From: Agrococcus sp. Marseille-Q4369
GTDB lineage: Bacteria > Actinomycetota > Actinomycetes > Actinomycetales > Microbacteriaceae
Direction of reading: 5' to 3'
Length of the DNA: 64,000 bases
NCBI RefSeq assembly: GCF_018308945.1
Contig: NZ_CP070501.1
Span: 1,302,001-1,366,000, forward strand
Positions 1 to 64,000 of this stretch are shown here, one piece after another. A program made the position numbers and the translations under genes. The notes below the pieces were generated by a model. That model ran no database searches. It had not been told where the DNA came from and saw only the letters and a list, made by a program, of their open reading frames with translations. The first letter of the stretch is position 1, and every line of letters begins with the position of its first letter.

Positions 1-2603
1 AGCCCGGGCCGGCGCTCGCCGTGCCGCTCGAGGCCCGCGACGGCGGCCGAGCGCACCACGCACGGGCGCAGCGTCTCGACCCCGTGCCGCAGCGCATCCT
101 TCACGAGCGTCTGCGGCGACCAGAACCCCATCGGCTGGCTGCGCAGCAGCCCCGCGAGGAACGCCGCCGGGTAGTGCAGCTTGAGCCACGACGATGAGTA
201 GACTAGCTTGCCGAACGCGAGCGAGTGCGACTCGGCGAAGCCGAAGCCCGCGAACGCCTCGATCTTGCGGTAGATCGACTCGGCCGTCGCGTCGTCGACG
301 CCGTTCGCGGCCATGCCGGCGAAGAGCTTCGCCTTGAGCGCCTCGATGCGCTCGCGCGAGCGCTTCGAGCCGATCGCGCGCCGCAGCTGGTCGGCCTCGG
401 CGGCGTCGAAGCCGCCGACCGCGACCGACATCTGCATGAGCTGCTCCTGGAACAGCGGCACCCCGAGCGTGCGCTCGAGCACGGGCACGAGCAGCTCGTG
501 CGGGTAGCTGATCGCCTCGGCGCCCGTGCGACGGCGGATGTAGGGGTGCACCGCGCCGCCCTGGATGGGGCCGGGGCGGATGAGCGCGATCTCGATCACG
601 AGGTCGTAGAAGCAGCGCGGCTTGAGCCGCGGGAGGGTCGTCATCTGCGCGCGCGACTCGACCTGGAACACGCCCACCGCATCCGCTTCGCACAGCATGT
701 CGTAGACGCCCGCCTCCTCGGCGGGGATCGACGCGATCGACCACGCCTCGCCGAGCTGCTCGCGCGCGAGCTCGAGCGTGTGCGAGATGGCGCCGAGCAT
801 GCCGAGGCCCAGCAGGTCGAACTTCACGAGGCCCATCCACTCGCAGTCGTCCTTGTCCCACTGCAGCACCGTGCGGCCCGGCATGCGCGCGGGCTCGATC
901 GGGCACACCGAGCCGACCGGCTCGTCGGTGAGCACCATGCCGCCCGAGTGGATGCCGAGGTGGCGCGGGGCGTGCAGGAACTCGGCGGCGAGGAGCGCGA
1001 CGTCCTCGGGCATGCCGTCGACGTCGGGCTTCGAGTACGACTCGACCGACTTCGACCACGCGTTCTGCTGGCCGACGGCGTAGCCGAGCGCCTTCGCCGC
1101 GTCGCGCACCGCCGACTTCGGCCGGTAGGTGATGACGTTCGCGACCTGCGCGGCGTTGCGGCGGCCGTAGCGCTCGTAGACGTGCTGGATGACCTCCTCG
1201 CGCCGGCCGGCGTCGAAGTCGATGTCGATGTCGGGCTCCTCCTCGCGCATCATCGAGATGAAGCGCTCGAACGGCAGCTTGTAGCGGATCGGGTCGACGG
1301 CGGTGATGCCGAGGATGAAGCACACCGCGCTCGCGACCGCGCTGCCGCGGCCCTGGCAGAGGATGCCCTGCCGGTGCGCGAAGTCGGCGATCTCGAAGAC
1401 GATGAGGAAGTAGCCGGCGAAGCCCTTCTGGTCGATGAGGCCGAGCTCGTGCTCGAGCCGCGCCGCGACCTCAGCGCTCGGCCGGCCCGCGCCGTCGACG
1501 TCGTAGATGCGCGGCAGCCGCTCGGCGACGAGCGCGCGCAGCCAGCTCATGGGCGAGTGGCCCTCGGGCACCGGCACTCGGGGAAGGCGAGGGGATGCGG
1601 CGCGCAGGTCGAAGGCGAGCTCTCGACCGAGGGCGGCGGCGGTGTCGATCGCGCCGGGGAAGCGGCGGAAGCGGCGGGCCATGACGTCGCCCGCGCGGAG
1701 CGACGGGACGCCGCCCGCGGGCAGCCACGCGTCGAGCTCGTCGATCGAGCGGCGCGCGCGCACCGCCGCGACCGCGTCGCCGAGCCGCTGCTGCGCGGGG
1801 CTCGCGATGTGCGCGTTCGTCGTCGCGATCACCGGCATGCCGCGCGCCTCGCCGAGCGCGGCGAGCGCCCGGTTGCGCTCGAAGTCACGCGGGTCGCCGG
1901 TGTCGCTCAGCTCCACCACGACGCGGTCTCGGCCGAAGAGCGACGCGAGCCGGTCGAGCTCGCGACCCGCAGCATCCGCCCCCTCCGGGTCGGCCTCGCC
2001 GAGCGCCTGGCGCACGGCGCCCTTCCGGCAGCCCGAGAGGATCATCCACTCGCCGCTCGCCGTCTCGGCGAGCCGCTCGAGCTCGAAGACGGGCCGGCCC
2101 TTCTCGCCCGGCGCGCCCTTCGCGTCGGTCGCGAGGTAGCCGTCGGTGAGGGCGGTCGCGAGCGCCGTGTAGCCGGCGGGGCCGGTCGCGAGCGCCACGA
2201 GGTGGCTGCCGCCCGGGTCGGGCACGCCGTTCTGCGGCTCGTCGAGGCCGATCGAGAACTCGGTGCCGAAGACGGTCGGCAGCTCGGCCTCGGCGGCCGC
2301 CTCGGCGAAGCGCACCGCGCCGTAGAGCCCGTCGTGGTCGACGAGCGCGAGCGCCTCGAGGCCGAGCCGGCGCGCCTCGGTGACGAGCTCGGTGGGGCTC
2401 GCGGCGCCGTCGAGGAACGAGTAGTGCGAGTGCGCGTGCAGCTCGGCGTAGGGCGTGACCGCGCCGGGTTGCGGCACGCGCACGCGGCGGCGCCGCGCCT
2501 CGTCGAGGTCGCGCGCGTGCGGCGTGCGGCCGGCGCTGACGTCGCGGTCGGAGAGGATGCCCTCGAGCTCGCTCCACGGCATCGCGGGGTTGTTCCAGCC
2601 CAT
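1..2603 (-). CDS. dnaE2: Error-prone DNA polymerase III alpha subunit DnaE2 (3' part outside window)
   Basis: Translesion replicative-type polymerase that works with ImuA' and ImuB in SOS mutagenesis. About 867 residues are visible; the C-terminal part runs off the left edge (the family is about 1,050-1,150 residues). An N-terminal PHP domain is seen (AELHAHSHYSFLDG near residues 53-66), then the polymerase core with EEPDIDIDFD near residue 455, which holds two of the catalytic aspartates. The start at 2603 follows a strong AGGAGG-type ribosome binding site. An SOS box lies 44 bp upstream. The missing tau-binding C-terminal region of replicative DnaE cannot be judged here. DnaE2 rather than DnaE1 is inferred from the imuA'/imuB neighbours, the SOS box and the short N-terminal leader before PHP. 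Confidence 0.93.
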   Translation of the reverse strand, partial: MGWNNPAMPWSELEGILSDRDVSAGRTPHARDLDEARRRRVRVPQPGAVTPYAELHAHSHYSFLDGAASPTELVTEARRLGLEALALVDHDGLYGAVRFAEAAAEAELPTVFGTEFSIGLDEPQNGVPDPGGSHLVALATGPAGYTALATALTDGYLATDAKGAPGEKGRPVFELERLAETASGEWMILSGCRKGAVRQALGEADPEGADAAGRELDRLASLFGRDRVVVELSDTGDPRDFERNRALAALGEARGMPVIATTNAHIASPAQQRLGDAVAAVRARRSIDELDAWLPAGGVPSLRAGDVMARRFRRFPGAIDTAAALGRELAFDLRAASPRLPRVPVPEGHSPMSWLRALVAERLPRIYDVDGAGRPSAEVAARLEHELGLIDQKGFAGYFLIVFEIADFAHRQGILCQGRGSAVASAVCFILGITAVDPIRYKLPFERFISMMREEEPDIDIDFDAGRREEVIQHVYERYGRRNAAQVANVITYRPKSAVRDAAKALGYAVGQQNAWSKSVESYSKPDVDGMPEDVALLAAEFLHAPRHLGIHSGGMVLTDEPVGSVCPIEPARMPGRTVLQWDKDDCEWMGLVKFDLLGLGMLGAISHTLELAREQLGEAWSIASIPAEEAGVYDMLCEADAVGVFQVESRAQMTTLPRLKPRCFYDLVIEIALIRPGPIQGGAVHPYIRRRTGAEAISYPHELLVPVLERTLGVPLFQEQLMQMSVAVGGFDAAEADQLRRAIGSKRSRERIEALKAKLFAGMAANGVDDATAESIYRKIEAFAGFGFAESHSLAFGKLVYSSSWLKLHYPAAFLAGLLRSQPMGFWSPQTLVKDALRHGVETLRPCVVRSAAVAGLERHGERRPG

Positions 2604-2646
2604 CTCCTCGCCTCCTTCCCGCGTGTCGTCGAGGCATCGGCCTCAT

Positions 2647-2662
2647 TCGAACGTACATTCGA
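2647..2662. promoter_or_regulatory. LexA (SOS) box upstream of dnaE2
   Basis: TCGAAC-GTAC-ATTCGA matches the actinobacterial SOS box TCGAAC-N4-GTTCGA with one mismatch. It lies between dnaE2 and the divergent VTT gene, 44 bp from the dnaE2 start and about 60 bp before the VTT promoter, so LexA control of dnaE2 is the natural reading. Confidence 0.85.
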
Positions 2663-2735
2663 ATGCTACCCGTCGTCGCCCACTCGCGCCACAGCTCCCA
2701 CCGGTCGCCCGATCGCCCCGCCCTAGGCTTGCCGC

Positions 2736-3494
2736 ATGTCTGCCACGCGCGCTCCCGGCCGCTCCGACGCCGGCCGCGACGGTGCGCGGTCGGTGGGACG
2801 CGGCTCACGGCGCGGCACGATCCTCCGCATTGCCGCGCTCATCGCGGTCGTCGCGGCGATCATCTGGGTCGCGGCGACGGTGCGGCTGCCCGACCTCGAC
2901 GACCTCCGCGCGCAGATCGAGGGCTTCGGCTGGTGGAGCTGGCTCGTCTTCGTCGCCGCCTACGCCGTCGTGGCGCTCACGCCCATCCCGGTGACGATCA
3001 TGGCGCTCGTCGGCGGCCTGCTGTTCGGCGTGCCGGCGGGCAGCCTGCTCTCGGTCGTCGGCGCCGTCATCGGCAGCATCGGCGCCTACTGGATCGCCCG
3101 CGCGGTCGGCCGCACGACCGTCATGCGCCTGCTCGGCCGGCACGCCAAGAAGCTCGAGGACCGGCTCGACGAGAGCAGCGGCTTCGCGGCCGTGTTCACG
3201 CTCCGGGTCATGCCGGGCATGCCCTACTGGCCCGTCAACTACGGCGCCGGCGCGCTCGGGGTGCCGAGCCGCGTCTTCTCGATCGCATCGCTCTTCGCCT
3301 CCGTGCCCGGGCAGGTCTCGCTCGTCTCGATCGGCGCCTTCATCGCCGCGCCGTCGTTCTGGGCGGGCGCGGTCGTCGTCATCGCGTGGGGCGTCGTGCT
3401 CGGCTTCACGATCTGGGCGTGGCGCTCGTGGCGCGGCAAGGCCGAGCACTCGCTGCCGGGCGAGCCGGATCCCTCCGACACCTCCGCTGGTTGA
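2736..3494 (+). CDS. TVP38/TMEM64 (VTT/DedA-like) family membrane protein
   Basis: A 252-residue integral membrane protein. A basic N-terminal tail (about 28 residues) is followed by a hydrophobic segment at about 29-48 and the VTT core: a proline-bearing segment LTPIPVTIMALVGGLLFG, a Gly-rich helix pair ending AYWIARAVGR, and the conserved LRVMPGMPYWPVNYGAGAL loop. The family are polytopic inner-membrane proteins linked to lipid scrambling and envelope maintenance; no substrate can be named here. A TAGGCT -10 box at 2724-2729 lies 6 nt before the ATG, so the mRNA is probably leaderless. It is divergent from dnaE2 and convergent with imuB. Confidence 0.8.
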   Translation: MSATRAPGRSDAGRDGARSVGRGSRRGTILRIAALIAVVAAIIWVAATVRLPDLDDLRAQIEGFGWWSWLVFVAAYAVVALTPIPVTIMALVGGLLFGVPAGSLLSVVGAVIGSIGAYWIARAVGRTTVMRLLGRHAKKLEDRLDESSGFAAVFTLRVMPGMPYWPVNYGAGALGVPSRVFSIASLFASVPGQVSLVSIGAFIAAPSFWAGAVVVIAWGVVLGFTIWAWRSWRGKAEHSLPGEPDPSDTSAG

Positions 3495-3533
3495 GCCGCT
3501 CCGCCGCCGCAGGCGGCTGAGCGAGTCGAAACC
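3489..3533. terminator. Imperfect palindrome between convergent VTT gene and imuB
   Basis: GCCGCC (3503-3508) and GGCGGC (3512-3517) form a stem, framed by GGTT...AACC. It sits between two converging stop codons, so it can serve as a bidirectional terminator. Its wording (gctgagcgagtcgaaacc) resembles dispersed Microbacteriaceae repeats and the repeat near 54.8 kb. Confidence 0.5.
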
Positions 3534-3548
3534 ATTCGCCGAGAGCCG

Positions 3549-5096
3549 TCAGGCGTAGCGCCCCTCCGCGAGCCACGACCCATCGGCGTGCAGCAGCACC
3601 CACGCCTCCCCCTCGCCGTCGAGGATCTGCACGCGGTGCACGACGTCGCCGAGCTCGCGGCGCCGGATCGGCCACGGCCCCGCCCACGCGACCACGCGAC
3701 GACGGGCGGATGCGGGGGGCGAGAAGGCGACAGGGCTCCCCTGCCGCTCGTCGAGGGCCGCGGCGTCGACCGACTCCCCCGCCGCATCGAGCAGCCGCAC
3801 GGGCAGCGGCGGCCGGAAGACGACCGCGGGCCGCGGCGGCGGAAGCGCGCCCGGCCACGGACCCGCGGCCTGCGGCGCCGGTGCATCGCCCCACGGTGTG
3901 AGCACGCCGCGCTCGGCGAGCAGCCGCCCGCCACCGGGTCGTGCGGTGAGCACCGCCTCGCGGCCGAGCATGCCCTGCAGCCGCTCGAGCGCGTGCTTCG
4001 TGCGGTCGTCGATGTCGCCGCCGCCCCACAGCCCCGGCATGTGCTCGACGTCGGCGTCGAGCCGCTCGGGCAGCGCCTGCACCTCGACGAGCGCCGAGCC
4101 GAGCTCGCTCTCGCCCAGCTGCCACCGCATCCGGTCGACGATGTCGCCCGCGCGCAGGAACCCCGGCTGCCGCCAGAGCCGCTCGCTCACGCGGCCCTCC
4201 TCGCCGCGCATGACGATGCGGATCTCGCTGCACACGAGCCGCTGCTCGGCGAGCTGCCGCACGAAGCGCTCGACCGGCTCGCGCACCGCGAGCGCGAGCT
4301 CGTGCACGCCCTCGATGCCCGGCTCGAACGCGAGCCGCAGCACTCGCTCCTCGCCGAGGCCGCTGTCGTCGACGCGCCGGTCGTCGAGCCCGCGCGCCCT
4401 CGCGAGCGCCACGAGCCCGGCCTCGCCGAAGCGGTCGCGCACGCTCGCGTCGGGCAGCTGCGCGAAGCCGCCGAGGGTGTGCACGCCGAGCCGGTGCAGC
4501 ATGCTCGGCAGCTCGTCGTCGCCGAGCACGCCGACGGGCAGGCGGCTGAGGAACTCGCGGCTGCGGCCCGCCGGCACGATCGTCTCAGCGCCCGCGCCCG
4601 CGGCGAGCTCCGCCGAGAAGCGGTCGTCGGCGACGCCGAAGCTCGCCGTGAGCCCGAGTGGGGCGAGCGCGCCTCGCACCGCCTCGATCGCGCGCGACTC
4701 GGAGCCGTAGAACCGGCTCGCCCCGCGCATCCGGAACGCGAGCGCCCCGTCGCCGATCGGCTGCGCCGTCGGCACGACCGCGAGCACCGCGCGCACGACG
4801 CGCTCGAAGGCGAGCGCCTCCCCGACCGGGTCGGCGGGCGCGAGCGCGAGCATCGGCGATGCGCCCTGCGCGTCGCGCACCCGCATCCCCACCCGCACGC
4901 CATCGGCGCGGGCCTCTGCGTCGCACGCGACGACGCGCAGCGCGTGCACGATCGCGCCGGGCGATCCCTGCTCGCCGCCCGCGGGCAGCGCGCCGGTCTG
5001 GCGCGCGACGACGACCGACCAGTCGGGCACCTTGAGCACGCCGACGCGGCCGCCGCGCACCCGCGCTCCGGTCTCGCTCTCCGTCTCGATCGTCAC
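3549..5096 (-). CDS. imuB: ImuB, Y-family polymerase-like mutasome protein
   Basis: A 515-residue protein related to DinB but without polymerase activity, acting as the scaffold that brings ImuA' and DnaE2 to the sliding clamp. The N-terminal palm begins KVPDWSVVVARQTG where active Y-family enzymes have an acidic DxD motif, so the catalytic acid is replaced, as known for ImuB. Palm/finger features such as RMRGASRFYGSE, a helix-hairpin-helix region (GVHTLGGFAQLPDASVRDRFG, about residues 210-230) and a C-terminal DUF6504-like tail (VHRVQILDGEGEAWVLLHADGSW) are visible. The start is GTG at 5096; an SOS box ends 10 bp upstream. A clear clamp-binding peptide was not identified by eye. Confidence 0.9.
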   Translation of the reverse strand: MTIETESETGARVRGGRVGVLKVPDWSVVVARQTGALPAGGEQGSPGAIVHALRVVACDAEARADGVRVGMRVRDAQGASPMLALAPADPVGEALAFERVVRAVLAVVPTAQPIGDGALAFRMRGASRFYGSESRAIEAVRGALAPLGLTASFGVADDRFSAELAAGAGAETIVPAGRSREFLSRLPVGVLGDDELPSMLHRLGVHTLGGFAQLPDASVRDRFGEAGLVALARARGLDDRRVDDSGLGEERVLRLAFEPGIEGVHELALAVREPVERFVRQLAEQRLVCSEIRIVMRGEEGRVSERLWRQPGFLRAGDIVDRMRWQLGESELGSALVEVQALPERLDADVEHMPGLWGGGDIDDRTKHALERLQGMLGREAVLTARPGGGRLLAERGVLTPWGDAPAPQAAGPWPGALPPPRPAVVFRPPLPVRLLDAAGESVDAAALDERQGSPVAFSPPASARRRVVAWAGPWPIRRRELGDVVHRVQILDGEGEAWVLLHADGSWLAEGRYA

Positions 5097-5105
5097 ACCT
5101 CATCA

Positions 5106-5121
5106 TCGAACACACGTTCGA
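5106..5121. promoter_or_regulatory. LexA (SOS) box upstream of imuB
   Basis: TCGAAC-ACAC-GTTCGA is a perfect match to the actinobacterial SOS consensus. It lies 10 bp before the imuB GTG, overlapping where the core promoter must be. Confidence 0.92.
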
Positions 5122-5217
5122 TCAGCGTCAAGCGGATGCGGTGTGTCGCGGCCGCGATCGGGTGCGGGCATGCAGAGGTGCGGGACGCGGCTCGCGCGCC
5201 CCGCACCCCCGCTCCAT

Positions 5218-5757
5218 TCAGCTCACCCCGGTCGAGCGGCGGCGCAGCAGCAGGAGCGCACCCGCTGCGAGCAGGGCGAGCGCCGGGAGCAGCATCTCGC
5301 CAGCGCTGCCACCCGTGCGGGGCAGCATCGCCGTCGGCTCGTCGGCGGCCACGGCCGTCACCGCGCGATCCGTCTTGGCGTCGCCCGCCGGCTCGTCACC
5401 GGGGACGTCGCCCTTGTCGATCGGAGCGGGCTCGCCGGGCATGCCGGGCTCACCGGGCTGACCAGGCTCGCCGGGCTGTCCAGGCTCGCCAGGCTGACCC
5501 GGGGCGACCGGCGCTCCGTCGACGCAGCCCGGCGAGACGACGCCGAGCAGCGAGAGGGCGACGCACACGTCGGCGTCGATGAGCGGCGGCTGCTCAGGAC
5601 GGTCCGAGCCCTCGCCGGCACCCGGCGCCACCGCCGGCGCGCAGGAGCCCGAGCTCGAGCCCAGCAGACCGAGGCCCAGGCAGACATCCGCGTCGATCAG
5701 CGACGGTGAACCAGGCTGCTCGCCCTCGTCACCGTCACCCGCACCCGGCGTCACCAC
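5218..5757 (-). CDS. LPXTG-anchored surface protein with collagen-like repeats, probably 5'-truncated
   Basis: A 179-codon frame ending in a complete sortase signal: LPRTGG, a hydrophobic stretch (LLPALALLAAGALLLL) and RRRSTGVS. The body holds two copies of a unit starting V(T/A)PGAG and containing LIDADVC at residues 20 and 59 (39-residue period), then a Gly-X-Y run (GQPGEPGQPGEPGQPGEPG) around residues 103-125. Two Cys per unit suggest disulfide-bonded modules. No signal peptide precedes the repeats; the frame simply continues upstream into the end of imuA' with no good start, and the 5757 start is a GTG. It is therefore either the 3' remnant of a secreted protein or a gene with a lost 5' end. 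The repeat family is not one I can name. Confidence 0.6.
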   Translation of the reverse strand: MVTPGAGDGDEGEQPGSPSLIDADVCLGLGLLGSSSGSCAPAVAPGAGEGSDRPEQPPLIDADVCVALSLLGVVSPGCVDGAPVAPGQPGEPGQPGEPGQPGEPGMPGEPAPIDKGDVPGDEPAGDAKTDRAVTAVAADEPTAMLPRTGGSAGEMLLPALALLAAGALLLLRRRSTGVS

Positions 5758-5770
5758 CGGCGGTGCGAGC

Positions 5771-6454
5771 TCAGGCAGCGGGGAGGCGCAACGGCGCCTC
5801 CTCCTCGAGCTCGACCGCCGGCCGACCCGCGATCGGGATGCGCGCCCTCCGCGGTGCGCCGCCCGCAGCCGCCTCGACGAGCAGGCTCCCCGCGGCGATC
5901 CGCCCGTCGCCGTCGGCGAGGCCCTGCCACTCGGCGCGCACGCTCCGCACGACGGTCGCAGCGTTCGGCCACTCGCCGACGACGAGCAGCGTCGAGGAGG
6001 CCTGCCGCAGCCGCGCCGCGAGGCGCGCGGCCTCGGTGGGCGTCACGCGCGCGGGAGAGGCGGCGAGCACGACCGGCATCGCCTCGGCGAGGCTCGCGAC
6101 CGCGTCGAGCCACGCGCGGCCCGGCTGCGGCACGAGCGCGATGCGGTCGATCGGCACACCGAGGTCGCGGGCCGCCTCGATGCCGAGGTCGGGCATGCCG
6201 ACGATCGCGCCCCACGCGCCGGCAGGCAGGGCCGCGCCCAGGCACGCGAGCGCGAGGCTGCGCGACTGGATGCTGTGGGCGGCGCCGGGGCGGAGGCTGC
6301 GGACGACCTCGTCGAGCCCGGCGGGCGCCGACTCGTCGACCGTCGGCGCGGTCGCGGGCACGGCCTGCTGCATGCCGCGCAGCCGCTCGCGGAGCGCCTC
6401 GATCGTCGCGGTGCGCTCCTCGCCCGAGCGGCGCTCGAGCCTCGTGGTCGCCAT
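5771..6454 (-). CDS. imuA': ImuA' (mutasome RecA-like accessory protein)
   Basis: A 227-residue protein assigned by position and pattern: a divergent RecA/SulA-like fold with an N-terminal helix (RLERRSGEERTATIEALRERLRGM) and a degenerate core (LPAGAWGAIVGMPDLGIEAARDLG, VVLAASPARVTPTEAARLAARLRQA). ImuA' partners ImuB and DnaE2 in SOS mutagenesis. ATG 6454 is chosen because the other in-frame ATG (6460) directly abuts the GGGGGG tract, while 6454 has it at usable spacing, and because longer starts would run through the SOS box at 6471-6486. The C-terminal end lies next to the LPXTG fragment. The family is poorly conserved, so assignment rests partly on context. Confidence 0.8.
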   Translation of the reverse strand: MATTRLERRSGEERTATIEALRERLRGMQQAVPATAPTVDESAPAGLDEVVRSLRPGAAHSIQSRSLALACLGAALPAGAWGAIVGMPDLGIEAARDLGVPIDRIALVPQPGRAWLDAVASLAEAMPVVLAASPARVTPTEAARLAARLRQASSTLLVVGEWPNAATVVRSVRAEWQGLADGDGRIAAGSLLVEAAAGGAPRRARIPIAGRPAVELEEEAPLRLPAA

Positions 6455-6470
6455 CCTCATCCCCCCATTC

Positions 6471-6486
6471 TCGAAGGTGTGTTCGA
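6471..6486. promoter_or_regulatory. LexA (SOS) box upstream of imuA'
   Basis: TCGAAG-GTGT-GTTCGA differs from the consensus at one position. It is 17 bp upstream of the imuA' start, on the same side as for imuB and dnaE2, so all three mutasome genes are individually LexA-controlled. Confidence 0.85.
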
Positions 6487-6579
6487 ACCGGTCAACCGCC
6501 TGCGGCGTGTCGGCGGCCGTGCTCCATGCGAAGATCGATCCCGATCCGCTGAGCCCTGCGACCGCGACGAGGAGGCCGG

Positions 6580-7569
6580 ATGGCGACCGACGCTCCCCAC
6601 CCCGACGACGCATCCGAGACCCTCGCACCGGCCGCCGACACCGACCGCTCGACCGGCACCCACGTGCTGTGCGTCACGACGAACCCCGCGATCGACATCA
6701 CCTACACGATCGACGACCTGCGGCCCGGCTCGAGCCACCGCGTGCCGACCGGGCTCGCGCGCGCGGGAGGGAAGGGCGTCAACGTCGCGCGCGTGCTGCA
6801 CCAGCAGCACGGTCGCGCGATCGTCGTCGCCCCGGTCGGCGGCCCCGTGCAGTCGCTGTTCGTGCACGACCTCGACCGCTCCGGGATCCCGCACCGGCTC
6901 GTCGAGGTGTCGGCACCCACGCGGCGCACGACCGCGATCGTCACCCCCGCCGGCACCACGAACCTCAACGAGACCGGCGAGCCGATCGACCACGACGACT
7001 GGGCGCGCGTGCTCGAGATCGTGCGCGCCGAGGCGCCCGCCGCGCGCGTCGTCGTCTCGTCGGGCTCGCTCCCGCCGCTGACGCCCGACCGCTTCTGCGC
7101 ATCCGTCGTCGACATCGCGCTCGCCGCCGGCCGCCCCGTGATCGTCGACGTCGGCGGCGAGCAGCTGCGGCACGCGATGGCCTCGGGCGCGACGGCCGTC
7201 AAGCCCAACCGGCACGAGCTCTTCGACGCCATGGGCGGCACCGACCCGCTCGACGCCGCCCGCCGGCTCGCGGCGCTCGGCACCGGCACCGTCTTCGCGT
7301 CGCTCGACATCGAGGGGATGCTCGCGGTGCTCCCCGACGGTCGCGCGTGGCACGCCGTGCTCGACCACGTGCTCGACGGCAACCCGACCGGCGCGGGCGA
7401 CGCCGCCGTCGCGGCGCTCGCACAGAGCCTCGGTGAGGGCGCGTCGCTCGAGGAGCAGCTCGCCCGCGCGACCGCGTGGTCGGCGGCCGCGGTGCTCCAC
7501 GCCCAGGCCGGCTCGATCGCCGACCCCGCCGAGCTCGTCGAGCGCATCCGCATCACGCCCATCGGCTGA
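6580..7569 (+). CDS. PfkB-family hexose/1-phosphofructokinase-type kinase
   Basis: A 329-residue ribokinase/PfkB-family kinase, most like the FruK/LacC/PfkB group that phosphorylates fructose-1-phosphate, tagatose-6-phosphate or fructose-6-phosphate in the cytoplasm. Seen: VTTNPAIDITY (32-42), the PfkB signature GGKGVNVARVL (63-73), KPNRHEL, and the C-terminal anion-hole/catalytic signature GNPTGAGDAAVAAL (267-280) with catalytic Asp274. An N-terminal extension of about 27 residues rich in Asp, Ala and Thr is unlike typical members, so a later start is possible. No PTS or aldolase gene is adjacent, so the sugar cannot be fixed from context. Confidence 0.85.
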   Translation: MATDAPHPDDASETLAPAADTDRSTGTHVLCVTTNPAIDITYTIDDLRPGSSHRVPTGLARAGGKGVNVARVLHQQHGRAIVVAPVGGPVQSLFVHDLDRSGIPHRLVEVSAPTRRTTAIVTPAGTTNLNETGEPIDHDDWARVLEIVRAEAPAARVVVSSGSLPPLTPDRFCASVVDIALAAGRPVIVDVGGEQLRHAMASGATAVKPNRHELFDAMGGTDPLDAARRLAALGTGTVFASLDIEGMLAVLPDGRAWHAVLDHVLDGNPTGAGDAAVAALAQSLGEGASLEEQLARATAWSAAAVLHAQAGSIADPAELVERIRITPIG

Positions 7570-7640
7570 GCGTCCAGCCGACTCCGAGCGTTCACCCAAC
7601 GCCCATTCGGCCCCCGGCATCGCGCTGGTACGGTGTGCCC

Positions 7641-8087
7641 ATGACGACACTGCGCCTCGAAGAGCTCAACGCCGCCAACATCGTCGCTGCCAACGGCATG
7701 ACGCTCAAGCGCGGCCAGGAGGCCTTCCTCGCCGCCAACGCGCGCCTCGAGGAGTTCGTCAACACCCAGAGCGCGTGGCAGCGCGTCGTCTTCGACGGCG
7801 ACGAGCCCGTCGCGTTCGTGATGGCGAACTTCGACCCCGAGGTCGACCGCGAGGAGTACCGCTCGAGCATCCTGCGCATGTACGTCGCGGGCGACGCGCA
7901 GCGGCGCGGCGTCGGCAGCTACACCGTCGAGCAGGTCGCCGAGGAGGCCAAGCGGCTCGGCTTCGAGCACCTCTTCGCGGTGTGGGAGGAGGGCGACCTC
8001 GGCCCCGGCAAGTTCTTCCAGGCCGTCGGCTTCGAGATCATCGGCGAGAACGAGTACGGCGAGGCCATCGGCCGCAAGACGCTCTAG
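7641..8087 (+). CDS. GNAT-family N-acetyltransferase
   Basis: A 148-residue single-domain acetyltransferase. The acetyl-CoA binding motif is QRRGVGSYTVEQV (87-99), preceded by the strand LRMYVAG and followed by the C-terminal AVGFEIIGENEYG strand-turn. The substrate is unknown. A TACGGT -10 box at 7629-7634 lies 6 nt before the ATG, which indicates a leaderless transcript and supports this start over longer in-frame ones. Confidence 0.82.
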   Translation: MTTLRLEELNAANIVAANGMTLKRGQEAFLAANARLEEFVNTQSAWQRVVFDGDEPVAFVMANFDPEVDREEYRSSILRMYVAGDAQRRGVGSYTVEQVAEEAKRLGFEHLFAVWEEGDLGPGKFFQAVGFEIIGENEYGEAIGRKTL

Positions 8088-8105
8088 CCGGCGCTAGCGC
8101 CGCGC

Positions 8106-9605
8106 ATGCGTCGCCTGGCCGCCATCGTCGCCACCGCGGCCGTGCTCGCGGTCGCGGGCTGCGCGTCCGCCCCGCCCGAGCGCCGCGACGCGGGCGTCGC
8201 GCTGTTCCAGTGGACGTGGGACGCGATCGCCGCCGAGTGCCCCGCGCTCGGCGAGGCCGGCGTCGCGTGGGTGCTGACCTCGCCGCCGCAGGAGCACGTC
8301 GACGGCGCGACAGCCGGGCTGCCCGGCGCGGATGGCACCGCCGGCCCTGCCGGCGCGGATGGCACCGCCGGCCCTGCCGGCGCGGATGGCACCGAGTGGT
8401 GGTGGAGCTACCAGCCCGTCTCGTACGAGGTCGAGTCGCGGCTCGGCACGCGCGACGAGTTCGCCGCCATGACCGCCGCGTGCGGCGAGGCGGGCGTCGA
8501 CGTCTACGCGGATGCGGTGATCAACCACATGGCGGGCGTCGAGTCGGGCTCGGGCTGGGCGGGCACCGCCTTCGAGCACTACGAGTACCCGGGCCTCTAC
8601 GGCCGCGCCGACTTCCACGACTGCAACCGCACGCTCGACGACGACATCGACGCCTACCGGGAGCCCTTCGTCATCCAGCACTGCGAGCTCGAGAACCTCG
8701 CCGACCTCGCGACCGAGTCGGTGCACGTGCGCGCCACGATCGTCGCCTACCTCGACGACCTGCTCTCGCTCGGCGTGACGGGCTTCCGCATCGACGCGGC
8801 CAAGCACATCGACCCCAGAGACGCCGCCGCGATCGTCGCCGCGCTGCCCGAGGGCACGCCCGTCATCAGCGAGGTCATCCGCGGCGCGGGCGAGCCGGTG
8901 ACGCCCGAGCAGTACACGGGCTTCTCGACCGTGTGGGAGTTCGGCTGGGCCGAGCGCGTCGGCGCCTTCGTGCGCGGCGGACAGGCGCGGGCCGTCGCCG
9001 ACCTCTCCCCCGCCGGCTACGGCCTGCTCGAGGAGGGCCAGCGCACCTTCGTCGCCAACCACGACACCGAGCGCAACAGCCAGACGCTCTCCTACCGCGA
9101 CGGCGGCGCGTTCGCCGCGGCGACCGCGGTCATGCTCGCGAGCGACTACGGTCCGCCGACGCTCTACTCCGGCTACGCCTTTACCGACCGCGACGCGGGT
9201 CCCGAGCTCGAGGCCGACGGCTCGGTGGCGGATGCGTCGTGCACGGCGGATGCACGGCCAGACCCCGAGGGCGGCTGGCAGGACGGCGAGTGGGTGTGCC
9301 AGCACCGGTGGCCCGGCACGCTCGAGCTCGTCTCCTGGCGCACGCGCGTCGTCGACGCGCCCGTGACCGAGCAGTCGTCGATCGGCTCGGTCTTCGTGTC
9401 GCTCCGCGGCGAGACGGCCGCGTTCGCGGTGCAGCTCGACGACGAGCCGACCTCGGTCGAGGTGCCCATCGACCTGCCTGACGGGACGTACTGCGACGTC
9501 GTCGTGCCCGACTGCGCATCCGTCGTCGAGGTCGCCGGCGGCGTCGCCGCGCTCGAGCTCGGCCCGTGGCAAGCGGTCGCGCTCGACCGCTCCACCCGCC
9601 CCTGA
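8106..9605 (+). CDS. Secreted lipoprotein alpha-amylase (GH13) with collagen-like insertion
   Basis: A 499-residue extracellular glycoside hydrolase cleaving alpha-1,4-glucans. An N-terminal signal peptide ends in a lipobox LAVAGC, so the mature protein should be lipid-anchored at Cys19. GH13 regions are intact: DAVINHM, GFRIDAAKH (nucleophile Asp), VISEVI (acid/base Glu), and VANHDTERN (third acid). The sequence follows Streptomyces-type amylases (QEH...WWWSYQPVSY, PGLYGRADFHDC, LGVTGF). The segment between QEHV and WWWSYQPVSY, a few residues in relatives, is expanded by about 30 residues (66-97) of Gly-X-Y repeats. The gene starts 18 nt after the acetyltransferase stop, so the two may be co-transcribed. 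A perfect hairpin follows the stop. Confidence 0.92.
   Translation: MRRLAAIVATAAVLAVAGCASAPPERRDAGVALFQWTWDAIAAECPALGEAGVAWVLTSPPQEHVDGATAGLPGADGTAGPAGADGTAGPAGADGTEWWWSYQPVSYEVESRLGTRDEFAAMTAACGEAGVDVYADAVINHMAGVESGSGWAGTAFEHYEYPGLYGRADFHDCNRTLDDDIDAYREPFVIQHCELENLADLATESVHVRATIVAYLDDLLSLGVTGFRIDAAKHIDPRDAAAIVAALPEGTPVISEVIRGAGEPVTPEQYTGFSTVWEFGWAERVGAFVRGGQARAVADLSPAGYGLLEEGQRTFVANHDTERNSQTLSYRDGGAFAAATAVMLASDYGPPTLYSGYAFTDRDAGPELEADGSVADASCTADARPDPEGGWQDGEWVCQHRWPGTLELVSWRTRVVDAPVTEQSSIGSVFVSLRGETAAFAVQLDDEPTSVEVPIDLPDGTYCDVVVPDCASVVEVAGGVAALELGPWQAVALDRSTRP
8325..8394 (+). repeat. 27-bp in-frame tandem repeat (2.6 copies) in the amylase gene
   Basis: The unit starts ggcgcggatggcacc and repeats without change at 8325, 8352 and 8379 (the last copy is partial). 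It encodes GADGTAGPA. Perfect identity of the copies suggests recent slippage-type expansion. Confidence 0.95.
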
Positions 9606-9609
9606 CCGC

Positions 9610-9666
9610 CGAACTTCCCCGAACCGCGGCTTTCCCCGGCGGGATCCCGCGGTTCGGGGAAGTTCG
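9610..9666. terminator. Long perfect hairpin between convergent amylase and ABC exporter genes
   Basis: CGAACTTCCCCGAACCGCGG (9610-9629) pairs exactly with 9647-9666 around a 17-nt loop. The stem is 20 bp with no mismatch and lies between two converging stop codons, so it can terminate both strands. There is no U-tract, as is usual in actinobacteria. Confidence 0.8.
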
Positions 9667-9681
9667 ACGGAGGCGTCGGGA

Positions 9682-11490
9682 CTAGACGAGCGACTCCCGC
9701 CACGCGCGGTGCAGCGACGCGAACTTGCCGCCCTGCTCGATGAGCTCGGCCGGCGAGCCGTCCTCGATGATCCGGCCGTGCTCCATCACGAGCACCCGGT
9801 CGGCGATCGCGACGGTCGAGAGCCGGTGCGCGATGATGATCGCCGTGCGGTCGGCGAGCAGGGTCGTGAGGCCCTCCTGCACGAGCCGCTCCGACGGGAT
9901 GTCGAGCGACGCCGTCGCCTCGTCGAGGATGAGCACGCGCGGGTCGGCGAGGAACGCGCGCGCGAACGACAGCAGCTGCCGCTGCCCCGCGCTCACGCGA
10001 CCGCCGCGCTTGTTGACGTCGGTCGCGTAGCCGTCGGGCAGCGCCTCGATGAAGCCGTGCGCGCCGACCGCGCGCGCGGCCGCCTCGATCTCCTCGTCGC
10101 TCGCACCGGGCTTGCCGAGCGCGATGTTGTCGGCGACGGTGCCCGAGAAGAGGTATGCCTCCTGCGTCACCATCACGACCGCGCGGCGCAGGTCGTCGTT
10201 CGCGAGCTCCCGCAGGTCGACGCCGTCGAGCTTCACCGATCCGTCGGTCGGGTCGTAGAAGCGCGAGACGAGCTTCGCGAGCGTCGACTTGCCCGCGCCG
10301 GTCGTGCCGACGAGCGCGATCGTCTGACCGGAGGGGATGTGCAGGTCGAAGTCGGGCAGCACGACCTTGCCGTTGCCGTACGCGAAGCGCACCGCGTCGA
10401 AGTCGATCTGGCCGCGCGAGGCCGGCAGCGCCTTCGGCTGCACCGGCTCCTTCACCGTCGGCTCCTCCTCGAGCACGCCCGAGATCTTCTCGAGCGCGGC
10501 CGAGGCCGACTGGTAGCCGTTGAAGAACATGCCGATGCCCTGGATGGGCTGGAAGAAGTTGCGCGCGTAGAGGGCGACGCCGAGCAGGGCGCCGATCTGC
10601 ATCGAGCCCTCGACGACCCGGAGGCCGCCGACGAGCACGAGCGTCGCGATCGTGACTGCGCCGATCATCATGATGCCCGGCTCGTAGATGCCGAAGATGT
10701 TGATCGTGCGGTAGTTCGCGTCGCGGTAGTCGTCGACGCGCTCGTCGAACTCGCGCTGGTTCGCGCCCTCCTTGCGGAACGCCTTCACGGCGCGGATGCC
10801 CGTCATGGTCTCGACGAAGTGCACGATCATGCGCGCGCTCGTCGTGCGGGTCTCGCGGAAGAGCACCGTCGAGCGCACCTGGAACCAGCGCGTGAGGATG
10901 ATCGCCGGGATGAGCGCGATGCCGATGATCGCGCCCGAGAGCGGGTCGAGCAGCGTCATGGCGCCGGCGGTGAAGCCCATGATGAGCACGCCGCGCACGA
11001 GCTCGTTGAGGCCCTGGTCGAGCAGGTCGCGGATCGACTCGAGGTCGCTCGTCTGCCGGGCGATGATGCGGCCCGACGTGTAGGACTCGTGGAACTCGAG
11101 GCTCAAGCGCTGCGCGTGCGCGAACAGGCGGCGGCGCAGCTCGTAGAGCACCGTCTGGCTGATGCGCGCGATGCCGACCGTGTAGAGGTACATGAGCACG
11201 CCGGCGGCGATCGCCGCGGCGATGTAGACGAGCGTCGCGACCCACAGCGGCATCCAGTCGCCCTGCCGCATGATCGCGGGCAGGCCGACGTCGATCCCGT
11301 AGGCGATGAGCAGCGGCCCCGCGATGTTCGCGGCGGCCGCGATCACGACGAACAGCAGCGTCACGACGACGCGGCCGACGTGCGGCTTCAGCAGCGAGCC
11401 GAGCAGGCGCCGCGAGCGCGCGCGGATGGCCTTCGACTCGGCCTTGGTGTAGTCGGTGCGGTCCTCGCCCTGCACGCCCTGCACGGTCAT
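9682..11490 (-). CDS. ABC exporter half-transporter, catalytically competent subunit
   Basis: A 602-residue type IV ABC exporter: six-helix membrane domain (about 40-330) then an ATPase domain with Walker [10 protein letters not shown] (near 393), signature VSAGQRQLL (near 500), Walker [13 protein letters not shown] with the catalytic Glu, and switch His in IIAHRLST. Likely pairs with the product of the upstream gene, whose ATGA overlap (4 bp) implies translational coupling. The pairing of one full and one degenerate site is characteristic of heterodimeric multidrug exporters such as BmrCD, LmrCD and TM287/288. The ATG at 11490 is chosen because of that overlap. The substrate is inferred to be a drug or lipid, not shown. 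Confidence 0.9.
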
Positions 11491-13361
11491 CGGGAGACCC
11501 CCTGGGAAGACTCGGCATCGAGCGCGTCGATGTCGATGACGTCCATCGCGCCGGTGACGGCGGCGATCGACTGGCGGTCGCGCTCGGCCTCCTCGAGGCT
11601 CGAGATCACGTAGCGGTAGTGCTCGCTGCGGGCGAGCAGCTCGGAGTGGGTGCCGACGTCGACGATCCGGCCGTCGCGCATGAGCGCGACGCGGTCGGCG
11701 AGCTGCACCGTGCTGGGGCGGTGGGCGACGATGAGCGCGGTCGTGCGCTCGAGCACGTGCCGCAGCGCATCCTCGACCTGCGCCTCGGTCTCGACGTCGA
11801 GCGCCGAGAGCGGGTCGTCGAGCACGAGCACCGCCGGGTCGGCCGCGACGGCGCGCGCGAGCGCGAGCCGCTGCCGCTGGCCGCCGGAGAGGGAGAGGCC
11901 CTCCTCGCCGATCTCGGTGTCGAGGCCCTTCGGCAGGTTGCGCGCGAAGTCGGCCTGCGCGATCGAGAGGGCGCGGTCGAGGGCTTCCTCCGACGCATCC
12001 GGGGCGCCCATGAGCACGTTGTCGCGCACGGACGCCGAGAAGAGCGTCGCGTCCTCGAACGCCATCGCGACGTGGGTGCGCAGCTCTTCGAGGGTGAGCT
12101 CGCGCACGTCGACGCCGTCGAGCAGCACTCGGCCGCCCGTGACGTCGTAGAGGCGGGTCGGCAGCGCCGTGAGCGTCGTCTTGCCCGAGCCCGTGATGCC
12201 GATGAGCGCCATCGTCTCGCCCGGCTCGATCACGAGGTCGGCGCCATCGACGAGGTCGCGCTCGTGCGGCTGCGCGTCCTGGTAGCGGAAGTGCACGCCC
12301 TCGAACACGAGCCGGCCCTTCGGCTCGCGGATGGTCTTCGGCTCGGCCGGGTCGACGATCGTGTTCTCGCTGTCGAGGATCTCGTGGAAGCGGCGGGATG
12401 CGTTCGACGCGTCGATGAGGAACGCGAACAGGAAGCCGATCGACTCGATGGGCCAGTTGAGCACCATCGCGACGGCGAAGAACGCGAAGAGCGTGCCGAC
12501 CGTGATCTGGCCGCTCGCCGCGAGCCAGACGCCGAGGAAGAGGCAGACGGCGTACGAGACGTACGGCACGATCGTCAGCCACATCCACAGGCTGCCGTCC
12601 ATGCGGGCCTTGTCGATCTCGGTCTCTCGCAGCCGCTTCGCCTGGTCGGTGAAGCCCTCGAGCGCGTGGCGGCCACGGCCGAACGCCTTGAGCACGCGGA
12701 TGCCGTGGATCGACTGCTCGACGGTCGTCGCAAGGTCGCCCGCCTGGTCCTGCGCGGAGCGCGAGATCGAGAAGTAGCGGCGCTCGAAGCGCAGCGCGAC
12801 GAGCACGATGGGCGCTGAGAGCGTGACGAAGACGCCGGCGAGCAGCGGGCTCCAGTAGAAGAGCACGCCGATGCCGACCACGAGCGTGATCGAGTTGACG
12901 ACGAGCAGCGGCGCGCCGAAGGCGGTGAAGCGGCGGATCATGCCGAGGTCCTGCACCGCGCGGCTGAGCAGCTGGCCCGACTGCCAGCGGTCGTGGAACG
13001 CGACCGGCAGCGCCTGCAGCTTCGCGTAGAGCGTGCGGCGCATCGACGCCTCGACCTTGGTCGAGGGCAGCGTCACGAGCAGCCGGCGCATGTAGACGAA
13101 GAACGCCTCACCGAGGCCGAGCGCGAGGATCGCGATGCCCACCGGCCACACGGCGGCCGCGTCGCCGGCGGCGAGCGGGCCGTCGACGAGCGCGCGCATC
13201 GCGATGGGCGTCGCGAGGCTCAGCAGCGCTGAGAGCAGCGCGGCGAACGTGCCCCACAGCAAGCGGGGCAGCACGGGCCGGAGGAACGGCACGAGCCGCG
13301 AGAGCGCTCGCAGGTGGCCGACGGGCTTGGTCTCGGTCTGGTCCGGAGACGTCGAGGACAT
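11487..13361 (-). CDS. ABC exporter half-transporter with degenerate ATPase site
   Basis: A 624-residue partner of the following gene: six predicted membrane helices (about 35-330) and an ATPase domain with Walker [11 protein letters not shown] (near 385), signature [14 protein letters not shown] (near 489) and H-loop IVAHRPST. Walker B reads [12 protein letters not shown]: the catalytic glutamate is Asp, the hallmark of the non-hydrolysing site in heterodimeric exporters. ATG 13361 has AGGA 8-10 nt upstream. The 5' leader (13362-13573) carries a small translated peptide and possible hairpins, suggesting attenuation. It ends in the ATGA overlap with its partner. Confidence 0.9.
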
Positions 13362-13498
13362 GAGGGGATCCTTCGCGGTCGCAGGCTGGGTGGGCCTGCG
13401 ATGGTGTGACGCGACGATGGTCGCAGTGGTCGTGCGGCGTCAGCGGAGCGTGACGCGGGGCGAGCGGGCTCGCGGCGGGCGGGGGCCCTTCGGCCGTC
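13362..13498 (-). promoter_or_regulatory. Putative attenuator between leader peptide and exporter operon
   Basis: 137 nt separate the leader stop from the first exporter start. On the minus strand the leader 3' end is followed by GGCCgaaGGGCC and then by GCGTCA-N8-TGACGC (plus-strand 13439-13458), giving short stems that could exchange with the GC-rich leader-coding segment. This is the layout of ribosome-controlled attenuation, but no terminator with a U-tract is evident and the structure was judged by eye. Confidence 0.4.
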
Positions 13499-13573
13499 CT
13501 AGGCGGCGGGGCCCGCGGGGCGGACGCGGAGGGCGCGGGTGGCAGCGATCGCAGCGGTCGTCGTCGTGCTCAT
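13499..13573 (-). CDS. 24-residue leader peptide with Arg-Val-Arg motif upstream of ABC exporter
   Basis: An ATG with a perfect AGGAGG ribosome binding site (13579-13584, 5-nt spacing) opens a 24-codon frame ending TAG. The product starts MSTTTTAAIAAT and ends RALRVRPAGPAA. The Arg-Val-Arg at residues 16-18 fits the +X+ class of macrolide-dependent ribosome-arrest motif known from Erm leader peptides. The heterodimeric BmrCD exporter of Bacillus is known to be controlled by a leader peptide through attenuation, so a similar role is plausible for this operon. The strong ribosome site makes translation likely; the regulatory role is inference. No enzymatic function is expected. Confidence 0.6.
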   Translation of the reverse strand: MSTTTTAAIAATRALRVRPAGPAA

Positions 13574-13624
13574 GGCATCCTCCTGGCGTCGGCCGCACCC
13601 GGTCGGTGCAGACAGCCTTCGATC

Positions 13625-14242
13625 CTAAGCAGATGCCATGCGACGTGTCCAGCGCTGATCGGCGTTTCCCAATGACTCGGCGTCGCGCGATCCTCGATCG
13701 AGCGCCGCGAGCAGCCGATCGGCGTCGGCGGGCGTGCGGAGCAGCAGCACGGGCGGCGCCGCGGCGTCGGCGCGCCAGGCGCGCATCCGCTCGCGCTTCG
13801 AGCGCCTCGAGCGGAAGTGCCAGACGATGATCGAGTCGCGCGCGAGCACGAGCCGCAGCGTCTCGACGTTGCCGTTGCAGACGCGCTCGCGCGTGCGGAG
13901 GCGCCTCGCCGTGCGGCGCACGAGCCGGCCGAGCGACACGAGCCGCGGGTAGTCGAGGCCGACGATGACGTCGACGCGCTCAAGCGCCGCGCGGTTGTGG
14001 ATGCCGTAGACCGTGTCGGCGACGTACGCCTCCCGGTCGAGCACCGGGAGCACGCGCGCGTCGAGCTCGGCGCGCGGCGGCTGCACCCAGCCGGGATCCC
14101 AGCAGAGGTCGTCCATGAGCACGACCGGCAGGCCGAGCCGCTCGGCGAGGGCGGTCGCGAGCGTCGACCTGCCCGATCCCGTGACGCCGAAGCACAGCAC
14201 GCGGCGGGCGCGCCGGACGTCGTCGATCGTCCCCGCGCTCAT
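13625..14242 (-). CDS. P-loop NTPase, adenylate-kinase/topology-modulation-like
   Basis: A 205-residue cytoplasmic nucleotide-binding protein. Walker A is GVTGSGRST (about 19-27) in the strand-loop-helix VLCFGVTGSGRSTLATALAERLG, followed by VVLMDDLCWDPGWVQPP, a pattern of FlaR/topology-modulation-like kinases. An Arg-rich segment (RLVRRTARRLRTRERVCNGN) resembles the lid of these kinases. The phosphoryl acceptor is unknown. A TACCCT -10 box at 14250-14255 sits 7 nt before ATG 14242, so a leaderless mRNA and this start are favoured. It stands alone between the exporter leader and the purH terminator. Confidence 0.7.
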   Translation of the reverse strand: MSAGTIDDVRRARRVLCFGVTGSGRSTLATALAERLGLPVVLMDDLCWDPGWVQPPRAELDARVLPVLDREAYVADTVYGIHNRAALERVDVIVGLDYPRLVSLGRLVRRTARRLRTRERVCNGNVETLRLVLARDSIIVWHFRSRRSKRERMRAWRADAAAPPVLLLRTPADADRLLAALDRGSRDAESLGNADQRWTRRMASA

Positions 14243-14277
14243 GCGGGCGAGGGTAGCGCGAGTCCCGACTCGGCAGC

Positions 14278-14337
14278 GGGTGCAGCCCTGCCCGACAGGT
14301 GGCGGCATACCGCCACCTGTCGGACGGCAGTGCACCC
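14278..14337. repeat. 60-bp palindromic repeat, copy A, downstream of purH
   Basis: CCGACAGGTGGCGG (14292-14305) and CCGCCACCTGTCGG (14310-14323) form a perfect 14-bp stem with a CATA loop. The outer arms GGGTGCA and TGCACCC also pair. It starts 23 bp after the purH stop and probably terminates that operon. Related 60-bp elements occur at 47607 and 48674. Confidence 0.8.
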
Positions 14338-14359
14338 GGCGCCGCGCGTCGGCAGGCGC

Positions 14360-16086
<1,727 letters not shown>

Positions 16087-16090
<4 letters not shown>

Positions 16091-16716
16091 GTGGCTTCCT
16101 CCGGTGCGGTCTCTGGCCGGTCGAGCTTGTGCTCGAGGCCGTGGTCGGCGAGGTCGATCGAGCCGTCGGCGATGCCCTCGAGCACGCCCGCGAGCAGGTC
16201 GCGCTCGACGGCCTTGATGCGCTCGTGGAGTGTCGCCTCGGTGTCATCAGGCAGCACGGGCACGCGCTGCTGGGCGAGGATCGGACCGGTGTCGACGCCG
16301 CTGTCGACGATGATGACGCTCGCGCCCGTCTCGGTGACGCCCGCCGCGAGCGCGTCGCGCACGCCGTGCGCGCCGGGGAACTCGGGCAGGAACGCCGGGT
16401 GCGTGTTGAGCAGCGCCGGCGCGAAGCGCGAGACCGCCTGCGCCGAGAGCAGCCGCATGAAGCCCGAGAGCACGACGAGGTCGGGCTCGAACGCCTCGAC
16501 GCGCTCGGCGACGCGCTCGCTCCACGCCTCGCGCGGCGGCGCGAACGGCTCGACGAACGTCGGGATGCCGGCGGCGCGCGCGATCTCGACGCCGCCGCAC
16601 TCGCGGTCGGCGCCGACGGCGATCACCTCGACCGCGACGCGGCCGGAGCGGGCGCGATCGAGCAGGTCGGCGAAGTTGCTGCCGCTCCCGGAGACGAGGA
16701 CGACGACGCGGAGCAC
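16087..16716 (-). CDS. purN: Phosphoribosylglycinamide formyltransferase PurN
   Basis: Transfers formyl from 10-formyl-THF to GAR in purine synthesis. The 209-residue length is normal. Seen: SGSGSN at the phosphate site (9-14), [15 protein letters not shown] (104-118) with catalytic Asn104 and His106, and VDSGVDTGP with the catalytic Asp142. The GTG at 16716 follows GGAGG and a TAGGCT -10 box (16724-16729) that overlaps the stop of the upstream gene, so purN-purH may have its own promoter. A longer in-frame ATG start would add an unconserved tail inside the upstream gene. Confidence 0.96.
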
Positions 16717-16726
16717 GTCCTCCAGC

Positions 16727-18295
16727 CTACCGAGGGCGCTCGTCGTCGTCGGCAGACGGGATCGGATGCGCTCCGTCGCCCCCGCGCTGCGGCTCGGGGA
16801 GGTCATCGGTCGCCTCCGCGCCGCCGGCGGGCGCGTCGACGGGATCGACCGCTTGCGTCTGCACCTGATCCTCGATCGAGACCGCGACGACGGGGGACGA
16901 CTCCTGCGGCTCGGCGGTCGCCGGTTCGGCCGTCACCAGCGAGGCGGGCGCCGGTTCGGCGAGCGGCGCGACCGGCCGCGTCTCCTGCGCGTCGGCGTCC
17001 GCACCGCCCGCGGACGCATCCGCCGCATCACGGCCGGCGCGCAGGCCGAGCACCTCGCGGATCGTCGAGCCCTCCCCCTCGCGGGCGAGCGAGCCGACGC
17101 CGCGGCCGCCGACGACGAGGCCGATGAGCAGGCCGACGCCCACCTCGAGCGCGCCCCACGCGGCGACGAGCACCGCGTCGGGGCCCGCTTCGGCGAGCCG
17201 ACCCGGCCCGATCGAGCCGCTCGAGAGCATCGCGGCGAGGCCGAGCAGCGCTCCGGCGAGCACGCCGCCGCCGACGCCGGCGATCGCGAGCTCCCACCAG
17301 TGCACGGGGCCCGAGGGCTCGCCCGCGAGGATCGTCTGCCGCGCGAGCGCGCCGACCACGACCGCCGCGACGACCGGGAGCGCGACGACCGCGAGCATCC
17401 ACGGCGCCGCCTCGGGGTCGATCGCCGACAGCAGCGGCATCGCGGGGATCGGGCCGAGGTCGGTGCCGAGCGGCGAGACGTGCGAGCCGGTGCCGATCAT
17501 GAAGCCGGGGCCGATCGCCCACGCCGCGGCCCAGACGATCGCGACGGGTGCGAGCGCGAGCTGCAGCAGGAAGAGCACGAAGGCGCCGAGGTGCGTCACC
17601 TGCAGCGACTCCATCACGAGCAGCCCCTCGGCGAAGCGCGTGAAGAGGCCGACGCCGAGCACGAGCCCGCCGACGCCGAGCACCGCGACCGCCCCGCCCG
17701 CGCCGGTGCGGAGCGCGGCGCGGATCGGACGCATCCAGCGATCCTCGATCGTGAGCGCGCGCGATGCCGCGTCGAGCCAGTCGTGCCCGTGCACGCGCAC
17801 GATCGCGGCGGCCATGCCGACGAGCGCGACGAGCGCGGGCAGCGCGAAGGCCTGCGCGAGGTCGGGGGATGCGATGGGGTGCTGCGCGCTCACGGCGGCG
17901 AGCAGGCCGACGGTGCCGGTCGCGAGCGCGCCGCAGAGCGTCGCGATGCCCGCGTCGAGGATCGGCAGCTCGGCGAGCCGGCGACCGCTGCGCCAGTGCA
18001 GCCACAGCGTGATGAGGCCGATGCCCCACGCACCGAGCGTGATGGCGAAGGGCCGGCTCGCTGCCTCGATCCCGACCGCGATGACCGCGTCGCGGCCGAG
18101 CTGGAGCGAGAGGTCGACGCCGTGGCCGACGAGCCACGCGTCGGCCGCGATGCGCCACTGCACGAGCGGGTCGCCGGCGAAGCCCCCATCGACGCCCCAG
18201 ACGGCGAGCAGCACGAGCGCGCACAGCACGAGGCCCACCGCTGCGATGGCGGCGGACTCGACTGCCTGGCCGATCCCGGCCCACACGCGACGCAC
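16727..18295 (-). CDS. DUF6350 polytopic membrane protein
   Basis: About 522 residues with roughly 9-11 hydrophobic segments over residues 10-400 and a long acidic Ala/Pro/Glu-rich cytoplasmic tail (about 400-522). Proteins of this family sit upstream of purN in related actinobacteria; their role is not established, although they are sometimes annotated as PerM-like. The start is set at GTG 18295, 7 nt after a TAGGGT -10 box (18303-18308), making a leaderless mRNA; the GTG at 18304 lies inside that box. It is 10 bp from purN and likely in the same operon. Confidence 0.75.
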   Translation of the reverse strand: MRRVWAGIGQAVESAAIAAVGLVLCALVLLAVWGVDGGFAGDPLVQWRIAADAWLVGHGVDLSLQLGRDAVIAVGIEAASRPFAITLGAWGIGLITLWLHWRSGRRLAELPILDAGIATLCGALATGTVGLLAAVSAQHPIASPDLAQAFALPALVALVGMAAAIVRVHGHDWLDAASRALTIEDRWMRPIRAALRTGAGGAVAVLGVGGLVLGVGLFTRFAEGLLVMESLQVTHLGAFVLFLLQLALAPVAIVWAAAWAIGPGFMIGTGSHVSPLGTDLGPIPAMPLLSAIDPEAAPWMLAVVALPVVAAVVVGALARQTILAGEPSGPVHWWELAIAGVGGGVLAGALLGLAAMLSSGSIGPGRLAEAGPDAVLVAAWGALEVGVGLLIGLVVGGRGVGSLAREGEGSTIREVLGLRAGRDAADASAGGADADAQETRPVAPLAEPAPASLVTAEPATAEPQESSPVVAVSIEDQVQTQAVDPVDAPAGGAEATDDLPEPQRGGDGAHPIPSADDDERPR

Positions 18296-18365
18296 GGCTG
18301 GCACCCTACCGACGCATCCGCCCCGCGTCCTTCCGCCGCGCGGCGCTCGGGCAGGGTCGCGGTAG

Positions 18366-20663
<2,298 letters not shown>

Positions 20664-20676
20664 CGCGAGACCGACG

Positions 20677-20734
20677 GGGGCGGATGCGCCCGAGCGGGCC
20701 GGGCGTGCCGGCCCCGCTCGGGCGCATCCGCCCC
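20677..20734. terminator. Strong terminator after icd
   Basis: A 22-bp perfect stem begins at GGGGCGGATGCGCCCGAG (20677) and is mirrored ending at 20734, with a loop of about 10-14 nt. Lies between icd and the convergent small gene at 20766. Confidence 0.9.
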
Positions 20735-20765
20735 TCTCGCTCGCCCCCGTCCGGCCGGCCACGCC

Positions 20766-21125
20766 TCACCCGAGGTCGTCGTGCACGCCCGTGACCCACT
20801 CGATGTGGCGCTGCGCGCTGCGGGCGATCGCCTGCTTCGGCTGCATCGTGTCGCCGGCGAGCAGCGAGCCCTGCCCGCCGCTCCCCCGCTCCCACACGAT
20901 GACGGCGGCGCCCGGGAAGTGGCCGCCGAAGCGGATGAGCCGCACGCCCGGCAGCAGCTCGAGCTCGACGACGTCGATGTGCATGCCGTCGGCGAGCTGC
21001 TCCTCGACGCTCGTCCAGATCTGGCCGTGCAGCGGCACCCACTGCCGTTCGTCGGCGCAGATGCGGCAGGTCTCGGGCAGCGGCGCAGCGGTCTCGACGC
21101 CGCACGTCGCGCAGAGGATCGTCAT
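20766..21125 (-). CDS. Shortened metallo-beta-lactamase-fold relative with zinc-ribbon N-terminus
   Basis: A 119-residue protein that matches both ends of a family of about 240-260-residue MBL-fold hydrolases but lacks the middle. The N-terminus [27 protein letters not shown] is the Cys4 ribbon and lead-in, followed by [11 protein letters not shown]; it then jumps to the C-terminal [23 protein letters not shown] and [10 protein letters not shown], which carry the later metal-ligand His and Asp. The HxHxDH block and first beta-sheet are absent, so hydrolase activity is unlikely. It may be an internal-deletion remnant or a small zinc-binding protein. Start ATG 21125 follows GGGAG. Confidence 0.65.
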
Positions 21126-21167
21126 GCTCCCACTGTGCACCGCGCTCGCGCCGAGCGCGAGGCCCCG

Positions 21168-21356
21168 TCAGTCGACGTCGGGCTTCGCCGCCTCGTCGTC
21201 GGCCGCTTCGTCCTCCTCCGGCTCGAACGTCGACTCCTCGTCGGTCGTCGTCGCGCCGAGCCCGTCGGGGTTCGCGGGGATCGTGCCGTCGTCGCCGAGC
21301 CCACCGGGCTTCTTCGTGCCCTCGCCGTCGTGCTCGCTGCTCGCGTCGTGATGCAT
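21168..21356 (-). CDS. Small acidic conserved hypothetical protein
   Basis: A 62-residue hydrophilic protein, rich in Asp and Glu in its C-terminal half (TFEPEEDEAADDEAAKPDVD) with a Gly/Asn centre (GGLGDDGTIPANPDGLG). ATG 21356 has a strong GAGGAGG site 6 nt upstream, which argues it is real. No domain is recognised. It is probably disordered in the cytoplasm. Confidence 0.65.
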   Translation of the reverse strand: MHHDASSEHDGEGTKKPGGLGDDGTIPANPDGLGATTTDEESTFEPEEDEAADDEAAKPDVD

Positions 21357-21422
21357 GGCTGCCTCCTCGGGTCGTGCAGCCACCCTAGACCGCGCGCCCG
21401 AGCGGCGGCCGGGAACGAGGAA

Positions 21423-21446
21423 GGGCCCCGGCCGAAGCCGGGGCCC
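21423..21446. terminator. Terminator after sucD
   Basis: GGGCCCCGGC-CGAA-GCCGGGGCCC, a 10-bp perfect stem with a stable tetraloop 31 bp beyond the sucD stop. Confidence 0.9.
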
Positions 21447-21477
21447 GTTGCTCACGCAGTCGTGCTCGCGCAGTCGC

Positions 21478-22377
21478 TCAGAGCGACTCGATGACCTCTC
21501 GCATGAGGCGGGCGGTCTCGGACGGCGTCTTGCCGACCTTGACGCCGGCCGCCTCGAGCGCGACCTGCTTCGCCTCGGCGGTGCCGGAGGAGCCGGAGAC
21601 GATCGCGCCGGCGTGGCCCATCGTCTTGCCCTCGGGAGCGGTGAAGCCCGCGACGTAGCCGACGACCGGCTTCGTCACGTTGGCCTTGATGAAGTCGGCC
21701 GCGCGCTCCTCGGCGTCGCCGCCGATCTCGCCGATCATGACGATCGCCTTCGTCTCGGGGTCGGCCTCGAACGCCTCGAGCGCGTCGATGTGCGTCGTGC
21801 CGATGATCGGGTCGCCGCCGATGCCGATGGCGGTCGAGAAGCCGATGTCGCGCAGCTCGAACATCATCTGGTAGGTCAGCGTGCCCGACTTCGACACGAG
21901 GCCGATCGGGCCCTTGCCCGTGATGTTCGCGGGCGTGATGCCGACGAGCGACTCCTCGGGCGTGATGATGCCCGGGCAGTTCGGGCCGATGATGCGCGTC
22001 GTGCCCTTCGCCTTGGCGTGGGCCCAGAACTCGGCAGAGTCCTGCACGGGGATGCCCTCGGTGATGACGACGAGCAGGCCGATGCCCGCGTCGACGGCCT
22101 CGATGACGGCGTCCTTCGCGAACGCCGGCGGCACGAAGACGATCGACGTGTCGGCGCCCGTCTCGGCCATCGCCTCGGCGACGGAGCCGAAGACCGGCAG
22201 CTCGACGGCGGAGCCGTCCTTCCCCGTGTGGGAGACGGTCGTGCCGGCCTTGCGCGCGTTCACGCCGCCGACGACCTGGGTGCCGGCCGCGAGCATCCGG
22301 GCGGTGTGCTTCGAGCCCTCGCCGCCGGTGATGCCCTGGACGATGACCTTGCTGTCCTTGTTGAGGTAGATCGACAT
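21478..22377 (-). CDS. sucD: Succinyl-CoA synthetase alpha subunit
   Basis: Forms the alpha/beta ligase interconverting succinyl-CoA and succinate with nucleotide triphosphate in the TCA cycle. 299 residues. Seen: CoA-binding [45 protein letters not shown], and [11 protein letters not shown] with the phosphorylated His. It lies 14 bp downstream of sucC in the same operon and is followed by a terminator. Confidence 0.97.
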
Positions 22378-22391
22378 CTCTTCTGGTTCTC

Positions 22392-23558
22392 CTATGCCGC
22401 AGCCAGCTCGGCGGCCTTGTCGGCGGCCTCGTCCATCGTCTCGACCACCGTCACGAGCGGGTGGTTCGCGTCGGCGAGGATCTGTCGGCCCTCGTCGACG
22501 TTGTTGCCGTCGAGCCGCACGACGAGCGGCTTCGACGCCTCGTCCCCGAGGATCTCGAGCGCCTTCACGATGCCGTTCGCGACCTCGTCGCATGCGGTGA
22601 TGCCGCCGAAGACGTTGACGAAGACGCTCTTGACGTCCTCGTCGTTCAGGATGACGTCGAGGCCCGCGGCCATGACCTGCGCGGAGGCGCCGCCGCCGAT
22701 GTCGAGGAAGTTGGCGGGCTTGACGCCGCCGTGGCGCTCGCCCGCGTAGGCGACGACGTCGAGCGTCGACATGACGAGGCCCGCGCCGTTGCCGATGATG
22801 CCGACCTGGCCGTCGAGCTTCACGTAGTTGAGGCCGGCCTCCTTGGCCTTCGCCTCGAGCGGGTTCGCCGCGGCCTTGTCCTCGAGCTGCGCATGCGTCT
22901 CGTGGCGGAACTCGGCGTTCTCGTCGAGCGTGATCTTGCCGTCGAGCGCGATGACGTCGCCGCCCTCGGTGAGCACGAGCGGGTTGACCTCGACGAGCGT
23001 CGCGTCCTCGCCGGTGAAGACGCCATAGAGCTTCACGATGACGGGCGCGACCTTCGCGACGAGCTCCTCGGGGAAGCTCGCGGCGCGCACGATCTCCTCG
23101 GCCTTCGCCTGGTCGATGCCGGTCGCCGGGTCGACCTCGACCTTGGCGAGCGCCTCGGGGCGCTCCTCGGCGAGCTGCTCGATCTCCATGCCGCCCTCGT
23201 ACGAGCACATCGCGAGGTACGAGCGGTTGGCGCGGTCGAGCAGCACCGAGAAGTAGTACTCCTCCTTGATGGCGGCGCCCTCGGCGACCATCACGCGGTG
23301 CACGGTGTGGCCCTTGATGTCGAGGCCGAGGATCGCCTCCGCGGCGTCCTTCGCCTCCTCGGGGCTCTTCGCGAGCTTGACGCCGCCGGCCTTGCCGCGA
23401 CCGCCCGTCTTGACCTGCGCCTTCACGACCACGACACCGCCGCCGAGCTCCGCGGCAGCCGCCTGCGCCTCCTCGGGAGTGTCGGCCGTGATGCCGCGCA
23501 GCACGGGGACCCCGTGCTGCTCGAACAGGTCCCTTGCCTGGTACTCGTACAGATCCAC
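22392..23558 (-). CDS. sucC: Succinyl-CoA synthetase beta subunit
   Basis: ATP-grasp subunit of succinyl-CoA synthetase; 388 residues, normal length. Starts [42 protein letters not shown] is the nucleotide-binding strand-loop; [18 protein letters not shown] and [15 protein letters not shown] mark the C-terminal domain; [17 protein letters not shown] is the conserved power-helix region. First gene of sucCD. Confidence 0.97.
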
Positions 23559-23745
23559 GCGTCATCCAATCGGTGTGCTGTTGGGGAATCGCCGTCGACC
23601 AGCCTATCCCCGCACCGCATGCGGGCCTGTCGCTTTCGGCTCGCCGAAGCCGCTGCCTTCGGCTCGCGGGTGCAGATCGGCCGAGTGCCGCCTTGCTTGC
23701 GGCGCCCTCGCGCGCACCGGACGATGGATGCCCGGGAGGACATCC

Positions 23746-24468
23746 ATGGATCCTGCGCTGCAGCGCCGCCCCGACCTGCCGCCGCCGGTCGGGTCCATCG
23801 CGTCGAAGCTCAACTGGCTGCGTGCCGGCGTGCTCGGCGCGAACGACGGCATCGTCTCGACGGCCGCGCTCATGGTCGGCGTCGCGAGCGCCGGCACGTC
23901 CCCGGCAGGCGTGCTGACCGCAGGGGTCGCGGCGCTCGTCGCCGGCGCGTTCTCGATGGGCGTCGGCGAGTACGTCTCCGTCTCGTCGCAGCGCGACAGC
24001 GAGCGAGGCGCGATCCGCCGCGAGCAGCAGCACCTCGCCGACAATCCCGAGGGGCAGATCGACCAGCTCGCCCACATGTTCGAGGAGCGCGGCCTCTCCC
24101 CCGCGACCGCCCACACCGCGGCGGTCGAGCTGCACGGCAAGGATCCGCTGCGCGCGCACCTCAGCATCGAGTACAACCTCGACCCCGACGACCTCAACGA
24201 TCCGTGGTCGGCGGCCCTCGCCTCCGCGGTCGCCTTCACGACCGGCTCCCTCATCCCGCTGCTCGCCGCCGTGCTCTCCCCCGGCGCATGGATGCCGTGG
24301 CCGATCGCGATCGCGACCGTCGTCGCCCTGCTCATCACGGGCTTCGTTTCGGCCCGCATCGGCGCCTCGGGCAAGCGCGTCGCGATGTTCCGCGTGCTGA
24401 TCGGCGGCATCCTCGCGCTCGCCGCGACCTGGGCGATCGGCGCGCTGCTCGGCACGCCGGTGCACTAG
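23746..24468 (+). CDS. VIT1/CCC1-family transporter (Fe2+/Mn2+)
   Basis: A 240-residue membrane protein of the vacuolar iron transporter family. The hallmark [20 protein letters not shown] (about 30-49) is followed by [19 protein letters not shown], the cytoplasmic metal-binding helical region (about 85-140), and paired C-terminal helices ([13 protein letters not shown] ... [16 protein letters not shown]). Likely moves Fe2+ or Mn2+ out of the cytosol. ATG 23746 follows GGGAGGAC. It is divergent from sucC. Confidence 0.88.
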
Positions 24469-24518
24469 CGCCGCGGCGGCCTCAGCGACGCGGGCTGTAG
24501 CGCAGCTCGTCCTACCTC

Positions 24519-24776
24519 GTGCAGAGCCCGTTCTCGATCGTCGCCTACGTCGCGATGGCGCTCATCATCGTCCTCGCGCTGTGGCTCAAGCGCCGCCGCG
24601 CTCGCTTCGAGGCGGCCCTGCCCGCGGCCGACACGACGGCCATCGCGGCGATCGACGAGGAGATCGAGTCGCACGAGCCGCACCCGCAGCCCGACCGCGG
24701 TCGGCTCTCGACGACCGCGCTGCCGAAGGTCGAGCGACCGCGGCCGGACCGCCGCGAGGGCGACGACCGCGACTGA
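24519..24776 (+). CDS. Small single-pass membrane protein
   Basis: 85 residues: one hydrophobic segment near the N-terminus ([19 protein letters not shown]) followed by an Arg-rich stop-transfer and an acidic, Pro-rich cytoplasmic tail. The start is a GTG with no clear ribosome site. Followed by a strong terminator. No family recognised. Confidence 0.5.
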
Positions 24777-24791
24777 GTCGCACCACCACAC

Positions 24792-24830
24792 GACGGATGC
24801 CGTCCCGGACACGCCGGGACGGCATCCGTC
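24792..24830. terminator. Terminator between two small membrane-protein genes
   Basis: GACGGATGCCGTCCCGG (24792-24808) pairs perfectly with 24814-24830 around a 5-nt loop. Confidence 0.9.
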
Positions 24831-24850
24831 ATCCGTGGCAGGCTGGGCGC

Positions 24851-25027
24851 ATGCAGGAGCAGAGCCGCGAGCAGGACCGGGTGCCGCCGGAGCTCGACCC
24901 CTACTTCGAGCGCTTCGACGACGACCGGCCGCCGCGCACGATGGCGCGCCGCTTCCGGCCGATCATCGTCGGCGGCGCGGCGCTCACGCTCGTCGCGATG
25001 GTGCTGCTCGTCACGCAGTCGCTCTAG
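24851..25027 (+). CDS. Small tail-anchored-like membrane protein
   Basis: 58 residues: an acidic, Pro-rich N-terminus (RVPPELDPYFERFDDDRPPRTMARRF) then a single C-terminal hydrophobic helix (IIVGGAALTLVAMVLLV). No ribosome site; the ATG comes 20 bp after the terminator hairpin. Convergent with the next gene. Function unknown. Confidence 0.5.
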   Translation: MQEQSREQDRVPPELDPYFERFDDDRPPRTMARRFRPIIVGGAALTLVAMVLLVTQSL

Positions 25028-25033
25028 CCCGCG

Positions 25034-26656
25034 TCAGCCGACGAGCGGCACCGCCTCGACCCGATCGCCCGGTCCGGCGAGCACGAGCACGCGACGCGCC
25101 GCGATGCCCTCGAGCGCCGCGAGCACCGCGTCCGTCGGCGGCTGCTCCCCTGCCTCCGCACGCGGCCACTCGACGACGGTCGCCCCGGTCGCCGCCTCGA
25201 TCGCGCGCGCGAGGGCCGCGCTGTCGTCCGTCGCGACGAGCACGACGCGGTCGATCGCACGCGCTCGCTGCGCGGGCGGCGCCGCCCGGCGATCGCGCCG
25301 CCAGATGGCGAAGTGGTAGGCCGCGACGAGCACCGTCGCGAGCAGCAGCCCGAACGGCGCGCGGATGCGCTCGATCGGCCCCTCGCCGGAGCCTCCGTCG
25401 AGCACGAGCTCGAACAGCCGGTAGCCCACGACGAGCAGCGCGACGAGCGCGACGACCGCGCTCACGCCGAAGACGGCGACGAGGTAGACCCGCCGCCCCG
25501 TCGCACCCACGTCGGCGGTCGCGCCGTCGAGCGGCCGCCACGCGAGCCACCACACCGGCGCGCCGACGAGGAGCGCCGCGAGGCCGGCGAGCAGGAGCGA
25601 ACGCGGGCCGCTGCCTGCGAGCGGTGCGGTGAGCGTCGCGAGCAGAGCGTTGACGATCACGCCGACGCCCGACGCCGCGAAGATGAGGCCGACACCGGCC
25701 TCGACGAGCCGCGCGGCGCTGCGGGTGCTCGCCGATCGCTCGCTCGCGTGGCGCCGGTGGTAGAGCCACACGACCGCGCCGACCGCGGCCGCGGCGATCG
25801 CCAGCGGGAGCGGATCGAGCAGCCGGCTCCAGGGCTCCGCGCGGTCGAACGCGGCGCGCAGCCCGACGTGCAGCGCGGTGCCGAGCCCGGCGAGCGCGAC
25901 CACGGCTCCCCCGAGCACACCCGTGACGACGAGCACGACCGAGGCGAAGGTGCGCTGGAGCGCGGTCGCGCGCTCTCGCACCCAGTGCCACCACCAGATG
26001 AGCGCCCCGCCCGCAGCCCAGACGAGCGCCTGCAGGGGGCTGAGCCACCAGTCGCTCCCCACCGTCGCGAGCTCGGGGAGCACGGCAGCGCCGAGCACGC
26101 CGCGCAGCGCATCGATGGCCCCGACGGCCGCGACGACGAGCCCGTAGGCGGCGCCGAGCACCGGGGGCACGGTCGACAGCCGCAGCGGCCCCTTGCGCGG
26201 ATGCGCCCAGAGCAGCCGGTGCCCGATCCAGACAGCGAGCCACGTGACACCGGTGGCAAGGCTGTCGGGCGCCCAGTCGCCGCGCAGCAGCCCTGCCAGC
26301 GTGCCGAGCAGCGACGTGGTCGCGGTGACCAGCGCGACGATCGAGAGCACCGCGACGTAGATCCCCCACGCCGCCGACGACCGGTCGGGCCCGGCGAGCT
26401 GGCGCCACAGGAACCACCACAGCAGCGCCCACAGCGGCCCGCCGATGAGCGCGAAGGCGAGCGAGAGCGCGAGACCGCCTGCACCGCCCGCGACGTCCGG
26501 GCGCCCCTCGAGCAAGCGGCCGAGCAGCCCGCTCACGCCCGTCGCGGTGATGACCGCGAGCACGAGCAGCAGCGTGTAGACGATGAGGCGCCGCACCGTG
26601 CCCTGCGCGCCGCGGGGCGCTCGCACGGCTGCGCCGGGGAGGTCGGCGGAGCTCAC
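25034..26656 (-). CDS. DUF5671-like polytopic membrane protein
   Basis: A 540-residue protein with about 12 hydrophobic segments arranged as repeated blocks, each with a WWL or WW tryptophan pair (WALLWWFLWRQL, LIWWWHWVRER, VWWLAWRPL), as in DUF5671 repeats, and a soluble C-terminal domain of about 75 residues (RVVLVATDDSAALARAIEAATG... RRVLVLAGPGDRVEAVPLVG). Function unknown. The start overlaps the stop of the preceding gene by 4 bp (ATGA), so the two form a unit. Confidence 0.65.
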   Translation of the reverse strand: MSSADLPGAAVRAPRGAQGTVRRLIVYTLLLVLAVITATGVSGLLGRLLEGRPDVAGGAGGLALSLAFALIGGPLWALLWWFLWRQLAGPDRSSAAWGIYVAVLSIVALVTATTSLLGTLAGLLRGDWAPDSLATGVTWLAVWIGHRLLWAHPRKGPLRLSTVPPVLGAAYGLVVAAVGAIDALRGVLGAAVLPELATVGSDWWLSPLQALVWAAGGALIWWWHWVRERATALQRTFASVVLVVTGVLGGAVVALAGLGTALHVGLRAAFDRAEPWSRLLDPLPLAIAAAAVGAVVWLYHRRHASERSASTRSAARLVEAGVGLIFAASGVGVIVNALLATLTAPLAGSGPRSLLLAGLAALLVGAPVWWLAWRPLDGATADVGATGRRVYLVAVFGVSAVVALVALLVVGYRLFELVLDGGSGEGPIERIRAPFGLLLATVLVAAYHFAIWRRDRRAAPPAQRARAIDRVVLVATDDSAALARAIEAATGATVVEWPRAEAGEQPPTDAVLAALEGIAARRVLVLAGPGDRVEAVPLVG

Positions 26657-27111
26657 CGGGCAGCCTCCGCGCAGACCGCGAACTGCCAGGGCGCGGTCTC
26701 GATCTCCCAGCTCGAGCCCGTGCGCACGAGGTCGAACGTCGCCTCCTCCCGGTACTCGGAGGTGCCGAGCAGCCCGCCGCCGCTCGCGGTCACGATCGTG
26801 ACGTCGACGTCGGCGCTCGACTCGCGCTCGGTCGTGCCGGTGAGCGACACCCGCACCTCGTCGAACACGGCGGGCTCCACCGGCTCGCAGTCCTCCCGCA
26901 CCTCCGCGACGAGGAGCTCGCGGGCAGCTTCCTCGTCGCCGGCGATGACCGCCTCGGCGTAGCGCTGCACCACTCCCGCTGGCGTCGACGCGTCGAGCGG
27001 CTCGGCAGCGCCGCGCGTGAGCACGACCGCGAGCGCGATCACCGCGATGGCCGCGACGGCGGCGATGACCGCGATCAGCGCGCGGTCGCGGCGCGGCGGG
27101 GATGCATCCAT
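26653..27111 (-). CDS. Membrane-anchored protein with extracytoplasmic NTF2-like domain
   Basis: 152 residues. Residues 1-10 are charged, 11-33 form a signal anchor (ALIAVIAAVAAIAVIALAVVLTRG), and the remainder looks like a small alpha+beta lipoprotein-type domain (STPAGVVQRYAEAVIAGDEEAARELL... WEIETAPWQFAVC) of the kind often found in actinobacterial NTF2-like secreted proteins. Two Cys could form a disulfide. Translationally coupled with the DUF5671-like gene. Confidence 0.6.
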   Translation of the reverse strand: MDASPPRRDRALIAVIAAVAAIAVIALAVVLTRGAAEPLDASTPAGVVQRYAEAVIAGDEEAARELLVAEVREDCEPVEPAVFDEVRVSLTGTTERESSADVDVTIVTASGGGLLGTSEYREEATFDLVRTGSSWEIETAPWQFAVCAEAAR

Positions 27112-27172
27112 GACGTCATCATGGGCGATCCGCCGACCGGGCGCCAGCGGCGGCGTCGAGGTCGACGTCCGC

Positions 27173-29548
27173 TCAGAGCTTCTCGATCGGCGCGATCTTC
27201 ACGAGCAGCCGCTTGCGGCCGGTCCCGTCGAAGAGCACCTCGGCGACGCGCTTCTTGTCGGCGCCGGTGATCGCCTGCACGCGGCCCTCGCCGAAGTCCT
27301 TGTGGCGGATGCGGTCGCCGGGCGCGAGCTCCATGCCGCTGTTGTCGCGCACCTCGGTGATGGTGTTGGCGAACTCCCGCTTCGAGCCCTTCGGCAGCGC
27401 CTTTGGCTCGCGGAAGCCCGTCACGAACGACTCGCGCGGCTCGTCGCGCCAGCGGCCGACCGCGCGCTGCGACGACGACTGGCGCACCGTCACCGGCGCG
27501 GTGCGCCAGTCGATCAGGTCGGTCGGGATCTCCTCGAGGAAGCGGCTCGGCACGGCGGGGTTGACCTCGCCGAACTGCGCGCGCGTCATGGCGAGCGAGA
27601 GGTGCAGGCGCTGGCGGGCGCGCGTGATGCCGACGTAGAACAGCCGCCGCTCCTCGGCGGGCCCTCCCGGCTCGTTCGCCGAGATGCGGTGCGGCAGCAG
27701 CTCCTCCTCGACGCCCGTGATGAACACCGCCTCGAACTCGAGGCCCTTCGCGGTGTGCAGCGTCATGAGCGAGACCTGCCCGCCGGAGTCGTCGAGCTCG
27801 TCGGCGGCGGCGACGAGCGCCGTCTCGGTGAGGAAGTCGACGAGGTTGCCGGTGGGGTTCTGCCGCCGGAACTCGCGCGTCACCGCGATGAGCTCCTCGA
27901 CGTTCTCGAGCCGCGCCGCGTCCTGCGGGTCGGGCGAGCGGCGCAGCTGATCGGTGTAGCCCGAGCGGCTCATGAGGTCGCGCAGCACCTCGCCGGGATC
28001 GGCCTCGGGCCGGTCGCTCCACTCGTCGAGCAGCGCCGCGAGGTCCGTGATCGCCGCGGCCACCTTCGGGCCGAGCGCGATCTCGTCGACGCGACGCATC
28101 GCATCCCGCAGCGTGATCTGCCGCTCGTCGGCGAAGGCCTGCAGCGCCGCTTCCGTCGCCGGGCCGATGCCGCGCCGCGGCACGTTCATGATGCGGCGCA
28201 GGCTGAGGGAATCGGCGGGGTTCGCGACCGTGATGAGGTACGCCATGGCGTCCTTGATCTCGGCTCGCTCGTAGAACTTCGTGCCGCCGATAACCCGGTA
28301 CGGGATCGCGGTGCGGATGAGCACCTCTTCGAGCGCTCGCGTCTGCGCGTTCGTGCGGTAGAAGACCGCGATGTCGCTGTAGGCCATGCCCCCGGAGGTG
28401 AGCTCGACGATCTCGTCGGCGACGAACTGCGCCTCGTCGTGGCCGGAGTAGCCGGTGAAGCCGACGATCTTCGCGCCGTCGCCCGAGTCGGTCCACAGCC
28501 GCTTCTCGCGCCGGTCGAAGTTGTTGCCGATCACGGCGTTCGCGGCCGAGAGGATGTTCTGCGTCGAGCGGTAGTTCTGCTCGAGCATGATGACGCGGGC
28601 ACCGGCGAAGTCGCGCTCGAAGTCGGTGATGTTGCGGATGTCGGCGCCCCGGAACGCGTAGATCGACTGATCCGAGTCGCCCACGACCGTGAGGGACGCG
28701 CCCGGCAGGTCGGCGCGGAGATCGGGCAGGTCGGCGCGCGTGACGGGCTGCGTGAGCTCGCGGATGAGCGCGTACTGCGCCGCGTTCGTGTCCTGGTACT
28801 CGTCGACGAGGATGTGGCGGAAGCGCTTGCGGTACTGCGCGGCGACGTGCGGGAACGCGCGCAGCAGGAAGACGGTCTGCGAGATGAGGTCGTCGAAGTC
28901 GAACGCGTTCGCGCGCCGCAGCTCGTTGTCGTAGTCGCGCCACAGCTCGAGGAAGGCGGCGTCGAGCGGGTTCTCGAGGTTGGCGGTGCGGGCCCACGAG
29001 TCGACGTCGTGCAGCTCGTTCTTCGCCTTCGAGATGCGCGCGGCGACGCCGCCGGGCGTGAGCCCCTGGATGTCGGCGCCGCGCTCCTTGATGAGCCGCT
29101 TGACGAGCGCGCGCACGTCGCCCGAGTCGTAGATCGTGAACGACTGCTTGAAGCCGAACTCCTCGGCCTCGCGTCGCAGGATGCGCACGCACGCGGAGTG
29201 GAACGTCGAGATCCACATGCCGCGCGACTCCTCGCCGACGAGGCGCTCGACGCGCTCGCGCATCTCGGCGGCGGCCTTGTTCGTGAAGGTGATCGCGAGG
29301 ATCTGGCTCGGCCACGCCTCGCGGGTCGCGAGCAGCCCGGCGACGCGGTGCGTGAGCACGCGCGTCTTGCCCGAGCCGGCGCCCGCGACGATCAGCAGCG
29401 CGGGTCCGCGGTGCTCGACCGCCTCGCGCTGCGGCGGGTTCAGCCCCTCGAGCAGCTCCTCGGGGATCGTCTCACCGCGCGGTCCGAGGGGCGTCGGCCG
29501 CTGCACTTCACCGAAGCCCTCGTCCCCCAGGCCCCACAGATCCGTCAT
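27173..29548 (-). CDS. pcrA: ATP-dependent DNA helicase PcrA/UvrD
   Basis: A 791-residue SF1A 3'-5' helicase for repair and replication restart. Seen: Walker A AGAGSGKT (55-62), motif Ia ITFTNKAAAEMRERV, motif II LVDEYQDTN, motif III VVGDSDQSIYAFRGAD, motif IV LEQNYRS, motif V TLHTAKGLEFEAVF and motif VI RLFYVGITRAR. The C-terminal Tudor-like segment (APGDRIRHKDFGEGRVQAI) is the RNA polymerase-interacting module of PcrA. A short insertion (TRADLPDLRADLPG) interrupts the region before motif III. A TAGACT -10 box 9 nt upstream suggests a near-leaderless mRNA. Confidence 0.95.
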   Translation of the reverse strand: MTDLWGLGDEGFGEVQRPTPLGPRGETIPEELLEGLNPPQREAVEHRGPALLIVAGAGSGKTRVLTHRVAGLLATREAWPSQILAITFTNKAAAEMRERVERLVGEESRGMWISTFHSACVRILRREAEEFGFKQSFTIYDSGDVRALVKRLIKERGADIQGLTPGGVAARISKAKNELHDVDSWARTANLENPLDAAFLELWRDYDNELRRANAFDFDDLISQTVFLLRAFPHVAAQYRKRFRHILVDEYQDTNAAQYALIRELTQPVTRADLPDLRADLPGASLTVVGDSDQSIYAFRGADIRNITDFERDFAGARVIMLEQNYRSTQNILSAANAVIGNNFDRREKRLWTDSGDGAKIVGFTGYSGHDEAQFVADEIVELTSGGMAYSDIAVFYRTNAQTRALEEVLIRTAIPYRVIGGTKFYERAEIKDAMAYLITVANPADSLSLRRIMNVPRRGIGPATEAALQAFADERQITLRDAMRRVDEIALGPKVAAAITDLAALLDEWSDRPEADPGEVLRDLMSRSGYTDQLRRSPDPQDAARLENVEELIAVTREFRRQNPTGNLVDFLTETALVAAADELDDSGGQVSLMTLHTAKGLEFEAVFITGVEEELLPHRISANEPGGPAEERRLFYVGITRARQRLHLSLAMTRAQFGEVNPAVPSRFLEEIPTDLIDWRTAPVTVRQSSSQRAVGRWRDEPRESFVTGFREPKALPKGSKREFANTITEVRDNSGMELAPGDRIRHKDFGEGRVQAITGADKKRVAEVLFDGTGRKRLLVKIAPIEKL

Positions 29549-29667
29549 GTCCTGCCCAGTCTACGAGCCGCCGGTGACGCGGCCGACGGCCAGGACGCAT
29601 CCGCCGTGGAGACGACGGGCCCGAATGCGTCGCACCCGGGCCCCGGGACGCGCCCGTCAGGCGCCGC

Positions 29668-32133
29668 TCACGCCGCGCGCCGATGGCGCAGCGCGAGGCC
29701 GATGCCCGCGAGCAGCAGCAGACCGCCGAGCATCACCGCGCCGACCGGTGCCTCGCCGCCCGTGCGCGGCAGCGCGCCAGCACTCGCGCCGGTGCCGCCC
29801 TGCCCGACGCCGACCGCGGCGCCGGGCGCCTCGGTCGGCGTCGGCGTCGGCGCAGGCGCAGGGGTCTCCGCCGGCGGAGCGACGCACGCGTCACCCGCCG
29901 CCGAGCGCAGCGAGACGCCTTCGTGCGGGCTGTCCGAGATCCACAGCACCGTCGGCGTCGCGGCCGGGTCGAGCGCGCACCAGTCGATCGCGAGGCCCTC
30001 GTTCGTGTAGCCGGGGTCCATCGCGGCGGGCGCGTGCACGGCGCGCTGCGTCGTCAGCAGCCCGTCGACGAACGCGAGCTCGGCGTGGCGGTTGTCGCAC
30101 GCCTCGTCACACACCGCCCACAGGGCGTTGCCGCCCGCGCGCCAGTCGAGCCCCATCACGATATCGAGCGCGTCGCCGGGCGCGGTGGCCTGCAGCAGCG
30201 TCACGCCCCTGTCGGCCTCGAGCACGACGAGGTGGACGAGGCCAGTCTGCTCGATCGCGATCGCGAATAGTCCGCCGAAGTGATCGCCGTACGCGGTCGG
30301 GTCGTACGCGCCCCCCGCTTCGGCCGCGGCGACCGCGCCCTCGTCGCCGGGGCCGATGATGCTCGAGAGGTCGCGCACGCCGAGGCGCACCGCGTCGGCG
30401 TCCGAGATCCACTCGATCGCCTCGGGCCCGAGGTTGGCGCCGAGCGGACCGAGCAGCGACGTCAGATCCCATTCGTGCGTCGTCGTCGACTCGCCATCGG
30501 CGCCGAGCTCGACGCGCAGGATCGACGGGCGGCTCACGCCCTTCGTGCGGTTGTCGCGTTCGGTCGCCAGGAAGATCGCGCCGTCACCGGCGACCGAGAT
30601 GCCCTCGGCGTCGGGCTGGCCCGAGCCGTCCGGGTAGTGCGCGACCCACGACCGGGCGATCGCGGAGACGCTCTCTGCCGCCTCGAGCTCGAAGATCTCG
30701 GCGTTGTCGTTGTTGACCGCGAAGAGGGTGCCGTCGGCCGCGAGGTCGAGGCCCGACATGTCATCGCCCCACGTGCCGGGCGCGACTGCCAACCGCACAT
30801 CGCCGCCGAACGGCCACGGCTCGGCCTCGACGGCCGGCTCCTCCACGGATGCGCAGTCGTTGCGGACCTCGAAGGTCGCGGTCGCGGACGGCGCGAAGTC
30901 GCCAGTCATGTCGGCGCAGCGCGCGTAGGTCGCGGGCGCGTGCGCCTCCCAGGTGAACGAGTCGACGATCTGTCCGGCCGCGTCGCGGAGCGTGACGGAG
31001 TCGGCGCCGCCGAGCCCGAAGTCGCTGCTGTAGGCCCCCGCGGCATCGGTGATGATCGCGCGGTAGCCGCCCGACTCGATCGTCGTGCCCTCCGGCAGCA
31101 CGATCGGCTCGTGCGACGGATCGCCGTCGACGAGGCTCCAGCCCGAGAGGTCGACCGTCTCCACCGTGTCGGTGTTGGCGAGCTCGACCCAGTCGCCGCG
31201 CGGGTCGCCGTTCGACTCGATCTCGTTGATGACGATCGGCGAGGGGACGAAGCGGGCGACGTTCGGCGCGCCGGGCGTCGGCTCGGTGTCGACCCAGGTG
31301 CCCGAGCCGTCGGGCAGCCGGCCCTCGGTGGAGGCGTGCTCGGTCCAGGAGTACTGGTCGACGAGGCCGGTGCCGTCGGCGGTGTAGAGGCGGACCGCGT
31401 CGGCCTTGCCGAGGCTGAAGCTCGATGCCACCACATCATCGGCCGTCTCGACGACGAGGTAACCGCCCGGCGCGAGGACCGTGCCGGCAGGGATGCGCAC
31501 GAGGCTCAGGTCGTCGTCGTCGCGGAGGATCCAGCCCGAGACGTCGACAGAGCGCTCGAAGTCACGATTCACGAGCTCGACCCAATCGGGGCCGCCTGCT
31601 GCGTCGGCGCTCTGCACCTCGTTGACGACGACGGGCGAATCGACCGGCACGGCCTCGACGACCTCGCGCGCGACGTTCGGCGCGCCGGGCGTCGGCTCGG
31701 TGTCGACGAAGGCGCCGGTGCCGTCGGGCAGCCGCCCCTCCGAGAACGCGTGCTCGGTCCAGCCGTACCTGGCGACGAGCGCGCCCGCGGCCGTGAAGAT
31801 GCGCACGGAGTCGGCCTTGCCGAGCCCGAAGCCCGCGAGTGGCTCCGGCTCGAACACGGCGAAGTCCCCCGGGGCGATCACGGTGCCCGCGGGGAAGACG
31901 ATGTGCTCCTCGTCATCCTTGTCGTCGCGGGCTATCCAGCCGGAGATGTCGACGGGCGCGGCACCGACGTTCGTCAGCTCGAAGAAGTCGGGCGCGCCGA
32001 CGGCGCTGTTCGACTGCACCTCGTTGATCACGATGTCGGCGTCCCCCGCGTGCGCGGCGGGAGCGGTGAGCAGGGTGGCCGCGAGCGCCGCCGGGATGAC
32101 GGCGGCGAGGGCGGCGGGACGGCGTCGACGCAT
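29668..32133 (-). CDS. LPXTG cell-wall protein with three lamin-tail domains and a C-terminal propeller-like domain
   Basis: 821 residues. The signal peptide (ALAAVIPAALAATLLTAPAAHA) is followed by three lamin-tail domains (each opening with VINEVQSN, VVNEVQSA or VINEIESN, near 35, 175 and 318) sharing the end block TEPTPGAPNVAR. Residues about 455-740 carry VAPGTWGDDMSGLDLAADGTLFAVNNDNAEIFEL and GPEAIEWISDADAVRLG, like esterase/phytase-like beta-propellers. A Pro/Thr linker leads to LPRTG (about 788-792), a hydrophobic helix and RHRRAA. It should be sortase-attached to the wall. Lamin-tail domains occur in secreted bacterial nucleases and adhesins; no catalytic motif was seen. Confidence 0.88.
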   Translation of the reverse strand: MRRRRPAALAAVIPAALAATLLTAPAAHAGDADIVINEVQSNSAVGAPDFFELTNVGAAPVDISGWIARDDKDDEEHIVFPAGTVIAPGDFAVFEPEPLAGFGLGKADSVRIFTAAGALVARYGWTEHAFSEGRLPDGTGAFVDTEPTPGAPNVAREVVEAVPVDSPVVVNEVQSADAAGGPDWVELVNRDFERSVDVSGWILRDDDDLSLVRIPAGTVLAPGGYLVVETADDVVASSFSLGKADAVRLYTADGTGLVDQYSWTEHASTEGRLPDGSGTWVDTEPTPGAPNVARFVPSPIVINEIESNGDPRGDWVELANTDTVETVDLSGWSLVDGDPSHEPIVLPEGTTIESGGYRAIITDAAGAYSSDFGLGGADSVTLRDAAGQIVDSFTWEAHAPATYARCADMTGDFAPSATATFEVRNDCASVEEPAVEAEPWPFGGDVRLAVAPGTWGDDMSGLDLAADGTLFAVNNDNAEIFELEAAESVSAIARSWVAHYPDGSGQPDAEGISVAGDGAIFLATERDNRTKGVSRPSILRVELGADGESTTTHEWDLTSLLGPLGANLGPEAIEWISDADAVRLGVRDLSSIIGPGDEGAVAAAEAGGAYDPTAYGDHFGGLFAIAIEQTGLVHLVVLEADRGVTLLQATAPGDALDIVMGLDWRAGGNALWAVCDEACDNRHAELAFVDGLLTTQRAVHAPAAMDPGYTNEGLAIDWCALDPAATPTVLWISDSPHEGVSLRSAAGDACVAPPAETPAPAPTPTPTEAPGAAVGVGQGGTGASAGALPRTGGEAPVGAVMLGGLLLLAGIGLALRHRRAA

Positions 32134-32242
32134 GGGGTTCCTTCGGTGGAGGGGATCAGCCCCATCGAACGCTCGCCACGTGTCGCGGCGGTGCCGCCCG
32201 GTGAACGCGCCGTGAACCGGCGCGGAACAGCCCCTCCTGCTG

Positions 32243-33238
32243 TCACCCGATCGTGGGCGCGACCGGCGGCGCGAGGCGGCGCCAGAGGTCCGGGTGGTCG
32301 ACGAAGACCGCCTCGAGCCCGAGCGCCGCGAGCATTCCCCACTCGGTCGTCCAGTCGCCCCAAGCCGCGTCGTGGTGGCCGAGCCGGTGCTCGGGCTCGA
32401 GGAAGGCGTTCTCGGGTCGGAGCGTCCAGGTGATCGTGCCGAGGCCGGCATCGCGCGCCCGCTCGACGAGGTCGCTCGTGCCGAGCCGGTCGCCGTCGCG
32501 CTCGAAGAGCACCGACTTCGCGACGCTGATCGCGTCGACGCGGCTCGCGAGCGCCTCGAGCGCCGCGTCCTCGCGCTGCTCGGCGTAGGTCTGGGCGGAT
32601 GCGTCGCCGCCTGCCACGAGGTCGGCCGCGGTGCCGTCGTGGTCCATGAGGTAGACGAGCCGCGCCTCGACGCCGCGCTCCCGCACGGCGTGCAGCACCG
32701 ACTCCTCGAAGGACTCGACCACGAGCGCCCCCGGCGCCTGCCAGCGGGTGCCGCGCACCGCATCCGCCACGAGCTCGTCGAGCGGCAGGCCGAGCGCGGC
32801 GTGGTGGGTGGCGTGCTTGAGCTCGGCGACGACGCCGACGCCGGTCTCGTCGGCGATCGCGAGCAGCTCGTCGAAGCGCAGCACCCGGTCGCGGCCATCG
32901 AGCCGCGCTCCGAGGGGGCGCAGCTGCGGCAGCCGCTCGCGAGCGCGCAGCGTCGCGACCTCGGCCCAGGTGAAGTCCTCGACGAACCAGCCCTCGAGCT
33001 CGTGGCCGTCGATCGACTGCGAGCGGCGGCGGTCAGCGAACTCCGGTCGGGCGGCGACGTCGGTCGTCTCGCCCAACTCGTTGTCGTGCCGCACGACGAG
33101 CACGCCATCGCGGGTCGCGACGAGGTCGGGCTCGACCGCATCGGCGCCGAGCTCGGCGGCCAGGCGGACGGCCGTCTCGGTGTGCTCGGGCGCCCAACCG
33201 GAGGCGCCGCGGTGGGCGATGAGCGCGGTCGGCTGCAT
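32243..33238 (-). CDS. Glycerophosphodiester phosphodiesterase
   Basis: 331-residue TIM-barrel enzyme hydrolysing glycerophosphodiesters to glycerol-3-phosphate and an alcohol. The catalytic entry is IAHRGASGWAPEHT (about 7-20), followed by VEPDLVATRDGVLVVRHD (metal ligands Glu and Asp, catalytic His), VVAELK and a C-terminal LEAVFVDHPDLW. No signal peptide, so cytoplasmic. A TAGCCT -10 box (33245-33250) is 6 nt before the ATG, indicating a leaderless transcript. Confidence 0.9.
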   Translation of the reverse strand: MQPTALIAHRGASGWAPEHTETAVRLAAELGADAVEPDLVATRDGVLVVRHDNELGETTDVAARPEFADRRRSQSIDGHELEGWFVEDFTWAEVATLRARERLPQLRPLGARLDGRDRVLRFDELLAIADETGVGVVAELKHATHHAALGLPLDELVADAVRGTRWQAPGALVVESFEESVLHAVRERGVEARLVYLMDHDGTAADLVAGGDASAQTYAEQREDAALEALASRVDAISVAKSVLFERDGDRLGTSDLVERARDAGLGTITWTLRPENAFLEPEHRLGHHDAAWGDWTTEWGMLAALGLEAVFVDHPDLWRRLAPPVAPTIG

Positions 33239-33368
33239 GCCCTCAGGCTATGCGCCGTCTGCCTTCGGCGAACGAGCCGTGCGACACAGCGGAATCCTGG
33301 CTCGTTTCGCTACGCTGAGCGCGACCGCCCTTGGAGGCGGCCGCATGCAGTCGACAGGAGCAACACCC

Positions 33369-34340
33369 TTGGCAGGCAACCCCGCGTTCCGCAACTCGCC
33401 CGCGTTCACCGAGAACTCGCAGCGCGCGGCCCAGGCCATCCCCGGTGGCCAGGCCCCCTATCGCCAGGCACCGTACGGCCAGGCGCCCTACGGCCAGGCA
33501 CCGTACGGCCAGCAGCAGTTCGGCGGCGCGCCCTACGGCCAGCAGCAGTACGGCGCGCCGTACGGCCAGCAGCCGATCCCGTCGCCCGAGCAGCTCAACC
33601 AGCAGTTCAACGCGCCCTCGGCCGGCCCGCTCGAGACCGAGCGGCTCACCTACGACGGTGTCATCACCAAGACGGCGCTGACGCTCGGCGTCACGGCGAT
33701 CGGCTTCATCATCACGCTGGGGATGCTCTTCCTCACCGGGCCGACGCCGCTCTTCTACGCGCTCACGTGGGGCGGCGCGATCGTCGGCTTCGTGCTCGCG
33801 CTCGTCAACATCTTCAAGAAGGAGCCGAGCCCCGCGCTCGTGCTCGCCTACGCCGCCGCGCAGGGCCTCTTCCTCGGCGGCTTCTCGGCCACGGTGGAGT
33901 TCGGCATGAACCTGCCGGGCGTGATCTTCCAGGCGCTGCTCGCGACCGCGTGCGTGTTCGGCGTGACACTCGCCGGCTACGCGTTCCGCGTCTTCCGCAC
34001 GTCGCCCAGGCTCAACAAGATCTTCTTCATCGTGATCATCGGCTACGGCCTGTTCTCGCTCGTGAACTTCGTGCTCATGCTCACCGGCGTCAACCAGGAC
34101 CCGTGGGGCATGCGCTCGGCGGAGGTCTTCGGCATTCCGCTCGGGGTGCTGCTCGGCGGCCTCGCCGTGCTGCTCGGCGCGTACTCGCTCGTGATGGACT
34201 TCGAGGGCATCGAGCTGGGCGTCAAGCGCGGCGTGCACAAGAAGTACGGCTGGTCGGCGGCGTTCGGCCTGGTCATGACGATCATCTGGCTCTACGTCGA
34301 GATCCTGCGGATCCTCGCGATCCTGCGCAGCAACAACTAG
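33369..34340 (+). CDS. Bax inhibitor-1/YccA family membrane protein with PYGQ-repeat tail
   Basis: 323 residues from a TTG start, chosen because CAGGAG sits 8 nt upstream and the resulting N-terminus MAGNPAFRNSPAF is typical of the actinobacterial family; ATG 33345 is the alternative. An N-terminal cytoplasmic tail of about 100 residues contains repeated QAPYGQ/QQYGAPYGQ units, then seven hydrophobic segments (ALTLGVTAIGFIITLGMLFL through LYVEILRILAIL). The BI-1 family includes pH-sensitive Ca2+ leak channels; the bacterial role is uncertain. A strong terminator follows. Confidence 0.85.
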   Translation: MAGNPAFRNSPAFTENSQRAAQAIPGGQAPYRQAPYGQAPYGQAPYGQQQFGGAPYGQQQYGAPYGQQPIPSPEQLNQQFNAPSAGPLETERLTYDGVITKTALTLGVTAIGFIITLGMLFLTGPTPLFYALTWGGAIVGFVLALVNIFKKEPSPALVLAYAAAQGLFLGGFSATVEFGMNLPGVIFQALLATACVFGVTLAGYAFRVFRTSPRLNKIFFIVIIGYGLFSLVNFVLMLTGVNQDPWGMRSAEVFGIPLGVLLGGLAVLLGAYSLVMDFEGIELGVKRGVHKKYGWSAAFGLVMTIIWLYVEILRILAILRSNN

Positions 34341-34358
34341 CGCGCTTCATGCAGCAGC

Positions 34359-34390
34359 ACGAAGGCCCCGGCAGATGCCGGGGCCTTCGT
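34359..34390. terminator. Terminator after the BI-1 family gene
   Basis: ACGAAGGCCCCGGC-AGAT-GCCGGGGCCTTCGT, a perfect 14-bp stem. Its right flank (gggccttcgtcgtc) is shared with the terminator at 54732. Confidence 0.93.
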
Positions 34391-34492
34391 CGTCTCGCCG
34401 TCCCGACCGAGCCTGGCAATCGCCGCAATGCGCGGGCTCCGGCTCTGCCGTAGCGTCGGAGGACATCCACGCAACACCACGGGAGGAACATC

Positions 34493-35275
34493 ATGGCCAT
34501 CGACAGCAAGGTCGCCTTCGTCACCGGAGCGGCGCAGGGCATCGGGCAGGCGATCGCGAAGCGGCTGGCGCATGACGGCGCCGACGTCGCGCTCCTGGAT
34601 CTGCGAGAGGACTCGCTGCATGAGACGAAGGAGCTCGTGGAGGCCGCCGGCCGGCGCGCGATCACCATCGGCGGCGACGTCTCCGACAAGTCGAGCCTCG
34701 AGGCGGCTGTGAACCGCGCGGCGGACGAGCTCGGCGGCTTCGACATCATGGTCAACAACGCCGGGATCGCGGGCCCCATCACGCCGGTGCGCGGGATCAC
34801 CGAGGACGACTTCGATCGCGTCTTCGGCATCAACGTCAAGGGCGTGCTGTTCGGCATCCAGGTGGCCGCCGCCAAGCTCGAAGAGCTCGGGCACGGCGGC
34901 AAGATCATCGCGGCGACCTCGATCGCCGCGCACGAGTCGTTCCCGATGCTCGGCCTGTACTCGTCGAGCAAGTTCGCAGTGCGCGCGCTCGTGCAGGCGG
35001 CGGCGCAGGAGCTCGCGACGCTCGGCATCACGGTGAACGGCTACTCCCCCGGCATCGTCGGCACCGGCATGTGGGAGGAGATCGATCGCGGCTTCGCCGA
35101 GCTCACGGGCGCCGAGATCGGCGCGACCTACAAGAAGTACGTCGAGGGCATCACCCTCGGTCGCGCATCCACGCCCGAGGACGTCGCGAGCTTCGTGTCG
35201 TACCTCGCGGGCCCGGACTCCGACTACATGACCGGGCAGACGCCGCTCATCGACGGCGGCATGGTCTACCGCTGA
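34493..35275 (+). CDS. Short-chain dehydrogenase, acetoin/diacetyl reductase type
   Basis: A 260-residue classical SDR. TGAAQGIG (11-18) binds NAD(H); NNAG (88-91); the catalytic tetrad is Asn114, Ser143, Tyr156 and Lys160 in YSSSK. The C-terminal run GMWEEIDRGF...YKKYVEGITLGRASTPEDVASFVSYLAGPDSDYMTGQTPLIDGGMVYR closely follows BudC-type (S)-acetoin-forming diacetyl reductase/meso-2,3-butanediol dehydrogenase, so reduction of diacetyl or acetoin is likely. No acetolactate genes are adjacent. ATG 34493 has GGGAGGAA upstream. Confidence 0.85.
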   Translation: MAIDSKVAFVTGAAQGIGQAIAKRLAHDGADVALLDLREDSLHETKELVEAAGRRAITIGGDVSDKSSLEAAVNRAADELGGFDIMVNNAGIAGPITPVRGITEDDFDRVFGINVKGVLFGIQVAAAKLEELGHGGKIIAATSIAAHESFPMLGLYSSSKFAVRALVQAAAQELATLGITVNGYSPGIVGTGMWEEIDRGFAELTGAEIGATYKKYVEGITLGRASTPEDVASFVSYLAGPDSDYMTGQTPLIDGGMVYR

Positions 35276-35323
35276 GCCGCTCGGTCGCCGCGGGGCGCGA
35301 TGCACGGCGCTCCGCGGCGAGCG

Positions 35324-35722
35324 TCACATGTCGCGACTCGAGAGCACGCAGAACTCGTTGCCGTCGATGTCGGCGAGCACGGTCCACGGCACGTCCGGCC
35401 CCTGCCCGATGTCGATGCGCCGGGCGCCGAGCGCCTCGAGCCGCGCGATCTCGGCGTCCCGGTCATCGCTCGTGTGCGGTGCGAGGTCCATGTGCAGGCG
35501 GTTCTTCGTCGCCTTCTCGTGATCCACGCGCACGAACACGAGCCCGGGCGGGAACTGGTGGAAGGTCAGCTTCGCGCCGATCTCCCGCGCCTGCTTCGGG
35601 ATGACGACCACCTCGTCGTCGGTGTCGTGGATGACCTCCCAGTCGAGCGCCTCGCGCCACCAGGCGCCGAGCCTCCTCGGGTCGGTCGACTCGATCACGT
35701 TCGAATACCAGCGCAGCGCCAT
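35324..35722 (-). CDS. VOC (glyoxalase/bleomycin-resistance fold) family protein
   Basis: A 132-residue protein with two beta-alpha-beta-beta-beta modules: ALRWYSNVIESTDPRRLGAWWREALDWEV, then VFVRVDHEKATKNRLHMDL... and WTVLADIDGNEFCVLSS. The His in RLHMDLA and Glu in GNEFCVL are at usual metal-ligand positions. It resembles the actinobacterial glyoxalase-like domain family; the substrate is unknown. Confidence 0.82.
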   Translation of the reverse strand: MALRWYSNVIESTDPRRLGAWWREALDWEVIHDTDDEVVVIPKQAREIGAKLTFHQFPPGLVFVRVDHEKATKNRLHMDLAPHTSDDRDAEIARLEALGARRIDIGQGPDVPWTVLADIDGNEFCVLSSRDM

Positions 35723-35799
35723 CGCAGCCCCTCTCGGTCGGTGCTGGGAAGCGTACGCCCCACCGCCCACGGAGGGCGACGGGGCGCATCCGCATCCCG

Positions 35800-36786
35800 T
35801 CAGCTCGCGACGGGCTGGTCCTCGGGCGCGTCGACGCGCGCGTCGTCCTTCGGCGGGCGGCGCGACCAGAACGAGGCGAGCAGCGACCCCGAGACGTTGT
35901 GCCAGACGGAGAAGATCGCGGCGGGCAGCGCCGACTCGGGCGAGAAGTGCGTGCGCGCGAGGCCGGCCGCGAGCCCCGAGTTCTGCATGCCGACCTCGAT
36001 CGCGACCGCTCGGCGGGCGCTCTCGTCCAGCCCGACGGCCTTGGCCGCGAGGAAGCCGAGCGCGTAGCCGACGCCGTTGTGCAGGATGACGACGAGGGCG
36101 ACGAGCAGGCCGACCGAGAGGATCGTGGCGGCGGAGCCGGCCACGACCGCGAGCACGACGAGCGTGATGCCGGTGACCGACACGAGCGGCAGCCAAGGCA
36201 GGATCGCCTGCACGAGCCTCGGCAGCAGGATGCGCAGCAGCACGCCCGCGATCACCGGCAGCAGCACGATGAAGATGATCGACTGGAACAGGCCCCACGC
36301 GTCGACCGGCAGGTATGAGCCCGCGAGCCACAGCACGAGCAGCGGCGTGAGCACCGGCGCGAGCAGCGTCGACGCGGTCGTCATCGCGACCGAGAGCGCC
36401 GTGTCGCCCTTCGCGAGGTAGACCATGACGTTCGAGGCTGTGCCGCCCGGCGCGGAGCCGACGAGCACGACGCCCACGAGCAGCTCGGGCGGGAGCTGGA
36501 AGGCGAGCGCGAGGCCGATCGCCGCGAGCGGCATGATGACGTACTGCGCGATCACGCCGACGACGAAGGCCTTCGGCTTCTTCGCGATGACGGTGAAGTC
36601 GACCGGCTTCAGGGTGAGGCCCATGCCCAGCATGATGATGCCGAGCAGCGTGTTGATCCACGGCCCGATCGGCAGGAACACCTGCGGGACGACGATCGCG
36701 ACGGCCGCCGCGGCGAGCACGACGAGCGGGAACCAGGTGCCGGCGACGCGGCCGATCCGCTCGCCGACGGGCGTGGTGCTGGACAT
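35800..36786 (-). CDS. BASS-family (bile acid:sodium symporter-like) transporter
   Basis: A 328-residue membrane protein with about ten hydrophobic helices. The two discontinuous-helix signatures are clear: GSAPGGTASNVMVYLAKGD (about 113-131) and EVGMQNSGLAAGLA (about 265-278). The family exchanges or symports organic acids with Na+ (pyruvate, pantoate, bile acids); the substrate cannot be fixed here. ATG 36786 has AGGAGGT 5-7 nt upstream. A short cytoplasmic tail is charged. Confidence 0.88.
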   Translation of the reverse strand: MSSTTPVGERIGRVAGTWFPLVVLAAAAVAIVVPQVFLPIGPWINTLLGIIMLGMGLTLKPVDFTVIAKKPKAFVVGVIAQYVIMPLAAIGLALAFQLPPELLVGVVLVGSAPGGTASNVMVYLAKGDTALSVAMTTASTLLAPVLTPLLVLWLAGSYLPVDAWGLFQSIIFIVLLPVIAGVLLRILLPRLVQAILPWLPLVSVTGITLVVLAVVAGSAATILSVGLLVALVVILHNGVGYALGFLAAKAVGLDESARRAVAIEVGMQNSGLAAGLARTHFSPESALPAAIFSVWHNVSGSLLASFWSRRPPKDDARVDAPEDQPVAS

Positions 36787-36868
36787 ATCAGACCTCCTGA
36801 GGGAATGCCTTCATCCCATCACGGCCGGCATGCCGGGCCGCGCCCTGTGACGCCCGGTGTCGCGCCGC

Positions 36869-37327
36869 TCAGCGGGCGTCGAGCTCGTCGAGCGCCTCCT
36901 CGAGCGCGACCCACGCGAGCATCGCGCACTTCACCCGCATCGGGAACTTCGCGACGCCGGCGAAGGCGACGGCATCGCCGAGCAGTGCCTCGTCGGGCTC
37001 GATCGAGCCGCGCGAGCGCAGCAGCTCGCGGAGCGCCTCGACGCGCGACCGCGCATCGGCGGCCGTCAGGCCGGGCACGTCCTCCGCGAGCACGGAGGCG
37101 GAGGCCTGCGAGATCGAGCATCCCTGCCCCTCCCAGCCGACCGCATCCACCGCGTCCCCCGAGAGCCGCACGCGCAGCCGGATCTCGTCGCCGCACGTGG
37201 GGTTCCGGAGGAAGCGCTCGGCATCGGCGGGCTCGAGGAGCCCCTCCCCCGAGCGGCGCTTCGCGTGCTCGAGGATGAGCTCCTGGTAGAGGCCGGCGAG
37301 CGGGTCGCGCGGCGCCTGCCCGCTCAT
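36869..37327 (-). CDS. sufU: SufU-type zinc-dependent sulfurtransferase
   Basis: 152 residues. Accepts persulfide sulfur from SufS for Fe-S cluster assembly. The ligand residues Cys45 and Asp47 (NPTCGD), Cys70 (GQGCSIS) and Cys134 (RVKCAML) are all present, as is the SufU-specific insertion between Cys70 and Cys134. ATGA overlap (4 bp) with sufS. The sufBCD genes are not in the window. Confidence 0.94.
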   Translation of the reverse strand: MSGQAPRDPLAGLYQELILEHAKRRSGEGLLEPADAERFLRNPTCGDEIRLRVRLSGDAVDAVGWEGQGCSISQASASVLAEDVPGLTAADARSRVEALRELLRSRGSIEPDEALLGDAVAFAGVAKFPMRVKCAMLAWVALEEALDELDAR

Positions 37328-38616
37328 CGGCCGGCCCCGAAGTAGGAGCGCACGCTCGAGAGCACGTCGAGGAAGCGGTCGACCTCGGCCTCGGTCGTCG
37401 TGAGGTACGTGGATGCGCGGGTCGTCGCGGCGACGCCGAGGCGGCGGTGGAGGGGCTGGGCGCAGTGGTGGCCGACGCGCGCGGCGATGCCGGCGGCGTC
37501 GAGCACCTGGCCGACGTCGTGCGCGTGCACGCCGTCGACGATGACGCTCGCGAGGCCGGCGCGCTCGCTGCCGGGGCGCGGACCGACGAGCCGGACGCCG
37601 TCGATCGAGGCGGCACCGGCGGCGAGCCGCTCGCCGAGCGCGACCTCGTGCCGCTCGATCGCGCGCATCCCGACCGCCTCGAGGTAGTCGACCGCGGCGG
37701 CCAGGCCGACGATCGCGCCGACCGGCTGCGTGCCCGCCTCGAATCGCTGCGGCGCGGGGAGGTAGTCGCGCTCGGTCATCGTGACCGTCGTGATCATCGA
37801 GCCGCCCACGCGCGCGGGCGGCAGCGCGGCGCCCAGCTGCGCCGTCAGGTAGAGCACGCCGACACCGCCGGGGCCGAGCATCTTGTGGCTCGAGAACGCC
37901 GCCGCGTCGACGCCGAGCGAGCGGAGGTCGACGGGCCGGTGCGGCACCGACTGGCACGCGTCGAGCACGACGAGCGCGCCGACCGCGTGGGCGGCCCGGG
38001 CGACCGCCTCGACGGGGGCGATGAGGCCCGTGACGTTCGAGACGTGGGCGATCGCGACGAGCCGCGTGCGCTCGGTGATGCTCGCGAGCGCGTCGTCGAG
38101 CGTCCAGACGCCGTCATCGTCGGCCTCGATCCAGCGCAGCGTCGCGCCGGTCTCGTCGGCGAGGCGCTGCCACGGCAGCAGGTTCGCGTGGTGCTCCGCC
38201 TCGGTGACGAGGATCTCGTCCCCCTCGCGGATGCGGAGGGCCGGGTCGGTCGCGCCGGCCCGGTTGGCCTCGGCGAGCGAGAGCGCGACGGTGTTGAGCG
38301 CATCCGTCGCGTTCATCGCCCACGAGATCTCGGTCGGCTTCGCACCGACGAAGCGCGCGATGCGCTCGCGCGCGAGCTCGTAGTCGTCGGTCGCGAGCGC
38401 CGCGAGGGTGTGCGCGCCGCGGTGCACTGCGGCGTTCCGCTGGGTGCGGAACGCCCACTCGGCCTCGAGCACCTGCCGCGGCTGCTGGCTCGTCGCGCCG
38501 GAGTCGAGGTAGACGAGCGGCACGCCGGCGGGCTGCTCCGCGAGGATCGGGAAGTCGGCGCGCAGCAGCGCGATCCGCTCCTCGCTCAAGGTCGCCTCGG
38601 CACTCGTCGTCGTCAC
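37324..38616 (-). CDS. sufS: Cysteine desulfurase SufS
   Basis: A 430-residue PLP-dependent class V aminotransferase-fold enzyme giving alanine and a persulfide from cysteine. Seen: YLDSGATSQQP (37-47), EAEHHANLLPWQ, PLP-lysine Lys245 in AFSSHKMLGPGG, and catalytic Cys385 in VGHHCAQPLHRRLG. The Cys loop and SufU neighbour place it in group II (SufS). GTG 38616 lies 6 nt after a TACCCT -10 box (38623-38628), so it is probably leaderless. Confidence 0.95.
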   Translation of the reverse strand: MTTTSAEATLSEERIALLRADFPILAEQPAGVPLVYLDSGATSQQPRQVLEAEWAFRTQRNAAVHRGAHTLAALATDDYELARERIARFVGAKPTEISWAMNATDALNTVALSLAEANRAGATDPALRIREGDEILVTEAEHHANLLPWQRLADETGATLRWIEADDDGVWTLDDALASITERTRLVAIAHVSNVTGLIAPVEAVARAAHAVGALVVLDACQSVPHRPVDLRSLGVDAAAFSSHKMLGPGGVGVLYLTAQLGAALPPARVGGSMITTVTMTERDYLPAPQRFEAGTQPVGAIVGLAAAVDYLEAVGMRAIERHEVALGERLAAGAASIDGVRLVGPRPGSERAGLASVIVDGVHAHDVGQVLDAAGIAARVGHHCAQPLHRRLGVAATTRASTYLTTTEAEVDRFLDVLSSVRSYFGAGR

Positions 38617-38696
38617 CCACCCAGGGTAGTAGCCCACCCTGTCGGCCCCATATGCGCGACTGTCAGCCCGACGCTCCGCGGCGTAGCGTGGCGACC

Positions 38697-38945
38697 GTGG
38701 AGACGCTCCGCGCAGGTGCCGTCGAGATCGCGTTCGAGCGGGTCGGCGCCCAGCCGCCGCTCGTGCTCGCCCACGGCGCGGGCGACGACAGTCGCGCGTG
38801 GGGCCCGCAGCTCGCTGCCGCCGGTGGAGCTGCGCGACGGCGTCGCCGCGGCGACTCGGCAGCTCGATGCCGCCAGCAGCTCCGCGCGATGGCCGAGGCC
38901 GGCCCGACGAGCTGCCCCGCACCGCTTCTTCGTTCGCGCGCATGA
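38697..38945 (+). pseudogene. Remnant: N-terminus of an alpha/beta hydrolase
   Basis: A leaderless promoter (TAGCGT at 38684-38689, 7 nt before GTG) and the first 41 codons look intact and match an alpha/beta hydrolase: FERVGAQPPLVLAHGAGDDSRAWGPQLAA is the first strand plus oxyanion-hole HG motif. After about 38819 the similarity stops and Arg/Ala-rich, low-quality coding follows to a stop at 38945. The nucleophile, acid and His are missing, so this is a broken gene. The region 38617-39003 otherwise holds only this and the opposite-strand remnant. Confidence 0.6.
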
Positions 38946-38961
38946 TGAGCATGTGCTGCAT
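38820..38961 (-). pseudogene. Remnant: N-terminus of a YCII-family protein
   Basis: On the minus strand an ATG at 38961, with GAGGAG 6-8 nt upstream, opens MQHMLIMRANEEAV, the typical N-terminus of YCII-related (DGPF) proteins. Similarity ends after about 14 codons (near 38920) and the frame becomes Arg/Ser-rich. About 100 bp between this and the hydrolase remnant match neither. It appears that a deletion has joined two converging genes. Confidence 0.5.
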
Positions 38962-39003
38962 GGTCCACTCCTCGTCGCGGTGGGTCGGTCTCGACCCTCT
39001 CAC

Positions 39004-39708
39004 TCAGGACGTCGAACGGGAATGGCCTGGATCGACATCGCCGACGGTCTGCTTGGCAGCGCCGGGCCACGCGGCCGCCGCGAGGTACCAGCCGGCGCCG
39101 ATCGCGGAGGCGGCGACGATCCCGGTCGGCAGCGTGCCGAGGAACGAGATGACGGCGGCGACCAGCAGAAGGACGAACGCCGGCACGATCGTGACGAAGG
39201 CGACCCGACGCGGTCGGCCGCGGGCGCGCATCCGCAGCCCGGAGCCGGCGAGCACGCCGGCGACCGCCGTCGCGAGTGCCGGGATCATCGCGCTCTCGAT
39301 CCACATCGCGAGGCGGCTGTCGTCGATGGCCACGTCGGCCGGCTCGTGCGTCGCGGCGTCGAGCAGCAGCAGACCGCAGAGGACGATCGTCGGCAGCACG
39401 GCGATGAGGGCGATCCAGCCGAAGCGCTCGGCGCGCAGCCGCACGCGATCCCACGTGGCGCGCACGATGAGGGCGATGCCGCCGAGGGCGAGGCTCGACA
39501 GCACGAGGCTGCTGGCACCGGCCGCGAGGAGGGCAGCGTTGCCGTCGCACACCCACTCCTCGGTCACGAACGCGCAGCCGTAGCGGAGCCTCGCGAGCAG
39601 CCAGCTGGTGGGCGACAGCCCGACGAGCACGCTCGCGCCGAAGCCGATGGCGAGCGTCCAGAGCGCGACGACCCGGGCCGCCACGTCCCGCCCCCTCGGC
39701 TCCCCCAT
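39004..39708 (-). CDS. Polytopic membrane protein, unknown family
   Basis: 234 residues with about six hydrophobic segments (VVALWTLAIGFGASVLVGL, LLAAGASSLVLSSLALGGIALIV, GWIALIAVLPTIVLCGLLLL, then three more). An extracytoplasmic loop holds two Cys (YGCAFVTEEWVCDGN). ATG 39708 follows GAGGATGAG, which supports this start. No family recognised. Confidence 0.6.
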   Translation of the reverse strand: MGEPRGRDVAARVVALWTLAIGFGASVLVGLSPTSWLLARLRYGCAFVTEEWVCDGNAALLAAGASSLVLSSLALGGIALIVRATWDRVRLRAERFGWIALIAVLPTIVLCGLLLLDAATHEPADVAIDDSRLAMWIESAMIPALATAVAGVLAGSGLRMRARGRPRRVAFVTIVPAFVLLLVAAVISFLGTLPTGIVAASAIGAGWYLAAAAWPGAAKQTVGDVDPGHSRSTS

Positions 39709-39818
39709 GCGCTCATCCTCCTCCCCAGCACCGAGCCGCGCCCAGCACCCGCTCCCCGGCTGCCTACCTCCACCAGCGAGCGCGTCGTGCACGCCGCGGG
39801 GTGCGAGTTATGAAGAGG

Positions 39819-39845
39819 TCCGGACGCCCCGTCGGGGCGTCCGGA
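39819..39845. terminator. Terminator after guaA
   Basis: TCCGGACGCCCC-GTC-GGGGCGTCCGGA, a 12-bp perfect stem, flanked by further pairing GAAG/CTTC. Confidence 0.92.
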
Positions 39846-39898
39846 GCGCTTCATTGTCTGAGCTGAGGAGCGGCGTGCACGACGCGCTCACCCTGCTC

Positions 39899-41469
<1,571 letters not shown>

Positions 41470-41470
<1 letters not shown>

Positions 41471-41997
41471 CAAGCCTCCGAAGGGGTTGCAGGGGCGGGA
41501 GCGGCGGCGTCCCTTGCGGCCCGCTCGGCCTCGAGGCGAGTCACGTCGGAGACCGCGACGTCGTGCATGCGGCGCTCGACGAAGAAGGAGAGGAAGGGCA
41601 CGACCCCGCCGGCGGCCATCGCGAGCAGGCGCTTGAACGGCCAGCGCAGCAGGCTCCAGAGGCGGAAGCACGCGAGCAGGTAGACGACGTAGATCCAGCC
41701 GTGCACGATCAGGATCGCGAGCGAGACGTTGAAGCCGTCGCCGAGCGAGGAGATCTCGCAGCCCATGCCGCCGGGCACGAACAGCGAGTACCACTGACAG
41801 CCGTCGCCGGGCACGACGCGCTGCAGAGAGAGCAGCCCGCCCGCGCCGCCGGTGAAGACCTCGACGTGCGTGGGCGAGTACTTCAGCACCATCTCGGCGA
41901 CGAGCAGCAACAGGAACAGGCCCGTCACCCACGACATCACGCGGTAGAAGCGGATGGCGGAGCGGATCTGCGGCAGCTGTTCGATGGGGCGGGGCAC
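41470..41997 (-). CDS. DUF3817 membrane protein
   Basis: 175 residues from a GTG start. Hydrophobic segments: [48 protein letters not shown] and [22 protein letters not shown], the DUF3817 pattern; this copy has a long extracytoplasmic loop with two Cys ([21 protein letters not shown]). The family is often next to SURF1 or cytochrome oxidase-related genes, which agrees with the upstream neighbour. Function unknown. Confidence 0.82.
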
Positions 41998-42007
41998 GGA
42001 TACCAGC

Positions 42008-42835
42008 CTATCGGCGCGGCCCGGCCGCTTCGGCGGCCGCAGCCTCTGCATCCTCGATGTCCTCGATCTCGCGCTCGAGCGCATCCTTCACGAGCCGGTA
42101 CCAGAGGTAGAAGGCGAAGAGCATGAAGGCGACCCACTCGATCGCGTAGAAGACGTTGAGCCAGTTGAGCTGCGCGTCGACCTCGGGGCGCACCGAGACG
42201 ATCGGCTCTGCGCGCTCGACGAGGGCGCCGGATGCGGCTGCCGACGGCTCGTCGAGGATCGCGTACGACCCGTAGGCAGTGCCGTCGTAGTCGTCCCACT
42301 CGTTGACGAGCTCGGCGACGCTCATCGCCTCGCGCGTGCCGCCCTGCACGTCGCCCATCGTGGGCGCCTCGGGAGGCATGAGCCGGCCGACGAGCTCCCC
42401 GGTCTCCCCCGCGCTGAGCGAGTCGGCGAGCACCTCCGCGGCGGCGGGATCGGGCAGCCACGAGAGCGCGACGGCGAGCGACGCGGTGCCGCCCGTCGGC
42501 TGCTCGACGAGCGCGCGACCGATCACCCAGCTGCCCTGGTCGCCGTGCTGGTCGCGACCGACGAGGGTGTCGAAGTCGTCGGTCCAGGTGCCCGAGAAGG
42601 CGACCATCCGGCCGCCCGCCTCGCTCGTGAGGGTCGAGCCGGGCTCGGCGACCTGCACGAGCGGCACCGCCGTCTCGGTGTCGCGCTCGTCGGCCTGGCC
42701 CTGCTCGACGGCCCGCTCGATCTGCCACTGCCCGAGCAGGGCGAAGACGCCGGCGACGACGATGCACAGCACGAGCACGCCGATCCACCGCGGTCGCTTG
42801 GCGACGTCGGAGAAGGTGGGGAGAGGGGTGCTCAC
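42008..42835 (-). CDS. SURF1-family protein
   Basis: 275 residues, with a membrane helix at each end (IGVLVLCIVVAGVFALLGQWQIERA near 18-42; LNWLNVFYAIEWVAFMLFAFYLWYRL near 223-248) and an extracytoplasmic domain between. FALLGQWQIERA and LNWLNVFYAIEW are the SURF1 signatures. SURF1 helps heme insertion or assembly of aa3 cytochrome oxidase. It lies 10 bp upstream of the DUF3817 gene. Confidence 0.88.
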   Translation of the reverse strand: MSTPLPTFSDVAKRPRWIGVLVLCIVVAGVFALLGQWQIERAVEQGQADERDTETAVPLVQVAEPGSTLTSEAGGRMVAFSGTWTDDFDTLVGRDQHGDQGSWVIGRALVEQPTGGTASLAVALSWLPDPAAAEVLADSLSAGETGELVGRLMPPEAPTMGDVQGGTREAMSVAELVNEWDDYDGTAYGSYAILDEPSAAASGALVERAEPIVSVRPEVDAQLNWLNVFYAIEWVAFMLFAFYLWYRLVKDALEREIEDIEDAEAAAAEAAGPRR

Positions 42836-42887
42836 GGCGCGCCCAGTCTACCGGCGCGCCGCGAGCGTCCCTCCCCGCTCGCGGCCG

Positions 42888-44675
42888 TCAGGCCGCGGGC
42901 TGCGGCCGAGTGCCGACCGTGTCGGCGGTCGGGAGCGCGCTGAGCGGCACGATCTCGGGCGCCTCCGTGCGCGCCCGGTCGGCCGACTCGTCGTCGGGCA
43001 GCTCCTGGCTCGCGATCTCCGCGGCGACGCGCTTGTTGTAGGTGTTGATCTCCTTCTCGACGCGCGCGTCGTCCCAGCCGAGCGCATCCGCCATGATCCG
43101 CGCGGCGACGGGCGCCGCCGAGACGCCGCGGTCCCACGACTCGATCGAGATGCGGGTGCGGCGTGCGAGCACGTCGTCGAGGTGCAGCGCGCCCTCGTGG
43201 GTGCACGCGTAGCGCACCTCCGCGCCGATGTAGTCGTCGGCGCCGGGCAGCGGCTCGAGCAGCGACGGGTCCTTGCGGATCATGTCGAGGATCTCGTCGG
43301 TCAGCACGCCGTAGCGGTTCAGCAGGTGCTCGACGCGGTGCTTGTGGACGCCGAAGGCGCGCGCGATCTTCGCGCGCTTGTTCCACGCGGCGCGGTAGCC
43401 GGTCGCGCCGAGCAGCGGGATCTGCTCGGTGCACGACTCGGGCACCTTGCCGTCCATCGCGCTCACGGCCTCGTCGATCGCGTCCTTCGCCATCACGCGG
43501 TAGGTCGTCCACTTCCCGCCCGCGATGAGCACGAGGCCCGGCACGGTGTGCGAGACGTAGTGCTCGCGCGAGATGTTCGCCGTCGAGGTGCCGTCGCCGC
43601 CGGCCGCGAGCAACGGCCGCAGGCCCGCGTAGACGCCCTCGACGTCGGCGCGCGTGAGCTTCGTCGCGAGCACCTTGTTGACGTTGTCGAGGATGTAGTC
43701 GATGTCGGCCGCGGTGGCCGCGGGGTGCGCCTTGTCGAGGTTCCAGTCGGTGTCGGTCGTACCGATGATCCAGTGCCGACCCCACGGGATGACGAACAGC
43801 ACGCTCTTCGGGGTGCGCAGCAGCAGGCCCATCTCGGAGTGGAAGCGGTCGCGCGGCACGACGAGGTGCACGCCCTTCGACGCGCGCACCTTGAACTCGC
43901 CGCGCTCGCCCACCATCGCCTGCGTCTCGCCCGTCCACACGCCGGTCGCGTTCACGACCTGCTTCGCGCGGATCTCGAACTGCTCGCCCGTCTCGTAGTC
44001 GTGCGCCTGCACGCCGACCACCCGCTCCCCCACCTTGAGGAAGCCCTCCGCGCGCACGCGGCTCGCGACGTGGGCGCCGTAGAAGGATGCGGTGCGCGCG
44101 AGCTCGGCGACATAGCGCGCGTCGTCGACCTGGGCGTCGTAGTAGGTGAGCCCGCCGACGAACGCGTTCGGGTCGAGCGACGGGATCTTCTTGAGCACCT
44201 GCTTCTTCGTCAGGTGGCGGTGCAGCGGCACGCCCGGCTTCATGAAGCCCGTGTAGCTGAAGACGTCGTAGAGCGCCATGCCCGCGCCGATGTAGGCGCG
44301 CTCGATGAGCGGCGTCTCGAGCGGGTAGAGGAAGCGCACCGGCTTCGCGAGGTGCGGCGCGATGCGCTGCAGCAGCAGCCCGCGCTCGATGAGGGCCTCG
44401 CGCACGAGCCCGAAGTTCAGCTGCTCGAGGTAGCGGATGCCGCCGTGGATGAGCTTCGACGAGCGGCTTGAAGTTCCGGAGGCGAAGTCGCGCGCCTCGA
44501 TGAGGCCGACGCGCAGGCCGCGCGTGACGGCGTCGAGCGCCGCTCCGGTGCCGACGATGCCGCCGCCGATGACGAGCACGTCGAGCTCGCGCTCCCGCAT
44601 CGAGGCGATCGCAGCGGCGCGCTCCTCGGGGCCGAGCTTCCTCGACCGACTCACGCTGTTGGTGGTCTCAGACAT
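42888..44675 (-). CDS. glpD: Aerobic glycerol-3-phosphate dehydrogenase
   Basis: FAD enzyme oxidising glycerol-3-phosphate to DHAP and feeding electrons to the quinone pool at the membrane. 595 residues. FAD site VLVIGGGIVGTGAALDAVTRG (34-54); SSKLIHGGIRYLEQ; VVNATGVWTGE; IPWGRHWIIGTTDTDW; AGGKWTTYR; and a C-terminal helical DAO_C domain (about 415-545), then a charged tail. It starts 36 bp downstream of guaB3 on the same strand. Confidence 0.95.
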   Translation of the reverse strand: MSETTNSVSRSRKLGPEERAAAIASMRERELDVLVIGGGIVGTGAALDAVTRGLRVGLIEARDFASGTSSRSSKLIHGGIRYLEQLNFGLVREALIERGLLLQRIAPHLAKPVRFLYPLETPLIERAYIGAGMALYDVFSYTGFMKPGVPLHRHLTKKQVLKKIPSLDPNAFVGGLTYYDAQVDDARYVAELARTASFYGAHVASRVRAEGFLKVGERVVGVQAHDYETGEQFEIRAKQVVNATGVWTGETQAMVGERGEFKVRASKGVHLVVPRDRFHSEMGLLLRTPKSVLFVIPWGRHWIIGTTDTDWNLDKAHPAATAADIDYILDNVNKVLATKLTRADVEGVYAGLRPLLAAGGDGTSTANISREHYVSHTVPGLVLIAGGKWTTYRVMAKDAIDEAVSAMDGKVPESCTEQIPLLGATGYRAAWNKRAKIARAFGVHKHRVEHLLNRYGVLTDEILDMIRKDPSLLEPLPGADDYIGAEVRYACTHEGALHLDDVLARRTRISIESWDRGVSAAPVAARIMADALGWDDARVEKEINTYNKRVAAEIASQELPDDESADRARTEAPEIVPLSALPTADTVGTRPQPAA

Positions 44676-44711
44676 GGATCCTCCTCGTTCGCGTCGCGCG
44701 GAGCGGCGCAG

Positions 44712-45836
44712 TTAGCGTTGCGGGTTGGCCTCCAGCACCACGTCGATCCGCTGGAACTCCTTGAGATCCTTATAGCCGGTGGTCGACATGGCCTTCCTGA
44801 GGGCGCCCATGATGTTGGCTGTGCCGTCCGCGACGGGCGACGGCCCGTTCAGCACGACGTCGAGCGGGCCGACCTGGTCGACCTGCACGCGGTTGCCGCG
44901 CGGCAGCTTCTGGTTGTGCGCCTCCGGGCCCCAGTGCCAGCCGCGACCCGGCGCATCCGTCGCCCGCGCGAGCGCGGTGCCGAGCACGACGGCGTCGGCG
45001 CCGCACGCGAGCGCCTTGACGATCTGCCCGGAGGTGCCGAGCGAGCCGTCGGCGATGACGTGCACGTAGCGGCCGCCCGACTCGTCGAGGTAGTCGCGGC
45101 GCGCGGCGGCGACGTCGCTCACCGCGGTCGCCATGGGCGCGGCGACGCCGAGCACGCGCTCGCTCGTCGACGCGGCCCCGCCGCCGAAGCCGACCAGCAC
45201 GCCCGCGGCCCCGGTGCGCATGAGGTGCAGCGCGGCCGTGTAGGTGACGACGCCGCCGACCACGACCGGCACGTCGAGCTCGTAGATGAAGCGCTTGAGG
45301 TTGAGGGGCGCGCCGGCGTCGGCCGAGACGTGCTCGGCCGAGACGGTCGCGCCGCGGATGACCATGAGCTCGACGCCCGCCGCGAGCACGGCCTCGTAGT
45401 GCTGCTGCACGGCTTGCGGGCTCAGGCTGCCCGCAACGACGACGCCCGCGTCGCGGATCTGCGCGATGCGGTCGCGGATGAGCTCGGGCTTGATCGGCTC
45501 GGCGTAGATCTCGCGCATGCGGCTCGTCGCGAGGTCGGCCGGCAGGCCCGCGATCTCGGCGAGCAGCGGCTCGGGGTCCTCGTAGCGCGTCCACACGCCC
45601 TCGAGGTTGAGCACGCCGAGGCCGCCGGCGCGGCCGAGCGCGATCGCCGTCGCGGGGCTCATGACCGAGTCGGTCGGCGCGCCGAGCACGGGGATCTCGA
45701 AGCGGAACGCGTCGATCTGCCACTGGAGCGAGACGAGGTCGCTGTCGCGCGTGCGGCGCGACGGCACGATGCTGATGTCGTCGAAGCCGAAGCCCATGCG
45801 GGCGCGCTTGCTGCGGCCGATCTCGATCTCCGTCAC
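44712..45836 (-). CDS. guaB3: GuaB3-family IMP dehydrogenase-related protein
   Basis: A 374-residue TIM-barrel protein of the IMPDH/GMP reductase superfamily without CBS domains. It has the actinobacterial GuaB3 features: MGFGFDDISIVPSRRTRD, GAPTDSVMSPATAIALGRAGGLGVLNLEG, and GTANIMGALRKAMSTTGYKDLKEFQ. The flap position that in IMPDH contains the catalytic Cys (GxGSxCTTR) reads GGGAASTSERVLG (218-230), with no Cys. A cyanobacterial GuaB3 has been reported to be a GMP reductase; activity here is unproven. Adjacent to glpD and near guaB and guaA. Confidence 0.92.
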   Translation of the reverse strand: MTEIEIGRSKRARMGFGFDDISIVPSRRTRDSDLVSLQWQIDAFRFEIPVLGAPTDSVMSPATAIALGRAGGLGVLNLEGVWTRYEDPEPLLAEIAGLPADLATSRMREIYAEPIKPELIRDRIAQIRDAGVVVAGSLSPQAVQQHYEAVLAAGVELMVIRGATVSAEHVSADAGAPLNLKRFIYELDVPVVVGGVVTYTAALHLMRTGAAGVLVGFGGGAASTSERVLGVAAPMATAVSDVAAARRDYLDESGGRYVHVIADGSLGTSGQIVKALACGADAVVLGTALARATDAPGRGWHWGPEAHNQKLPRGNRVQVDQVGPLDVVLNGPSPVADGTANIMGALRKAMSTTGYKDLKEFQRIDVVLEANPQR

Positions 45837-45870
45837 GCCCCCAGCCTATCCCGGGGTCGCCGAGCGACGC

Positions 45871-46635
45871 TCAGCCCCCGAGCTCGCTCTGGATGCGCAG
45901 CAGTGCCGCCTCGAGCTCGCGCCGCACCGTCGCCGCGCGCTCGGCCGTCATGCGCTCGCCGCGGTCGGCGCGCACGGCCGCGCGCACCTGCTGGCGGAAC
46001 TCGCCGAGCGCGAGGTCGACGTCGTGCACCGCCATGCGGGCCGCAGCCCGCTCGGCCGGGTGCGACGCATCCGCCCGCCCATCGGACTCGGGCTTCGGCG
46101 TGCGCCACGGGTTCGAGACGTGCTCCTCGGGCGCGTCCGGCGGCGCGGGCACGTGGGGCGCCTCGGGCGCCGGCGGGGCGTCAAACCCGGGTGCGGATGC
46201 GTCGGGCCCGTGCGGCGCGCTCGGTCGCGGCGCGTGCGCGGCGCTCCGCGCGTCGCGCTCGGCCGCCGCGAGGTCGGCACGGAGGGCCTGCATCGCGCTC
46301 TTCACGCCCGCCCGGACGTCGGAGGCCATCCGCCGCACCGAATCCGTGATCTCGCGCTCGAGGTCGCGCAGCTCGGCCTCACGCGCGCCGAGCTCGGCGC
46401 GGCCGGCGTCGGTGATCGAGTAGGTGGTCTTGCGGCCGTCGACGGTCTTCGTCAGCAGCCCCTCCTCCTCGAGCTTCGCGAGCCGCGGGTAGATCGTGCC
46501 GGCGGAGGGCGAGTAGGTGCCGCCGAAGCGCTGCTCGAGCGCCTGCATGAGCTCGTAGCCGTGCCGCGGCGCCTCGGAGAGCAGGCTCAGCAGGTAGAGC
46601 CGCAGCGCGCCGTGGCCGAACACCGCCGGGCTCAC
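45871..46635 (-). CDS. PadR-family transcriptional regulator
   Basis: 254 residues. An N-terminal winged helix (LRLYLLSLLSEAPRHGYELMQALEQRF...AGTIYPRLAKLEEEGLLT, about 10-60; wing VDGRKTTYSITDAGRAEL) is followed by a coiled, charged dimerisation region, a Pro/Ala-rich linker and a C-terminal helical pair (about 205-250). The linker makes it longer than common PadR proteins. Its GTG overlaps the DUF4097 stop by 4 bp. It probably represses its own operon through the palindromes near 47.53 kb. Confidence 0.88.
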   Translation of the reverse strand: MSPAVFGHGALRLYLLSLLSEAPRHGYELMQALEQRFGGTYSPSAGTIYPRLAKLEEEGLLTKTVDGRKTTYSITDAGRAELGAREAELRDLEREITDSVRRMASDVRAGVKSAMQALRADLAAAERDARSAAHAPRPSAPHGPDASAPGFDAPPAPEAPHVPAPPDAPEEHVSNPWRTPKPESDGRADASHPAERAAARMAVHDVDLALGEFRQQVRAAVRADRGERMTAERAATVRRELEAALLRIQSELGG

Positions 46636-47498
46636 GCGTCCCTCCGCACGACCGTGACGTCGCCCGAGACGGTGTTCGCGGTGAAGCCGAAGAGGTTCGA
46701 GCCGTCGAGCGTCTCGGTGCCGCCGCGGCGCGGGAGCGAGTGCCCGGCGATCGAGCCGGCGCCCGAGACAGTGCGCGTCGTCACCCGCACGCCCTGGCCC
46801 GCGTCGAGGCGCAGCGTCACGTCGGCCGAGACGGTGTTGACCGAGATCGAGCGCGGCGAGCCGTGCACGTCGAGCAGCACGTCGCCGTTCACGGTGTCGA
46901 CGCCCACCTCCTCGAGCGCACCGCTCGCCGTGACATCCGCCGAGACGCCGTTGACCGACAGCCGGCCGCTGCCGCCCGAGACCTCGATGTCGCCCGAGAC
47001 GGTGTTGAGCTCGAGCTCGCCCTCGTGCGACTCGACCTGCAGCTGCCCGGAGACGGTGCTGAGGGTCGCGGTCGAGCGGAGGCCCGAGACGAGGGCGGAT
47101 GCGCTCACCTGGCCGAGCGAGAGGGTTGCGTCGCGGGGCACGAGGATCGAGAGCTCGACCTTGGCGCGCACGCCCACGAGCGCTTTGACCGACTGCCACA
47201 CGTCGTCCCAGCTCACGCGCGGGTGCGCGATCGACAGCCGGCCGTGCTCGAGCTTGACCGTGAGGTCGCGCCCCTCGACGCGGTGCACCTCGACGCGGGC
47301 AGTCGGCTCGTCGTGCGCGACGATGTCGACGCTGCCGCCGACGATGCCGACGCGCAGCGCCCGCACCTCGTCGAGGTCGATGACGCGGCTCTCGCCCTCG
47401 CGCACGACCCACTCCTCCACGATCCGGTCGGCACCGGACGCCGATGCACCGGATGGGCTGCGGGGCCTGGTGTCGCCGCTCTCGAACTGCTCGTCCAT
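46632..47498 (-). CDS. DUF4097 beta-helix-like protein
   Basis: 288 residues. After a charged N-terminus, the core is a run of short strands with repeating TVSG/TVNG/NTVSADV phrases (LSTVSGQLQVESHEGELELNTVSG, DTVNGDVLLDV, NTVSADVTLRL), typical of the DUF4097 right-handed beta-helix. There is no signal peptide or membrane segment. Function unknown. First gene of a two-gene unit with PadR, with a good AAGGAG site before ATG 47498. Confidence 0.85.
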   Translation of the reverse strand: MDEQFESGDTRPRSPSGASASGADRIVEEWVVREGESRVIDLDEVRALRVGIVGGSVDIVAHDEPTARVEVHRVEGRDLTVKLEHGRLSIAHPRVSWDDVWQSVKALVGVRAKVELSILVPRDATLSLGQVSASALVSGLRSTATLSTVSGQLQVESHEGELELNTVSGDIEVSGGSGRLSVNGVSADVTASGALEEVGVDTVNGDVLLDVHGSPRSISVNTVSADVTLRLDAGQGVRVTTRTVSGAGSIAGHSLPRRGGTETLDGSNLFGFTANTVSGDVTVVRRDA

Positions 47499-47522
47499 CT
47501 GAGGCTCCTTCGCCTGGTCAGA

Positions 47523-47564
47523 GACGCGATATAGCGCGTCGTGCGCCACACGATATATCGCGTC
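47523..47564. promoter_or_regulatory. Two palindromic operator-like sites upstream of DUF4097-padR
   Basis: Site 1 is GACGCGATATAGCGCGTC (47523-47540) and site 2 is CACGATATATCGCGTC (47549-47564), with a perfect core CGATATATCG at 47551-47560. Their centres are 24 bp apart and 34-60 bp before the DUF4097 start, on the core promoter. AT-rich centres stand out in this GC-rich DNA. PadR autorepression is the inferred role. Confidence 0.75.
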
Positions 47565-47606
47565 TTGCGGCGACGCAAGAGGCGGTTCGGGTTCGCCCTC
47601 CGCGAT

Positions 47607-47666
47607 GGGTGCACCACCACCCACCGGGTGCGGGAACGCCGCCACCCCGCAGGCACGAGGGAACCC
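47607..47666. repeat. 60-bp palindromic repeat, copy C (diverged)
   Basis: Begins GGGTGCACC and ends GGGAACCC, 8 bp after the stop of the minus-strand gene at 47675. It aligns end to end without gaps with the 60-bp elements at 14278 and 48674 (shared GGTG at 21-24 and CCGCCACC-type block at 33-40), but its arms are more degenerate. Confidence 0.5.
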
Positions 47667-47674
47667 GTTGCGAC

Positions 47675-48583
47675 TCACCAGCCCGGCAGGATGCGTGAGC
47701 CCACCGGCAGGCCGGCGCCCGCGAGGATGCGGCGCAGTCGGGTCGGCTGGATGGCGTCGACCCACATCCAGCGGGCCATGTCGTGCGTCTCGCGGACGCC
47801 GTCCTCGCGGCGCTTCTCGCGCACGAGGGCGTCTACCCCGCTCCGCCCTGATCGCTCGGCGAGGATGCCGTACTTCTGCGCGCCGTCGAACTCTCCCGCG
47901 AGCGGCCGCCGGCCCGGGCGCGTCCACTCGAAGTCGAGCCAGCGGTCACCCGCCGCGACGGTGCGCACTTTCACCTGCAGCTCGGGCGGCGGGGCACCGA
48001 TGCGGTGCATGGTCACGCGGCTCACGCTCTCGCCGGGCGACTCGGAGCGGCCGTCGGCGAAGCCGATGACCCAAGCCGCCCGGCGCCTGCCGCGCGCGCC
48101 CTGCCGCGACAGCGCCTCGAGCACCGCCTCGCGCTCAACCCGATCGGCCGCGAGCGCCGCGTCGAGCGCGCTCACGGCGACGTGCTGCGGCAGCCTCCGA
48201 GCGACGTCGGCGAGCAGGTACGGCAGCGCGAGGCGCGCGGGCGCCCCGGGCGGCTCGCTGACGTCGGCGTCGTCGAGCTCGATGTGCGCGTGGGCGACGC
48301 CGTTGCGGCGACCGCTCGTCGACATCCCGCCGATCGTCGCGACCACGTCCGGCGCGACGCCGAATGGCAGCCCCTCGAGCGCCAGGCCCGCCTGCAGCGC
48401 GAAGACCGGCTCGTCGCGTGCCGCATCCACCGCCAGCACCCGAGCGAGGAAGCGCTCGTCGGCATCGGCACCTTCCCAGGCAGCGGCGTCGACATACGCG
48501 TCGCGACGCAGGCGCACGAGCGAGGGGTCGCGATCCGGCCTCGAGAAGCCGTCCGACGCATCCGACCGACCGAGGATGTCCAT
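47675..48583 (-). CDS. AbiEi-antitoxin-like / DUF559-type hypothetical protein
   Basis: 302 residues, cytoplasmic. The N-terminal half (LVRLRRDAYVDAAAWEGADADERFLARVLAV..., VFALQAGLALEGLPFG) resembles the actinobacterial AbiEi-type winged-helix plus linker proteins; the C-terminal half (WLDFEWTRPGRRPLAGEFDGAQKYG...) matches the endonuclease-like fold with a D..GE..K pattern that these proteins share with DUF559. No toxin gene (AbiEii) is adjacent, so it is an orphan. The first ATG (48583) is used. Annotation is by pattern memory. Confidence 0.55.
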   Translation of the reverse strand: MDILGRSDASDGFSRPDRDPSLVRLRRDAYVDAAAWEGADADERFLARVLAVDAARDEPVFALQAGLALEGLPFGVAPDVVATIGGMSTSGRRNGVAHAHIELDDADVSEPPGAPARLALPYLLADVARRLPQHVAVSALDAALAADRVEREAVLEALSRQGARGRRRAAWVIGFADGRSESPGESVSRVTMHRIGAPPPELQVKVRTVAAGDRWLDFEWTRPGRRPLAGEFDGAQKYGILAERSGRSGVDALVREKRREDGVRETHDMARWMWVDAIQPTRLRRILAGAGLPVGSRILPGW

Positions 48584-48673
48584 GCCCACGGCCGACGATC
48601 ATCCTCCGGCGGAGCCGCGCGCGTCGCCCGCCGACCGCCGCCTGTGGATGCTCCTGCGCGCCCGTCCGACGAC

Positions 48674-48733
48674 GGGTGCGCTTCTGCTCTGCCGGTGCTG
48701 GCATTCCACCACCTCGGCGGCGGTGGCGCACCC
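48674..48733. repeat. 60-bp palindromic repeat, copy B, downstream of guaB
   Basis: Begins GGGTGCGC and ends GCGCACCC, with inner CGGTGCTGG-CATT-CCACCACC. It lies 41 bp beyond the guaB stop and is about two-thirds identical to copy A at 14278 over the full 60 bp with no gaps. Confidence 0.7.
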
Positions 48734-48773
48734 GCTGCCGAGGGAGCGGCGGCGCCTCCCGCGAGCGAAGCGG

Positions 48774-50348
<1,575 letters not shown>

Positions 50349-50459
50349 TCAAGTGGACGAGAAGCGGCGCGGCCGCCGCTACTGTGACACCACCGATGTA
50401 ACGGGCATCCCGCGAGCCACATTCCTGCTGGACTCGTCGCCCCACAGCATGGAGGACAT

Positions 50460-51869
50460 GTGAAGACGTCCAGCAGACCGCGACGGCGCGGGCTGCGGCG
50501 AGTGATCGCCGTGGCCTTGGCCGTCATGGGCATGGTGGCTGGTGGTGCGACCGCGGTCGCCGCCGCGCCGCTCGCCCAGACCGAGCAGGCATCCCCCTAC
50601 AACTTCAACGGCATCATCCGTGACGGGCAGACGCCCGTCGAGGGCGTCGAGATCACCGTCACCGGCAACGGCGTGGACGAGACCGTCGCCACGGGCGCCG
50701 ACGGACGCTGGCTCATCGGCGTCCCGTCGACCGGCACGTACACGGTGTCGATCGACACGTCGACGCTGCCGGAGGGTCTCACCCTGCGGGACCCCAGCTT
50801 CGAGAGCCGGGAGTTCGAGGTCGGCGGCTCGACCGCGGTCGGCGTGCTGTTCCCCTTCGGCCCCACCACTGGCGGAAGCCCCGGCACCGACCCGGGCGGC
50901 AGCCCCGGCGGCGGCGAGGCGCCCGCTCCCGGAGACGGCGAGACGCCCGGCGGCACCTCCGACACCGGTTCGAGCTCGAACGACTTCGGCTCGCAGCTGC
51001 TCGCGCGCGTCATCTCGGGCCTGAGCTTCGGCCTCCTGCTCGCGCTCGCCGCGATCGGCATCACGCTCATCTTCGGCACGACGGGCGTCAACAACTTCGC
51101 GCACGGCGAGCTGCTGACCTTCGGCGGCATCGTCTTCTACGTCACGACGACGCTCGTGAACTGGCCCGCGTGGATCGCGGTGATCGTGACGCTCGCCGCC
51201 TCGGCGGCGCTCGGCTGGGCGCACGACTGGGCCATCTTCAAGCCGCTCCGCCGGCGGCGCGTCGGCCTGGTGCAGGTGCTCATCGTGACGATCGGGCTCT
51301 CGATCGCGCTGCGCTACTTCTACCAGTTCCTGATCGGCGGCGGCACGTACGGCCTCTCCGTCGAGCGCGGCGACGTGCTCCAGATCGGCCCGGTGCTCAT
51401 GCGCACGTCCGGCGTCGTGAGCTCGGTCATCGCGATCGTCGTGCTCGTGGCCGTCGGCCTCTTCCTCACGCGCACCCGCATCGGCAAGGCGACGCGAGCC
51501 GTGAGCGACAACGCGGGCCTCGCATCCGCCTCGGGCATCGACGTCGACAAGGTCATCCGCATCGTGTGGGTGCTCGCCGGCCTCCTCACCGGTGGTGCGG
51601 GCATCCTCTACACCTACTTCATCGGCGCGAACATCAAGTGGGACGTCGGCTTCACGATCCTGCTGCTGCTGTTCGCGGCGGTCACCCTCGGTGGCCTCGG
51701 CAGCGCATTCGGCGCGCTCGTCGGCGCCATCATCATCGGCCTCGTGACCGAGATCTCGACGCTCTTCATCGCACCCGATCTGCGGTACGCCATCGCGCTG
51801 CTCGTGCTCATCCTGGTGCTGCTCTTCCGACCGCAGGGCATCCTCGGTCGACGGGAAAGGATCGGCTGA
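50460..51869 (+). CDS. livH: Branched-chain amino acid ABC permease LivH with N-terminal secreted domain
   Basis: 469 residues, against about 290-300 for LivH. A signal-like segment (VIAVALAVMGMVAGGATAVAAAP, about 15-37) is followed by a carboxypeptidase-regulatory/SdrD-B-like domain (FNGIIRDGQTPVEGVEITVTG...GTYTVSIDTSTLPEGL, about 48-130), a Gly/Pro/Glu linker (133-172) and the permease (about 175-469) with LLALAAIGITLIFGTTGVNNFAHGELLTFGG. The extra domain should lie outside the membrane. GTG start with GGAGG 8 nt upstream. First gene of livHMGF. Confidence 0.92.
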   Translation: MKTSSRPRRRGLRRVIAVALAVMGMVAGGATAVAAAPLAQTEQASPYNFNGIIRDGQTPVEGVEITVTGNGVDETVATGADGRWLIGVPSTGTYTVSIDTSTLPEGLTLRDPSFESREFEVGGSTAVGVLFPFGPTTGGSPGTDPGGSPGGGEAPAPGDGETPGGTSDTGSSSNDFGSQLLARVISGLSFGLLLALAAIGITLIFGTTGVNNFAHGELLTFGGIVFYVTTTLVNWPAWIAVIVTLAASAALGWAHDWAIFKPLRRRRVGLVQVLIVTIGLSIALRYFYQFLIGGGTYGLSVERGDVLQIGPVLMRTSGVVSSVIAIVVLVAVGLFLTRTRIGKATRAVSDNAGLASASGIDVDKVIRIVWVLAGLLTGGAGILYTYFIGANIKWDVGFTILLLLFAAVTLGGLGSAFGALVGAIIIGLVTEISTLFIAPDLRYAIALLVLILVLLFRPQGILGRRERIG

Positions 51870-51870
51870 C

Positions 51871-52887
51871 ATGGACTTCCTCTCCATCATCAACTCCGCC
51901 GCCAGCGAGATCCTCTCGCCCACCACCGCCGCCTTCGCCCTCGCGACGATCGGCCTCAACGTCCACTTCGGCTACTCCGGCCTGCTGAACTTCGGCCAGG
52001 CTGGCTTCATGGCGATCGGCGCGTACGCGTTCGCGATCTTCACGATGATGGTCGACCCGACGGCGACGCTCGGCTGGCCGGTGTGGCTGTCGTTCATCGC
52101 GGCCGTGCTCGTCGCGATCGTCGCTGCGGTGGTCTTCGCCCTCATCCTCGGCATCCCGACGCTGCGGCTGCGCGGCGACTACCTCGCGATCGTGACGATC
52201 GCGGCGGCCGAGATCATCCGCTTCTCGGTCCGCACGCAAGATCTCACCGCCATCACGGGCGGCTCGCAGGGTCTCCGCGGCGCGGACTACAAGGGCGACT
52301 TCGACGCGATGAACCCGCTCACCGGCACCACCTACGGGTTCGGACCGTGGACGGCCACCGCGTACGACACGTGGGTGCGCATCGTCGCGTGGTCGCTCGT
52401 GATCGTCGCGCTCGTGCTCGTCTGGCTCCTCATGCGGAGCCCCTGGGGCCGCGTCATCAAGGGCATCCGCGAGGACGAGGATGCGGTGCGCTCGCTCGGC
52501 AAGAACGTCTACGGCTACAAGATGCAGGCGCTCGTGCTCGGCGGCGTGCTCGGCGCCGTCGCCGGCGTGATGTTCGTGCTGCCTCGAGCCGTGCAGCCCG
52601 ACAACTTCGCCACCACGATGACGTTCTACATCTGGACGGCGCTGCTGCTCGGCGGAGCGGCGACCGTGTTCGGGCCGCTGCTCGGCTCGATCCTCTTCTG
52701 GGTGCTGCTGTCGTTCACGGGCGGCGTCATCAACCTGCTCCACGGCATGGGGGTGTTCGGCGACATGTCGGGCTCGCAAGCAGGGCAGATCCGGTTCGTG
52801 CTCATCGGCATCGCACTGATGGTCCTGGTGATCTTCAGACCACAGGGCATCCTCGGCAACAAGAAGGAGCTGTCGTTCAATGTCTGA
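51871..52887 (+). CDS. livM: Branched-chain amino acid ABC permease LivM
   Basis: 338 residues with 9-10 hydrophobic segments, second permease subunit. Signatures: GLNVHFGYSGLLNFGQAGFMAIGAYA and LRLRGDYLAIVTIAAAEIIR, plus the EAA-like cytoplasmic loop SPWGRVIKGIREDEDAVRSLGKNVYGYK. It begins one base after the livH stop and overlaps livG by 8 bp. Confidence 0.95.
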   Translation: MDFLSIINSAASEILSPTTAAFALATIGLNVHFGYSGLLNFGQAGFMAIGAYAFAIFTMMVDPTATLGWPVWLSFIAAVLVAIVAAVVFALILGIPTLRLRGDYLAIVTIAAAEIIRFSVRTQDLTAITGGSQGLRGADYKGDFDAMNPLTGTTYGFGPWTATAYDTWVRIVAWSLVIVALVLVWLLMRSPWGRVIKGIREDEDAVRSLGKNVYGYKMQALVLGGVLGAVAGVMFVLPRAVQPDNFATTMTFYIWTALLLGGAATVFGPLLGSILFWVLLSFTGGVINLLHGMGVFGDMSGSQAGQIRFVLIGIALMVLVIFRPQGILGNKKELSFNV

Positions 52888-53872
52888 CACGACCACGCCT
52901 CCCACCACGCACGCGCTCGTCGACGGAGAGGTCGGCCCGGGCTGCAAGAAGGTCGACCCGATCGTCGTCGCCGACGGGGTCGTGCGCCAGTTCGGCGGTC
53001 TCACGGCCGTCGACGTCGAGCACGTCGAGATCCCGCGCGGCATGATCACCGCCCTCATCGGCCCGAACGGCGCGGGGAAGACGACGTTCTTCAACCTGCT
53101 CACCGGCTTCGACCGACCCAACAAGGGCTCGTGGTCGTTCGAGGGCCAGTCGCTCGCGCACGTGCCGAGCCACAAGGTGGCCCGGCGCGGCATGGTGCGC
53201 ACGTTCCAGCTCACGAAGTCCCTCGGGCGCCTCACCGTGCTGCAGAACATGCTGCTCGGCGCGCGCGACCAGCGCGGCGAGGGCATCTTCGCGGCGCTGC
53301 TCAAGCCGCTGTGGGCGAAGCAGGAGCAGGCGAACACCGAGCGCGCCGACGCGCTGCTCGCGCGCTTCAAGCTCGACGCGAAGCGCGAGGACTACGCGGC
53401 GTCGCTCTCGGGCGGGCAGCGCAAGCTGCTCGAGATGGCGCGCGCGCTCATGAGCGAGCCGAGCCTCGTGATGCTCGACGAGCCGATGGCAGGCGTCAAC
53501 CCGGCGCTCACGCAATCGCTCCTCGACCACGTCAAGGGGCTCAAGGCCGAGGGCATGACCGTGCTCTTCGTCGAGCACGACATGCACATGGTGCGCCACA
53601 TCTCCGACTGGGTGATCGTGATGGCCGAGGGCAAGGTCGTCGCCGAGGGCCCGCCCGAGACGATCATGCAGAACCAGGCCGTGGTCGACGCCTACCTCGG
53701 CGCGCACCACGACACCGACCTCGGCACCCTGACGAACCAGCAGGTGGCGCAGATCCACGAGGCGGCCGAGGATGAGGTGCCCATCGATCCAGACGCATCC
53801 GAGACGGACGCCGTGGGCAGCGGCGGCGCGACGCGGGTCGCGACCGCCGACGACGAGGAGGGCCAGCGATGA
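52880..53872 (+). CDS. livG: Branched-chain amino acid ABC ATPase LivG
   Basis: 330 residues. Walker A GPNGAGKTTFFNLLTGFDRP (near residues 54-73), LivG-type ARRGMVRTFQL Q-loop, signature LSGGQRKLLEMARALM, Walker B LVMLDEPMAGVNP, H-loop VLFVEHDMHMV. The C-terminus adds about 45 acidic residues (EAAEDEVPIDPDASETDAVGS) beyond the usual end. Overlaps livF by 4 bp (ATGA). Confidence 0.95.
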   Translation: MSDTTTPPTTHALVDGEVGPGCKKVDPIVVADGVVRQFGGLTAVDVEHVEIPRGMITALIGPNGAGKTTFFNLLTGFDRPNKGSWSFEGQSLAHVPSHKVARRGMVRTFQLTKSLGRLTVLQNMLLGARDQRGEGIFAALLKPLWAKQEQANTERADALLARFKLDAKREDYAASLSGGQRKLLEMARALMSEPSLVMLDEPMAGVNPALTQSLLDHVKGLKAEGMTVLFVEHDMHMVRHISDWVIVMAEGKVVAEGPPETIMQNQAVVDAYLGAHHDTDLGTLTNQQVAQIHEAAEDEVPIDPDASETDAVGSGGATRVATADDEEGQR

Positions 53873-54717
53873 CCGCGACCGGTGCGACGACCACCCCGGT
53901 GCTCGAGACGAAGCAGCTCGTCGCTGGGTACCTCCCAGGCGTCAACATCCTCAACGGCTGCTCGATCGTCGCCAACCAAGGCGACCTCATCGGCATCATC
54001 GGCCCGAACGGCGCCGGCAAGTCGACGCTGCTCAAGGCGGTCTTCGGGCAGGTGAACATCCGCGAGGGGTCGGTGCTGCTGAACGGCGACGACATCACCG
54101 GGCTCAAGGCCGACAAGCTCGTGAGCAAGGGCGTCGGCATGGTGCCGCAGAACAACAACGTGTTCCCGTCGCTCACGATCGAGGAGAACCTCGAGATGGG
54201 GCTCTTCCAGGAGCCGAAGATGTTCAAGGAGCGCTTCGAGTTCGTCGGCGCGCTCTTCCCTGAGCTCGTGAAGCGGCGCAAGCAGCGCGCGGGCAGCCTC
54301 TCGGGCGGTGAGCGCCAGATGGTCGCGATGGGCCGCGCGCTCATGATGGACCCCGCGGTGCTGCTGCTCGACGAGCCGAGCGCTGGCTTGAGCCCCGTGC
54401 GCCAGGACGAGACGTTCCTGCGGGTCGCCGAGATCAACAGCCACGGCGTGACGATCGTCATGGTCGAGCAGAACGCGCGGCGCTGCCTGCAGATCGCGCA
54501 CCGCGCGTACGTGCTCGACCAGGGCAAGGACGCCTACACGGGCACCGGCCGTGAGATGCTCAACGACCCCAAGGTCATCCAGCTCTACCTCGGCACGCTC
54601 GCGACCGACGTCGAGGAGAAGGCGCGCACGTCGTCGCAGGCGACGGTCGAGCCGACGCCCGACGTCGCCACGACGACCGCTCCCCCGGTCGTGACCGAGG
54701 AGCCGAAGGCGCCGTAG
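53869..54717 (+). CDS. livF: Branched-chain amino acid ABC ATPase LivF
   Basis: 282 residues. Walker A GPNGAGKSTLLKAVFGQ, signature LSGGERQMVAMGRALM, Walker B VLLLDEPSAGLSP, H-loop VMVEQNARRCL, as in LivF. A Thr/Pro/Ala-rich tail of about 35 residues follows the domain. Last gene of the importer operon, with a terminator 15 bp later. Confidence 0.95.
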   Translation: MTATGATTTPVLETKQLVAGYLPGVNILNGCSIVANQGDLIGIIGPNGAGKSTLLKAVFGQVNIREGSVLLNGDDITGLKADKLVSKGVGMVPQNNNVFPSLTIEENLEMGLFQEPKMFKERFEFVGALFPELVKRRKQRAGSLSGGERQMVAMGRALMMDPAVLLLDEPSAGLSPVRQDETFLRVAEINSHGVTIVMVEQNARRCLQIAHRAYVLDQGKDAYTGTGREMLNDPKVIQLYLGTLATDVEEKARTSSQATVEPTPDVATTTAPPVVTEEPKAP

Positions 54718-54731
54718 GCGGATCGACGATG

Positions 54732-54757
54732 AAGGCCCCCGCCGCGGCGGGGGCCTT
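54732..54757. terminator. Terminator after livF
   Basis: AAGGCCCCCGCC (54732-54743) pairs with GGCGGGGGCCTT (54746-54757), a 12-bp stem; right flank cgtcgtc as at 34390. Confidence 0.9.
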
Positions 54758-54819
54758 CGTCGTCGGAGCGAGTCGCCGGCGCGCTTCGACACGGGCTGCG
54801 CGCTGCGCGCGCGGCCCGG

Positions 54820-54882
54820 CTCAGCGAGCGGGAGAGGCGGCTCAGCGAGCGGGAGAAGCGCCTCAGCGAGCGGGCGCGGGCC
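54820..54882 (+). repeat. Three tandem copies of a 21-bp repeat
   Basis: Unit ctcagcgagcgggagaggcgg at 54820, 54841 and 54862 with few changes. It sits in the noncoding gap between the livF and binding-protein terminators and contains the gctcagcgagc phrase found near 3.5 kb. Confidence 0.85.
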
Positions 54883-54889
54883 GAGACGC

Positions 54890-54921
54890 CAAGAGGGCCC
54901 CGCCGGAGCGGGGCCCTCTTG
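54890..54921. terminator. Terminator after the branched-chain amino acid binding protein gene
   Basis: CAAGAGGGCCCCG (54890-54902) pairs with CGGGGCCCTCTTG (54909-54921), reading into the minus-strand livK stop. Confidence 0.92.
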
Positions 54922-54933
54922 TTGGGGTTCAGG

Positions 54934-56214
54934 TCACTCGTTGAGCGAGCCGAACTCCGCGGTCAGGAAGGTGTACTTGTTGTCGGCACCGTACTGGTAG
55001 ATGCCGATGTACGCCTCGGTCGGGTCGCCGTTCTCGTCGAACTCGATCGGGCCCGAGGGGCCGTCGTAGTCGATGTCCTCGCCGTCGGCGATTAGCTGCA
55101 GGCACTCCGCGACGTCGGTGCACTTCGTGCCGCCCTCGGAGACCGACTGCATGTTGTCGCGGATGGTCTCGGCGTCGGCACTGCCCCCCTGCGCGGCCGC
55201 GAGGGCCGCGAGGATGACCGCGTCGTACGACTCGGGGCCGTACGAGAAGTCCTGCAGGTTGGGGTCCTGCTCGAGGAGGCGGTCGCGGAACGTCTCGTCG
55301 GCGGGGTTGCCGGGGAGCGTGCCCTTCGCACCGTCGAGCGTGCCCTCGGGGAAGTTGTAGTCGTTCGACAGGTTGCCGTCGACGAAGTACATGCCCGAGG
55401 CCGGGAAGCCCTGCGTCACGAGCTCCGGCACGATCTGCGCCGTCTCGGCGAAGGCGATGATGGCGATCGCGTCGGGCTGGCCCGCCATGATCTCCTGCAC
55501 CTGCGTCGTGAAGTTCGTGTCGCCCGGGTTGTAGAGGACGCTGCCCGTCACAGTGCCGCCGGCGGCCTCGACGGCCATGGCCGCGTTCTCCTGCAGACCG
55601 GTGCCGTACGGGTCGTTGATCGTGATGAAGCCCACGCTCGCCGCGCCGTCGCCCGTCATGAGGTTGCCGAGCACGCGGCCCTGCAGCACGTCGGAGGGCG
55701 CGGTGCGCCAGTAGAACCCGTCGTCGGGGTAGTCGGAGAAGTCGGGCGAGGTGTTCGCCGGCGAGATCTGCACGACGCCCGCGTCGATCAGCTGGTCGAT
55801 GAACGTGAACGAGACGCCGGACGATGCGGCGCCGACGACGATGTCCGCACCGGCGGAGATCAGCTCACCCGCCGACGCGGTCGCGATGTCGGTCGTGGTG
55901 TCGCCCGAGTCGCGGTGCTGCACGTCGACCGTGAACTCGAAGCCGGCGGCCTCGAGGTCGGCTGCGGCGAGGTCGACGCCGGCGAACTCGGGCGGGCCCA
56001 GGAAGGCGAGGTTGCCCGTCTGGGGCAGGATCGTGCCGACCACGAACTCCGTGTCGACCTCGCCGTTGCCCTCGGGTCCGGCCGAGCCCGACGGGGTGGC
56101 CGCTCCGCCGCCGCCGCCGGAACATGCGGCGAGCAGCAGCACGCCGGCGGTCGCGGCGCCGAGCGCCGCGAAGCGCCGGGGCTTGGGCCCCTTGGTGCGA
56201 AGGAAGGACTGCAT
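54934..56214 (-). CDS. Branched-chain amino acid ABC substrate-binding lipoprotein
   Basis: 426 residues. Signal peptide with lipobox LLAAC (Cys31) and a Gly-rich spacer, then a Leu/Ile/Val-binding periplasmic fold (FVVGTILPQTGNLAFLGPPEFAGVDLAAADLEAAG, HRDSGDTTTDIATASAGELISAGADIVVGAASSGVS, ...GPESYDAVILAALAAAQGG). It serves as the receptor for LivHMGF, encoded tail-to-tail, so expression is separate. AGGAG precedes ATG 56214. One Cys pair near the end (KCTDVAECLQ) is likely a disulfide. Confidence 0.94.
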   Translation of the reverse strand: MQSFLRTKGPKPRRFAALGAATAGVLLLAACSGGGGGAATPSGSAGPEGNGEVDTEFVVGTILPQTGNLAFLGPPEFAGVDLAAADLEAAGFEFTVDVQHRDSGDTTTDIATASAGELISAGADIVVGAASSGVSFTFIDQLIDAGVVQISPANTSPDFSDYPDDGFYWRTAPSDVLQGRVLGNLMTGDGAASVGFITINDPYGTGLQENAAMAVEAAGGTVTGSVLYNPGDTNFTTQVQEIMAGQPDAIAIIAFAETAQIVPELVTQGFPASGMYFVDGNLSNDYNFPEGTLDGAKGTLPGNPADETFRDRLLEQDPNLQDFSYGPESYDAVILAALAAAQGGSADAETIRDNMQSVSEGGTKCTDVAECLQLIADGEDIDYDGPSGPIEFDENGDPTEAYIGIYQYGADNKYTFLTAEFGSLNE

Positions 56215-56383
56215 AGTGCTCCTCAGTTGCGTAGGACGCGCACTAGCGCACGCGTTTGCACCACAGTAGGCGAGCATCGCGCCGATTTCGGCGCGTTCGC
56301 GTTACGTCCTGGTAACGGTCTTGGCGCAAGTGGCCGCGCTTGCGTCCGGGCACGGCCATTCCTCGGCCGCCCCTGAGCGGCGG

Positions 56384-57295
56384 TCAGGCTGCAGGCGGTA
56401 AGGGCCGTGGGCGACGGAAGCGCCCGACGACGAGGTCGACCGACACGAGCACGAGCGAGAGCCACACGAGCGAGAAGCCGATCCAGCGCTCGAGCGGCAT
56501 CGGCTCGAGCATCACGAAGGCGCCGAAGAGGAAGGAGATGATCGGCGCGAGGTACTGCGTGAAGGCGAGCGCAGTGAGCGAGATGCGGCGCGCGGCGGCC
56601 GAGAAGGCCAGCAGCGGCAGCGCCGTCACGACTCCGAGGCCGACCGTGGCCCAGATGCCGGTCGTGCCCGCCGCGCCCACGGTCATCCCGTTGATGCTCA
56701 CGACCACGGCGAGCATCAGCATCGAGGCGGGGAGCACGGCCGTGGTCTCGATCGTGAAGCCGGAGAGCGCATCCACCGATCCCCCGACGCGCTTCTTGAT
56801 GAGGCCGTACACGCCGAAGGAGAGCGCGACGGTCAGGCCGAACCACGGCACCTCGCCGTAGCCGATCACCATGACGAGCACGCCCACCGCCCCGAGGCCG
56901 ACGGCGACCCACTGCGTGGGCCGCAGCCGCTCGCCGAGGAAGAGCACGGCGAGCACGACCGAGACGAGCGGGTTGAGGAAGTAGCCGAGGCTCGTTTCGA
57001 GCACCCGGTCGGAGAGCACCGCGACGATGAACGCGGTCCAGTTGACGAGCACGGCGTGGCCGGCGAGCACGAGCGTCCAGGTGTCGCGCCGGTTGCGGAG
57101 GATCGCGCGCAGGCGCACCCACCCGCGGGTCATCGCGACGAGGGCGAAGCCGACCGCGACGGAGGCGAGCACGCGCCAGCCGATGAGCTCGAAGCCGTCG
57201 ATGCCCTTCGTGAGCTGCAGGTAGACGGGGACCACGCCCCAGAAGGCGTAGGCGAAGACGGCGTACCAGACGCCGGTGGTGCGCTGCTCGGGCAT
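56384..57295 (-). CDS. rarD: RarD/EamA-family transporter
   Basis: 303 residues with ten hydrophobic helices. RarD features: GVWYAVFAYAFWGVVPVYLQLTKGIDGFELIGWRVLASV at the start, NWTAFIVAVLSDRVLETSLGYFLNPLVSVVLAVLFLGERL and QYLAPIISFLFGAFVMLEPM. The family is called chloramphenicol-sensitive RarD after older work; the substrate is unknown. It starts 25 bp after the groES stop on the same strand. Confidence 0.92.
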   Translation of the reverse strand: MPEQRTTGVWYAVFAYAFWGVVPVYLQLTKGIDGFELIGWRVLASVAVGFALVAMTRGWVRLRAILRNRRDTWTLVLAGHAVLVNWTAFIVAVLSDRVLETSLGYFLNPLVSVVLAVLFLGERLRPTQWVAVGLGAVGVLVMVIGYGEVPWFGLTVALSFGVYGLIKKRVGGSVDALSGFTIETTAVLPASMLMLAVVVSINGMTVGAAGTTGIWATVGLGVVTALPLLAFSAAARRISLTALAFTQYLAPIISFLFGAFVMLEPMPLERWIGFSLVWLSLVLVSVDLVVGRFRRPRPLPPAA

Positions 57296-57320
57296 CGTCC
57301 CCTTCGTCAGTGCTGGTGGC

Positions 57321-57617
57321 TCAGCGCTCGACGATCGCGAGCACGTCGCGAGCCGAGAGCACGAGGTACTCGTCGGCGCCGAACTTGACCTCGGTGCCGC
57401 CGTACTTCGAGTAGAGCACCTTGTCGCCGACGCTCACGTCGATCGGCACGCGGTTGCCGTTGTCGTCGATGCGGCCGGGGCCGACCGCCACGACCTCGCC
57501 CTCCTGGGGCTTCTCCTTGGCGGTGTCAGGGATGACGAGACCGCTTGCAGTGGTCGTCTCTGCCTCGACCTGCTTGATGACGATGCGGTCCTCGAGCGGC
57601 TTGATGGAAACCGACAC
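57321..57617 (-). CDS. groES: Co-chaperonin GroES
   Basis: 98 residues, normal length. [44 protein letters not shown] with the mobile loop, and [37 protein letters not shown] 57617 follows AAAGAGG; longer starts add unconserved residues. A CIRCE element lies 74 bp upstream, so HrcA control is expected. groEL does not follow; the next gene is rarD. Confidence 0.97.
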
Positions 57618-57690
57618 GGTTGCCTCTTTCTTGTCAGACTCTGGGGCGCGCCCGGTCATGCCGGGCGCCGCTCCAAGACTAGGCGGAGAG

Positions 57691-57717
57691 TTGGCACTCG
57701 GTCAACATGAGTGCCAA
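57691..57717. promoter_or_regulatory. CIRCE element (HrcA operator) upstream of groES
   Basis: TTGGCACTC-N9-GAGTGCCAA is a perfect 9-9-9 inverted repeat, differing from the consensus TTAGCACTC-N9-GAGTGCTAA at one position per arm. Lies between groES and the divergent methyltransferase. Confidence 0.95.
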
Positions 57718-57760
57718 TCGCGGGAGGTTCGGGGGCGATCGGTGGTGTTGGATGAGAGCG

Positions 57761-58924
57761 ATGGACGCCGATGCGCTGCGACTCCTGCTGTCGAAGGAGG
57801 GCCTCGCGCTGCTCGACCGCACGGGCGCGGGCCTCGACGGCGGCGAGGTCGTGCGCGAGGTCGCGCGGCTGCGTGCGGAGGGCCACGACCCGCTGCTCGT
57901 CGCGACGGTGCTGACGCAAGCGAGGCTGCGCCGTCGGGCGCGGGCGAAGTTCGGCGAGTTCGCCGACGGGATGCTCTTCACCGAAGCGGGGCTCGAGCAG
58001 GCGACGCGGCTGCGCGTCGCCGCTCACCACGCGGGCCGGATGCGCTCGGCCGGCATGGTCTCGGTCGCCGACCTCGGGTGCGGGATCGGCGCCGACGCGC
58101 TCGCGTTCGCGACCCTCGGGCTCGAGGTCACCGCGGTGGAGCGCGACGAGGTGACGGCCGCGATCGCCGCCTTCAACCTCGCGGCGTGGCAGGCGACCGT
58201 CGTGCACGGCGACGCCCTCGAGGCGCCCACGGACGCCCAGGCGCTCTGGTTCGACCCCGCGCGGCGCGACGGCGCGAGCCGGCTGCGCGACCCGGCCGAC
58301 TGGTCGCCCTCGCTCGACCGGGTCTTCGAGCGCGCTGCCGCGCAGCCCGCGGGCGTCAAGCTCGCACCGGGCATCGACCGCGCGCTGCTGCCTCCCGACG
58401 CCGAGCACCAGTGGGTCACCGACGGCCTCGAGACCGTCGAGGCGGTCGTGTGGACCGGCGCCCTCGCCCGTCCCGCCGCGCCGCGCAGCGCCCTCGTGCT
58501 CGGCGACGGCGTGGCGGAGGAGCTCGTCGGTGCGCCGACGCATCCGGAGCCGGGCGCGCTCGGCGAGTGGCTCTTCGAGCCGGCGGGCTCCGTCATCCGC
58601 GCCGAGCTCATCGGCACGCTCGCCGAGCGGCTCGGCGCCCGGAGCGTCAGCGAGGGCATCGCCTACCTCACGGGCGACGCACTCGTCGAGACGCCGCTCG
58701 CGCAGGCGTTCCGCGTGCGCGAGACGCTCCCGCTCGACGAGCGGCGGATCGCGCAACGGCTGCGCGAGCTCGGCATCGGCGAGCTCGAGATCAAGAAGCG
58801 CGGCGCGGACGTCGACCCCGCGGCCCTCCGGAAGCGGCTGAAGCTCAAGGGCGACGAGCGGGCCACGCTCATCGCGACGCGCGTGGGCGGACGCCACCGC
58901 GCGATCCTCGCCGACCGCGCCTGA
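57761..58924 (+). CDS. Class I SAM-dependent methyltransferase, THUMP-like
   Basis: 387 residues. An N-terminal helical part (1-95) precedes the SAM site VADLGCGIGADALAFATLGLEVTAVERD (102-129); ALWFDPARRDG holds the acidic DPxR-like motif IV; the C-terminal part (about 280-387; ELGIGELEIKKRGADVDPAALRKRLKLKG) is the THUMP-like domain of this actinobacterial/Bacteroidetes family. It is presumably an RNA or small-molecule methyltransferase; the substrate is unknown. The ATG at 57761 is preferred because earlier frame starts lie in the CIRCE element. Confidence 0.8.
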   Translation: MDADALRLLLSKEGLALLDRTGAGLDGGEVVREVARLRAEGHDPLLVATVLTQARLRRRARAKFGEFADGMLFTEAGLEQATRLRVAAHHAGRMRSAGMVSVADLGCGIGADALAFATLGLEVTAVERDEVTAAIAAFNLAAWQATVVHGDALEAPTDAQALWFDPARRDGASRLRDPADWSPSLDRVFERAAAQPAGVKLAPGIDRALLPPDAEHQWVTDGLETVEAVVWTGALARPAAPRSALVLGDGVAEELVGAPTHPEPGALGEWLFEPAGSVIRAELIGTLAERLGARSVSEGIAYLTGDALVETPLAQAFRVRETLPLDERRIAQRLRELGIGELEIKKRGADVDPAALRKRLKLKGDERATLIATRVGGRHRAILADRA

Positions 58925-58935
58925 CGCCGCGTCGG

Positions 58936-59238
58936 TCAGCCGACGAGGAGCTCCGGCAGCCGCGGCAGCCACTCGACCGCGGTGACGATCGCCAGGATGA
59001 GGGCGAGCACCGTGCCGACCGAGCCGGTCGCGACCGCGACGTACGGCCACGGGCTGTCTTCCGGGCGCCGCCGGAGGGCGGAGAGCGCGCAGACGGTGCC
59101 TCCGGCGGCGATCGGGAGCCCGGCCCCGCTCATGAACGCGAGCGCGAGGCCGAGGCCCGACAGGATGAGCGCGACCCAGGTGAGGTCGCTCAGCCGGCGC
59201 GCGCCGCGCGCCGGCCGGGGCAGCGCCGGCTGGGTCAA
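58936..59238 (-). CDS. Small three-helix membrane protein (DUF4190-like)
   Basis: 100 residues from a TTG that overlaps the upstream stop (TTGA, 4 bp). Hydrophobic segments [34 protein letters not shown] and [25 protein letters not shown] surround a short charged loop ([10 protein letters not shown]), echoing the [10 protein letters not shown] loop of the gene upstream; the two may be duplicates. Function unknown. Confidence 0.65.
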
Positions 59239-60101
59239 CCGCCCATGATCGAGTAGTACTCGATCCACTGCGCGAGGCGGATGGCGTTGACGACGCCGAC
59301 GATGATCGAGATCACGACCGCGACCGCGCCGACGATCCCCGCGACGAGCGGCCACGGGCGACCCTCGGGGTTCTTGCGGATGGCGACGAAGCCGAGGATC
59401 GCGCCGACGAGCGCGGGCAGGAAGCCGAGCCCGAAGACGAACGAGAGCAGCAGACCGAGGCCCGAGAGCACGAGCGCCCACACGGTGATGCCCTTGAGCT
59501 TCTTCTCGCCGGGCGCGGCGGCGTACCCGGTCGGCGCGTAGCCGCTTGCGGCGTCGCCGTAGGCGGGAGCCTGGCCGTAGGCGGTCGAGTCGCCGCCGTA
59601 GGCGGGCTGCTGACCATACGCCGGCTGCTGGCCGTACGCGGGCTGCTGCCCGTAGGCCGGCGCGCTGCCGTAGGCCTGCTGCTGGCCGTACGCGGCCTGC
59701 TCGCCGTAGGCGGGCTGCTGCTCGCCGCCGGCGGGCGGCTGCTGGCCGTAGGCCGGCTGCGCCTGCTGGCCGTAGCCGGGCTGCTGCTCGCCGTAGGGCT
59801 GCTGCCCGTATCCCGACGCGGGAGCCGACTGGCCGTACGCAGCCTCGCCCTGCGGTGCCTGCTGGTCGAAGGCTGGCTGCGAGAACGCCTGCCCCTGGTC
59901 GCCGAACGACGGCTGCTGCCCGTACGCGGGCGGTTGGCCGGAGCCCGAATCCTGCTGTCCGTACGCGGGGGCGTCGGGCTGCGGGTCGTAGGCCGGCTGC
60001 TGCCCGAAGTCCGCGGCGGGCTGCTCGCCGGTCTGGGGCTCGGCGCCCTCCTGGTCGGGCCGACGGAATCGGTCGTCGGCCTGCGAGAACTGGTCGGTCA
60101 C
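59235..60101 (-). CDS. DUF4190 membrane protein with long AYGQQ-repeat tail
   Basis: 288 residues. The first 190 residues are a Gln/Tyr/Gly/Pro/Ala-rich tail with many PAYGQQ units, including four perfect tandem copies near 145-170, and are likely disordered in the cytoplasm. The C-terminal 95 residues form two hydrophobic segments ([41 protein letters not shown]... [21 protein letters not shown]), the DUF4190 core. GTG 60101 has AGGAG 5 nt upstream. Function unknown. Confidence 0.78.
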
Positions 60102-60149
60102 GGGGCTCCTCCTTGGCACGCGCGCGGATGCGCGTGATCACGGTATCGC

Positions 60150-60518
60150 CTAGAGGCCCGGCTGCACCTGTTCGGCGAGCTGCACGATCATCGCGATCCC
60201 GGTGATCGTCGCCGAGAGCATGGCCACGATCGTGACGGCGCCGAGGATGATGGCCCAGATCGCGAGCAGCCGGCCGTCCTCACCGGTGCGCTTGATGCCC
60301 CCGAGCGCGATCGCGCCCATGACCATCGCCGCGATCGAGCCGATGATCGGCAGCACCGTCGCGCCGCACGCGGCCGCGATGATCGCGAGCACCGCGAGGG
60401 TGCTCGTCGTCGGTCCCGGATGCGTCGGCGCGCTCCACCCCGTCGGCTGCGGTCCCGGAGCGGGCTGGGCGGGCTGCGGGGCACCCCACCCCTGCTGCTG
60501 CCACGTGGCCTGGCTCAT
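60150..60518 (-). CDS. DUF4190-like small membrane protein
   Basis: 122 residues. A short Gln/Pro/Gly tail (ATWQQQGWGAPQPAQPAPGP) and two or three hydrophobic segments (TLAVLAIIAAACGATVLPIIGSIAAMVMGAIALGGIKRTG, LLAIWAIILGAVTIVAMLSATITGIAMIVQL). Same architecture as the downstream DUF4190 gene, on the same strand 48 bp away. Confidence 0.72.
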   Translation of the reverse strand: MSQATWQQQGWGAPQPAQPAPGPQPTGWSAPTHPGPTTSTLAVLAIIAAACGATVLPIIGSIAAMVMGAIALGGIKRTGEDGRLLAIWAIILGAVTIVAMLSATITGIAMIVQLAEQVQPGL

Positions 60519-60591
60519 GCTGCGCCTCCTCCGTCTCGGCTCCGATCCTGCCAGTCGCGCCTGTGCGGCGCATCGGCGACCTGCCGCGGGC

Positions 60592-61641
60592 TCAGACCTG
60601 CACCGTGCTCGCGTCGAGCGTCGACTCGGCCGCGAAGCCCGCGGGGCTCGGGGCGTCGCCGCGCGCGACGAGCATCGCGCCGACGGCGGCGATCATCGCG
60701 CCGTTGTCGGTGCACAGCTCGAGCGGCGGGATGCGCAGCTCGACGCCGTGCGCGGCAGCCCGCTCCGCAGCGACCTCCCGCAAGCGGCGGTTCGCGACGA
60801 CGCCGCCGCCGAGCAGCAGGCGCGGGATGCCGACCTCGGCGCAGGCGTCGAGCGCCTTCGTCACGAGCACGTCGACGACCGCCTCGCGGAAGCTCGCCGC
60901 GACGTCGGCGGTCGGCAGCGCCTCCCCCGCCGCCTGGGCGCGCTCGACGTGCCGCGCGACGGCCGTCTTGAGCCCCGAGAACGAGAAGTCGAAGCGGTGC
61001 CGCTGCCGGTCCTTCGTGGCCGTGAGTCCGCGCGGGAAGCGGATCGCCTCCGGGTCGCCGCCGACGGCGGCCGCATCGATCGACGGCCCGCCGGGGTAGC
61101 CGAGGCCGAGCAGGCGCGCGGTCTTGTCGAAGGCCTCCCCCGCGGCGTCGTCGATCGTCTCGCCGAGCAGCTCGACGTCGCCCGCGAGGTCGCGCACGAG
61201 CAGCAGCGACGTGTGCCCGCCCGAGACGAGCAGCGCGACGGTCGGCAGCTCGAGCGGCTCGCCCGAGAGCACGTCGGCCGCGACGTGGCCGACCAGGTGG
61301 TTGACGCCGTAGAGCGGCAGCTCCCGCGCGATCGCGAGGCCCTTCGCGGCACCGATCCCGACCATGAGGGCGCCCGCGAGTCCCGGCCCGGCCGTCACGG
61401 CGATCGCGTCGATGTCGTCGAGAGTCATGGATGCGTCGTCGAGCGCCGCGAGGATCGTCGGCTGCATCTGCTCGAGGTGCGCGCGCGCCGCGATCTCGGG
61501 CACGACGCCGCCGAAGCGCGCGTGCAGCTCCATCGACGACGCGATGCGGTTCGCGAGCAGCTCCGTGCCGCGCACGATCCCGACGCCCGTCTCGTCGCAG
61601 CTCGACTCGATGCCGAGCACGACCGGTGCGCGCTCGCTCAT
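60592..61641 (-). CDS. tsaD: tRNA threonylcarbamoyladenosine synthase TsaD
   Basis: Transfers the threonylcarbamoyl group to A37 of ANN-decoding tRNAs with TsaB and TsaE. 349 residues. [15 protein letters not shown] (9-23), metal ligands in [65 protein letters not shown] and the TDNGAMIA metal Asp. Start overlaps rimI by 4 bp (ATGA). Last gene of the operon. Confidence 0.97.
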
Positions 61642-62108
61642 CGCGCCTCCCGCTTCATCACCACGGCATCCACGTCCTCCGGCTGGTAGTAGCGCGGCCG
61701 CACCCCGATCTCGCGGAAGCCGACCGACTCGTAGAGGCCGCGCGCGACGGGGTTGTCGGCGCGCACCTCGAGGAAGAGCTCCTGCACGCCGCGGCGCTGC
61801 GCCTCGGCGAGCAGCTCGGCAAGCAGGGCACGCCCGATGCCGCGCCCGCGCGCGTCGTCCGCGACGGCGATCGTCTGCACGTCGCCCTCGACGCCCACGG
61901 CGCGGAGGCCCGCGTAGCCGACGAGCCGCCCCTCGGCGTCGACCGCCGCGAGGTAGCGCCCCCACTCGCTCGCGATCTCGTGCCGCATCGTCTCGGCCTC
62001 CCACGCGCTTGGGCCGAAGGACGCGCGCTCGAGGGCCATGATCGCGTCGAGGTCGTCGGCGTCGGCGGTGCGGATGCGCACGGCCGCGGCGCGCGCGTCG
62101 GCGGTCAC
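61638..62108 (-). CDS. rimI: Ribosomal-protein-alanine N-acetyltransferase RimI
   Basis: 156-residue [26 protein letters not shown] is the RimI N-terminal signature; [38 protein letters not shown] holds the acetyl-CoA motif [35 protein letters not shown] is the C-terminal substrate loop. In bacteria RimI acetylates S18 and other N-termini. GTG overlaps the tsaB stop by 4 bp. Confidence 0.93.
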
Positions 62109-62671
62109 TGCGACACCCGCTTCGGGCCTGCCGACGGCACGGCGTCGGCCTCGCGGAGGTAGAGCGCCTCGGTGACCTCGGCCGCGCCGCGTGCGGCGGC
62201 GCGCGCGAGCAGTCCCGCGTCGATCGCCTCGGCGTCCACGCGCGGGAGCGCCGCGTGCTCTCCCGCGAGCGCGGGGACGGCGTCGGCGGGCGCGAGGTGC
62301 GGACCGTCGACGACGGCGCCGCCCGCGACGACGCTCCACGCGCGCTCGCGACGGCGCACGTCGGTCGTGACCTGCGCGTCGCCCGTCGTCGCGCCGAGGT
62401 GGCTCGCGACCCCGAGGCAGCGCACGCCGAGCCCCATGGCCGTCGCGCGGGCGGCGGCGATGCCGACCCGCAGCCCCGTGAACGCGCCGGGCCCCATACC
62501 CGCGACGACGAGCTGGATCGCGCCCCTCCGCCCCTCGAGCGCGCGCTCGAGCATGGGCCCGAGCCGCTCCGCGTGCCCGCGCCGGTCGTCGGAGCGCTCC
62601 TGGAAGACGAGCTCGTCGCCGTCGAGCACCGCGACCGCGGTGCCGAGCGAGGTGTCGATCGCGAGGATCAT
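62105..62671 (-). CDS. tsaB: TsaB, t6A biosynthesis complex dimerisation subunit
   Basis: 188 residues, slightly short of the common 200-230. [15 protein letters not shown] (actin-like fold start), [13 protein letters not shown] and [28 protein letters not shown] are the TsaB signatures. Paralogue and partner of TsaD without its own catalytic metals. ATG overlaps the tsaE stop by 4 bp. Confidence 0.95.
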
Positions 62672-64000
62672 CGCGCCGCTCCCTCGAGCGCGAGCGCGCG
62701 CAGCCGCGCGGCGTCCCACGCCGGGCCGTGACCGCTCAGCCGCACGCGCCGCGGCGCATCCGCCTCGTCGTCCATGTCGTCCTCCCCTGGGCCGGCCTCC
62801 GGCCGCTCGATCTCGACCCGCAGCCACGAGTCGAGCGCGTGCTCGAGGGGCGCGCCCCACTCCGCGACCGTGATCGCGCCGTCGAGGTCGAGGTCGAGGT
62901 CGTCGAGCTGGGCCTCGCTGCCCGTGTCGGCGCCGAGCCGGTAGGCGTCGACGTGCTGGAGGTCGGGCCCGGCGGCGGTGCGGTGCGTGCGGGCGATGAC
63001 GAAGGTGGGGCTCTGCACCGTGCCGCGCGCGCCGAGCGCTCGGCCGATGCCGCGCGTGAGCGTCGTCTTGCCCGCCCCGAGCGGCCCGATGAGCAGCACC
63101 GCGTCGCCCGCCACGAGGCTCCGCCCGATGCGCTCGCCGAGCAGCTCCATCGCGTCGGCGTCGGGCACGTCGCCCGCGAGCTCGACCGCGACGCGCGGGC
63201 CGAGCATGCCGGTGAGCTCGGGCGCGGATGCGTGCTCGAGCGAGACCGCGTCGCCGACGGCCGCGAGGCGGTCGCCGATGTCGAGCACCACCTGGTCCAT
63301 CGCGACGCGCCCGCGGATGGGCTCCGCGCCACCGCGGAGCTGCACGGGCCGGCCGGTCGCGGCGCGCGTGACGCCGTCGGCGTAGCCCAGCCCGACGAGC
63401 GCGAGCGTCGTCGACCGCTCGGTCACGTGCTCGCCGCCGTACGAGACGCCGAGGCCGGCCTCGACGCGCTTGACGCCGACGAGCTCCCCGAGGAGCCGCC
63501 GCGGCGTCCCGTCGAGCCCGAGCTCGAGCGCTCGCCGCGGCGCGAGCGCGGGATCCGCGGCCGTGCCGTGCGCGCCGAGGGCGAGCGAACCCATCCGCGT
63601 CACGACCTCGTACGAGATGGTGCCGGCCGCGACCGCCCACGCATCGGCGCTCGGCTCGCCCGCCGCGGGGTCGCCGAAGAGCACGCCCTCGCCCGAGAGC
63701 GGCGGTTCGATGCGGAGCGCGCCGGCGGTGACCTCCGCGACGCGCGCGGCCTGGTCGCCCACCTGCACCGGGGCGCCGATCGCGGGCAGCAGGCCCGCAT
63801 CGAGGCCACCTTCCGCGACGCCGCCCTGGAACGTCGCGGTCACGCGCATCGCGGGACGGAGGCCGAGCGCCGCCGCAGCCGCGCCGCCACCATCGCCGGG
63901 GCCAGCCGGATCGACGCCGTAGGCGGCCATGCCGAGGCGCACCATGTCGAAGCGCGCCTCGGGCAGGGCGAGCGCGGCCGCCGAGGCCGCGAGGTGCCGC
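62668..64000 (-). CDS. Alanine racemase-TsaE fusion (5' end outside window), with rearranged Alr C-terminal domain
   Basis: 443 residues visible, entering from the right edge in the end of the Alr barrel (HLAASAAALALPEARFDMVRLGMAAYGVDPAG). Numbering from Met at 63945, the next blocks are PAMRVTA (31-37), an unfamiliar stretch (38-86), VLFGDPAAGEPSADAWAV with GTISYEVVTRMG (88-119), then VKRVEAGLGVSYGGEH (158-173, catalytic Tyr) and GRVAMDQVVLDIGD (212-225). In normal Alr, GTISYEVVTR comes after MDQ, so blocks are out of order. From about 255 TsaE follows: IGPLGAGKTTLTRG (286-299), SPTFV, VDAYRLG, AEWG; this ATPase supports t6A synthesis. No stop separates the parts. First visible gene of the t6A operon. 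Confidence 0.88.
   Translation of the reverse strand, partial: RHLAASAAALALPEARFDMVRLGMAAYGVDPAGPGDGGGAAAAALGLRPAMRVTATFQGGVAEGGLDAGLLPAIGAPVQVGDQAARVAEVTAGALRIEPPLSGEGVLFGDPAAGEPSADAWAVAAGTISYEVVTRMGSLALGAHGTAADPALAPRRALELGLDGTPRRLLGELVGVKRVEAGLGVSYGGEHVTERSTTLALVGLGYADGVTRAATGRPVQLRGGAEPIRGRVAMDQVVLDIGDRLAAVGDAVSLEHASAPELTGMLGPRVAVELAGDVPDADAMELLGERIGRSLVAGDAVLLIGPLGAGKTTLTRGIGRALGARGTVQSPTFVIARTHRTAAGPDLQHVDAYRLGADTGSEAQLDDLDLDLDGAITVAEWGAPLEHALDSWLRVEIERPEAGPGEDDMDDEADAPRRVRLSGHGPAWDAARLRALALEGAAR

Follow-up and report, generated by a model that had tools for sequence, protein, structure and literature searches.

The window, by which we mean the whole stretch of 64,000 nt that was analyzed (G000:C1:1302001-1366000), is part of a 2.74 Mb genome on a single contig. 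Its last part carries, on the minus strand, a gene that joins alanine racemase (Alr) to TsaE, and the reading frame runs beyond the end of the window. The complete open reading frame comprises 680 codons starting from GTG. The likely start codon, an ATG at codon 55, overlaps the stop codon of acpS and gives a protein of 626 residues; on the scale of the window the gene starts at about 64548, which is outside the window. The gene order at the locus is glmS, acpS, the racemase-TsaE fusion, tsaB, rimI, and tsaD, and each of the five neighbors of the fusion scored above its NCBIfam equivalog cut-off.

The encoded chain consists of an Alr barrel, two complete Alr C-terminal domains in tandem, designated C' and C'', and TsaE. 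Pfam placed Ala_racemase_N at 59-268 and TsaE at 516-636 of the fusion. A preliminary description of this DNA had raised the question of whether Ala_racemase_C would match twice, and Pfam gave two stretches for this model, the best at 408-491. The NCBIfam model TIGR00492 (alr) also matched in two stretches and scored 210.3 bits on the whole fusion (cut-off 168). The TsaE part reached 92.2 bits with PF02367 (cut-off 26.6) and 63.9 bits with TIGR00150 (cut-off 60.1), and the P-loop GPLGAGKTT is present. The features are as follows, read from the barrel to TsaE; classes are defined below.

63841..64000, minus strand: C-terminal end of the Alr TIM barrel (N domain), which continues outside the window to about 64548
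Outside the window: PLP lysine (K39 equivalent), in the barrel part of the fusion
63595..63840, minus strand: C', first Alr C-terminal domain, from alignment and model; fold complete, Tyr265 loop and MDQ absent, GTISYEV kept
63610..63612, minus strand: codon of the Tyr354 equivalent (SYEV) in C', invariant in 10 of 10 aligned class II fusions
63520..63594, minus strand: linker between C' and C'', low-confidence, with pLDDT <50 at model residues 322-330
63178..63519, minus strand: C'', second Alr C-terminal domain; equivalents of Tyr265, Tyr284, Arg290, and MDQ (Met312) kept, Tyr354 block lost
63439..63441, minus strand: codon of the Tyr265-equivalent catalytic tyrosine (VSYG) in C'', from alignment
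63298..63300, minus strand: codon of the Met312-equivalent methionine (MDQ) in C'', from alignment
62668..63177, minus strand: TsaE domain with the P-loop GPLGAGKTT and the stop codon, the sole PF02367 match of the genome

We confirmed that one open frame (62668-64000 within the window) links the end of the barrel, the GTISYEV block, the VSYG...MDQ block, and TsaE, as had been noted before. The reversed order of the C-terminal blocks, with 63684-63589 ahead of 63474-63292, is also real. Normal Alr proteins of the same family show the opposite order: the N domain is followed by the Tyr265/MDQ block and then by the Tyr354 block. The order along the fusion chain is reversed because two C domains are present. 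The barrel has all equivalents of K39, Y43, R136, H166, and R219. Compared to a whole Alr C domain, C' lacks about 24 residues with the Tyr265 loop and has MDQ replaced, and SYEV is intact. C'' has kept VSYG (Tyr265), GYADG (Tyr284), Arg290, and MDQ (Met312) and has lost Tyr354. Thus, Tyr265 and Met312 are absent from the C domain that directly follows the barrel and are found in the second one. An alignment of 10 class II fusions, taken from three genera, shows no variation at any of these positions: in the barrel the PLP lysine, Tyr43, the arginine and histidine of the R136 and H166 type, and Arg219; in C' Tyr354; and in C'' Tyr265, Tyr284, Arg290, and MDQ.

The residue numbers used here are those of a solved Alr (PMC3245724) and were transferred by motif and alignment. 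According to the accessible part of that report, each active site is built from the N domain of one monomer and the C domain of the other; the first monomer supplies Lys39, Tyr43, Ser204, Ile222, and Tyr354, and the second one Tyr265', Tyr284', Arg290', and Met312' (PMC3245724). Since the latter residues are donated by the partner chain in Alr homodimers, C'' looks like the remnant of a partner subunit. C' and C'' have thus retained different parts of a single site, the cis residue and the trans residues, respectively; what either domain has lost belongs to the mirror site. This division had been overlooked in the preliminary description, which had proposed tandem Alr C domains with one of them degenerate. 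The tandem arrangement holds, except that the alignment showed a complementary degeneration of both domains, which appear to be derived from two subunits. An ordinary insertion within a single Ala_racemase_C domain was rejected because C' and C'' each align over the whole domain. Relatives with the same block order, which the preliminary description had coupled to such an insertion, do exist; the insertion within one continuous Ala_racemase_C match does not.

We compared the locus in 24 genomes of the same genus. The fusion with all four blocks in the reversed order was present in one frame in 15 of them, including the genome of the window. Six genomes had A and B-TsaE as two overlapping genes, where A stands for the barrel with a C domain of the C' type and B for the C'' type. 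One genome (G017) showed the same order with a frameshift in the barrel part (L045:6704-7403), which is either a real lesion or a sequencing error. The remaining two were not informative, as G010 (65% complete) gave no match and the gene of G020 is cut at a contig end. Four congeners (L044:5174-6334, L054, L055, L056) have an extra Alr-like gene elsewhere, with VGY instead of VSY in the Tyr265 motif and His at the position of Tyr354.

Outside the genus, 66 loci were collected through A-like or t2-like matches from 150 genomes of the family and from the search that had also covered the genus, with t1 and t2 denoting the first and second copy of a complete tandem Alr. The genus itself added its six split loci, for a total of 72 classified loci. 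They contain 47 A genes, 46 B genes, 3 fusions, and 35 complete Alr genes. K39, Y43, R136, H166, and R219 were kept in 47/47 A genes, and M312 in 1/47. The B genes kept Y265, R290, and M312 in 46/46 cases and K39 in none of the 46. The hmmalign tables have a Y in the Tyr265 column for 2 of the 47 A genes (G003, G016), where the local sequence is LAYGYRHG; MAFFT sets this stretch at the Tyr284 motif, and the two cases were therefore treated as misalignment. When the genes of g106 found later are included, 51 A genes were found across the family, 50 of them with an adjacent B.

Two arrangements of A and B were distinguished. Class I, with B followed by A on one strand, was found in 25 genera plus the genus g106. 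In 38 of the 39 class I loci, B is the gene directly upstream of A, and the 39th (G168) meets a contig end. In g106 all four A genes have an adjacent B and the same residue pattern, a count that leaves out two short matches (G264, G151). No TsaE match was found in the 39 class I stretches. A canonical alr is present elsewhere in the genome in G029, G024, and G031, all of class I. In class II (g1, g42, g94, g98), the order is A before B, either as separate genes or as a fusion, and B follows A in 8/8 two-gene loci. The tsaE gene is a separate neighboring frame in g42, g94, and g98 and is fused to B in g1. A barrel remnant of B is present in g98, lies inside the fusion in g42 and g94, and has disappeared from g1. 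Many B genes of other genera have a barrel or barrel remnant from which the lysine is lost; the B part of the window has no barrel. Several B proteins (L033, L173, L174, L175, L176) have lost most of the barrel and often keep its first part with ADAYGHG or a close variant, and in those that keep this segment the PLP lysine before it is replaced.

Complete Alr genes stand in tandem pairs at a further 13 loci, and each of the 13 stretches also gave a TsaE match. At the position of Tyr354 the t2 copy has Asp or Glu in all 13 loci, and the t1 copy has Tyr in 11 and Trp in 2. In four of these loci, from two genera (G030, G135, G080, G154), t2 and TsaE are in one frame. They represent a second kind of Alr-TsaE fusion, made with a t2 that has Asp for Tyr354 (L046:4455-7010, L111:2219-5077, L112:2166-5093, L113:3662-5581).

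As a control we analyzed 80 named loci from public genomes with 84 Alr-like ORFs. The choice of these loci was not random, as it relied on patterns around the PLP lysine or around MDQ; such patterns would still catch A and B. Complete genes accounted for 73 of the ORFs, one was cut at a contig end, and eight differed at Tyr354, one of those also at Arg309. A metagenome bin of Micrococcales supplied the remaining two ORFs, which form a class I pair. K39, Y265, and M312 were kept in 82/82 ORFs outside that pair. The best 30 loci from a search of 198 genomes of the order contained four A genes, all from the same family, and the A/B type was not found in the 17 loci of other families in this set. 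His at the position of Tyr354 in an otherwise complete Alr was seen in L223, L238, L243, and L248, from four actinobacterial genera (Streptosporangium, Planobispora, Nonomuraea, Herbidospora), and in L262 from a distant bin.

Phylogenetic trees were calculated for the barrel and for the C domain; to limit their size, both include only about half of the class I rows. In the barrel (N) tree, class I A and t2 formed one group with a support of 98 (quick tree). Class II A and four barrel-bearing class I B were placed on the side of canonical alr. These four were the only long-barrel B rows used, three of them on very long branches, and when all four were dropped the support was 97.9. In the C-domain tree, B of g98 grouped with ten t2 of the Asp type at 100/99, and the three t2 of the Glu type were placed elsewhere. 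B of the window lineage grouped with other fast B domains and not with t2, on long branches and with few columns. From these groupings, the catalytic copy appears to be t2 in class I and t1 in g98. This would indicate that the catalytic and the helper role fell in opposite ways in the two lineages. The AU test rejected neither a single origin of class II A (p 0.58) nor a tree in which class II A was joined with class I A and t2 (p 0.46). Class II A could have one origin or several, and because the latter tree was not rejected, the opposite polarity rests mainly on g98.

AlphaFold2 models had a pTM of 0.87 for N-C'-C'' and of 0.82 for the full chain with TsaE, and C' and C'' each had their own strands. 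Alignments A3 and A4 were used as folding input; A2, with low identities and free B domains apparently set on C', was left out. Among the best 50 Foldseek matches, some Alr chains, mostly actinobacterial, aligned over 343-377 columns with an rmsd of 2.7-3.6, which we read as N and C' in the normal cis arrangement. Other Alr chains among these 50 aligned over 453-495 columns with an rmsd of 16.2-17.6. We read these as C'' being matched by sequence and lying away from the cis position of the C domain. By this indirect reading, C'' would be docked at the trans site.

Selection was estimated separately for the parts of the gene. For the window gene and its two nearest relatives, the dN/dS ranges were 0.11-0.23 (barrel), 0.12-0.22 (C''), 0.16-0.20 (TsaE), and 0.20-0.66 (C'). 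In two pairs that are more distant, the barrel, C'', and TsaE had values of 0.28-0.38, C' of 0.42-0.57, and the linker of 0.40-1.06. The barrel and C'' are under purifying selection, and C' evolves faster.

A genome-wide search for another Alr C domain gave none; the fusion carries the only recognizable one. The genome has four other PF01168 matches, none of which was identified as an Alr: YggS (136 bits, cut-off 106), LysA (407 bits, cut-off 298), an aldolase-like protein with BhcC as its sole model match (136 bits, cut-off 690), and one further protein, which had no NCBIfam match at 1e-8 and was read as deaminase/aldolase-like. None of the genome's three class IV aminotransferase matches reached the cut-off of a D-amino-acid transaminase model; two of the proteins showed weak matches to such models (51 and 45 bits against 320; 37 against 277). 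One of the three is IlvE (498 bits, cut-off 307), one is aminodeoxychorismate-lyase-like, just under the cut-off (261.5 against 278), and the third, without an NCBIfam match, adjoins a gene read as PabB-like. The genome gave a strong match to the C domain of D-Ala-D-Ala ligase, which suggests a need for D-Ala.

The peptidoglycan of this family is unusual and contains a D-diamino acid. In class I A and in t2 the position of Tyr354 is occupied by Asp or Glu. A gyrB/parE-like gene adjoined the class I pair in 4/4 loci scanned for neighbors, and a murT-like gene, under the cut-off, was present in G031. B/A pairs with Asp or Glu at this position and a gyrB/parE-like neighbor lie at L033:7161-8959, L034:6679-8396, and L035:6716-9093 and in similar loci. 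Class I pairs are candidates for a racemase of an amino acid other than alanine, and we can only guess that this might be a diamino acid of the cell wall. In the accessible text on the racemases Lyr and Bar, the equivalent of Tyr354 is described as helping to define alanine specificity and as absent from these two enzymes (PMC3485190). The fusion of the window has kept this tyrosine like alanine-specific enzymes, and alanine is its probable substrate.

We consider it quite likely that the fusion represents an obligate hetero- or pseudo-dimeric Alr, with one paralog acting as a helper that donates the partner half of the active site. A tandem duplication of Alr would have led to an asymmetric alanine racemase. 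Paralog A (barrel and C') would have kept the PLP lysine, the barrel residues, and Tyr354, and paralog B (C'') would have lost the barrel and Tyr354 and kept the partner-donated Tyr265, Tyr284, Arg290, and Met312. C'' would dock at the position of the C-terminal domain of the partner and complete one active site on A, and the mirror-image second site would have decayed. In the window lineage A, B, and TsaE would later have been joined in one chain. This mechanism is well supported by sequence, and enzyme activity is predicted from it. Racemase activity with an altered topology, as the preliminary description had held possible, is plausible.

The same residue logic would apply to a domain-swapped homodimer, in which the two chains exchange their C'' domains to complete each other's sites, giving two sites per dimer and not one per chain. 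The linker between C' and C'', modeled with low confidence, is perhaps flexible, and the monomer model is compatible with swapping. However, the single-chain model already packs C'' (pTM 0.87), and the partner is a separate small chain in the split congeners and in class I; exchange between two long chains is therefore not required. We regard the swap as possible but unlikely. It is improbable that the racemase part is decaying, with C' or C'' as a non-functional remnant and selection acting on TsaE only. Parts have been lost from both C domains, C' evolves faster, and the barrel of G017 has a frameshift, all of which would fit decay; yet 10/10 fusions, which span three genera, agree in their active-site residues, purifying selection acts on the barrel and C'', the genome yielded no second Alr, and the losses sort by active site in 47/47 A and 46/46 B genes.

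Mutants of Alr at Tyr265 show an altered reaction, e.g., retro-aldol cleavage, and loss of the Tyr265 motif is general in A. A without Tyr265 might thus have a new PLP-dependent activity of this kind, with C'' as its regulator. This is quite improbable, as B keeps exactly the residues of the partner site, which a regulator would not need, and the gene sits at the alr-tsaE locus as the only Alr found. Transposition of a segment within a single Alr C domain, which the preliminary description had put at about 100 residues, or the assembly error that it named as an alternative would explain the apparent block order and nothing else. The model contains two whole C domains with their own strands, the second domain is a separate gene in six congeners and in other genera, there often with barrel remnants, and all four blocks in this order and in one frame are common to many independent assemblies (15 of the 24 genomes above). 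We consider such an origin extremely improbable.

Returning to the asymmetric racemase with a donated partner half, a joint reading of all loci has, in our estimate, about an even chance of being correct. In this reading Alr would have shifted throughout the family from a symmetric homodimer with two sites to an asymmetric enzyme with one site. The shift would have gone in opposite directions in different lineages: in class I the t2-type barrel would be catalytic and the t1-type the helper, and in class II of g98 the t1-type barrel would be catalytic and the t2-type the helper. The end point would be a self-contained single-chain racemase tied to TsaE, and the class I pairs with Asp or Glu for Tyr354 would racemize another amino acid, possibly the D-diamino acid of peptidoglycan.

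Alr is normally essential and a target of antibacterial drugs, and its well-studied active site is shared between identical subunits. Living relatives appear to record the stages of a change in this arrangement: a complete tandem pair, a dead second barrel, a truncated barrel, no barrel, a fusion, and the fusion with TsaE. The series reads as a path from homodimer to heterodimer, pseudo-dimer, and multi-enzyme fusion. The fusion of the window stands as an anomaly and as the visible end of this series from homodimer to heterodimer to fusion. How a duplicated homodimer turns into an obligate heteromer becomes a testable question in this family. With annotation by name such proteins are probably labeled truncated or bifunctional, and the point is missed. 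Among the literature matches listed, which leave most subscription journals outside, there was no report of a heteromeric, split, pseudo-dimeric, or TsaE-fused Alr.

Like the homodimeric fold-type III Alr (TIGR00492; PF01168 and PF00842), the fusion has the barrel with the PLP lysine, both gating tyrosines, residues of the Arg219, His166, and Met312 type, and a genomic place by tsaE. Ordinary Alr has two sites and two identical chains, each with a single N and a single C domain, whereas the fusion splits the residues of one site over two C domains that differ from each other and has lost the second barrel. Separate alr and tsaE genes next to each other in the same family share the neighborhood of the fusion, but they are unfused and Alr is complete. 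As far as the accessible part of the report on the alr operon of M. tuberculosis goes, the same holds there (PMC5335608). In the t2-TsaE frames of G030, G135, G080, and G154 a paralog of Alr is likewise joined to TsaE at the same locus; unlike in the fusion, this paralog is complete, stands behind another complete Alr, and is changed only at Tyr354 (Asp). The Lyr and Bar racemases have the ordinary block order, and Tyr265 is present. They have the Alr fold and, in the accessible part of their description, no equivalent of Tyr354, like class I A and t2 and unlike the window protein, which retains this residue (PMC3485190). The trypanosomatid deoxyhypusine synthase can be likened to the fusion, since in the accessible text one copy reaches full activity only together with its dead paralog (PMC3663545). 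A paralog without its own catalytic residue is found here in many B genes of other genera, and by analogy the helper would be needed for activity. Deoxyhypusine synthase is another enzyme with another fold; in Alr the helper has shrunk to one domain, and in the window lineage it is fused to its partner and to TsaE.
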